Notes under the pieces: generated by a model
What the model was told of the DNA's origin: nothing
The model's input: the letters and a program-made list of their open reading frames with translations, nothing else
Database searches by the model: none
NCBI RefSeq assembly: GCF_963678975.1
Contig: NC_089281.1
Coordinates: 27,508,765-27,572,764 of the forward strand
Direction of reading: 5' to 3'
Length of the DNA stretch: 64,000 bases
Source of the DNA: Dysidea avara
Lineage: Eukaryota; Porifera; Demospongiae; Dictyoceratida; Dysideidae
In this document: piece by piece, positions 1 to 64,000 of the stretch
Numbering within the stretch: the stretch's first letter is position 1
How the letters are laid out: each line of letters begins with the position of its first letter
Translations under genes and position numbers: made by a program

Positions 1-1
1 C

Positions 2-262
2 TACATCACAGAGTTCAAGAATCCTAAACTCAACAAATACCCTTATGTCACACCACGAACAGTTGGTGAATTGTTAACAAAGTTAGTATGCCATTGTTAT
101 TACATTGTAGTGACTGTATCTTCACTCTACAGGCTCAAGGAAGCTGACAAACATAAGAAAATCAAGCTATCTTTGTCTGCTGCTGCCAGAAAGGATCGCC
201 AGAAGTTTTTAGAAATAATTCTCAAGAGACTAAGAAATCTTGAAGAAATGCAACAACAATAA
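2..262 (+). CDS. 3' end of an unidentified protein-coding gene (partial, two exons)
   Basis: Two exons can be read. The first (2-81) runs in from outside the window and encodes a tail containing PYVTPRTVGELL. It ends at a GTTAGT donor at 82. A 51-bp intron ends in CTACAG at 132, and the second exon (133-262) encodes a Lys/Arg-rich, probably helical end (SAAARKDRQKFLEIILKRLR, then EEMQQQ) and a TAA. The reading frame continues across the junction with AA|G. I do not recognise the family. The short intron matches the style of the neighbouring genes. The gene is convergent with CCDC152, whose stop lies about 120 bp downstream. It is a real exon pair in my judgement because frame, splice sites and composition agree, but no function is claimed. 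Confidence 0.55.
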   Translation, partial: YITEFKNPKLNKYPYVTPRTVGELLTKLVCHCYYIVVTVSSLYRLKEADKHKKIKLSLSAAARKDRQKFLEIILKRLRNLEEMQQQ

Positions 263-383
263 TTCTGTGTATCATAATTTCCCTCCAAAATTTCATACAA
301 ATTATCTGTCATTACTCAGTTCCCATATATTTCAGATACTATTGTGGTACTGACTTCTTGCTTCATGGTTGCTATGTTGCTGT

Positions 384-2631
384 TCAGTTAAAGGGGAAGG
401 CTTTCCTTTTCCGGTTAGCTGCAGCAAGTTTCCTTTCCAAATCAGTAACAGTGCTCTTTAATTGGGCAATCTCCCTGTCAGATTCTGCCCTTACATGTTG
501 CAACTTCTATAAAAATAAAACAATGTTTAATTTTGCTGATTTACAAATATACTAAGTAGTTTTAACATATCAAAAAGTACACTGGTCTAGAGATACCTGC
601 AAACCAAAACCTTTTAATGTAATGTGCTTACGTGCACTATCTTCTAGACTGATCACTGTGTCATGTAAGCTTCTGTACCTTTCTAAATATCTCATTGTTA
701 ACAGAGCTGGACACTGTATTGGAGCACTGAGTACGAGAAGTTTGTTTCTGCAGCTTCAACAACTTAGCATCATACTGCAACAAGATAAACAATGTATACT
801 TGTGTATTATTGTATCATTGGTCAGCTGTGGTCACCACTATTAAATGACTAGTACTCACAATTTCTAGGGGACATACAATGTTTCCTCAACTATCTGACC
901 CAAGACTTAACCAAAAAGTTTAGATGATCAAAAACCCATTCATTTATGTAGCCTGTTCAAATTACTCTAATAGAATGCATGCCTTAGACAAAATACTCTA
1001 ATAGAACAGTCATTTTTACTGTTCAGATAATTGTAGGTTCGATAATTGAGCAAGCACTGTATTCAGTCTATTAATTACCGCTCAAAGATATTCTGGACAG
1101 AATTATGTGTGTGGGTGTTCATGCATATGTGTGAGTAGTGCAGTGTGTGCACTAAAACAACTAAAGTATTGTGTATAGTACTGCATATCAATTTCAGGGT
1201 TACCACACAGATGCAAACTGTGTGCATGCTTCTGTGTAGTAGTACCTGTCCTAATAAGCCTTATCCGAAATTACGCCACAGACATAATAATGGCCACTGT
1301 ATATAGTGTGGGGATTCTTGTAAAATTTGTATGGCGACTATGGCGAGAAAATATTTGAAGGGCAATATTTCAGCCAAGACGGAAGATATCAAGCTCTAAC
1401 CAGCAGGTATAGTTATAAATTAGCTGAAAGAATAGGAACCTAGCTATGTTTTGAAAATCAACCGAAAATCACTTTTACGTACTTATTGTAATGTCTTTAT
1501 AGCCATACCTGCTTCCTCTTGGCTGAGATATTGCCATTCAAAAATTTTCTTCCCATAGTCACCCATACAAATTTTATGAAAGTCCCCACACTACAGCAGC
1601 CATTTTTATGTCTGTGACATAATTTTGGATTAAGGCCCATATGCTGGCCACACATGTAACATCATCAAAATTACTGACAACATACTGTAGCACTGGTACC
1701 TGCCCTACAGCAGAGGACTTACCCTATTGTGTATGTTGCTCACTTAATCCTAAGTAAATCAAACAGGACAGGAGTACTGTTTAGTAGGGTCCCCCCCCCC
1801 CATATGAATAACGCCCGCCATTATACTGCATGTGTGCATACATGTGTAGTGTTACATATGATACCTCCAGTCGCAGCTTTACAATCTCAGTATGGCTACC
1901 TCGCTCCATGTCAGCTAGTTGTTTCTGAAGCTGTCTCACCTCAGCATTACTCACTTGTATTAATTTCTGCATTGCTGATACTTCCTTCTTAGCTGTGATA
2001 ACAACCATACAGTCATAACAGTATTAGGGCCACCTGCATATACCTTGTTGGTTGGATATATCTTGTATCTGGGTGATTTCCTTCTGGTGAGAATTCTGAA
2101 CAGCCTCCAAATTTTCCATTGCAGCTTCCATCTGTTTCTTGCGCTCCTGGACAAATAAAACACTGCTGGGCTAATAGTCCTACTGTCACACTGCTTTACA
2201 TTTTCCAATTGAATTGATACTTCCTTCATGGCAGAAATCTGTTCTTGTAGTCTGTGATTCTCTTCTTGAAAAGAATTTTTTTTAATGGCTTGCTAAACCA
2301 TTGGTGTCTATTACCTTCAAGGTCACACCTCTTCTTTAATGCATTTTGTAGTTTCTCTACACACTCATGAACTTGTTTATTCTCTAGTATACAAGTGATG
2401 TAATAGAATACGTTATTTATGTGTCTTACCATCCAATAAGACTCCTTTGTTCTGTACTAATAAATTGCATTGCTTTTGAAGAGCTTTAACTTGGGATTTC
2501 AGTTGATTGTTTTCCTGCGTTATGTCAAGTGTGCTCTAAAGGAGAGTTGTTGATAAATGGAAACATTTTAAAAGGCTCACTTGTTGCCAAGCACAAAATT
2601 TCTCTTTCAGCTTGTTCAAATCCGCCGCCAT
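384..2631 (-). CDS. CCDC152: Coiled-coil protein, CCDC152 orthologue
   Basis: A multi-exon gene. The ATG at 2631 opens a 17-codon exon (MAADLNKLKEKFCAWQQ, 2581-2631). It is followed by short exons with consistent phases at about 2440-2527, 2320-2385, 2205-2265, 2046-2149, 1870-1995 and 683-790, and a last exon at 384-506. Nearly all of it is predicted coiled coil, rich in E, K, Q and L. The C-terminal half resembles vertebrate CCDC152: TEIVKLRLEYDAKLLKLQ, then NEIFRK joined to KLQHVRAESDREIAQLK and TDLERKL, ending in a basic NRKRKAF tail. Length, about 250 residues, fits the family. The function of the family is not established. The intron between about 790 and 1870 holds a MITE. The gene is divergent from PRC1, with 148 bp between start codons. 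Exon edges in the middle of the gene are approximate. Confidence 0.75.
1258..1636. mobile_element. MITE with long imperfect inverted repeats in a CCDC152 intron
   Basis: The left arm (about 1258-1405, beginning GCCTTATCCGAAATTACG) pairs with the right arm (about 1498-1636, ending GGATTAAGGC). Matching blocks include the motifs around CACAGACATAATAATGGC and GGCAATATTTCAGCCAAGA and their reverse complements. About 90 bp of loop lies between them. There is no coding capacity. No clear target-site duplication was found, so the ends are approximate and the superfamily is unknown. Confidence 0.6.
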
Positions 2632-2779
2632 TGTCTCAAACGCCTGTAGAATTATTATTTTATCATTCTAATCGCGCACCTAAGGCGTGCGCAGGCGTGC
2701 AATCTAACCAATCAAATTAGTTTATTTTGATAATTTGAAAAATAGGTTGACTTGTCAAGCTGTAAAAACAGGACAACCG
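2632..2779. promoter_or_regulatory. Putative bidirectional promoter CCDC152 / PRC1
   Basis: The 148 bp separate the ATG codons of two divergent genes. The CCDC152 start lies in a GACAATGGCGGCGG context. The interval holds a small GC-rich part (around GCGTGCGCAGGCGTGC, 2687-2700), a CCAAT box (ATTGG on the minus strand; CCAATCAAATTAG at 2707-2719) and an AT-rich remainder. Promoter function is inferred from position only. Confidence 0.4.
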
Positions 2780-5700
2780 ATGATGGAGGAAATACCGTTA
2801 GTTGTTATTCTACTCAATGTAACAGTGATAGATTGTATCGTTTAGATCTGTTGAGGGTGAGGTAGAAACATTGTCGGAGAAGATACAAAGCATTCTTGAC
2901 AACAGTAAAACTTACTTGCGGCGACTGGCGGTGGTATGGAGCGAATTGGGTTTATGTGAGGCCCAGAGACAGCCTAGGCGCGATGAATTCGAGAAACATT
3001 TACTGAAGGAACTTACCGAATTGTTGGCGGCAATGACAGATGAAGAAGAGAAGATGAAGATCAAAGTTATTGCAGATATCAATGAGTACAAACTCGAGTT
3101 AGACAATTTGTGTAATGAAATGAAGAGAAGTGTTGATATGGTGAGTTGATGTATTATTATGTTTCAATTATATGTACTACACTACAGCCTGCAGAAGAAC
3201 TGCCATTAGTTGCCAGAGTGAAGTACTTAAAATCTAAAGTCGATGCCCTTAGAACAGTGAGTCTGTTTCATAAACGCATCGTTTAAACATGTACAAAATT
3301 AGGAAAAACATGAGCGCGTGAAAAGGTTAAAACGGTTGGCTGAAATGGAAGTCGCACTATGTGAAATTCTTGGTGGACGAATGGTCATTGTTCCTTTCTA
3401 CAAGAGCAAGGAATTACCTACGGAAGAGAAACTGAAAGAGTTTTTAGACATTATTGAAAAGATGGAAGCAAAAAAGGTTGGTAGAACTGACTTAAAGAGT
3501 CTTTGCTTTTATTCCAATATTTTAGGGCGCTAACCAAACCACATTCTTTGCCTTCCGAGAGAAGATTATAGAACTGTGGACACAGTTAGATTTGCAGCCA
3601 TGTGATGAAAGACAGCAGTCTATTTTAGATGGTGACATTAAAAAGTTTGTTCTTTGCCAAGAAAATATGGACTACTTGTCTGTACTACAGCAAGAGGTAA
3701 ATAAACACATGACTTGAGTAATAAGATGTCCACTAATGACCACAGTAACGAAGTGGTCTAGTCGTGGAATACAATTTAGCTATGTTTGGGACCTATTTAA
3801 CATGATAATAAGAGGTCTTAGAGGTCACGAAGTATATGCAGGGATTTTTCTAGAAAATAAATTCGGGGGGGGGGGGGGGGGGATCCGAGTTTTTCAGAAA
3901 TTGAGAGGGGGCAGAACTTAAATTAGGCTAAATTTGTTTTATTGTAGCTAGCCATCGACTAAATTTTATGATTTTTATCATTGTTTCATCATTGGGCAGA
4001 GTTCAGGGGAAGACAAAATGCCCCCCCTGCCCCCCCCCCCCCCTGCCCCCCCCCCCCTAGAAAAATCCCTGATATCAAGAGTTCATAATATATATACTAA
4101 GGAGAGTATCCTACTCTCATATACCCCTGTAGAAAGGCGTATCGTGAAATTATGACGTAACGACAAGATGTTGCGGTTTGTGACGTACGGGAAGCCGTAA
4201 AAGTGCAAGCACTGTTTCACGCTTGCGACGCTCAGGATAGCCATATTCGCGAATGGCCTAGTAAGAAACGCCTACAAAGCGGTCTTAACCCATGAAGGAA
4301 CGATTGTAGTTCGGTGAGAAACGTTTAGAGCTGGAGTTAATTTGGTTGCTAGCGACATTGGTAGGCACGTGTTCAATCGATACCATGTTCAACTAATGAC
4401 ATCATTAATTATACAAAGAAAAATGGACGAACTCAGAAGTGTTATGTCATAACTTCACGATACGCCTTTCTACAGGGGTATATGAGAGTAGGATACTCTC
4501 CTTAGTATATATATTATGAACTCTTGCTGATATGTATACCTTTTCTACATTTGAGAAATAGTTGTCATGGTCACTCTAACAAGGTGGTCTTATTGATAAA
4601 GTCCTTAAGTGCACCTACTTAAGGTTACAGAATAGTTTAAAATGTGTGGGCGGAACAAATTACAAAACCTGCTTTAAACCAAGCAGGGATAAATAATTTC
4701 AACAGCTGTGTTGTGTTAGCAATACAACTAATTGTGCTTGTTTATTTTTACTACAGAACAACGACTGTTCTTGGGTGTGTGGTCTACAATAGAGCGATGT
4801 TTTATAACGCTGCTGCCGCCAAAACCAGACTAACAGATTACTGAATCCTTATAATTTCAACACAAGTTACTAAACAACTAAAATATCTAGGTCCTGTGGA
4901 AGCGATAGTAGTTTTTTTGGGTGAAACAAGCTCTTTGAAGGCTTGTATCCGAGTCACTGGGAGAAACACGCCAAAAATGCTTCCACAGGACCTAACAAAT
5001 TTAATATACAGTATCACTATGCCCCAGAAAAGCCAATAGAGCCTACAGCTTTTGCTGTATTTGGCAGCGGAAAAACATGATAGTGACAGCATGATAGTGA
5101 CAGCTGGAGCTGAGCAATGTATGGGCTGGCTTACTTGTGTTACTACAACAAATTGTAGTGTTCCACCTGCCTCAAAACTACACTGTAGCTACATAAAAAC
5201 ATTAAATATGAAGGGCTTCACCTTCATTTAAAACTTTTCCCTGCTGCTAGACTGGTTTTATGGGCTTCTCAAAAAGTATCGATAGGCATTCAAAATTTTG
5301 AATGATTGCCCATGACTATACCGTAACCTTAACATGGTCATCGTAATGAGGTGGTCTTATTAAGTAAGGTCTTGACATGATCATTATAATGAGGTGGTCT
5401 TGTTAATGGGTTCACAAAGTATATAGCAATGTTTGGGACCCACTTGACATGACCACTGGTTTATGGGGTTTTTTCCTGAACTCTTGTAGCTTGAAAAGGA
5501 GTTTTCACAACTGGAATTTAAAGCAGCTGCATTACGGGAGAAGGTGATGTCATTGTGGACAAGGTTAGCGGTTCCTGTTGAGGAGAGAGATGAATTTAAT
5601 CAGAACCATGCAGGAAGTCATATAAAGACCATAAAAGCAGTAAGGTTTTCATGTTCTTGAGCATGCAACATAACCTGTCTAGTGTGTTTGGCCCACCAAG

Positions 5701-8700
5701 TGATGGCTTACTATATGTTACAGTTGAAGCACTGTCATAGCACTGTCATGTGTGCATATAGAGAGGGTAATACAGTGTATTGAGTAACATTTCAAGTGAC
5801 CCAGATTCACTGTATTACAGAATGTCTGTTACATAAATGCCTCTATGGTGAAATCACCATTCAAAATAACATGAGATAGCTGGTGAATAAATTACCAAGC
5901 AGAAGTGTTTAGCTCTTTTAAAAAAATGGCACACAAAAATCAAATGTTTTTGTCGGTTTGTCGACAAAAACATTTGAATTTGTCGGTTTTGCAATTGAAT
6001 TCATCGATTTTGTGATTGAATTTGTTGGGTTTTGCAATTGAATTCGTCCCATTGACAAGATTGGCAGTTGCAGTAAACATAGCAGCTGCTTTATGATCTT
6101 GTTGAAGTACAATGTTGTTTATAAAGCAATAATTCTTCTGCTACAGCTTCTTCAACAGCATTCGCAATTATGCTTCACCATTGGTGATGGGTGTGGTCAC
6201 TCGCAAACAAGCTAATTAACTCGAATGGCTTCATGTATAACCAGCTCCAGTTACCTTGCAGTGTCTCTAATGGTATTCTCCATGGTGAAAATGATCCACC
6301 TTGTGATGAGTGGCTGGTTTATGGCAGTTAATGTAATCATGACGAATTCAATTACAAACAGGACAAATTCAATTGCAAATGGGACGAATTCTACTGCAAA
6401 AGTGACAAACTCTACTGTAATCGGGAAGAAGTCAATTGTAAAGGTGACAAATTCAGTTGCAAAAACCTGTAATGGTGTTCACTTCAAAGAGTTATCTATC
6501 AAGTTTTGCACTGCCTGCAACTATATGCTTCATTAGTTATTTTTCATGCATGTAACATTTTGTGTATTTGGAACTTGTGGGACATCCTTGATGCAGAAGA
6601 ATAGGACAGAGGTTGCCACTACACATGTTTACTGTTTGCCTGCAAGCTAAACTTGTTATGTAACAGAACACAATATACCATTGTACATTATAAAAAATGG
6701 CAGAAATCAGCAGATATGTGGTGACCTGCTGTTATATTCAACTCTGTGAATACAGCTAGAAAAGGAAGCTGAGAGACTAGAGTTGCTGAAGAGGCAGAAT
6801 TTGAAGAGATTCATTCAAGCCACACAAACAGAGTTGGAAAAGGTGTGGGACAAATGTCACTATGGTGAACAGCAGAAGAGAGAATTTGCAGCAGCCTTTA
6901 CTGGTGAGTATGGCACTGTTCTCACAACAGATAGGTTTACTTGTGTATTATACTAGACAATTTTTCGGATGATTCTTTGAGTGCACACGAAAGTGAACTG
7001 GACAGAATCAAAGGATTTTATGAAGACCACAAGGACATTTTCAAGTTGATCGACAAGCGAGAAGAGATGTGGGTCAAGATGCTGAATTTTGAGGTTTGTT
7101 TTTGCCACCTTTAGTACTATATACACTAGATTTTCTAACCATATAAATGTACCACATCTTATATCTGAGGACTTCAAGAAAGGTTGTACTGTAGTCTTGT
7201 AGTAGTGCTGAAAACAATTTGTACTATTCGAATAGTTGTGAAAAAGTAACTGAACATTCAGTTGTTCCTTTTATATATTTCTATTGTAAGGGAGTAGGCT
7301 GATGCCTGACAACTAATGCTAATTTTCTATCTCAGTATCTATAGCTGTAAGATGTACAAGTATATATAGGAATTTTAAAAGATCATGGAAAAGTCAGTCT
7401 ATACCCATTACTGAATTATTAGGGATTGAATGTCCACAAGTATATCTGCAGGTGTAGGCGACCTCCTTTGTTTCCCTATTTTTTTCTATGATCCCTAATA
7501 GAATGAGAATGAGAAGCGCCTCTGCAATCAATCTGGTCACCACGAAAAATATGGATGATTCACGTACCCCAATTATCAATTACTGACTCGAAAGTGAAGT
7601 GGCCAATGGCTATTACGCTTTACTTTCAGCTATGTTCAGCCCATTACACAGCGTTACAAACGGAAGAACAGTAAGAGAGATGTCTGCAATCATCCCAGTC
7701 TCCATGGGGTTTTAAAATGTGGATGATTCTCGTAAGGAAGCTGAAACCATCATTCTACTGCAATTTGACATCTTGGGCTGTCAGCAAAAAGAAATGGGAC
7801 ACAAAGGAGGACAAAGATAAGTCCATAATGTATGCGTTGTACATATTGTGGTATGCCTCTCAGGATGAAGCGACACTGAACTCAAGTTATGCTTAGAAAT
7901 GGTCAGTCAGTCAAGCAGAAGAAAATTCCAATAATAAATTTAGCATTTTGTAACAACTTTTTGGAAGCATTTCAGGTCGTAACAAAGGCACTTTTGGGCT
8001 TGGTTATAGCAAGAGTTCATAATATATATATATACTGAGGAGAGTATCCTACTCTCATATACCCCTGTAGAAGGGCGTATCGTGAAGTTATGATGTAACG
8101 ACAAGATGTTGTGGTTTGTGATGTACAAGCAGCCGTAAAAGTATAAGAATTGTTAGCACCATTTCACACTCGCGATGCTCAGTATAGCCGTATTCGCGAA
8201 TGGCCTAGCAAGAAATGCCTACAAAGCGGTCTTAACCCATGAAGGAACGATTGTAGTTTGGTGAGAAACGCTTAGAGCTGGAGATGATTTGGTTGCTAGC
8301 GACGTTGTTAGGCACGCGTTCAATCGATACCATGTTCAACTAATGACATCATTAATTATACACAGAAAAACGGGCGAACTCAGAAGTGTTGCATCATAAC
8401 TTCACGATACGCCTTTCTACAGGGGTATATGAGAGTAGGATACTCTCCTCAGTATATATTATTATGAACTCTTGGTTATAGTTATACACTAATACTGCCA
8501 AGAAACCATGAAAGTATTGTGAGGCTGATTTTAGGGTGATATTTTTGGCCAGAAAAGCCCAAACTTTCATGATCCATATATATATATATATATATATACA
8601 GTGTGCAAAATTGAAGAGTGATTTCTAGTTACAAGGGATGTATTACTAATTATATAGTTACAAAAGTGACTAACTCTGCCAACAAATATTTAGATTATAG

Positions 8701-9898
8701 TGAGTTAGTGAATCGAATATATAGTCATGCCAAAATAATGGTCAAGAATCATTTCAGCATTAGTAGTAACTGAATATTACCATACTAAGTATTCTGAGTG
8801 ACTGTATATTTCTTGTGCAAAGGCTAATGCCAGTAATCCCTCCCGGTTTGAGAATCGAGGTGGTAAATTACTGAAGGAGGAGAAAGCTAGAAAAGCTATA
8901 GAAAAGGAACTACCCAAAGTTGAAAAGGAGCTGGAATCCAATCTGTTACAGTGGGAAAATGACTGGGAAAGGCATTTCATCATAAATGACGTAAGATACC
9001 TTGACATCATCACTAGTCAAAGAAATGAGAGGGAAAAGAAGAAAAATGATGAAATACAAAAACGAGTAGGTAGTATATTTTTGTTATCTACTTGTTAATT
9101 ATAATGCCTACACAAACAGCAAAAGATAAGAAAGGAAACAACTATGGCTGAAATGTTTTATGGATCAAAACCAGCTACTCCTGTAAAAAGGTTTGATTTG
9201 TCATGTTTTACATAAGAGAATATTTCATGTATTCCTTTTTGCTGTAGAAAATTTGCTGGGGCAGTCTCTTCAAGTTGTTTGGCCTCTCCAAGAAATAGTC
9301 CACTGTCAAAGAAATTAAAGAAGGTAACAAGTGTAGTTGAAGCAGAGGAAGTTGGTCGACTTCATGTTGTATTGATTTGTGTGCCAAACCAAATGTTAAA
9401 TGCCTGTTTTGTCTTGCACAATTCACCAATTAGACCACATGGTAACATAATTACTAATGTGTAGAAGTTAGTAGTTAAAATTTTCTGATTGTAACTGGAC
9501 AGCTTTAACATGTATTATATAATATAGGTGCCTCCCTCTCCCCTTGTTCAATCCACTATGCAAATAAGAACAAAAGCAAAGGGTTTGAAGCGTAGACTGT
9601 CAAAGGTAAGCGCGTACACAATGTGGCTGTCTTGCTAAGTTAATTTCTGCAGGGTAAAAAGCACACCAGCATTATGCAGAGAAATGCTTCACGCAGAATA
9701 TTGTCATCAAAGAATAGTATTATTCCTGAGGAGTCGTATATCAGCCAGGGATTTGAATCATCCATAGCATCAACAGGGAACTACTCAGAGTTTCAGAAAG
9801 GTTTACAGCAGGGAATAGTAGACTCTCGTAATGCACGCAGCAGCGTACTCCACAGCAATGTTTCCACATTATCTTGTCTAACCACAGGCACTAAATAA
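2780..9898 (+). CDS. PRC1: PRC1/MAP65/Ase1 microtubule cross-linker of the spindle midzone
   Basis: Antiparallel microtubule bundler needed for the central spindle and cytokinesis (established for the family). The first exon is tiny (2780-2796, MMEEIP); a 49-bp intron ends at 2845. Later exons lie at about 2846-3139, 3188-3257, 3303-3476, 3527-3696, 5491-5640, 6757-6902, 6953-7092, 8820-9066, 9119-9191, 9247-9322, 9529-9605 and 9653-9898. The N-terminal part matches PRC1 dimerisation rods (VWSELGL, LLKELTELLAAMTDEEE, LCEILGG). The spectrin-like microtubule-binding region has NRGGKLLKEEKARKA, then ERHFIIND and TTMAEMFYGSKPATPVKRK. The tail holds SP/TP sites (SPRNSPLSKK), possible CDK sites, and STGNYSEFQKGL as in vertebrate PRC1. 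Three introns are swollen by transposons. The start was chosen because it splices in frame. Confidence 0.9.
3839..4071. mobile_element. Short TIR element, CAGGGATTTTTCTAG ends (PRC1 intron)
   Basis: The 15-bp perfect terminal inverted repeats are CAGGGATTTTTCTAG and CTAGAAAAATCCCTG. Just inside each end is a long homopolymer tract, poly-G on the left (3866-3882) and poly-C on the right (4021-4058). The element is 233 bp and noncoding. If the neighbouring insertion at 4076-4526 is removed in silico, the flanks are ATATG on both sides, a possible 5-bp target duplication. The CAGGG start resembles hAT-type MITEs, but those usually give 8-bp duplications. Confidence 0.75.
4076..4526. mobile_element. 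MITE family A copy 1, 7-bp target duplication (PRC1 intron)
   Basis: The ends are CAAGAGTTCATAATATATA and its reverse complement. Terminal inverted repeats extend about 75-80 bp, through the GAGAGTATCCTACTCTCATA block (itself palindromic) to GGCGTATCGTGAA. Direct repeats CTGATAT flank it at 4069-4075 and 4527-4533. The interior is noncoding and contains CGCGAATGG and CTAGCGAC. A close relative lies at 8010-8474. It is inserted in the right end of the older element at 3839-4071. Confidence 0.85.
4888..4994. mobile_element. 107-bp palindromic MITE, TAGGTCCTGTGGAAGC ends
   Basis: The 16-bp perfect terminal inverted repeats TAGGTCCTGTGGAAGC and GCTTCCACAGGACCTA bound a 107-bp stretch without coding capacity. 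No target-site duplication is visible. It lies in the same PRC1 intron as the two preceding elements. Confidence 0.55.
5952..6050. repeat. Degenerate 21-22 bp minisatellite, left inverted array
   Basis: Four or five diverged units of the type TCGGTTTTGCAATTGAATTCA in a PRC1 intron. Read on the minus strand, the units are the same as those of the array at 6341-6466. The two arrays are therefore inverted relative to each other, about 290 bp apart. Confidence 0.6.
6341..6466. repeat. 21-bp minisatellite, six units (right array)
   Basis: Six consecutive 21-bp units, starting GACGAATTCAATTACAAACAG, then GACAAATTCAATTGCAAATGG and four more diverged copies. Because 21 is a multiple of three, one frame stays open and reads as TNSIxxx heptads. 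This is a by-product of the period and the array is not regarded as a gene: it lies inside a PRC1 intron. Confidence 0.75.
8010..8474. mobile_element. MITE family A copy 2, 7-bp target duplication (PRC1 intron)
   Basis: Same ends, same long terminal inverted repeats and same interior (including CGCGAATGGCCTAGCAAGAA) as the copy at 4076-4526. It is flanked by direct repeats GTTATAG at 8003-8009 and 8475-8481. The copies differ mainly by point changes and by TA-repeat length near the ends. Confidence 0.88.
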
Positions 9899-10084
9899 CT
9901 GCATTATATTGTATAAATAACTGTATTACACTGTATGTTTTGTTACTACTACAGATTTGTCAGAATAATAGCTACTATACATAAATAACACACAATATAT
10001 GTACATGTATGATAAGAGCAATGATACATATTATCTCAAATACTGACAGGTTGTAATTTTGACAGTATCAGTGAAGTCTCTTAG

Positions 10085-12755
<2,671 letters not shown>

Positions 12756-12955
12756 GACTTCTCTCACACCAGTTTAGATGCCTTGAGTAATATAAACGTG
12801 GCAAATACATCTGAGACAGCCCCACTATATCTTAAAATTAAACACTCCAAATGTACGCGTGCATTATTTCTTTACAATTTTATTATTAATTATATTGTAA
12901 GGCGCTTATTACAAAGGAATTCCCATGGAAACCCTGCGCGCATTTAATAAACAAC
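12756..12955. promoter_or_regulatory. Putative bidirectional promoter STK32 / LRRC27-like
   Basis: The 200 bp separate the start codons of two divergent genes. The interval is AT-rich (around TTTTATTATTAATTATATTG), with TATA-like tracts on both strands. Function is inferred from position. Confidence 0.4.
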
Positions 12956-15364
12956 ATGGCAGTCTCCTACACAGGCGAAGCTTTACAAAGTATTTTAAGA
13001 GCTTCTGCAACATTTCACACCCAGTCACTGGATTTGAGTAAAAAGAATATCGAGACGCTTCCAGAAGACTTTCCAGTGTTGCAAAATTTACTGGTAAGTT
13101 GCACCATAGATTATCTCTCAAGTATCTATGGGTGCAGTGATACCCATTGTGATGTCGCCTACTTTTATTGACTACGCAGGGTTTGTATCTTGAGGGGAAC
13201 CGGCTAGTTGTGTTCCCGGAAGAGTTGTTACCGAGATTGTGCAACCTGAGATGGCTGGATTTGAGAAACAATCGTTTGACGTCATTACCATCGAGTATTA
13301 ACTGTATCAGGTAGCTATTATTATTCAGTTCCTACCCAATTACATTTGTTGTGTATTTCAGAGAATTAAGAACGTTATTACTGGAAGGAAACCAACTAAA
13401 GACACTGCCTTATGAATTGGGTATGCAACAGTGTACCATGATACTACTGAATTATCATGTGATCTAATATAGCTACCCTAAAACACTTAAGTGGACTTAA
13501 TATAGCTAACAATCCCCTACAGTCACCACCTGCCCACATTGTGCAGCAAGGAACAAGAGTATGTATAGTAAGGCTGAAATGGATAGTCACTTTACGATAT
13601 CCTATGGATAGTCATCAATTTAAAAAAATAATAAACATTGAGGTTATATTGCAAGCTTATCTAGTAGCTGGCTATCAGTTTAGATGTGGGAAAACACAAA
13701 GCAGTAATTAAGGTTAGTAGAAAAATGGTTATTGTAGAAGTTCTGTAGCTGTCAAGCATTTACTGTTTCTACTATGCTAAAGGCTTCAAATCACCCAGCT
13801 ATCGAGATAACAAATTTGTACGAGAACAGAGATATCCTGTAGTACCTGTTTCAGCTATACTGCATAATGGTGTAGTATATTATCTAACATGACTGTATTG
13901 CAGGCTGTATTGAAGTATCTAGCTAATGGTTTACCCAGTCATGCAATATTGGAAGGTAGCACATACAGTGGCCTTGTATGATGTATTAATTGACAATGCT
14001 AGATGATATATTAGAAGATGCCAGTCAAGATTCCTGGGATTCACCCAAGCATGTGCATACCAGCAGAAGAGAGCCTAATAAAGGTACTCAGTCATGCACA
14101 CTCATCTTTGATTAAAACCAATCTGTTTAATTACCTTTATCATTTGTGCAGTATTCAATAATCATTCATTCTATCCCATAATGTTTGGCCAACTGCAAGA
14201 TATGGGTAGGAAGTTAACAAGTAAAATACAATAATTAGCTAAGTATGCTATAGATCACCATTCCTGTCATTCTTACCCACGATATATTGCCATCAGGACT
14301 GATCCGAAATATTATAATACACATGTTATAATGTTGTCCAGGTCTATTATGATTTCACGATGCAAGTCAAGTGAATTTACTTAATAAACACTTAGGTGGT
14401 ACCTATCGCAGCTGTCTTCCTGTGCCACTATCGCTCAAAGCACCACTCCATGTTCAAGATGACATCTCACACAAATTGACAGCAAACAAGCAGTTGCTTG
14501 CACAGCAGCAACAAGAAGACGTCATGCAAAGAAGACTGTACAGGAAGCCATTCAAACCTCACAAGGTCGCCAACGTAACATGGAGTAGCAGCAACAGGTC
14601 TAGAATTGCACCAAAAGAATTTAGCCAAGCTGACAATGAAATGATAAATAATATTGTAGACAAACAGAGGTCGGTATACCACTGATAATTGGATTTATGG
14701 AAATTATTTTGATTACATTATAGAAGCTTTAGACAGTTGGAGGAGTGGAGAGAGGAGACAAAACGGCAGCAACAACAACAGCAGCAGGACTACAGGAATA
14801 ATATCAGTAGGCCATCCCAATTTAGTACCCCCATATGTTTGTAATCAGATGAATTATTTATGTCTAGTCCACAAACCGAAGACCACAGAATTTGCGCCAT
14901 ATGGCAATGATCTACAAGAACCATTATCCGCTAAGGATAGGGTGCAGGTGGTAATACATAACACGTTACAAATTTGAGACAAACTCGCACATATGTACAG
15001 GTGGTAGAAAATCGAAGAAATGCAGTTGCTCTAAGAATACAAAAATATTACCACAGAGCTAACAGAAAGTAGGTATTGCAGCTTTATAAAATTTACTGAT
15101 GAAACATAATTGTAGTGTGTCAAGTGCTATCAATGATGAAGATATTAAAGATAATGAAGATTTTGATGAGTCTACTATGACTAGACATGCCACAACCATT
15201 CGACCCACAATAGAAGTATGAAACATTTAGCTGATCGTTAGATGATGATGATGTCATTTACACAGGGTGTACATCTTGAACCAGGCTGGGAAAAGAAGCG
15301 GGCTAAGGAGTATCGACTATCAGCCTTCACTGGTGATATTCTAGTCCAAACGAACAACTCCTAA
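12956..15364 (+). CDS. LRRC27: LRR and IQ-motif protein, LRRC27-like
   Basis: The first exon (12956-13093) starts MAVSYTGEALQSIL and enters leucine-rich repeats: LDLSKKNIETLPEDF, then LYLEGNRLVVFPEELL, LRWLDLRNNRLTSLPSSI, LRTLLLEGNQLKTLPYEL, LSGLNIANNPLQSPP. The order and the sequence PNL-WLDLR-NR--LPS match vertebrate LRRC27 most closely. A flexible middle follows, then a Gln-rich coiled coil (QLEEWREETKRQQQQQQQ, 14730 on) and an IQ-like helix (AVALRIQKYYHRANRK, about 15023-15070), which may bind calmodulin. The last exon ends GDILVQTNNS with TAA at 15362. Exons are separated by short introns. Some middle exon edges (13900-14400) are uncertain. The function of LRRC27 is not well known; it may be ciliary (inference). 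Another LRR-IQ family cannot be excluded. Confidence 0.65.
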
Positions 15365-15582
15365 TCGTCTCACCGATCTCAATATCTGATACATACATAC
15401 ATACAGGAAAAGAATGTATAAAATTTTGGGAAGTACAAATAAACAACAGCATTTTTGTCTGTCACTACAAGAAGTCATTTCATGTGTAAATACAGTAGAA
15501 TCTACGTCAATGTAAAGTACCAGTCATTATCAAGTATGTACAAAGCTAGTAGTAGTAGTAGTTAGTAGTATTAGTGTAACAG

Positions 15583-18500
15583 TCACATAGTTGTCTCAAC
15601 AATGTACTTTTTACTGCCCGTCAAACGCTTGCTGTTTGCTAGGCCATTGGATGAGTGGGTGGTGGCATGTTTTGCATTGTGTTCAATAGAATTACCATGT
15701 ATACTGTTTGGGGGTGGGAAGGCTTGTGGCAATTTCTGTACCTCAGCCCTGTAACTGCGCATTCTTCTGACTGAGGAAATGCCAGTTGCATTGTCAGAGT
15801 CGCAGTGCTGTTCATCTCTCCACTTCGTCCTACTCCATTTCCAGCAAGCAAATGATGAAATCATCAATACTACTACTATTACAGATAGTAGCACCAGTAC
15901 TATCACTATTGCATTACACAGAGCTGCATTTGATGTGTCATCATTGCTGGAGTCTTTGTCCACATAGATGGCACGCAATTCATGTATGGTTCTCAAGTCA
16001 TACGGGAAAGACGACACATTGTAAATGACATGAAGGTACCACAATTGGGTATCTGATGTGCCCTGCAGAGTATGATTTCTATTTAAATGCATCAAAGTGG
16101 ACTGACTTACGTTACTCAGCGGTTTTGTTTTAAAGCTCCAAAGTGGCTGACCATTAACATTACTGAGAAATTTAGCATCAAAACTGTGATCAGTTGCACT
16201 GTTGAATTCCTATAAGTTATGATAACAAACGTGTTCCATAACATAACTATGTTCTATTTTACATACCATTATTGTGTATAAAGGAGTAATGTACTGAGAA
16301 TTAGTCTGGCATCCAAAGTGTCCAGCCTCAGGATTGTAATGTGGAACATACCCAAATGCACTCGAACATATTATTATAGTTACATTGGAGTAATGGTGGT
16401 CTTTGTTGCTTTTATTAATACCTACATACACTGTGTCATCTATAGGAATGTAAAAGAATATTACATGGAACATTTAGCTGGGTCATTACTCACCAGGGCT
16501 ATACTTCCAGTCCGGGGAATATCTGTCTTTCATCTTATCTCTCTTGAATAGCTGCAACTCAGTTTCTACTCTGTCAAAGTGTGGCAATACTTTTTCTACA
16601 CTTGGGATATTCAGCTGGAACACTACTGGTTCTTGTTTTATACAGTGTGACATCACAGATGGTGACCAGGTTAAGTTGTCCGGCAGTACACATGGCAACA
16701 GACTGATGTTGTACAGACCTGACTTGGTATCATTGATGGAAGTAAGCGTCCATGTTTGCACACAGGTATGGATACTTGGCTCAGTTTCCTTCAGAGCAAG
16801 AGTTAAGTTATAAAGATTGTCAACATGTGATGAAAGAGTTTTGGAGCCAGGGTAAAACTGTCCAGTAAAATTAGCCACCGATAGGAATGTCACTTCCGTG
16901 CCATTCACAAACGATACAGCCAACACTTTAACACTACCAGCATTGTACTTGGAATACTGTACATTCAAGAGTGAGGGATTGCTACGGTCAAATTCTTCTG
17001 AGATAGATATGTTCTTCAGATATTGTACTGAAGCATGATTAGCATTTCCATGATAATAAACAAGTTGTAAGTCTAATTTAATATGAGTTTTATTACCAAT
17101 GGTAGACACATCAGCATTACAGCTATCCTTCAGTTTCTCCACAGTCAACCACACCTCAAAACTCCACGTACAATTAATAACTGCATTGGAATCTCCAGTA
17201 AACAAAACACAGCTCCTGTTTCTTGTTGGAAAATGAGTGAGCAATATCAAGGGAGAAGAAGACACATGTTGTTGTGCGTACAACATGGGAACTCCGTTTC
17301 CAAAGCGACGGAGGGAGCCAGATACCTTAATTGCGTCCTAAAATGAACAGACACCAGAATTCAATTATTTTATGAATCTAAGTGACCAATAATTAAATTA
17401 TTATTTCAAAATTAACTGTGGCTTGTAACAACAACGCTATCATTAACTAACACTCAATTCACTAATACATACTTTCAACCAGGCTGATCAGTACTTATGG
17501 TAACATTAGTAATTAAGATTATTTATCCAATACGCCATAACTACACAATACAAGATTCCACTTCAATGAATCTAACCTTGTCTTTGCCAGCAAAAAGCGG
17601 AGATGGTTGCAATGATATACCCTTTATTCCAATACTGTTATTGCAGTCAAACTTTCTTGGCAGTTCAAATGATTCACTGCATCTGCTATACCCGATTACA
17701 TCAGTGGTGTCGACAGCTGTTGTTGTGCACCTGACTCTGTCTCCTGTTGTTAAATAGAATCCATCCAGTACTTGGCTACTGGATGATACAAAAAATGTAG
17801 AATAAGTTATAGGAACAAACGTCCCATTATAATATATCTCCCAAGAGTAGAGAGTGCGATTGTTGTCAATGCCTTGTTCATTGCAGTACCTAGTGTTATT
17901 GCCATAGCTTGGTGAGAGTGGGTCACAAGGCTATGTATATATTATGATAATAATAAGATGTATCTTTCAGAAGTTTATTACTTACCGTCACACATATTAA
18001 TGATGATGGTGAAATAGCAGCTTGTAATGATATTGTGTTAAGATCAAACACTATGGGATGTTCATGGAAATCAGGGAAAACAGGCTGATCATCTAAAATG
18101 ACTATCTCTGCAACAGACGGTGTTGTGACAACTTTAACATCAGTAAGATTTGTTGAAATATGCCCTCCAACCAAGTGTATAGTGAATTTTCTATATTGTC
18201 CAGAAAATGAGCATATTTTCACATAGATGTGTTTCTTTTTGTCTCCACTTATAAAGTAAAGAGTCCCAGTGGTGCTGACATAGTCTTTACCAGCAATGGC
18301 AGTATTGTCTTCTGTATAATACTTCACAATGCTCTGGATACTGTCATCAGTGCTGTTAAGACGAACAACACCAAATGCAAATTCATGGCATTGATGTGGA
18401 TAGCTTGGCTTTTGCACAGTGTAGTTAGCATGCTCAAATCTTGCTGATGGAACTAAATAATACAGAACATGTTAAGCAAAACAAAATGCAATACATGGAG

Positions 18501-21500
18501 CAACTCACAGTCTTCATCACTGATGGTAATTTCAATGCATTGTATTGAGAATTTCACAATATAGTTGTTATCTTGGTCTGACAAAAGACAGCAACTGCCC
18601 CAACGCTGGATTCCCTGGTATATCGAATTATCTATAATATAGCCCGGAACTTGAGAATTGCTTTCATCAGCTTGAAATGTAACTGTTGTAAATAAAATGA
18701 GCGGGTTATAATTTTTGTTCTCAAGTGTACATTCCATTGTAATAGCAAACTCAAAACTTAAATTTCCAGAACGGTGCAGTTCAATGGATACATTTACAAC
18801 TTCCTCCTTAATTGTGTAGCTGCTATGCCCAAATCCAATGAATGTGTCTAAAAATGAAAAGAGTTAATCAAGTCACAGATTAAAAGAAAATTTACCTGGA
18901 AATCTGTCTAGTATAGTAACCTTAATTATGCTGGGACTGCCCAGCTGATAATGTGAACTCTGAATCAATTCAATATGAAAAGACTCAGCAGATTCAGTTA
19001 GATTATCAAAGTAAATCAACACACTGCCTTGAGTGACAGCTTGGTTATTGGCAAACGTGACAGATTTTGATGTAAAATTCTCAAAATCGGCATCACTGGC
19101 AGTATCGTTTCTATAGACTACTGTTCTGTACTTTACATCAGTGGTAATAAACTTGGTGTTTTTAGTTCGAAAAATAGGAAAAGGAAAAGGGTAATTTGAA
19201 CTTCGCTCATGAACAACTTCATGACTTCGGTTGAAATACACCACTGGTTCTGTGAAACAGAAGTAAATAAAACATTTAATTTATATATTAACTTACTATC
19301 TCTGGAATCTTCATTAATTAGTATACAAAATATCTTTGATGTTTGATTAATCAAAACTCGATGCAGAGGATGGTTTAACTGCAGCTGGAAGAACTCTTGT
19401 TCTTCAAACTCATCATCATCCACAATGGTCACATTGCAAAATGTTGTGGTTTGACCAGCTTCAAATGTTACTCTATTATACCTCTCTTTGTAGTCTTGTG
19501 AGGGCTTGGCAGTTTTATTAACAGTTTCACACTTTACACTAACTTGTTCAGAAGTATCACCCGTTCTCTCTAATTTCACACTTATTGTTTTATCTCCCTC
19601 TATAACCTCAATTCCACGCCGTTGACATGAGTGATGGCTATTCATCAGTGGCCGAACGTTAACAAATCCTATTATTGGATCTAATAAGGGGGTCGGTATA
19701 ATACAAGTTCTGATACAACATAAAACACTTACAATCTTCATAATCACTTATTAAGATGTCAGTGGTGGCGTTTCTGTGAGTAAGGACTCCTCCTTGAGGC
19801 TTTCTCAGCGATACAAAATTTTTCTTAACTCCATTAGGAACATGGTTGTCGGTGATTGAAAACGTACAGTGTGCAACTGTTTGGTTGGAGGAGAAACGGA
19901 CAACTTTGATAGAGCCACACTCCTCGCAGGAACCACTTAAGCTTCCATAAGTACAGACAATGCTTCCAGGAAAACTGACACGGCCTCTGCGCCTGTAAGC
20001 AAGCAAGCATACAAGTAAATGGATGCAGATTATTTTTAGAGATTCTATGTTTTATATACTGGCTCCAAATTGTCTGCAGAATATATAAAATAGACACCTC
20101 ATGTTTTCTTTTGTGATTGGAAAGCCACCAGCTTGAAAAGTCTTCTAATGCAACTAACTGCTACAAGTGAGCGTGCACTGAGACCATACACAATAATCAT
20201 GAACAATAACAAGTTATGACAACAATGTAGACTAGAACTATTCTATGGCTTACCTAACAGTGACACTGAATTCACCATCTGTTTCATTCACTTCAAGTTT
20301 TGGTTCTTCCATAAATATGTAATTCCACATCAATGTAAGTACATAGCTCTGCTGACTTTTAACTCGTTGAGCAGCCACTCTGACAAAAAATGTAAATGAG
20401 TCATTAGAGATGGCATTTTGCCATAGAGATAAATCAATTTCATATATAACCTCCTTGTTACGCAGTTCTAACATAGTAAAGGTATTTGATTGTCTCCCAT
20501 TGGTATTCATCAGTCTTCCATAGGATGGTAGGCCTTTCACATCAATTATTATTTCACTATCGTTGGCCACCTGTGACTTGACATCAATATTTACACTGGA
20601 CAGATTATAGCAGTAATTACTACTACTGTGACAGGGATAAAGTGTACTGGGTGAACGTAGGACCACTACAGGGTCAACCATTGTATAAACTATTGAATAA
20701 CGAATAGTTGTGTCACCATTTAAAGTTAGCCTTCCTACAGGACTACTCAGAGAAAAAGTAAATTCATCCACATAACTGCTATTGCTTGAATTGTAATGTG
20801 AACTGTTATGTTCATATGTTACAAAACCATTTCTTACATCTTGCAGACTAAACCAGGACCCTGAACCCAATTTTCTTATAGAACACAAAGACTTGTTGAT
20901 GTACAAGGTACCAATTCTTGGGGCAGTTTCAATATTGAACAGCAAATGGTCAATACACACTGGTGAGTCCAACACAGTAATACTATTAGTGGCCAGTGCA
21001 GGACGGATATTAGAGAATCCTAATGGACTGACTTGAAGTGACACATCATGTGTCATATTCAGATTAACCATAGCTATGACAAGTTTACCAAACAATTGTG
21101 CCCCACTAGAGTTGCTCATTTGAAATATGAAATTATCTTTACAACTGTGCTCTACTCCATAATGTCTGTACACTATTCTGTTCATATTCAAATCTTCCAA
21201 TGTAAACTGATATTGTGAAAGATTCCCTGATTCTGGGGGGACTACTACAGTGATCTTTAGCCAAGAAAATTGTTCAGTGAACCAGCTAAAATGAATGGGT
21301 AATAGAAGAGTAACATTACCTATCTCCACTACAGGCATTTTCATGATACTGTCAGAATTTAATGGCATTTCTAGGGCTGCAGGGATATTCATAGGTTTAA
21401 GAATGTTAATTTTCAGCTGCTGATTGCTCAATACATTTGGTGGTGAAGAATTATCAGACAAACTAAACAGTATAATATCTTTCATAATGGTGACATCATC

Positions 21501-23153
21501 TGGAGGCCTGTACCAAACATTGCCACTATCAATATCAGATTGGGTGAACTCCAACAATCCATTGCCACTACCGTTTAAGGCTTCCTTTTTGCTACTAAAT
21601 AATGTACCATTACTTTGTGAGATGTTATACCTAATATCAATGTCACATGAATCTACATCACTTGCTTGTAGTTCTATTAAAGAAATCTGTACTATTTCAT
21701 AAGCATGAACTGACATGGCAGATTTTGAGACAAGGAAAGGTGGAGAGTCATCTAATACGGTCACTCTGATTGGCTGAAGAAACTTTCCTATGTTATTTCC
21801 ATAACACTGTATTTCCCAAATAGCACGATCTGCAAAGTTATCGTCACCAGAGTGATTGAAAATGATATTTCTCCTCAAATCCTTTGTTATTGTAAATTCA
21901 GTTTGAGTCATATTGGTTTCAGCAGAAATAAACTGACCATGTTTTGGAGGTTCAATGATACTGATGGTAAGATCTGAACAGTTGTGGACAATAAATTCTA
22001 AAATGTCCGATGTCACTCGTACACTTTGTCCCTCCAGCACATTAATTCCATCATTTGTACTGACCTGTACTAGGTGAGTTTCCAGTGGCGTCCATCGGGT
22101 TATGACTGAGCCATTAAAAATTGGTCTACCATAGACATCATGAATAGTATAGTGGTGTTCACTTGGTGCTGGTACCTCTGGAAACACTGGCATAGTTGTA
22201 CATAGAGTTACCAATCCATTTTGGAGTTGTTCAATAGTGAACAAATCTGTTGACACATGCTGACCATGTGATGTGATAGCAAAAATAACAAGATGATTGC
22301 TTTTAGTGATGTTTACTTTCCAGTCTCTTTCAACAGCAACGCTACAATTGGGCAATAAATGCTCAATGTTGACTGGTGTGTAGGTGCTGAAAGATAAAGG
22401 GAGCACTCCTTGGGTGTTACTGCAGGAGGACTCGACATTATTAGCATGATCGATTACTACTCGAATCTGTACAAAACGTGTATTGCTATTAGCAAATCTC
22501 ACAGCTGCAACTACTCTATCCTCTGACTGTGGTGGCCTGTGATCAGAATGTAGTGAATATTCAAAAGTGTGGCTAGAATTGCAGGCTAGCCACAGGCTGG
22601 TTGGTCCAGTCACATTGCCGTAATATGGTAACCTCATTGGTGACACAATGGCATATTCACAGGTCAAGTTTTCTGCTAACAACTTCAAAGGAATAGATAC
22701 ACTCATGGTGTCTGATGGTACAATAATCTTATCAAATACAGGCAGAACAGGATTGTTGTCATCTTCTACTTTCACTTTGACTGACACGTATTTTGTATTC
22801 AGTACAGTTTGATTTGACGATATCAAATATACAGCAAAGTCTAAATTCTCGGTCTCCTTATCACAGCCATAATGAGTGTATGAAAAGTGGCCAAAGCTGT
22901 TACAGTCAAACACATCAGGAGATACAATCCCACACGAATATGTTGAAGTTGATATAAAGTAGATTTTGCACTGATAGGATGAAGAGAATATGATGCGGAA
23001 GCTGTCAGATGAGATGTTGACTGTACTGCCATGTTTGACAGTCACTGATGAAGGAACAGTAACTTTTGGCTGTGATGGCTGACACAAACCGATCACATTA
23101 TTGACACAGACAAGCAACAGTAATAGTCCTTTAGCGATACACATCTGTGCCAT
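15583..23153 (-). CDS. FREM2/FRAS1-like transmembrane matrix protein (CSPG repeats, five Calx-beta domains)
   Basis: The first coding exon (about 20255-23153) starts with a signal peptide (MAQMCIAKGLLLLLVCVNNV). It encodes some 960 residues of CSPG/NG2-type repeats, about eight, with many N-glycosylation sequons. Short exons then give five Calx-beta domains (typical signature around TIVDDDEFEEQEFFQLQL; ends near 19740, 19310, 18900, 18510 and 18090). The FREM-specific cysteine segment follows: CVTPCDPLSPSY, C-EQGID, TFFVSSSSQVLDGFYL, RVRC. A transmembrane helix (AIVIVLVLLSVIVVVLMI, about 15850-15900) and an 80-residue cytosolic tail end in VETTM, which fits a class I PDZ ligand. FREM2 and FRAS1 also have five Calx-beta domains and a tail, but twelve CSPG repeats. 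In vertebrates these proteins hold epithelia to basement membrane; a role in sponge cell-matrix adhesion is inferred. Confidence 0.82.
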
Positions 23154-23849
23154 TGTAATCTGGCATTACCTATTTAGATAATAATGATGACAGGGTAGAT
23201 ATAGCTATTGAAAGACCTCCAACACATGTGTAGCTACAAGTATCTAAATATTTCGTGACTGCAATTAAAAAATCATCGTACCATTAAAATAACTACGTAG
23301 CTAGTTAGCACAGCCATACCAAAAGGATCCCCCTTACGTTCCCACTACATATTAAGTGACATGTGTTATTTATAAGTGCCTCGAGGGCCTTTGTTACTAG
23401 TATAAAACATAACAGTCGTAAACATAACGGATCATTCACTGTATGTTGCTTACCATAAACGATTCAACGGTACATTTGTAACTGACGATTCGACTAAGTT
23501 TACATCGGGTTACAGTCAATCCAGAGACGAGTGAATCGTTATTGAGGTAACTGGTCACGTTGCTGCCTTCGTCAATCTTTTATGCCAAGCGAATCGAAGA
23601 CCTATCGATGCGGCTTTAGAACCCATAGCAGTGCTTGTAGCTGTTGACAACAGCACACGCGGCAGCTCCACTTTCAGGTAGGGAGGCACCCACGATCGCC
23701 CACAAGAAATTAATGTATTTGCAAAACGAATTAGCTACACCCGGCACGCTGCGCTATTACCTTGAATTAACTATTCTAGGTATTTGTACAGCAATGAAAT
23801 CTAGCTAAAAAGAGATATCGAATTACAATGAAGCTGTTTACAGTTATAG
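23154..23849. other. Intergenic region upstream of the FREM-like gene and downstream of RPIA
   Basis: No exon or repeat is recognised in these 696 bp. The region must hold the FREM-like promoter or 5' exons and the RPIA 3' UTR. A slightly GC-richer block lies around 23620-23700. Confidence 0.5.
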
Positions 23850-31662
<7,813 letters not shown>

Positions 31663-31917
31663 TTACTGTACAGAATATTCAACACGTGATCCGTATATCT
31701 ACGTCATTGTCCTTAATTCGTAATGCGCGAGATGCTCCTGCAGGTGACTGGTCTGTGGCAACTTGTACCCAGGCCACAGCCAGAGATAGAAGCACGTACA
31801 TGGATCCGATCAGTGGTGTCGGAGGGGGCTCAGCAGGGCCTTCACATGCAACATAATACTGACTACTGCTCGGACTACTGAAACTCTAATTTACCACTAA
31901 CTTACTCCAACTTAAAC

Positions 31918-32070
31918 AACATCTCCCGAGGCCATCCTCATAGATTCGTTCAGCCAGCTACCAGGGTTGACTCATATAAACATTCATTTTTTCCATCAAC
32001 CATTTGTATGTGGAACAGGTTACCAAGTGTCGTCAGTGGTGATGTCAGAATCCTTGCCCTGATGATCTAA
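31918..32070 (+). mobile_element. Non-LTR retrotransposon fragment, end of reverse-transcriptase ORF
   Basis: The frame ends in ISRGHPHRFVQPATRVDS, YKHSFFPSTICMWNRLP and a TAA at 32068-32070. The pattern HP-RF---TR-D-YK-SFFP-TI--WN-LP is typical of the C-terminal end of LINE ORF2 proteins. No reverse-transcriptase core is present, so the copy is 5'-truncated. The clade cannot be set from this piece. Confidence 0.7.
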
Positions 32071-32109
32071 TCATCAGAACACTTATTCATGTTACCATTT
32101 GTATTAGTG

Positions 32110-32382
32110 TATACACATTTAGGCCCTGAAATCAGAATACCTCTCTAATAAAGTCACCTTGATAATCAGGACACCTGTCCATGGTTCTATTTGTATATTT
32201 GTGTGGACACATTTAGACCCCTGAAATCAGGACACCTCGATAATCAGGACACTTCACCATGGCCCCATTCATTTGGTGTATACGCACATTAATTTTATAC
32301 GTATCCCTTGCTGAAATCAGCTAGGCCACCCCACACTTTGAAGCGTCCCAAAAATGTGTGTGGAACAGGAGGGGTTCCACTG
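32110..32382. mobile_element. Fragment of a Tc1/pogo-type MITE with internal duplications
   Basis: The right end GGGGTTCCACTG abuts TA at 32383. The interior repeats a block of about 80 bp containing GAAATCAGGACACCTCGATA and AATCAGGACAC several times. The left end is not found. Related blocks (GTGCTCTGATTTCAG) occur in the element at 36856-37115. Confidence 0.5.
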
Positions 32383-32384
32383 TA

Positions 32385-32580
32385 CAGTGGAACCTCTCTT
32401 AACAAGCTCTCAGAATAAAGGACACAATAGAAAAAATCTCCATAATAAAGACAAAAGTTTTGGTCCGAACAGGTATGGTTAACACATTTTTACTTCTAAA
32501 AGAGGAAAACCTCTATATATTACAGCAAAAAGTGGCCAAAAATTCTGGGTCCCAAAATGTCCATAATAGAGGTTCTACTG
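32385..32580. mobile_element. Tc1/pogo-type MITE, TA-flanked
   Basis: The ends CAGTGGAACCTCTCTTA and TAGAGGTTCTACTG form imperfect terminal inverted repeats. TA dinucleotides flank both sides (32383-32384 and 32581-32582), as expected for Tc1/mariner/pogo insertion. It is 196 bp and noncoding. Confidence 0.7.
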
Positions 32581-33440
32581 TATTCACAAATGCAACAACT
32601 GGCTATAGTTACTATTCTGTCAGGATTGGCTATGGTGCATGAATATAATTATTTGGTGCATTCAATATCCTGACTGCATAAGTTAGCAATCAGTGAAGTT
32701 AGGTGGAAGGTTTGTACTTCATCAGTTACACAACACCTGGTTTTACATTATATATTTTGAGCTCAGCAATTAGCAGTGCTGTTCCCCATGAATGTATGTA
32801 TGCAAATGTAAAATCACAACACACGTGACATAGAACTACAAGCAAAACATGTATAGAATGGTATCTCAACATGTGTGGATAACTGACATGTGGTCTGGTC
32901 ATACCACATGAGTACATAATCAGTATTTTGGTACATTTCCTTTTAGAAAAAACTCCTTCGTAACGAGTAAGCCAATAGCAGTGAATTCATTCTGGCCATT
33001 CCAAGAAGAGTGTTGGTATGGAACAAACACTGAGTATATAAGTCATATGAGCATGATGGCATGTAGCAGTGATAGACAGAAAACATAATAATTTTTATAT
33101 TAAGGTACATACATGTATAGTAAGGCTTAATACTAAAACTGTAATATGGAATTGGGATAGGGTTTCAGAAGTGTTACAATGCATACACAGGTCTTATGTC
33201 TGCTTTTTCCAATGCTGTAGACTCACAGAGGCATGCAATATGCAGATATGATACTAAATGATGAAATATTTCAGTTAACTTCGTATACTTATCTAGTACG
33301 CCTCTCTTGACTGACAACCTTGATGATAATATGCATGTATTATTGCAACAGTTGCTATCCATTTCTGTTATTATGTCATCTGTAGATACACTGTTGAACT
33401 GCTTCACAAACTGTACATTCTAATAGCTGTACATACACTC

Positions 33441-34078
33441 CATAGGCGGATCTAGGAGGCACTGTCAGGGGGGGCCAAGGGGGGGCAAAAAGTTTTAGTG
33501 TACAACAGTGTCTATTCCACTAAGAGGAATTCTAGTACACAGGTTATACTCAGTTGCATAATTATATTCAGTATAGCTGGATGAATGATAGACATACAAT
33601 TTTAAGATTGTAATTAGAGAAAAAAATTTAAAATTAGACCTCCTAGGTTTGAATTTGGGAGCATTTTTGGTAACATTTAGCTAAAACGTGTATGCTTGCA
33701 ATGTATATAAAGATTAGTTAACCTATCTGAGATAAAACCTGTTTGATGGTAAAGTGTACTAAATCAAAATATAAAGGTGTAGCTAGTATTGTTATGACAT
33801 TAGAATTGTGACTGTTCTATTAGAGTAGTGACTGCTCTATTAGAGTATCTCGATCTTGGCACAATAACTTAAACTTACTTTCTTTACAGTGTACAGTATA
33901 ATTGTAAAGTATATTTATAACTGTTGTCTTCTATTTTCCCATTGGCTTTCTATACTTCTGAATACAGTGTGAATGATTCCAGTTTCTGGTATCAATATAG
34001 TACTGTGAGTCCAAGGGGGGCAAGGGAAGGGCCAGGGGGGGCACAGCACCCCTTGGCTCCCCCTCAGATCCGCCTATG
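33441..34078. mobile_element. hAT-type MITE with 8-bp target duplication
   Basis: The terminal inverted repeats are CATAGGCGGATCT and AGATCCGCCTATG. Subterminal G-rich tracts lie inside both ends. The 638-bp element is flanked by the exact 8-bp direct repeat ATACACTC (33433-33440 and 34079-34086), the duplication size of hAT elements. It has no transposase. Its interior contains two copies of the dispersed TGACTGYTCTATTAGAGTA motif (33809 and 33829). Confidence 0.88.
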
Positions 34079-34154
34079 ATACACTCAGTCAATACAAACC
34101 AATGTGTGCATAAAATATGTGTGAGTGTGTGGTCTAGAAGTAGTTGGTAACAGA

Positions 34155-36276
34155 TTACATGATGAGGATAAGCAGTGCTACTGTGGCTACAAAGTAGCAC
34201 ATGGTCACCACTGGGGTGAGGCCAGTAGCAGCTCCATGACCGGTAGGACTGCTTGATGGGGTAGGAGTGCTCGAAGGGGTCGGAGATGGTTGAGGGGATG
34301 GACAGTTGAGAGGTGTAGTAATCCTTTCATCAGGTGAAGTTGAAGTGACAAGACGATTTGACATATGCTCAAACATGTTGCCACGCATATCAGTGCCCCT
34401 TAGTTGATACTGAAACAGTGAGTTGGGGATCATAATTTCTCCTGTCAGAAATCCACTACACAACACTAATGGAATGGAGGATGTTTCTTCACCACTCTCT
34501 GTATCAATGAGTATTAAACTAAGCAAGCTGTTTAGAGAAATTTCCTCTAGTCTGGATGTTGTAATAAGTACAGTTGTAGTTGTCCCTGTGTATAAAAAAT
34601 TTAAAAGAAATTAGGAATTCATGCAAGATCCATTAATACTGACCTGCAGATGGAGGTTGAGTACTGGAGGACTCATTATCCAAGTATTCTACAAACAAAT
34701 CCAGTAAAGTTGGAGCAGACAGAGCATATTCAAATTCCCCACTGTCACTACATACCAGGTAATGTCCTACCTGCGGTTGCTCATCATAATACACTCCAAT
34801 AGAATCATTGATGTGCAAGGAGGTCATGTTACCATCAGGAATAGTGATATTAAGAGTGTGATTTCTAGCCATGAATAGAATACGAACCTCTACAGTAAAT
34901 ACAGATACAACAAATCGTAGGCACTTGTCATCTACTTGTCTTTTGCTACCACCAGTTGTAACTTCAAATTGAAATGTCAGTGCAGCATCTGCAAAGTCAG
35001 CAAAAGCCTCAAAATCCGTAATGGAATTTACTACAATCCCATTGGTTGCATTAGCCAACTCAACATAAGGGTCAGTATTGCCACATGAAGGATTACTGAG
35101 AAACAGATGAATACTGTTACGTAATATTTTTGCAGTTTCAATTACCACACTTGTAAGATTAATATCTTTAGGCTCAGCATCAGTTAGTATGATAATGTTG
35201 GAATCAGGATTACTGAGGCTGAGAGCATTCAGGGTACCATTCATACCCAGTTCAGGACAATCTCCTCCACCATCAGCATCTAACGCATCTACTGCCGCCT
35301 CAAGAGCCATCAACTCAGTAAGATCATCAGACCTGTACTTCATTGGAACACCAACCTCTAGGATAGGATAACACAAATGCAAATCAAAAAGTACACCTTA
35401 TGGTCCTAGTGTGCTGTAGACCCCAAGAAGCCAGTGTGATATACAAAAAGCATATTATCAATTTAAACTATTTTTCATGCATTATGCACATGCACCTTTT
35501 ACACTAATAGGACCATACATGGCAGTTATTTGCTAACCTGGGTCATTGAATGTGGTTAATATATAAGAGACTGGATTGGTTCTTTCGGTCCTTACAAAAG
35601 ATCTAATGAGACGCTGAACAGATGCAATCTCTTCACCCATGCTACCAGTATCATCTACAACAAAGGCCAAAGTGGGCCTGGTAATATGTAGCATGCCATC
35701 CAAATTAATAATGGTGTATTGAAGCCCAAATATGGTGGCAAGAATTTCCCCTTCCAGGTTATCAAAAAAATCATCCAGTTCCTTCTGATTTTTGGATTCA
35801 TCATCTTGTCTCTTCTTTCTTGAGCCAACTTCAGGCTGCTGTGATAAACTTAGCAGACACACAAGTTTACCATACACTTCTCTAGCTTCAGTGATATTAC
35901 TGTTATTCAGTAACTGGTGGAAAGTCATTGCAAGGTCTGTAACATTATCAAGGCTCACTCGCTCACTTTCTGGCCTGGAACATTCCTGTAGACTAGCCAC
36001 AGCAATCTCATTAACTGCCTCCTGAAAGCGAACAAAGCCTTCTGAAGTGGCATTGATGCCTAACCCAGTGGAAACAGTTTCATACAATTCTCTTTCACTT
36101 CCTTCCTCAATAGGGGTGCCCACAATGGTTGAGACAACATTTACAAGAGTCTCAGTCACAGCATCATTAGTGTCCTGTCTGCTGGTAGCATAGTTACACT
36201 GCTCTATCTCTATAGGACACATTTGAGATACTACCACACCAAGCAGCCATAGAACTACTAGCCACACTAACTGCAT
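34155..36276 (-). CDS. Secreted/GPI-anchored von Willebrand factor A domain protein
   Basis: Three exons: 35538-36276, about 34644-35371 and 34155-34586. The ATG at 36276 opens a signal peptide (MQLVWLVVLWLLGVVVSQ); codons further upstream are not ATG. A helical prodomain-like segment ends in a furin-like site (GSRKKRQDD). The vWA domain has a hemicentin-style MIDAS (LAFVVDDTGSMGEEI), a metal-site Thr/Asp in ILTDAEPKD, and GDCPELGMNGTLNAL between them. A second basic site, SKRQVDD, follows. The C-terminus has a Pro/Ser/Thr-rich stalk (about 34230-34300) and a hydrophobic end (VVTMCYFVATVALLILIM) without a cytosolic tail, which suggests a GPI anchor. The family resembles hemicentin/VWA7 N-terminal regions. 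A role in adhesion or matrix is inferred; no close orthologue is claimed. Confidence 0.78.
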
Positions 36277-36492
36277 TATGATAACGTTCAAAAATAATAT
36301 TTATAAAAATCATAGCAGATTATAAAGAATATACATACATACATTTAGTGGACACACATATTTGGACACACCTGCACAAACAATGACATTTCATAGTGTA
36401 CATTAAAGAGACCACAACACAATTTATTATACAAAGGGAATCTTTATATGACCTTATTGAAAATTTTATGAAATTAAATTAAATTAATCATG

Positions 36493-39400
36493 TTACATGG
36501 TTGCCAGTTGAGGTTTTCGGTAGCTACAGAGAAAAAGCACATGATCACCACACACATATATACACAATTACAACACTAACCATCTCAACATCAAGGAGCT
36601 GCATATGACGGATACAGATGACAATGCCATAGCTAGACTTGCCATCCATGGCTGTAGGGACACCCCCAGGGGGACAAACACACCTGCTGCTAGGGGAATA
36701 CCCACCATGTTGTAAGCTACAGCCCAGAGGAAGTTAATTCGGATACGTCGCACTGTTGTCCTTGACAGGTCAATAGCAGTCACCACATCAGTTAGATTGT
36801 CCTGTGGAACAGTGTGTATCACTTCACTGGTGTAACTACTTCACTGGTGTAACTACAGTGAAACCTCTTCTACTCTGGACACCTTGGGACCATGTTAAAG
36901 TGTCCCTACTAATGAGGTGCTCTGATTTCAGAAGTACAAATAAGCATACACTAAAATTAAATGGGATCATGGACAGGTGACCCAGTTTTCAAAGTGAGTG
37001 ACCTTATTGTTATTATTGAGGTGTCTTGATTTTAGAGGCCTAAAACTGTGTACACTAACACTATGGACAAGAAGGTCTCTACAATTCAGGGCGTCCTTTT
37101 TCAGGGGTTTCGCTGCATGCTACATACTCACTCTTATTAAAACTATGTCAGCCGCCTCTACAGCAACGTCAGTGCCAGTCCCTACAGCAATGCCAACATC
37201 TGATTGAGCTAGTGCTGGTGAGTCATTGATGCCATCACCAATCATGCACACCTTCTGCCCCACCCCTTCTTGCAATTCTTTGATCTTTTTCTGCTTGTGG
37301 GATGGCAATACCTCGGCAAACACCATGTTAGCAGGAATACCAACCTGCAGATAGCATAAGGAATGTGGTCATTTGTTAGAGAACCATGAGCAAGTTCTGT
37401 TATAAGGAAAAATTTCTGTATTTCACTAGATACATGTGGAAAAGGTACACCCTCACTTCTATAGTTTGAGATTTTCATGGCAATAGATTTTTCAGAATTG
37501 GGAAAGTTCAGTAAACAATTCAGTGTACACAAAAAGTATTGAGCCTAACACTTCTCATGGGGTTATCAAGGCACAGAGTTACAGTACTAGAAAACTATCT
37601 ACCCTGTTGTTCAATTAAGATGTTTTCATTGCAAGGTGTACATGGTTAATATGTTAAACCTATAGTTCTATAGTTATTTCACTACATAGCAACAAACTGA
37701 TATTCACTACCTGACTGGCAATAGCTTGAGCTGTGTGTCGGTTGTCGCCTGTCAGCAGATATACACCCATTCTCATTCGCAGTAATGTAGCAACTGTTAC
37801 TGGTGCCTCAGGTTTGATGGTATCGGCCATCACAAACAGCCCCACCAACACCCCTAGAATAAGCACATCGTCTTGGAAATTGTATTGTGTGAGCATGTGT
37901 TTTTGTGTGTGCACACACTACAGTACACACACACCCACCCACCCACACCCACACACGCACACACGCAGAATATAAAGCATACTGTACAACAGGAAATTTT
38001 GATGGAAGGAAAAAGTTGATGAAATCAATGTTGCTGAATATCATGAAAGCACAGGCTCAATATTATTGAAAGTGCTAATTGAGGTTTGACTGTTTATAAG
38101 CAGAAAATTTTATTCCATTTATCAAATTCATCAACTTCCTCTTTCGTCAAAATTTCCTGTCATATGGTAGTGACAATCACCTTCTATCCCAGCTAGTACC
38201 ACTGTTTGTCCAGTCTTCTCATTTTCTGCTATCAGCGCTTCCACCGCAGTTGTGACCTCATATCCGTTCTGCTTCAGCCACTCCCTGTTCCCCACCAGTA
38301 CATGCAGCCTCTGCAGACCAACAGCCCCGCCTCCTTCTTCAACTAATAAACTCTTGCCATCAGAAACAGCTGACAATTGGTCCGCAACACACTCTATGTT
38401 TGGCAAGTCTTCTTCTAGCTCGGCAAACACTTCCATTCCCATGATAGTTGATGACAGCCCATAACCAGGAGAGGCTTGAAATTCTTCACAGTAACCGAGA
38501 ACATCACATTTCAGCTCCTAAGACACATTGTAGCAAGATTACTAAGTAACTTAATTTATGGAAATTTTATGAGCAGGTTTTCAAAATGAAACTTGCATCC
38601 TTTGGTATATAGTCACCAAAGTAGAAAGTCCCACATCATTAAACTACATTTTAAATTTCTTAGTTCGGAATATTTATATGTGGCTGTGGAAAAACGTACA
38701 TACTAGATAGGCTCCACTGGACTATACATGGTACTATGTGTCAACAAAAAATTGTAAGACAATCCTTTAAACATGTAGCTTCTAACTCACATTTCTGGCA
38801 AACTCAGTGATGGCTTTAGCTAATGGATGCTCACTGTTAGCCTCAGCGGCACCAACTGCTGACAGGAACACTGGCTTGGGACAGACGGAGTTGTTGACAA
38901 ATATGACAGCTTGTGTCACCACTGGTCGTCCGTGTGTCAGTGTACCTGTCTTGTCAAAAACAACATTTCTCACCTGTAACCAAAACAAATAATTTTAGCA
39001 TCCCATGCAGAAGATGAGAGCCTGTATGGGTTAAACTACCATATACATACTCCTACAAAGCTAACTGATAATTTCTGTTTAGTTACAATTAGGATGAAAC
39101 AAGGTGTTGACAGCCATATTGCTTACCTTGTGGGCATTCTCCAGTGGTTCACCTCCCTTTATCAGTATACCATTCTTGGCTCCTACTCCAGTGCCCACCA
39201 TTACAGCAGTGGGTGTGGCCAGCCCCAGGGCACATGGACAAGCGATCACCAACACTGTGATGGCATGCAGAAAGGCATTACTGAGGTCAAAACAATCGTG
39301 TGAATGACTGTAAAGGGAAAATGGTTCATTGCCAAGGTTAGTGGTAGAGTTGGTGTGATTGCTATGGTTACTGTTGTGGCTGTCACAGTGGTCTCCAATA

Positions 39401-42400
39401 GGGATGGTCAAGACAATCGTCAACCAAACAAGAAATGTCACCAGTGAAGCAATCAGTATCCCTGGTACGAAGTAGCCAGCAATCTTGTCTGCTATACGTT
39501 GAATGGGTGCCTAAGGGTGAGAATAGATCTGTTTGTTGATCAAGTTTAAAATGACCAAGTTCAAATCAGGTGGTGTGTGTGTGTGTACGCGTGTGTGTGC
39601 GTGTGTGTGTGCATGCGACATGTGTATGACTGTTGAGTGGCGTTGGTACTGTACTGACAGTGTTTGGTGTTCTTTGTGAGTAGTGGTGTTGTCAGAGTCC
39701 TAAAAGTCATGACAGCTCATGTGGTAACAAGTTAGCCTCAGTTATGATAACTACTAGATCTTGCTATGGTAGAGGATGTGAGTACTCTAGGGCACTCTGG
39801 ACAAGCTACTAAACTTTTGGCTTGGCTGCATGAATTATCAATTGTGGTACTAGATCACTGTACACGAGCTGTGAGCATCCTTCTCCCCTTATGGATAACA
39901 CTAGTCCTAAAACAGCAGACAATTTTCTGATCAATTTTAACATTTGACTGACCAAGCATCATTGCAAATTCTTTCAAAAATGGTTGACTGATTTTTGACC
40001 CTTGTTCTCTAATTGCACTACCACTCTGAGGAGTTGTGACTTACCTTATTTGTCTGTGCATCTTCAACAAGCTTCACAATTTGTGATAAGATGGCATCAG
40101 AGCCAATATGAGCCGCCTCGATTACCAACATCCCATTCTGGTTGATAGAGCCACCGATGACAAAACTGTCGACTTCCTTGGTCACTGGCATGGCTTCACC
40201 TGTGATTAGTGACTCGTCAGCAGTAGATGTTCCCTCCAAGACAATAGCATCCACTGGAATCTTCTCTCCAGGAAGCACCTGAACAAACAGAACAACATAA
40301 CAATTATCGTGGGACCCACTTTTAGTGGCCAACCCATACAGAAAAAAATCTTAATTCCCAAACCAAATTCAAACATATATATTAGTCCTCCTGTGTACCT
40401 GCCTAATAAGAACAAATATGATCTTGGCAACACAGCTGTATTATTGCTATGCTATGAAAGTCAAAGAGTTATCACTGAATACTGCAACAAAAGTAATTTG
40501 GATGGCTGCAATACAATACTGTGTAAGAAAAGACCTCCATTATCCAAACACTTCATTACACAAATGCTAAAAATGATTGTTAAATTAGATTATTTCTTTG
40601 CTGGTGTGTGTTTTATTAGAGTATTTTGATGGGGTTCAACAGAAATCGGTGTTCTTTTTGTACCTACAGAATTCACTTGTCTGGACACTTTTGTCAAACT
40701 CTGCTAACCCAGGAAGAAATAACTCAATCACATGGATAGTTTTACAAGACTTGCAAAGTCTGAGAACAAATGTGTTTGGAAAACTGAGGGATGCTACATC
40801 ACTTCACTACGTGTCACCTTAATCTTGTCTCCTTTATGTACCAGTTCTACAGGTATCATGTCCTCCCTAAGGAAAAAAAATTATCACATCAAGTGCTATC
40901 CCATGTGAGAATACTAAAGCAAGGGAGTCAGAATTTTGATATCAAATCCCTCAGACCAGACATTGGCTTGATCACTTGATAGCTCACAATCCCACTAGGA
41001 AGTCAGACAGCCTGGGACCTGATATTCTTTCTGACAAACAGCATGACATTTTTGTGGAAATATATCAGCTCTGCTACAGCAGATGTGAGACCTGTGACTC
41101 ACCTCTCGACTTTGTCATCGCCAATCACCAGCAACCTTGCCTCTGTAGCTTGCAATGATGCTAACTTGCTGAGAGCATCTGAGGTCCTTCCCTGAAATAT
41201 AACCCAACGAAATTGGTGCGTGTTAAGCACACACACACACATGCACGCACACACACACACCTTTGCAATACTCTCCAACATTCTTCCCAAAGCAATAAAC
41301 ATCAACAACATGGGGGAAGCATCAAAGAAGGTATGAATGTCATCTTCGGATGGGTTGATTATGTTAACTACTACCGCTATAACCTATCAGATAGGAGACA
41401 CATACAGTGAATATTGTGTGTGTGTGTGCGTGCGTGCGTGTGCGCACATAATGTTTGCTGAACGATGTAATATTAATCATTTAAACTTACTGAGTATAAG
41501 TAAGCTATAGTGGTTGCCATGGTAATCAGCACATCCATGTTAGCCGCCTTGTGTTTCAATGACTTAAACGCTGATACATAAAATTGATAACCTCCAAATA
41601 CCTGTACAAAAAGCAAACAGCTTGCCAAACAGTCTCACACCATCATACTCACTTGAACAAGAGTGGATAAAACAAAGAGAATTAGATTAGACATGCTTAG
41701 TCCAGGGACCACATCACCGAAATCAAAGTCAAACATGTCTATATGGACAATGAAGCCAGGAATGGCCAGCAGAGCGATGAAGGCAAACGTGATAGCCCAC
41801 CTAGAAGACGGTTAATAAAGAGAGCATGGTGTGGTGGGGACTTACCAGCGCACTTTACTCTTGTTGCTGTCACTTAGGTAAAATGAATCCTCCTTGATTT
41901 CTGCTGTAAATCCCAAATCCTAAGGGATGTTATTAGGCCTCATATACAATTATACCATTTAAGAATATCTATAATCAACATACAGTACATTCACTGCCAC
42001 ACAGTACAGTGGACACAATCTTTTCAGGCAATAGAAAAGGCATTAGTGGTGAATTTGATCAGATAACTGAATTTAAACATATCCTTACAAAATTAGAATT
42101 AGAATTTCAAAGGCAAAAAACCTGGAACATGTGCATAACTACACTATTAGAGTTTAAGGGATAGTGGGAGTTTTCTATTTGACTGCTCTATTAGAGTATC
42201 TCAGTACTATCCCTTTTGATACAGTACTGTATAGTTATTATTTAAGTGTCATTAAAACTGTCCACACACCAGTACGCACTGTATAGTTACAACAGCTAGT
42301 TACCACTATTATGTTGATGATGTCACGAGGCCCAATCTGACTAGGATCATATGACACTGTAGCCCTGTTTGTTGCCAAGGCAACAGCAGCCGTTTCGATA

Positions 42401-44469
42401 CCATCTTTTCTCTGTAGTGTGGTCTCAATCAGATGCACACATGAGGCACAACTCATCCCTCCAACCTGCAGATAAAAGGGATCTTATAGAGGGGTCTATT
42501 TACTGTTGCTTTCTACATTTAGTCAGTTTATTAAATGCGCTCACTATTTGAGGTGTAAAGTTTAACCAGCAAATATGATAATTATGTTTATTGCCTTACA
42601 ATCAGGTCCAGTTTGTGCTCAGTTGGTGTCTCATGCATTCCAAGCAGCTCAGCACCAAATCCAATATCTTGTATATACTGCACTAAAGTATTAGGATTAG
42701 TAATGTCTGGATTATAAGTGATATCAGCCTTCTCTGCCAGTAGTGCCACCTTAATTTGCTGCACACCTGTGTAACAATGACTCACTACGTACATGTGGTG
42801 TTTACTGTTCACCTGGCTTTTTTATAATACTGGTTTCTATTTTATTCACACATGACGCACAAGACATCCCTGTCACACGCAGGTATACTCTGTGACTGTC
42901 AGAAGCTTCCAATTTCTCCATGTCAATTAGCAAAGGTTTCTTTTCTTCACTGTTGTAAGACTTCTCTCGTTTCTTGCTTTTCTTTATAACAACATCATCT
43001 TCCATGATGTAATCAACAGAACTCTCCTGGGACTTGTGCTTTTTGGTAGATGGTCGTCTTGGATTGGAAGGCGGTGGACTTTCTGATACATCTAAATGAA
43101 TAACACTTTTTGCCTGGATTGAAAATACACACCAGTGTGTACGTTACTTAGTGTAACTAGAAGGATAAGTTTTTCTAGGTTCGAGGATGTAAGAAGAATT
43201 TAAATGTACAATGCATTAAGTCATGAATACAACAAAGCTACAAAACACTGCCATATAAAAGTTTTAAGCTGTCTTATAAGTAATCACTAGCAATATATAT
43301 ATACAAAGGATGTGACTTTTGAAAAATGAGTACCAAGTCTAAAATGTCAAAGACAGCAAAGCATTATGAATAAACATTTTTGTGTGAATTCAACTATGAA
43401 AATATAGGGATTCAAATCTATATAAATGGGTGAAGCAAACTTTGTGCTATTAACTTTTACCACATATATCACACAGTACACTAAACTTACTATGGATATA
43501 GGTCACATCAAAGCCCAAACTACGAATGGCATTTTGTAAACCTTCAATGGAGCAATGACGAGAATCAAATGTCACAGTAGCTTCGGTCTTCTCTAGAGAT
43601 ACTTTAACACTCAGTACGTCCATCACGCCATTCTCAATCATGCCCACACAAGACTGACATTTCATACCAGTAATCCCCAAACGCACTGTCAAAACTGAAT
43701 TCAAACTATCCATCATTTTGTCGCTGCTTCCAATTCCAATGCTATCTAGCAGACTATCAGCAGTGTTATCAAAACTCCCATGCAGGGTAACTTCGAAGCC
43801 CAGATCTTCAATAGCATCTTTCAATTGATGTTCAGTGATTACATGACTGTCATATTCAACTGTTGCACTGTTCTGCTCTAGCGAAGCTGTCACTATGGAT
43901 ACTCCACCCATCTTACTAATGTTGTTCTCTATTATATTCACACAGTTCATACACACCATTCCCTGTACTCCTAAAGTCAACACTTTGATTGAAGTGTTGG
44001 CAGTGTCACGGTACGTGATGACTGTCAGAGGGATGGCATCAAACCCTGCATCACTGATGGCTGCTGTTATCTGTTCCACGTTGACCAATCTTGGCTTGTA
44101 CTCTACCAGAGCTTCATTATGGTGTAGAGAGATTACTACGTAATTGACATTATCAACTTTACTAACACACGATTCTGTCAGCTTGACACAAGACTCGCAG
44201 GTCATGCCGTGAACAGAAATGATTGCCACGTTATTATGGACGTTTAGTGGCATGGAAACGTGTCCAGACAACTCGTGTGATTGTAGTACGGTCTCTACTG
44301 TATCATGGTCCACGTGAGAGTGGATATCAAGCTGCAGCAAGTGGTGGTAATTGCCGGTAGAGTCGCTGTATTGCTTAACTGCGCTGATCCTTTCAACATC
44401 AGATATCTGCTCGCGTAGTTTTCTACTGGCGACTCCATTAATGATGTACAAAATCACTTGACTTGCCAT
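36493..44469 (-). CDS. ATP7: Copper-transporting P1B-type ATPase, ATP7A/ATP7B orthologue
   Basis: Pumps Cu(I) from cytosol into the secretory pathway or out of the cell. The N-terminus carries five heavy-metal-associated domains: GMTCESC, GMVCMNC, GMKCQSC (all in exon 43480-44469), GMSCASC (about 42860) and GMSCASC (about 42450). A preceding segment (residues 5-65) has a similar fold pattern without CxxC. The pump core has TGEA ([11 protein letters not shown]), the CPC helix ([15 protein letters not shown]), [27 protein letters not shown] and [20 protein letters not shown]. It ends [14 protein letters not shown] at 36493-36495. The tail is much shorter than in human ATP7B and lacks a dileucine signal. 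The TM5-TM6 lumenal loop is long and rich in His and Asn ([20 protein letters not shown]). Start ATG 44469. Head-to-head with SFXN. About 17 short exons. Confidence 0.92.
36856..37115. mobile_element. Tc1/pogo-type MITE in an ATP7 intron
   Basis: The ends CAGTGAAACCTCTTCT and GGGGTTTCGCTG form diverged inverted repeats, and the left end is preceded by TA. The interior shares GTGCTCTGATTTCAG and repeated TGTCTTGATTTTAGAGG blocks with the family at 32110-32382. Just to the left is a 19-bp tandem duplication (CTTCACTGGTGTAACTA). Confidence 0.55.
40868..41100. other. ATP7 intronic stretch without features
   Basis: This intron lies between the exon encoding [16 protein letters not shown] (40819-40868) and the one encoding [20 protein letters not shown]. 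Nothing beyond splice sites is recognised. Other ATP7 introns hold short TG/CA tracts, for example 37919-37970, 39574-39612, 41229-41262 and 41415-41447. Confidence 0.5.
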
Positions 44470-44476
44470 CACTTCT

Positions 44477-44724
44477 TAGTCTCGTGCCCAGACCCCACCC
44501 AGGTCTGGTGACTTACGCTATGTTTTTGGGCCCGCCGCCATATTGTTTACGCATTTGTATCCATAGCTGTAGTCGGCCATTTTCCTAGTTCCAGCCTATC
44601 AAATCGCGTTGTACCTGAATCAAGGCGTCCGATTGGTCAGAAAAGAAAAATGGCGTAGGGCCCAAAACTCCTGCGAATGTCACCAGACCCACAACGCAGT
44701 GGGTGGGGTCTGGGCACTAGACTA
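44477..44724. mobile_element. 248-bp MITE at the ATP7 start codon, 8-bp target duplication
   Basis: The terminal inverted repeats are TAGTCTCGTGCCCAGACCCC and its counterpart GGGGTCTGGGCACTAGACTA. The arms continue through CTGGTGAC and GGGCCC blocks. Exact 8-bp direct repeats TCACTTCT flank it (44469-44476 and 44725-44732), which fits a hAT-type insertion. The left duplication ends on the A of the ATP7 ATG (44469), so the element lies 7 bp upstream of the ATP7 coding sequence, inside the ATP7/SFXN promoter region. Confidence 0.85.
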
Positions 44725-44732
44725 TCACTTCT

Positions 44733-44870
44733 AGGCTCGCTTTTAGGTACACGTGAGCCAATAGTAAACAAATTATACGGGAATACGGCTCAGAATACGG
44801 ATACCGGTATACTTTGTGTTCAACAATGGATTTGTGTCGCTAAAGAACGATAAATAATAAATAGAGAGTA
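44733..44870. promoter_or_regulatory. Remaining ATP7/SFXN divergent promoter and SFXN 5' leader with a short uORF
   Basis: About 140 bp of unique sequence separate the MITE from the SFXN ATG at 44871. A six-codon upstream ORF (ATG at 44826, MDLCR, TAA at 44841-44843) lies 27 bp before the SFXN start. The transcription start is unknown, so whether the uORF is in the mRNA is uncertain. Confidence 0.4.
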
Positions 44871-47800
44871 ATGGCTAGTGTATTACCGTGGGACCAGTCC
44901 ACGTTTACTGGCAGACTCAACTACTATGCTCGCGTGACTGATCCACGACTCATGTTCGCATCTACCAGCACCCTGGACAGAGTAGAACAAATTGTAAAAG
45001 CTAAAAAGTAAGAAGGGTGTGTTGTCAACTGTACTATGTAAATTGTGTATAAAAGGTTCATCCAGATCAAGATCCAGATTTATTCCAGACTTGTAATTTA
45101 GCCCCCACCAAAACACTGTTTCAATTCAATTCTTTATAGTGCAATGTTACAGGTGTACATGGTTGTTGTTCGACACATTGCCGTGTCACATCACAAGGGG
45201 GTGTCACTCGGGCTCTTGCTGTAGGTCGATCTGCGACCGCGGTCAAACTCTTAAGTCAACGGTCAAGGCCACAAAATAGCTCTTACAGTGGGTCAAGGGT
45301 CAAGACGATACGGAAGGTTAGAAACCCACAATCGAAAACTATACGTAGCTATTATCAAGTTTACGGAATTATACGCAACTCACAAGAAGTAAGGGTCTCC
45401 AAGAAAATGTTTCAAAGCTCCAACAGGCATTTTGCCGTTGATTTTTCTCTGCCAGCTGTTGGTAGCACGCACCAAGAAAATATTGTACTAGGTTACAAGC
45501 GCAGGTGCGTATTGGAAAATAGAGAAATAAGTGGAGGTCAAAAGTTCAACAAGAAATGCTCAAATCACAGGTCAAAGATGATAAACGCTGCTAATCAAGG
45601 GTCAAGGTGAAATTTTCCCTGGTCAAGACTTTGACCGCGGCCGCAGATCTACCTACAGTGTGTTCCGACGTGACACCCCCTTGCATCATATGGTCTTATA
45701 GTCTTGCATGGCCAGACCGCTTTTTTCTCTTTGTCATTGGGTAGGGAGAAAAAAGGGACTGGTCCGGTTTGAATCCCACACTCGTCTTGACACTACCTGG
45801 ATAATTGGGTAGTGTTAACCAAAGAAACGTGATACATCAAAGATGCGAGCGGCTTTGGTTAACACTACCCAATTATCCAGGTACAGAGGATTGCGGAATC
45901 TTTGCAATACAGGAAGTCACCAGAAACATGACCTATCAAAGTTGTGGTGATGCATTTCAAAGTTGATGGATCAAGTTTTTCGGTTGGCCCTTTATGGTTT
46001 TGTTGCAAACATTCCACAAACCTCTGTAGTATCAAGATGAGTGTGGGATTCAAACCGGACCAGACCCTTTTTTCTCCCTACCCAATGACAAAGAGAAAAA
46101 GGCGGTCTGGCCATGCGAGACTATGTGTCACATTGGTAGGGTCCGAAAACCGAAAAATCAACTGTTACAAATTGATCTCCCTACCATTGTGGGATGTTCA
46201 TCCTAGCGTACCATTGCTAGATCCATCATGAAACCGGATGCACGATTGTTGTCTTCCCAAAAATATCGCTTTTTGTATCTCACGAGATGCAAAATTTATT
46301 TTTTAAATTTCATGCTGCACACAAAGGAACAGATGAAACTTGCTACTTAGCCAGATCTTATCTAGATTTGTTGTAGTTAAAAAGTACACACAGCAACAAG
46401 CAAATGATGAGCTACATTTACGGCACAGGGCTCCATTCTTTTAAAATTACAAATCAAAACACAAACTTTTGAATTCAAGCTGCCCTACCAACCAAGACAA
46501 GGAAAACCAATATTCTTCACAGTATTGTGCTAAGGTTGGGTGCATAGTCTGTCTATGTTGTAAGTCTGGAAAGGATCTGAGACTTCTCACCATCTGGGTG
46601 ACTAGTTTCTGGAATTATATTGTGCCTTCTAGCCATTTCCAATGCTTCTGCAGCCACAATACCCATCAATGACGGACTGGAACAATGGCAAAAGATGTCC
46701 CTGGACAGTTGGTGCCAGTGGTTGTCAATTATTATTTCATCGATACCCTCCACACGTCGTTCGAAGCTCTAGACCACTGGAGGAAGCTCTAGACCACTGG
46801 AGGCAGCTAAATTGTCCAAAACTGACTTCACCTCTAATGCTCCACAGTGGCTTCAAATCTTTACCAGATCACCCTACAGCACCAACATGTTGCAGAATAT
46901 TCAAAAATAAACTACACAAAATCTTTCATTTTCGAATCAAGCTAGGTGGGGCTCCTGGCGAGCTGCTGGAATACTACATCATATGAAATTACAAAAACAA
47001 CGACTGCTACTATTGCCAAACATTTTGGTTCATCTTTTATCATCATTCTAAACAAAATTAGGTGATCAATGCGGCATCAGAAGTGCTGGAAGGAACTTCA
47101 GCATTATTGAGAGAATCCTATGAAATGAAACACGAAAATTTTGACTCTCGTCACCCAGATGGTGAGAAGTCTCAGATCATTTCCAGACTAACAGCATAGA
47201 TAGACTATGCACCCAACCTTATCGGAATACTGTGAAGAATAGTTGTCTTTACTTGTCTTGGCTGGTAGGGCAGCTTGAATTTGAAAAATCATGCTTCGTT
47301 TTGTGATTTTTGAAAGAAAGCATCCCTGTGCTGGAAATCAAACAAATTATTTGCTTATTGCTTTGTGTAATTTTTAACTACAACAGCTCTAGATAAGATC
47401 TGTCTAAGTAGCAAGTTTCATCCGGTCATTTGTCTGGAGCACGAAATTTAAAAAATAAATTTTACGTCTTGTGAGATATAAAATTCAATATTTCTGTGAA
47501 GACAACAATTGTGCTTCCACTTTCAGGGTGGATCTAGCAATGGTATGCTACGATGAGCATCCCACAATGGTAGGGGGATCAATTTGTAAAAGTTTTTTTT
47601 TTGTTTGCGGACCCTAACATTGGTGGAATGAATTTCCAAACGACCTTTTTTCATCTTCCAACTATTTATGATCATTTGTTGTTATATGAGTAATAGTTGT
47701 ACTGTGTAATCAACTTGTTATGTGCATGTCTTGTTTAGTTTTATTTTTGTTTGTAGTTGTAATTGTATACTTATTTCTTTGTTGGTTTTTGTAATGTGTA

Positions 47801-50800
47801 TGTTTGTGTGTGCACTCCGGTAAGGAAGAATGGCTGTGCCGATTACCGTGAGGTTAAATCAATAATCAATCAATCAAAGGTTGTAGAGCATTAAAAAGCA
47901 TTTTTTGCATTATAATAATAGTTTTTTTTACAAATACAGCATTTCAAAAGAAAAAGAAATCCTTTGTGCAATAATACACCTATCAATATTATCCTTCACT
48001 ACCCCGGCTCCTCCGGGGCAAAGGTGGGAATTTGACTTTTTCAAATTCCCACCAATGGGACATGGCGAGTGGTCTAATCTCCACCCAGTCTAAAAGCATT
48101 ATTTATTAAATTTTCCAAAGTTAGACATTCCAGCATAATTTTTAAATTTCACAAAAATGACCTTTAAAGATAGAGTAGTAATTGCCGATCTCAGAAACAT
48201 ATAGTTTATTGGGGATGGAATTGGCTACTTTGGCATTCATGGCCCCAAGCACAGAAAAAAGCAATATTCAAATTTCCTCTGAGGCTCCTCATACATTTTT
48301 AAAGCAAAATGGCACACAATTAAATTATAGTGTTGCACCGATATGACGTTTTGCTGATATTCCGATAACCAATATTGAATAATATTTTCAAGCCAATAAA
48401 CATATGCTAGACAGGCCAGTGGATGTTCATCGAAGAGTAGGAAGGGAAAGAAGCCCTGGGTATATTCAGGCATACAAAGAGCTGAAATGGGTAAACTTAC
48501 ATGCAGGGCTGGTGCAACTGAAGCAGCAAAATAATTCATGAAAAAACTGGGGTTTACCATCAATGAAAGTACAATGAGATCCACAAAGAAAGATCACTTG
48601 GATAAACAATATGAAAGAAAGGAAGATGATTTGACAGTCTCCTAGCTGCCAGTTAAAAAAGAGGGAGGCCACTCCTTCTGGGGAAGAAGCTTGATGAAGC
48701 AGTGCAGGAATACATACTGAAGCTCAGAGATCATGGGTGTGTCATAAATACCACGGTTGTGATAGCTGTGGCAAGAGGTTTGGGAACAGTGTTGGAGTGA
48801 ACAAGGCTTGCTAAATATGGTGGACCAGCTACATTATTGATACCTTTGGCTAAATCCTTGTTGAAAAGAAAGGATTTCACCAAACAAAGAGCCACGACAA
48901 AGAACAATCCACCTCAAGATGATTTGGAAAAGATCAAGAATTCATTTCTTACTGAAGCGGTGGAAACTGTTGATATAAATGGGATTAAATGACATGGACT
49001 ATGGACAAAAGAGGAAAGAAAAGAATTGCAATTGAAGGGTATCAAGACAAACGACAGATTACTGCTGTCGTGTGGTAGTCTTGTGGGGGAACTCCTGCCA
49101 AAGCAATTGATTTATGCTGGGAAAACCAGTCGTTGCCATTCTGCTTATCAGTTTACACAAGATTGGCTGATCTCTCATACTGAGAACCATTGGGCTAATG
49201 AAACCACCATGTTAAAATATATAGAAGAGGTGATAGTTCTATATGTGGAAAACAAAAGAGAATCACTTGACCTAGACACTGCGTTGGCCATTTTCGATCA
49301 CTTTAAAGGACAACTAACAGAGAGGGTAACAAGTGCACTTGAAGAAAACAACATTCATTCTGTACAGATCCCAACTGCATACACAGGACTTCTACAGCCA
49401 ATGGACATCTCTGTAAATAAAGTCGTAAAATCATTTCTGCGAAGCAAATTTTCAAAGTGGTATTCTGACAAACTGACGGAGCTACCTTTCAACTGCAAGG
49501 ATGAAATGTGTGGGAGGAAAGTGGATTGTAGACATTTTTGAGTACTTAGCAAGATAACCCACAGATAATTGTACATGGTTTCAGGCATGCTGGAGTATTC
49601 AATTCTGGATGATGATGAGTTACCAGATTACAATAATAATGACGAGGATTCTGACCTTGATGAAGATAGTGTTGATGAAGCAAGTGATGAAGACATTGTG
49701 GATACAATAAGAAGTGGGGGAAGCAAGTTCGCTTATTGTGTCTGCTGTTTATACAGCTTCTGAATCATTTGATAGTGAATCAGATGATACATCAGCACTT
49801 CAAATTATCATAAGTTCTGACGATGAAGATTAACGACTACACAGAAATACAATTTAAACAATTGATCATTTACATTTATACATAGACACAATTGTATTGT
49901 AGTATACTGCTATTGTAAATTGGTAATGATTATTGTAAACAACATTATATCACTTGCATGTTATGCTGGGATGTACAGACTAATGTAACTGTTGTATTCG
50001 GTTCCTGTGGTGCCACACTCTTTTCAGTTTCTGAATCTCCTTTGGCTCCCCATGAAATTTCAATTTACAAGGAATTTCTAGTCCCCCTTGTGCCAAGTCC
50101 GACGAATACCATCGTTGTTCAGTTACTGTAGCCTTAATGTCTCCTCCTCACAGGATAAACATGCTACAACACCTGGAAATTTTCTTTGGAAGGTGGTCAA
50201 CTATCACACCTGAGCCAGGCTTCTTTAATGCCACGGTATATCGATCTACCACATTTCCAGTTTCTCTTTCACACAGCAGCTCTTCTCCCAAAACTGCAGT
50301 CCACACTGTTCTGTAGACGTGATAACCCCTGATGCGCGAAGAAACAACAAATTCCATAATTGCGTGGACACACAAACGTGCTCTTATATTAGCAAAAACA
50401 AACGAGTAATTTAATATCATGAGTTAGCCATGTTGTGAGATTAAGTGTCGTATAATTTTATTTTCGCGTGTTATTCTGTCCACGAGAAATACCCGGTATA
50501 TGGTAACTATCCTATCTATAAAGTAAGCATTAGTTAATGCCTTTTGTCTGACTTACTTAGAAGTAATGCACCCGCCATGTCCAGCTTACTGAGGATCCCT
50601 ACACCAAGCTTCAGAGGTCTGATATGTAATTGAGCAATCGCTGCAAGTTAAACACGCTTCGTGCTGGGAATTTATGGAGAAATTTTCACGTAAAAAAACC
50701 CTCAAATACCAGAATGTCTACCAAGGGGTTGATATTTTGAAGAGGCCTTTCTCTTCAAAAATCAATTCCAAAGTCTCATTGTTCTTTAAAACAAATTCTT

Positions 50801-53800
50801 TGCCTTCATGTGATTGAACATTTTGGCCGTATTCTTTGAGTTTTAGCTCAGTATTAATGATGGTAATGGATACACTGTATCATTACTTCCAGAAAACTCA
50901 GTCAGTTTTTGGCAAGCATGCACAATTTGTGACATGGATTTTCATTTATTTGAAATCCATCCAGACTCCCCTTCAAAATGTGCACTCTGAAATTTAAAGC
51001 CTTCAAAATTCAGATTTTGCCTCTTCTGCAAAATTTTCTGCTTCGAAAATAATCTACTATATGGCATACAGTTATCAGTTGCCCCATGCACAGATTTTTC
51101 AAACAGTTTCACTGTTCTTGGTCAGATGCACTTCGGAGTGGTATACTGTTAATCTACTTTTGAAGGTGCATCTTTTGGTGGAGGTTTGGTGGCAATTTGT
51201 TGTTTATGAACTTTTGGTTTTTAGGCCACTACTCTAAGGGGAAGCCTGAAACTCTGATTACCATGCCAGCTTTCGTCCCGTGTCTTATTTCATTGTGTTC
51301 TGCTCTGTGGTAGCCAGGCTGAGAAATTGAGACCAACTTCCTAGGCTTGTCTATGATTCCATTCAAACTCACTAGACATACTCTGCCAAAATAATGTGTC
51401 ATAAGGTGGTTTTGTTTTTGTTTTTATCCATACTGACTTATATACCTGTTAATTTCTCTACCAATCACCATTACCTGTTTACTGAATAAGTTTACAGCAT
51501 CCCACTCCACATACATTGCTAAAAGGAATCATATGATGTCATTATCACTATCTATCTGAAGTTAGTGATGAAAGGATCAATAACTTTTTCCTCAATTACA
51601 TTAAAGAATTACTTGTGCAATCCAGTATGTGCGCCATCCAGCAATCACATACTGTAGCATAAAAAGAGAGTCTTGGAGTGCCAGTAACAAGTTTTTGAGC
51701 TACACATACTACTGTACATACACTGTTCTTCACCCACTCTACAGCAAGCAAGACAAGTCTGCCAGCAATACTTATGAGCTTTGTTCAAGTAGAATTCGAA
51801 TTTTCTCTAATTGAATGTGCGAAACGCAGATTAAACACTAAATTAATATTTCATGACATAATTATACACACTTTTTTTATCCATAAACAGAGTTGGGGGT
51901 AACTAGTTATTTTTGTAACTAAGTTACGTAACTGATTACTTTTAAAGTAACTAGTAATATAACTAGTTACTTGCTTTGTAACTAGTAACTTGTAGCTAGG
52001 AGTAATTATCTGAAAAGTAACTAAGTTACAATAGTAACTAATTACAATAGTTACATTGTAACTATAACTAATTATGCTTAAAAGCAAAAGCACTTCTATT
52101 TTAGTGCCATATATGCTACAGCCACATTAAGTAGACAGATTCTGTTTACTGTTCTCTATGATTCAGCTTGAGTAGCAGATGTAGCAATAATTAAAACTGA
52201 CCTGAAATAGCCACAGAATTGTTATTTTAAGTGCATATATGTACTGCATCCCTTAATGATGCATATCTGAGCAAAATTCATATTGCAATAGCTAAAAACA
52301 AGTCATAATTTGTACTATGAAAGTAACTAGTAACTAGAGTACATAGTTACCTTTTGAAAAGTAACTGTAACTGTAACTAAGTTACATGGGATAAAAGTAA
52401 TGTGTAACTAGTAACTAGTTACATTTCTGAAGTAACTACCCCAACTCTGTCCATAAATAGGTCAGGCAGTTGTACTAGGAAAAAAACAGAACTCCATGAT
52501 TACACTAGCACATCTACTCTAACAGCATGCACACCAACGACGAAATACTCTAATTAAACAACCACTTTTTATCTGAAAGACAAGCCTTCAAAGGAGACAT
52601 TCTTTTGTGGGTAATGTTGCTGTAACAATGTGCTTGCATAACACATTGCTGAGATGTGATGTCCAGCTTAGATTAGAACAAACTATCACATTAAATAATT
52701 ATACACACTTTAGGTAGACGGCACAACAATGCTGTGCAGTACCTAGGGGAGAAATTACTCTAACAGAACACACCAACTCTTAATTGCACAGTCATGATAA
52801 TTGAGGTGCTTGCAAGTATAATTGGAATACCTGTTTGTGGTGATGACCTTTGGTTGGATCTTCTCCCAGAAAAATGTATGTTACAGCCACAGTGGTGTAA
52901 AGACCACAATCAGTTGAATAAGCTTGCCTGCTAACATTCAAGCATTTGTGAGTGAAACATGGCTGTTTTGTTTGCAAAATCTATGTTATCTTTTTTCCAA
53001 AGTTTTAGTGCTTCGTACAAATAAACTTCAGAATTGACAATGTAAATAACACAACGTGCCTTTTCTTCTACGAGTAAATTCTGAAGGAATTTTCTTGACT
53101 TTCAACAAATTTTGCTTTGCCAAGAACTAAAGTGGCCAGCAATGTTAGGAAATTGTTGGCCGACAATACTTTGGAAAACATTTACATGTAAATCTGTTAA
53201 TTCCTTGCTGCCAAGAATGTGCTGCTTGTCTTGTTTACTTAACTCTATTTTGCTAATGATCTGCTGCAACAATTGTGCCATCTCCTTCATCATTAATCAT
53301 ATTCACCGATTTCTTCCCCCTTGGACACTGGCAATGAACTTCCTGGATTCTGTGAAGTCATATCATATGTTTATGCCAGGTGGTCTTAAAATAGATTCTT
53401 AATGACTACCACTGCACCTTCTTTGAGAATCAATGTCTTAGGTAACTAAGTTAGCATTAACATTCTTTGCCTTCCTTATGCCATATGTCAAACTTCTGCA
53501 TTTTCAGTTTGTTCTAAACACCATACAGATGTAACCATAAACAGTTTTACCTTCTGACTTAATAACTTTCTTACAGAGTTGTGACTTGGTGTGTACCAGT
53601 TGCAAGGTGCACCAACCTTCTGATGTTGCTGTGTGGCTTTTGTTTTCTCTAAACAATTCACAAAATGTAAGACTACCAATTTTTCAGTCTTTATTATGGC
53701 CACACAGCACACCCACTCCAAACAATCGGTACAGCAGAAGAAACTACTTGGATCTGTAATGTTGGCTTGTTACAAATGAGGAAGGGCTGCTTAGCTCAAA

Positions 53801-56800
53801 AATGGTCAAAAGAACTCTTTCACCTTATTGGAAAAGCCATGCAGCTGTGGTTAACTTTTCTTTGACTATATTCAACCTCAACAAATCAGCAGATTTGACT
53901 TTTCTTACCAGAAGTGTCGGACTTTAAATCTGCGTCCATTTGATACATGGACATTTTATATTTTTTAACATATGTGGTTGTATAGGTTGACTTCCATCCA
54001 TTTATTCAGTAAATCAATCACTTGTTCTCTGCATGATGTAAGTTCTCTGATAGTACTAACATTTCTGTATAATCAAAACATGCTTACTATCTATTTTTGC
54101 TGTGAATAAAATGTTGCAGCTTCGGCATAAATTGCATAATTTCCTAGACTCATCAGCAGACGATAAACTAAATTGTATAAGATTTTTATAGAAATGCCTT
54201 TACAAGAAGACCGGTACTTACAAGACTTATCAGAAAATCCGGAAATGTTAATTGTTTCACATGCATCTAACTGGTGTTTTAGTTTAGTAGTATCGGTGAG
54301 CTGAGCAATATTTATCAACACATCTTTAACAGTTAGCTCCACGTTACCGTCCAAGTATATATTCTTCAATATCTTTGCTGTCATCTAGATCATCTTCCTT
54401 GCACGTATCTAAACCAGACCCAGGTATGGGAAGATAATTCCAATTTTATATAACTCTTGATTGCAACATGCAACTGTGCCAGCCTTCAATAGTTTGCTTA
54501 GCCATAGTAAGAACTTGTGGAACATTGCTCAAAATTTCTTCTTTAGTGACTGGAAAATGTATTGCAACTATTATTAGCCCAGCTTTCTTCCTGTGTGCCT
54601 CCATCCAATAGTACTTTATTTGGGTCAGGTCACATTCATTTAATTTGAATTTGGAGACAGTTTTGGAAGGAAAATTTATAACTGTTGAAAACATGCTGAT
54701 CATACTTCTTGCTGTTTGAAACGTTTTCTCACAGCATTGTGAGCCTAACAACCAAGGAAAAAATTGGTAGAGTGTCAGTACAGGGATATAGAAGGAATGT
54801 GTCAGTGCATGAGTAAAATTGTTACCCTGTGAATGCAAACAGTCCATTGTCACCAGTAACACAGAACAAATACACAATACCAAGCCTTCTTTACTTTTTC
54901 CAAGTAGCCTAGGCTCATGTCAAATAAACTGCATGTTATTGATGGATTTCAGCATTTCTAGGCAAACAACAGTACCTTTGTTTTGCTTCAACAGATTTAA
55001 GGTTGATTCACTGATTATCTACAAAATTGCATCATTGTTTTGCCTATTTTGTGACAGTCCATAAGTGATGGACATCTGTGGCAAATTCACCAAATGGATG
55101 AATGGTTTTGAGCTTTACTGCAATGCATACCACATCTTGGATACAAACTATACTGATTGCAAACCATATTTTTCAATATAATGGAATATTTCTGCCATGG
55201 AAAGGAAGTTTGTTGCATTTTGTGAACATAGTAACTGCATTAAGTTCCCTAGAGTTTCCGTCAGCTCCAACACTAACCAAAGAAATTCTCTCTGACTAAG
55301 CTCATCATTAATATACTTCTAGCAATTTGAAATAATATCTGCATTAAGTTTATTGTCTGTTCCCATGCAGGCCAGGGAGCTCCAGCTTTTATAGACTGTG
55401 CCTTGTAAACAATGAATACATTATAATTACTTATCTGTACCTTCTACTTCTAGCAACTGTGACTTGGAGAAGTTGAACTAACTCAATCGACCAGCTATCT
55501 TAAGAGCTTTAGTGACCATACTGTGCGACCATCTTAAACAGCTTTCCTTATTCCTAAGAACTTGCTTCAAAAAATCAATGAGCTTCAACTAGCTATGGCT
55601 ACAACAATGATTAGTAAAACTCAGTGTACTCTGTGAATCTATGGTGAATAAGTTATAGAGTTTCAATTAAATTGATTGGGGGGACCACTTCTATTCGGGC
55701 TTATATTAGTCCTTCTAATTTGAGTTCAGAGTCAATTTCAGTCAGTTCTGTTCCTACACGTCTTTCTCTCCCATCACTGTCTTCAAGTCTGTCTTGCTGC
55801 TTGGTTGACTTAGCAAAGTTTCAAGATAAAACAACCTGAGGTTTAGTACTTCAGTTGATTCTGCAAGCTCAATGTTGCTCTTCCTTACTCCTGACGAAGT
55901 TACTGGGCTCTAGATGTCAGCTCTATACAAAACCGTATCCTCGTGTGTTGACGAACAATTTTCCACAAAGTTAAATTCTTGGTCCGTTCAGTTTGAGGCA
56001 ATCACAAGTTAAGACGAAATTTCGGTTGATCAATACTTTGATTGTGGTTGCAGATCTGCCTACAGTGCATACCTGCCTATGTAAGAATATATAGACTGCT
56101 GTAAATCTGCAGTAAGTTTACCCAAGCACAATTCTATACAAGTGTTATGTGTAGGCTATCCAATTACAATCAGTGGTTTAGTTGTGTATGGCAGTCCAAT
56201 GTAGTACCATCTGTGATATATCAGCATTACCACATAACAGTTATTCCATGGTGAATGTGTTAACATTATAGGGGAGATACTTTGCTTCATCATGTGACCA
56301 AGAAAGAAGTTGTTAGAGCTCATGTGATCTACAACTCTGCCTTCCACCCTGACACAGGAGATCGGATGAATGTCATTGGCCGCATGTCAGCACAGGTGCC
56401 TTGTGGGATGATGATCATTGGTGGGATGATGGTGTTTTATAAGTATGAGTACACCTGCTTAATAGTTTGTTTTATTTGATTATTGTTGTACATCAGGACA
56501 ACTCCACAAGTGATCGGAATGCAATTTATAAACCAAACGTTTAATGCTATCGTCAACTACACCAATAGAAATGCCAAATCTCAGACAACCAATGTGTAAG
56601 TTAAATAACAAAGCCTACAATCGGTTTATGGTCAACACAGACAGATAGCAAGTGCTTATATTGGTGCTACAAGTGGTGCAGTGTTTGCATCAGTTGGACT
56701 GAACTCACTGCTAGTAGTAAGATTCATGTTGATAAGTATACTGTCCATGTCCTTCTCATGTAGAAAGCACCAACATTGTTGAAAAGGTGGGTACCACTAG

Positions 56801-59800
56801 TGGCAGTGATGGCTGCCAATTGTGTTAACATCCCCACCATGAGACAGAGGTAGTGTGTGGTGTAGTGTAGTGTTCCTTGTGTGTGAGTGCATGTGTGTGT
56901 GTGGTGGTTTGTTTTGTATGTCTAATGTATTGTGATCTCCATTATTATTTTATATTGAACATGTAGGGAGCTAATTGATGGTATACTGGTGACTGACAAA
57001 GATGGAAATACTCTAGGCAGGTCAAGGGTATGTCAGTAGGTGTGAAGATGTTTTAAGAGACAACTTTTGAAATGGAATGTGCATAAACATTTCCAATCAA
57101 GCCTACTGTTTCCAAGGATACAGTCGCAAAATCCATTTAAAAAGTTTTGCTTTTTAAAATTTTCTAGCAGCACATAATTATATGACTGTCACCTTAACAT
57201 CACAGAAAGCCGCTGTTAAAGGAATCGGTCAAGTTTTGTTGTCAAGGTTATTTCTTGTAACACCAGTGATGTGTGAGTGAATGGAAAGTATTGTACGTTT
57301 GTTACAATACCTGTCTTGTATGTAGTGTTTATTCCTACTCTGATGCAGTCGCTAGAGAAACTGCCATTTTTTAAGGTATGTATCATACTAAATAATAAAT
57401 AAAAATAATGACAGGTTTAATGGATTGTTTTAACTCCAGCGAGGACTGTTTGTTTCTGCTGTCACTCAGATGCTTCTATCAGGATGTTTGTGAGTTATCG
57501 TATCACAGACAGCAAATTATTTGTTATCGTGTTTCTTATCTTAGCTTGTTGGCTACAGTGCCAAGTTCTTGTTCTTTGTTTCCTCAACAATGGTGAGTGG
57601 ATGGTCTGAGGAGGGTGGACATGCTTGTGGCCAGCATGTTCTACCAAAAATGCTTGTGAGGTCCCATATGGCTATATGATAGTTTGTAATAAGTGTGACC
57701 AAATGGAATTTTGTCAAATCCAACACAACTTGTTAATGGATACATACATATATGTGTAACAGCCTGCGTAGCAATTTTTGGTGGAATTCAATCTATATTT
57801 AGTAGCCCTCAGAAAAGAAAGTGCATGTTCCTTATAGTATCAGGAGTCCCTTCTATATATTATGAACTCCTGGTAGTATCTATCCATACATATAACCTAC
57901 ACAACTTTCCAAACTCCATGTTTATTAGACACACATTTGATCAAATTACCATATGATGGGTAGGCTTTTTGAAAGGATATATTTTTTTGCAAAATGTTAA
58001 CATTTTAATATTTTCGAAAACGTCAGAGTGTCCAGCATGCTGCCCTCCTAAATTATAGTGGATGGCTCAAAGCTGTCATTTTAAAAATTATACTGAAGTC
58101 ATCCACATGTTGCTATGTGGAATTCTTGTATCGAATGCTTTTTAGTCAATGATTTGTGCTCACCATGTGTTGGTGTGATGATCTGACCCATTTTTCAGAT
58201 AGGTGGTTGCATTGTCACCATGAACTTTGTACTGAATCTCATCTACCAGCCATGATCTGCTTGTGTGCTGTCTCATGATTAAACTAGAGCTGGTCATGTC
58301 AAAAGAGGTTACTGATTGCAACGTGCTGTTTTCACCCGAAAAAAAAATGGTGGGATTGGTGGGATTACACTGTTTGTAGCTTAGTTGCAAGGATAATCAC
58401 CCACAGGAAGCTTAGCTATAATATAGTTACTCAGCTTTTGTAAAATAAACTTACCCATTGCACGGCAAATGCAATTTATAGTGTCAAATATTTTGCTTAC
58501 CAAACCTTCAGCTTACATGGTATGCTTTTGAGCTGTGCCCCAACAAAACTATCAGTAGAATATATGTTGTGCTGTAATTTTTTTGTACTTCAAATAGCAT
58601 TATTTTAGCTGGGTTGTCACATTGGAATAGCTATACTGTATTAGGGTGACCTGTCAGTCTCCAACTAGAATTTCAAAATGTGTATAACCTAATAATTACT
58701 TTAAAAATATCTCTGATTCCTCACACATGTAGGCATAATTTTTCATTACCACACTGTAAACTAGTATTTTAAAAATTGTTAATTTAAAAATGAAGTAGGG
58801 ATCTATGCAATAAAAGTAGTGAAACAAGACATGAATGATGGTATTACAGCATAGCTCAGTGGGAAAGTCTCTACTTTGGCATTAAGGGGGCAAGCAACTA
58901 TGTCCTATGGCTTCTGTGGATAAAATTATGTGTTTTATATGAAGCTGTAAAACCAACACAGATACTGTTCTCCACCTGATAAATAACACATGTTGTAGTT
59001 GAGACATTGAACTTCTGTTTAGTGTTAATCTGAGTGAAATCCTCTGAAGTATAATTATGGTGTGGTTACAAAACACTGTAATTTTAACACTAAAATTGAT
59101 TCTCCTTCTACAGCTAATTGTGAAACTCCCCAAAAATTCTTGTAGTGGCTTGTAATAACATTATCCTTAAAAGTATGGAAACAGATTTTTAGGAATGACT
59201 ACTATGGCTTCAAAATTAAATAGGAGATTACTGTTTTTCATAGAAAATTTAGAGTTCAATAGCTCATTTGATAAAGTACTTCAAAAAATTACTTCCATAC
59301 TTTTGTTACAAACATACTTAGGTGGCAGATGACAAAGTTTAGGAAGCGTAGAACTAAAACTGTGGGACTAGATCCAAAATTTGTAGAATTCTCATTCTAA
59401 AATACTAAACTGAGTCTTAAAGCCAGTACTTCTACCTGGAGATGGTGATTTTTAAGTACCACAAACACACTGATACAAAAGGGATGGAACGCAACCACAG
59501 ATCAATGAAAACCAAAATTTTGCATGTGAAGCCATAGGAATTAGTAGCATGCCCCCAAATAATTGTTATAGCTAATGTTCCAAAGTAGGGACTTTTCCAC
59601 TGAGCTATGTAATACCATCATTTATCTCTTGTTTCACTAGTGTTATTGCATAGATCCTTACTTCATTTTTAAATTAACTATTTTTTAAATACTAGTTTGT
59701 TTAGTTTTTTTGCTGCTAGCTACAATGTAACTTGTGACTGTTCTATTAGAATATTGTACATGACTGTTGTATTAGAGTATATCTCAAGTCAGCCAAGAGG

Positions 59801-61895
59801 TGTGCAGCTAGCTTGACCAATAAGGGGTGAGGTCATCTTGTTTACTGTTAAGTAAACAGCTAGATTGTTAAAAGGTGTGGTCCCTGTATTCTATTGCTAT
59901 TAGTCCACCTAGATCTTTAATTGATGGGCGTGGTCATGAACCTATTGCGAACAGGATCCCAATCGTGAACTTGCAGATATCTAGCTAGTATAACACTGGG
60001 ACTGAAGCGCTCCTGAAATCCAGCTCTAAAATAATTCTGTGGCGTCTGTATGTTGCTGAAAGAGAGTGTTGATATAGAAAATTAATGCCTCGATATGGTT
60101 TCAATGGATGAAGATGACAAGCTGCCTGATTGAAGATAAAAGAAAGGACAAGGCGCAGAAGGCCCATACCTGTTGGAACCCGAAAAGGCACATCCCACTA
60201 GTGAGTTTGTTATTTTGGTGTAAACTGATGGCCATGCGCTGCTTCATTTGGCCTCTAGCCTTGCGACTGTGGTCAGTGAGGCAATGAGACTAAAATTCAA
60301 GTTTTAGTGATTTTTAAAAATTCTATATCTGGCCACCTGTAGGTGTTTTATTATATTTATTGCTTTTTTATATATTATATGGACTAGTACTATTCCGTAA
60401 AGGTGATTTTCGTCGCGTAAAATGTCTCTAGGGTGATTTTTAAAAGCAGGATTTTGGGTGGACTGTGAAATTTTCTAGGCGATCCCTACTTAAACGGTAC
60501 TACTGTACCATTTGATAGAGACGTGTCAATTTAACCAGCAAAATTTTGGCACAGTAGGTGGGTAAAAGCAATGCTGGAATAATAGATCATTGCACCAAAG
60601 ATCAAGATACTCTAATAGAACAGTCACATGCGGTCAACAATACCAGGAGACCATAAGTGCTGCAAGACACAAGGCCTAATTGTGCCTTGCAGTATTTATG
60701 GGCTCTTGGTAATACTATAGTTAGTTTCCATTCACCTGAGTTCTCGTTTCTTGTTAGTAACTCTTGTTACATGAACCAGCTGCCTAAACATTTAGTAGTG
60801 CTGTGAAGCCCTTTAAATGCCGGAACTGTTTATTTAAAAAGCGCTTTGATATGGTCAAGAACAAGTGAGTTAGTTATGAGGCTTTTAAAACATCCCAGTA
60901 TAGACAATTCAGGCACTCAAACATGTTTACAACAAAAACGTACTTGTTCCAGTACAATACCATTGGGAGTGAACACATATTCACCTCTTTGATGTATGGG
61001 CTCAGGTAAACAACTGAATACAGTTACTCAAAAAGCAACTGGTGATCAAGATACTCCAATAGAACAGTCACACGTGTTAAACAATATGTAGCTAGTTTCT
61101 CGCTGCAATGGTAAGAGCAAGTGAAGATCAATAGAACATACAGTCACTTCAAGGTGAAGATTTTTTGCACTAAATGATTAATTAATGCTGAGCAAAAATA
61201 CATAAATCTCAAGCGTAAGACCATACTTATTTGAAAAATAGTTGCTCGGACCCGACCAAACCAATTTTGCAGATTTTAATAATTAAGAAAAGGGAAAAGG
61301 TCACATGACATCTAAAATAATTGAATAATGTTCAGATACTCTAACAAAACAATCGGTGGGTAAAATTTGATCTTAATAGTAAGTCACTTGCAGGCGTAGA
61401 TCACTTTAAACCAGTATCCCCCAATAGTTATAATAGTTATGTAGCTGGTATTCTACATACAGTACAGATCATGTGGGCAGGTTTATATAGTTATGGACAA
61501 GTCCATTTTGTTTCCAACCATTAATTATTTATTTTTCACCAATTAGGCCATGTATGTTTGAAAAGTTGTTGGCTCGGATTCATTTTACAACAAAATGGTT
61601 CAGTCAGTAGACAAAAGTTTCGGACAGGTTTCTGGTCACAAGCCATAAATTAGATCAGTATTGGAAGTTACATTAAAAAAACAAAAAACATTTAGCATTT
61701 TTCAATAAAGGGGAAGTCATTGAAAGTGCTAAATTGCATCCACCCTCCTCCATAGTATGGGGTAGCTATAGTAATATGGTGTATATCATTACTAGCTCAC
61801 TGAGATATGATCAATTGGAGACTTCACTTCAACAAGAAATTAGGAAGAAATATGATCACCAAATAGATAGAGTATATTTCAATAAAGGATTATAA
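44871..61895 (+). CDS. SFXN: Sideroflexin (mitochondrial inner-membrane serine transporter family), SFXN2-like
   Basis: Exon 1 (44871-45007) encodes MASVLPWDQSTFTGRLNYYA and VTDPRLMFAST; exon 2 starts at 56272 and continues KKGDTLLHHVTKKEVVRAH and YNSAFHPDTGDRMNVIGRMS. The phase AA|G is intact across the 11,264-bp intron. Further exons give TTPQVIGMQFINQTFNAIVN, NYTNRNAKSQT, KRWVPLVAVMAANCVNIP, MRQRELIDGI, LEKLPFFK (57361-57375) and LVGYSAKFLFFVSSTM (57545-57592). The last exon (about 61799-61895) ends DQLETSLQQEIRKKYD and VYFNKGL, the invariant family C-terminus. The small exon for the conserved FPQ segment was not found between 57600 and 61780. The motifs look closest to SFXN2. An AATAAA at 61881 lies inside the last codons. 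Family members carry serine into mitochondria for one-carbon metabolism and affect iron handling. Confidence 0.88.
45194..45683. mobile_element. 490-bp TIR element in SFXN intron 1
   Basis: The ends CAAGGGGGTGTCAC and GTGACACCCCCTTG continue into longer diverged arms: CTGTAGGTCGATCTGCGACC on the left against GGCCGCAGATCTACCTACAG on the right, then GGTCAAA. CATCA stands directly outside both ends, a possible 5-bp duplication. A fragment similar to the right arm (GCAGATCTGCCTACAGTGCA) lies at about 56049-56068. Confidence 0.7.
45699..46123. mobile_element. 425-bp TIR element with a perfect central hairpin
   Basis: The ends TAGTCTTGCATGGCCAGACC and its counterpart GGTCTGGCCATGCGAGACTA continue as arms of about 95 bp (including TTCTCTTTGTCATTGGGTAG and ACTGGTCCGGTTTGAATCCC). 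Near the left arm lies a separate perfect inverted repeat, 31 bp each side (45794-45824 and 45853-45883, core GGATAATTGGGTAGTGTTAA), with a 28-nt loop. No target duplication was seen. Confidence 0.75.
46135..47622. mobile_element. 1.5-kb foldback element with arms of about 470 bp
   Basis: The left arm (46135-46603) and right arm (about 47152-47622) are inverted copies, beginning TAGGGTCCGAAAACCG and, on the other strand, TAGGGTCCGCAAAC. Shared blocks include CTACCATTGTGGGATG, ACCATTGCTAGATCCA, GATGAAACTTGCTACTTAG, AGATCTTATCTAGA and GACTTCTCACCATCTGGGTG. Reading inward, both arms carry the same ORF end (HPDGEKSQ, I, SRLT, stop): on the minus strand at left (stop 46553) and the plus strand at right (stop about 47200). 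The roughly 550-bp centre is not inverted and includes a 20-bp tandem duplication (AAGCTCTAGACCACTGGAGG, 46767-46803). The protein is unrecognised. Confidence 0.8.
47640..47880 (+). mobile_element. Probable retroposon 3' end with (AATC)n tail
   Basis: A T/G-rich stretch is followed by GCACTCCGGTAAGGAAGAAT, GGCTGTGCCGATTACCGTGA and a terminal AATCAATAATCAATCAATCA tail. A short tandem-repeat tail after a structured 3' segment is typical of CR1/L2/RTE-type LINEs or SINEs that borrow their ends. No reverse-transcriptase code was found beside it. Confidence 0.45.
48640..49835 (+). pseudogene. Decayed pogo/Tigger-like DDE transposase
   Basis: Several frames must be joined. The N-terminal helix-turn-helix part is visible (KRGRPLLLGKKLDEAVQEYI, then KYGGPATLLIPLAKSLLKRK; about 48650-48880). 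The catalytic core is in one frame at 49026-49541: QLIYAGKTSRCH, HTENHWANETTML, the second Asp in ALAIFDHFKGQLT, and the third in LLQPMDISVNKVVKSFLRSK. The canonical end IIVHGFRHAGVFNSG follows in another frame (about 49562-49608), then an acidic stretch (DDDELPDYNNNDEDSDLDED). There are at least one in-frame stop and two frameshifts, including one near 49065. It is dead and nested in SFXN intron 1. pogo/Tigger assignment rests on the FDHFKGQ and LLQPMD signatures. Confidence 0.8.
49980..50357 (-). pseudogene. HIRAN-like domain ORF with one in-frame stop, beside the transposase
   Basis: ATG at 50357 (MEFVVSSRIRGYHVY) to TAG at 49980-49982, 125 residues. The pattern RGYHVYRTVWTAVLGEEL, CERE-GN-VDRY-VAL, VIVDHLPKKISRCCSMFI, GGDIKATVTEQRWYSSDL, QGGLEIPC matches the HIRAN fold known from HLTF/Rad5, where it binds 3' DNA ends. 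A single TGA (50148-50150) interrupts it after CSMFIL, at a place where an Arg codon is plausible; the rest is open. It is convergent with the transposase remnant, with about 145 bp between them. It may be a second transposon gene or an independent gene copy. Confidence 0.65.
50421..51887. other. SFXN intron stretch without recognised features
   Basis: No coding pattern, inverted repeat or tandem repeat was recognised in this part of the intron. Confidence 0.4.
51888..52449. mobile_element. hAT-type MITE, CAGAGTTGGGG ends, 8-bp target duplication
   Basis: The terminal inverted repeats begin CAGAGTTGGGGGTAACTA and end TAGTTAC...CCCCAACTCTG. The subterminal regions are packed with repeated GTAACTAGTTAC-type motifs on both sides. 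The 562-bp element is flanked by the exact 8-bp direct repeat TCCATAAA (51880-51887 and 52450-52457). Ends of this kind with 8-bp duplications are characteristic of non-autonomous hAT elements. It has no coding capacity. Confidence 0.92.
52790..54885 (-). pseudogene. Decayed transposon-derived coding region, family unknown
   Basis: A series of minus-strand open stretches in different frames. The longest (54446-54883) contains FFPWLLGSQCCEKTFQTARS and SMISMFSTVINF, then an amphipathic end. Others lie at 54091-54384 (KLKHQLDACETINISGFSDK), 53488-53721, 53102-53293 (LLQQIISKIELSKQDKQHIL) and 52792-52977. No single reading frame or splice pattern joins them, and stops are common. Position among transposons in the SFXN intron suggests a dead mobile-element protein. 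No catalytic motif was recognised. Confidence 0.4.
54900..56271. other. Right end of SFXN intron 1
   Basis: No gene was recognised. Around 56049-56068 lies a fragment related to the right arm of the element at 45194-45683. The intron ends with TTATAG at 56271. Confidence 0.4.
58758..59698. mobile_element. 941-bp foldback MITE in a late SFXN intron
   Basis: The left arm (58758-about 58920, starting AAACTAGTATTTTAAAAA) is inverted against the right arm (about 59525-59698, ending TTTAAATACTAGTTT). Arm blocks include GATCTATGCAATAAAA, TTGTTTCACTA and TGGTATTACA. Both arms contain TAGCTCAGTGG, which matches a tRNA A-box. The interior is noncoding, and no target duplication was identified. Confidence 0.7.
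60639..60713. repeat. Imperfect hairpin of about 28 bp stem
   Basis: CAATACCAGGAGACCATAAG, then TGCTGCAAGACACAAGGC, pairs with GCCTTGCAGTATTTATGGGC and TCTTGGTAATACT after a short loop. It lies in the last SFXN intron, next to a copy of the dispersed TACTCTAATAGAACAGTCA motif. Confidence 0.5.
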
Positions 61896-61954
61896 TTACA
61901 TTAATTTATATTATTAGTTGAAAATTTTCAATTTCTATGAATCTTATTACAGTA

Positions 61955-62722
61955 CTATAATTTACATTTGATGGTATGAGGCTTATAGTCACTGGTTGAG
62001 TTCAGTGTTGTCCTGGACACTTCAGCAAGAACCAGTTCTTTTTCATACCAGTACATTCCCATCCCAGTGAAGGGGAACTCTGGGGATCTGTTCAGAGCAA
62101 TGGACGACACAGTGACACATATATTAGCAGTACACCCATATATTAAGAATGTGCTTTGGCTAGGTGGGTCATAATAGTCCAACATTACTATAGTAAACTT
62201 GTGTCTGCTGGGTAGTATTGTGGTTATAGTGTTGTGATGTTGTGTGCTCAAAAAGAAGTCAAGTGGAGTCCAGAAAGCTACTTCAGCTTCAGATGCATTC
62301 AAATACACCTCCACGTTTCTCTTCAGCCAGAACACTACAGGAGTTACACCAACTGCAGCAATGAGTGTTTTCCCACCATGTCCAGCCAAATATGGAGGTA
62401 GTGTGCTAATATATTGGAGGTCTTCAGGGTTAATCCCCACCTCCTCTTTGGTTTCCCTCAATGCAGTGTTCACCAAGTTATGATCTGACTGATCATACAT
62501 TCCACCAGGTAGACACACATCACCTGCATGACTGCTTAACGAGTCTACACGTTTAGTTAACAACACCCACAAGTCACCATTGTTTGATTCGCGAATAATA
62601 AAAGCCACTGCAGCATCATGGGTGATATGAATAGGAATCTTCAATGGAATACTCAGAAAATTAAACTTCTCACACCTTTTAAATCGTTCATGTAGCCTTC
62701 TTGCTGTTGAAATCTGGTCCAT
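61955..62722 (-). CDS. NUDT7: Peroxisomal coenzyme A diphosphatase, NUDT7-like Nudix hydrolase
   Basis: One exon of 255 codons. The UPF0035/NUDT7-type signature LLTKRVDSLSSHAGDVCLPG runs into the Nudix box: GG, D, ALRETKEEVGI (GX5EX7REUXEEXGU pattern, in which the first Glu position of the box is less clear). Downstream conserved parts are SEAEVAFWTPLDFFL, LPSRHKF and FLIYGCTANI. The protein ends KCKL; CKL fits the peroxisomal targeting signal type 1 rule (S/A/C-K/R/H-L), as expected for NUDT7, which hydrolyses CoA and CoA esters in peroxisomes. The ATG at 62722 gives MDQISTARRLHERF. It has no introns, unlike all neighbours, so it could be an old retrocopy or have lost introns. It is convergent with SFXN, with 59 bp between the stops. 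Confidence 0.85.
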   Translation of the reverse strand: MDQISTARRLHERFKRCEKFNFLSIPLKIPIHITHDAAVAFIIRESNNGDLWVLLTKRVDSLSSHAGDVCLPGGMYDQSDHNLVNTALRETKEEVGINPEDLQYISTLPPYLAGHGGKTLIAAVGVTPVVFWLKRNVEVYLNASEAEVAFWTPLDFFLSTQHHNTITTILPSRHKFTIVMLDYYDPPSQSTFLIYGCTANICVTVSSIALNRSPEFPFTGMGMYWYEKELVLAEVSRTTLNSTSDYKPHTIKCKL

Positions 62723-63000
62723 CCAGTCGCAGAGTCCACTGAGCGTTTTGTCTCACTAATGTAAGCGCCGCGAAAAATGATGGCGGCGCTCGTTAATTTG
62801 GCGTGGCATAAATCACTGATCATGATTTCACTTGACTCCAACTAACAAACAGGTAGGTACATTACATTGGTGCGTGTACTGTTATGTTGTTATTCACTGT
62901 CTACATATAGTATGTTTTCAATACCGGACACCACATAATAACGGACTGCATCTAATTCCGGACACTACCATTCTACAATAAATACTTTAGGTTTAAGGAA
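62723..63000. promoter_or_regulatory. Upstream region of NUDT7
   Basis: A GC-rich block just upstream of the ATG (around GGCGGCGCTCGTTAATTTGG, 62781-62800) contains AAAATGATGGCGGC, a YY1-like core. This is probably the NUDT7 promoter or leader. The rest of the stretch to about 63000 is AT-rich and featureless. Confidence 0.3.
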
Positions 63001-63009
63001 GAAAATCCA

Positions 63010-63232
63010 TTGAGTGTGGCCTTGACTAGACATTGGGTGACCTGCAGTTCGAATCCTGGGGTTGGAGGGATTTTTTTCCTTACTTTGGCCCCTTTTTCTG
63101 TTACACCTTATCAGTCAGTAAGTCAAGTCATTAGGTCTAAGTCCCTGAAATTAGGTTAGGTAATCCTAAGGCTGCAGCACATGTTGCTGTCAGACCTTCA
63201 GTGCTGGTCACTGTAAGTGCTAATAATAATAA
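63010..63232 (+). mobile_element. Probable tRNA-derived SINE
   Basis: A pol III B-box-like sequence, CAGTTCGAATCCTGGGG (63045-63061; consensus GGTTCGANTCC), is preceded by a weak A-box-like stretch about 40 bp upstream. A TTTTTTT tract follows at 63071. The unit ends in an (AAT)n tail, TAATAATAATAATACC (63221-63236). The tRNA fold is not intact, so this is a SINE head and not a tRNA gene. Confidence 0.5.
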
Positions 63233-63650
63233 TACCAGGTCTTCCTGTAACAAACTTGAACATGTTTTCACATCATCTAACAAACAAAGAAATTTTTACT
63301 CCAACAGACTATCTAGAACTTTCAACAGCCTACCTACAATTGACTTAACTAAACCATTTCTTACCATCAAAGCTCTGTTAACCCAATTTCTATGGCAGCA
63401 TTTTATGAAGAACTTTAATCCTGATAACTTACACAGTCTTCATTTTTCTTGTCCCTGCAGCATCTGTTCTAAACACTCCAAGCCACCGAACTTTAATGCA
63501 CACAATAGTTAGTTATTATAAGTAATTAGCTAAGTACATAACCTCAGGGTCTGGTACTTGTTACCAGATTCCTTTAGTGCAACTTGCTCATACAGCTATA
63601 ACTACACTGTTTGTATCATTATGTATTTTTAACATTGCACTATAAAGCTT
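63233..63650 (+). mobile_element. LINE fragment, C-terminal end of reverse-transcriptase ORF
   Basis: The frame to the TAG at 63510-63512 includes KQRNFYSNRLSRTFNSLP, TKPFLTIKALLTQFLWQHF and a Cys/His end CPCSICSKHSKP. The NF-SNR----FNSLP pattern followed by a terminal Cys cluster is typical of jockey/CR1/L2-type LINE ORF2 ends. A 3' untranslated part ends in TACTACTACAACAA (63650 area). It is 5'-truncated. Confidence 0.65.
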
Positions 63651-63659
63651 TTACTACTA

Positions 63660-64000
63660 CAACAATACCCACGCACCGTAGCTACGTTGGATATCCATTT
63701 GCAGTGTGGGTGGGAGGTGATGCCTAATTGCCTAGCTAATTATTACGCATGATGCAGGACTATATGAGTGTCGACAAGTTAATTAGGGCCTTAACTCGCT
63801 GTAAAAATTTTTTTTTTTTTTTATTAACCATCAAATTATGATGAACAAGGTGTATACAAAATAAAAGCAAGGGGATCCTCGGACAACATGCGACCGCACA
63901 ACTGACCGGTAATTGGGTCAGCACGCGGGCATGGCAAGGAAAAGAAAGACTATTTACACACACACATACAGAAAAATTAATTACACACGCAAAAATTAAT
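63660..64000. other. Right end of the window, no feature recognised
   Basis: The only structure seen is a poly-T tract (63808-63822) and a short CA-rich run near 63956-63966. No exon is recognised. Confidence 0.4.

Follow-up and report, generated by a model that had tools for sequence, protein, structure and literature searches.

How did the start codon of a metal-pump gene come to lie at the very edge of a mobile element, and what does this do to the gene? The question arises in a window of 64,000 nucleotides from Dysidea avara (the whole stretch of DNA analysed here), in which the start codons of ATP7 and SFXN are 401 bp apart and a 248-bp element occupies 44477-44724 between them. The initial annotation proposed that this element was a MITE that had split a divergent promoter, and that everything directly upstream of the ATP7 coding sequence was therefore transposon-derived. 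As described below, there is indeed an insertion next to the ATP7 start, and it is a young one of an ordinary type. The landing of a transposon at a gene 5′ end is a well-known class of event; the locus is of interest as a clean case, in which a young transposon lies across the putative leader of a metal-pump gene, with the protein apparently untouched and the start codon preserved by the target duplication. Furthermore, if transcripts start inside the element, the locus would allow the study of a promoter replaced very recently, next to the old promoter DNA.

The insertion between ATP7 and SFXN

The identification of ATP7 holds. The gene reads along the minus strand, beginning with the ATG at 44469-44467. 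Its first open frame contains HMA domains (E 5e-34); the closest solved structures are copper-transporting P-type ATPases (E 3.7e-58 and 6.5e-57), and exons with the E1-E2 ATPase domain were also found. For SFXN, we placed the start at 44871 because residues 7-44 of exon 1 align with positions 7-44 of the SFXNs profile (E 1.3e-9). The element separates these two divergent genes, as had been proposed (Table 1). Leaving aside the element and one 8-bp duplication, the intergenic DNA amounts to 145 bp, of which 7 bp adjoin ATP7 and 138 bp adjoin SFXN. The native 138-bp stretch, with its CACGTG and CCAAT motifs, shows that describing everything upstream of ATP7 as transposon-derived was an overstatement.

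Table 1. Positions of the insertion, the flanking genes and the element-borne motifs in the window.
Feature	Position	Strand	Remarks
ATP7 start codon, native context AGAAGTGATGG	44467..44469	-	
Target site duplication, ATP7 side, ATCACTTCT	44468..44476		9 bp by the family rule, ninth base inferred; takes in the AT of the ATP7 ATG
In-frame TAA over the element/duplication junction	44476..44478	-	third codon 5′ of the ATG; frame opens E-V-M at 44475
MITE	44477..44724	.	248 bp, shortened form of the 264-bp family consensus
Left terminal inverted repeat, outer 25 nt	44477..44501	+	96% complementary
YY1-like (presumed) AATATGGCGGC toward ATP7	44534..44544	-	holds an upstream ATG (44541) opening MAAGPKT-stop; GCCGCCAT in 36/40 and CCGCCATATTG in 37/40 copies
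AAAATGGCC with upstream ATG (44580)	44575..44583	-	opens a 20-codon frame, MADYSYGYKCVNNMAAGPKT-stop; GGCCATTTT in 36/40 copies
AAAATGGCG toward SFXN	44647..44655	+	opens MA-stop; 37/40 copies
Right terminal inverted repeat, outer 25 nt	44700..44724	-	1 base unlike the family end
Target site duplication, SFXN side, TCACTTCT	44725..44732		8 bp; the first A has probably been lost, or coincides with the terminal A of the element
Native divergent-promoter DNA, SFXN side	44733..44870		138 bp, holds CACGTG and CCAAT
SFXN coding exon 1	44871..45008	+	profile match

The structure attributed to the element was confirmed. Its outer inverted-repeat arms are 25 nt long and complementary at 24 of 25 bases (96%), its inner arms are 43 nt long and 77% complementary, and two identical copies of TCACTTCT stand on either side of it. 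It is short, lacks transposase coding capacity (the longest ATG-opened frame in the ATP7 sense has 20 codons) and is one of many dispersed, near-identical copies with terminal inverted repeats, target duplications and, at other copies, empty sites. These are the properties of a MITE, the class to which it had been assigned.

The ATP7 ATG lies 8 bases from the edge of the element, with its A (44469) inside the duplication, as had been claimed. The duplication has put back the native AGAAGTG that precedes the ATG, and the ATP7 protein would therefore be unchanged; the initiation context is indeed the duplicated target, that is, native DNA preserved by duplication and not DNA brought in by the element. 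Since an in-frame TAA spans the junction, the ATP7 frame stops short of the element. The first 79 residues gave no profile match to four other HMA repeats of the protein, save for a 7-residue overlap shared by construction, and a single-sequence AlphaFold model had low confidence (mean pLDDT 38, and 28-36 over residues 1-80), so that we attach no weight to its strand order. It is therefore the frame and the stop that support the ATG as the true N-terminus. By a crude pyrimidine count, the AG adjoining the ATG falls outside the 12 best acceptor-like AGs. Such AGs are found at 44840, which is in native DNA and has the top pyrimidine score, and at 44332 and 44433, which are inside the exon; an upstream ATP7 exon could conceivably be spliced to one of these three.

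A young family with 9-bp target duplications

Alignment of other genomic copies had been suggested as a check, and we searched the host genome (550.8 Mb in 108 contigs) for them. A 24-nt element end, with at most one mismatch, occurred 143 times in forward and 155 times in reverse orientation, and a reversed-pattern control occurred 0 and 0 times, so chance is excluded as the source of these matches. There are 298 end-match places altogether, of which 100 were listed, and 40 copies, a lower bound, were scored from 209 first-look candidates. The alignment of these 40 (the window copy and L009-L047, of which L012 and L013 have common flanks) gave a consensus of 264 bp, with inverted repeats of about 49 bp as judged by eye, from which the copies diverge by 0-3.0%. 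Within the window, neither blastn nor a search for element ends with up to 4 mismatches returned a second copy. Over its 248 aligned bases, the window copy differs from the consensus by two substitutions, and 16 bases are missing from it, which indicates that it is young.

The gaps among the 40 copies are concentrated in the two arms (consensus positions 26-46 and 228-236). In three longer copies (L048:501-4877; L049:101-1076, 976 bp; and L050:101-764, 664 bp), an insert sits within one terminal-repeat arm, around positions 31-43 of the consensus or at their mirror-image site, which is the stretch deleted in the window copy and some others. This part of the arm is possibly a weak spot formed by a hairpin loop. 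Separately, L012 and L013, about 40 kb apart on the same contig (G000 C3), have an identical insertion with identical flanks, and the pair is a local duplication of the region.

Evidence of mobility came from empty counterparts. The joined flanks of seven other copies (L013, L036, L037, L040, L042, L043 and L044) match an element-free locus elsewhere, across the site. For instance, the L044 site was found empty in L036 (62 columns, 98.4%), and for the L037 site the empty counterpart lies at 5191-5262 of the window (72 columns, 93%); the counterpart of L040 has a 2-base gap at the duplication. Given that 4 of 120 mismatched control joins also passed our loose limits, three of them by matching the locus that gave one flank and the remaining one (the L022 join in L016) by a match extending to base 51 only, we counted as firm only matches in another locus that reached base 59 or beyond. 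The L011 and L022 matches, which reach 50-51 only, were left out. At least 7 of the 39 other copies are placed in repeated DNA. Several (L036, L044, L042, L043 and L012/L013) have inserted into common other repeats, and in two such cases, a sister copy is only tens of bases away.

The duplication length of the family is 9 bp, with exact 9-bp duplications in 29 of the 40 copies and at least 8 of 9 bp matching in 33. Exact 8-bp duplications were found in two copies (the window copy and L025), exact 10-bp duplications in two copies, and L036 has 7 of 8 bp. Thus, of the proposal that the element is flanked by exact 8-bp duplications, the identity of the two TCACTTCT copies stands, and the length gives way to the family rule. 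In the window copy, L025 and L036, the ninth base is an A adjoining the terminal A of the element, and the simplest reading of the 8-bp cases is that one A was lost from the AA pair; nine exact 9-bp duplications starting with A remain intact, and an occasional true 8-bp cut is conceivable. Since the family duplicates 9 bp, the original target at ATP7 was probably ATCACTTCT, so that both the A and the T of the ATG lay in it, where the initial annotation had included only the A. The family also has a weak palindromic target preference: three bases outside the duplication, 38 of the 64 symmetrised bases (from 32 sites) are C. The ATP7 site, with the preferred base on just one side, fits this preference in part, scoring at the 91st percentile among window positions and ranking 80th of the 873 positions in its neighbourhood.

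Target duplications are 8 bp long in the hAT and P-element superfamilies and about 9 bp, with some range, in the Mutator superfamily (MULE). The duplication lengths of the present family depart from the former and agree with the latter, and it may possibly be regarded as a Mutator-type MITE family. If the element were a hAT- or P-type MITE that makes true 8-bp duplications, the 8/8 identity at the ATP7 site would be accounted for, but this explanation is largely refuted by the length counts, the few 8-bp cases being compatible with the loss of an A, and we consider it extremely unlikely. Maize Mu produces a 9-bp target duplication, prefers regions 5′ of ATGs and has the target consensus SW::SWNNNNNWS::WS (PMC2774946). 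Our family resembles Mu and non-autonomous MULE elements in its duplication, its weak palindromic target preference, its inverted repeats and, at ATP7, an insertion near a gene 5′ end, and it departs from the Mu target consensus in the preference itself (PMC2774946). Unlike those of Mu, its ends start TAGTCTCG, and a gene-start bias was not seen in a domain scan with no background set. The single long copy that was scanned linked no MULE transposase to the family.

One long copy, L048 (4377 bp), was scanned for a transposase as a candidate autonomous partner and was rejected, as its insert holds non-LTR retrotransposon frames (endonuclease and RT domains), making it a MITE that carries a retrotransposon. 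Given that 100 of the 298 ends were listed, and that a 425-bp pair on C4 is among them, a longer family element with a transposase may exist.

Possible consequences for ATP7

In our view, it is very probable that a non-autonomous transposon of this young 9-bp-duplication family inserted over the ATP7 start in the compact ATP7/SFXN promoter. With its transposase supplied elsewhere, the element would have entered a target overlapping the start codon within about 145 bp of divergent promoter, and the duplication would have restored the start-codon context, leaving the protein unaltered. With no more than 8 nt between the ATG and the edge of the element, any longer ATP7 leader would be element-derived, provided that the transcript has no upstream exon. 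ATP7 transcription would start either inside the element or in native DNA, now 256 bp further off; with a start in the native DNA, the four upstream ATGs carried by the element would probably depress ATP7 translation. As for the landing point, it would be explained most simply by chance, or by a mild preference for open promoters, and tolerated by selection; insertions that spare the protein are the ones that survive.

What the element contributes may be considered from its motifs. It carries ATGGCG-type motifs, which we take to be YY1-like, pointing outward in both arms and kept in 36-37 of the 40 copies, and ATGGCGGC was counted 28 times across 258 kb of sequence that included 21 element copies. 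In the ATP7 sense, it also holds four upstream ATGs (44580, 44564, 44554 and 44541), at least one of them in a strong context, and all four frames end before the ATP7 ATG. On the basis of these motifs and ATGs, the element could give ATP7 a new leader and perhaps a promoter. One possibility is that the element is a neutral or mildly harmful passenger, through which the native promoter reads, with the upstream ATGs cutting translation; the allele may then be polymorphic. The persistence of native CACGTG/CCAAT DNA beyond the element, the early-stopping upstream frames and the youth of the copy are all consistent with this, and we give it somewhat less than an even chance. That the element itself starts the transcription of ATP7, and perhaps of SFXN, through the outward motifs and has replaced the old promoter seems unlikely. 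The occurrence of these motifs in both arms and the 256 bp by which the old promoter DNA is now separated from the ATG favour such a role, but motif conservation says little in copies this young, 39 of 40 copies have no TATA-like box, and host-type Pfam domains lie near few of the copies (see below). A maize precedent may exist in hcf106::Mu1, in which a Mu element has reportedly inserted in a leader and its ends are said to give outward promoter activity to the host gene; the window element is likewise located in a putative leader, and its promoter activity is hypothetical. More broadly, the family might be a mobile two-way promoter cassette, with mirror-image YY1-like ATGGCG starts in both arms and very short frames, ending after a few codons, that serve as a translational brake. 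Every insertion would then bring an outward start together with its brake, and ATP7 would recently have come under such a unit, an idea that we find highly doubtful.

A further question is whether the family favours gene 5′ ends. We scanned all 181 of 181 ORFs of at least 65 aa lying mostly outside the element and within 1 kb of 38 copies. L012, being a duplicate of L013, was left out of this set, and the coverage at half of the loci (19 of 38) was about 0.51-0.62 kb a side. Domains found near copies were Pirin (L011), B-box/SH3 (L017), kinase (L047), rva_4/rve integrase (L021) and DUF4371 (L015), together with RVT_1 and HTH_8, which were not tied to a locus. Host-type domains were placed at three loci only and, as there was no background set, the scan shows only the absence of an obvious excess. 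Targeting of gene starts in the manner of Mu is suggested by the 9-bp duplication, shared with an element that prefers regions 5′ of ATGs (PMC2774946), as well as by the palindromic preference and by the L011 copy, located 0.4-0.5 kb upstream of an exon that encodes a Pirin domain. We nevertheless judge it improbable, considering the few gene domains near other copies in that scan, the copies in repeated DNA and the figures for chance. If the genome is assumed to have 20,000-40,000 genes and the family 40-209 copies, the expected number of its copies overlapping an ATG by chance is 0.02-0.17, and since the genome holds several families, one such landing is not remarkable.

Related and neighbouring elements

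Two other short elements, at L022:1097-1491 (395 bp) and L023:5134-5659 (526 bp), resemble the window family in their TAGTCT ends and in their duplications (9/9 and 8/9 bp) and differ from it in internal sequence and length. Just past SFXN exon 1, at 45698-46124 of the window, an inverted-repeat element has 99-nt arms (95%) with ends like TAGTCTYGCATGGCCAGACC and is perhaps a related family; we looked for a matching 9-bp duplication around it and saw none. Another inverted-repeat element, at 45194-45683, has 59-nt arms (81%) and ends in CAAGGGGGTGTCAC. Finally, an open frame at 48993-49538, some 4 kb on from SFXN exon 1, contains a DDE_1 transposase domain (E 2.5e-11).
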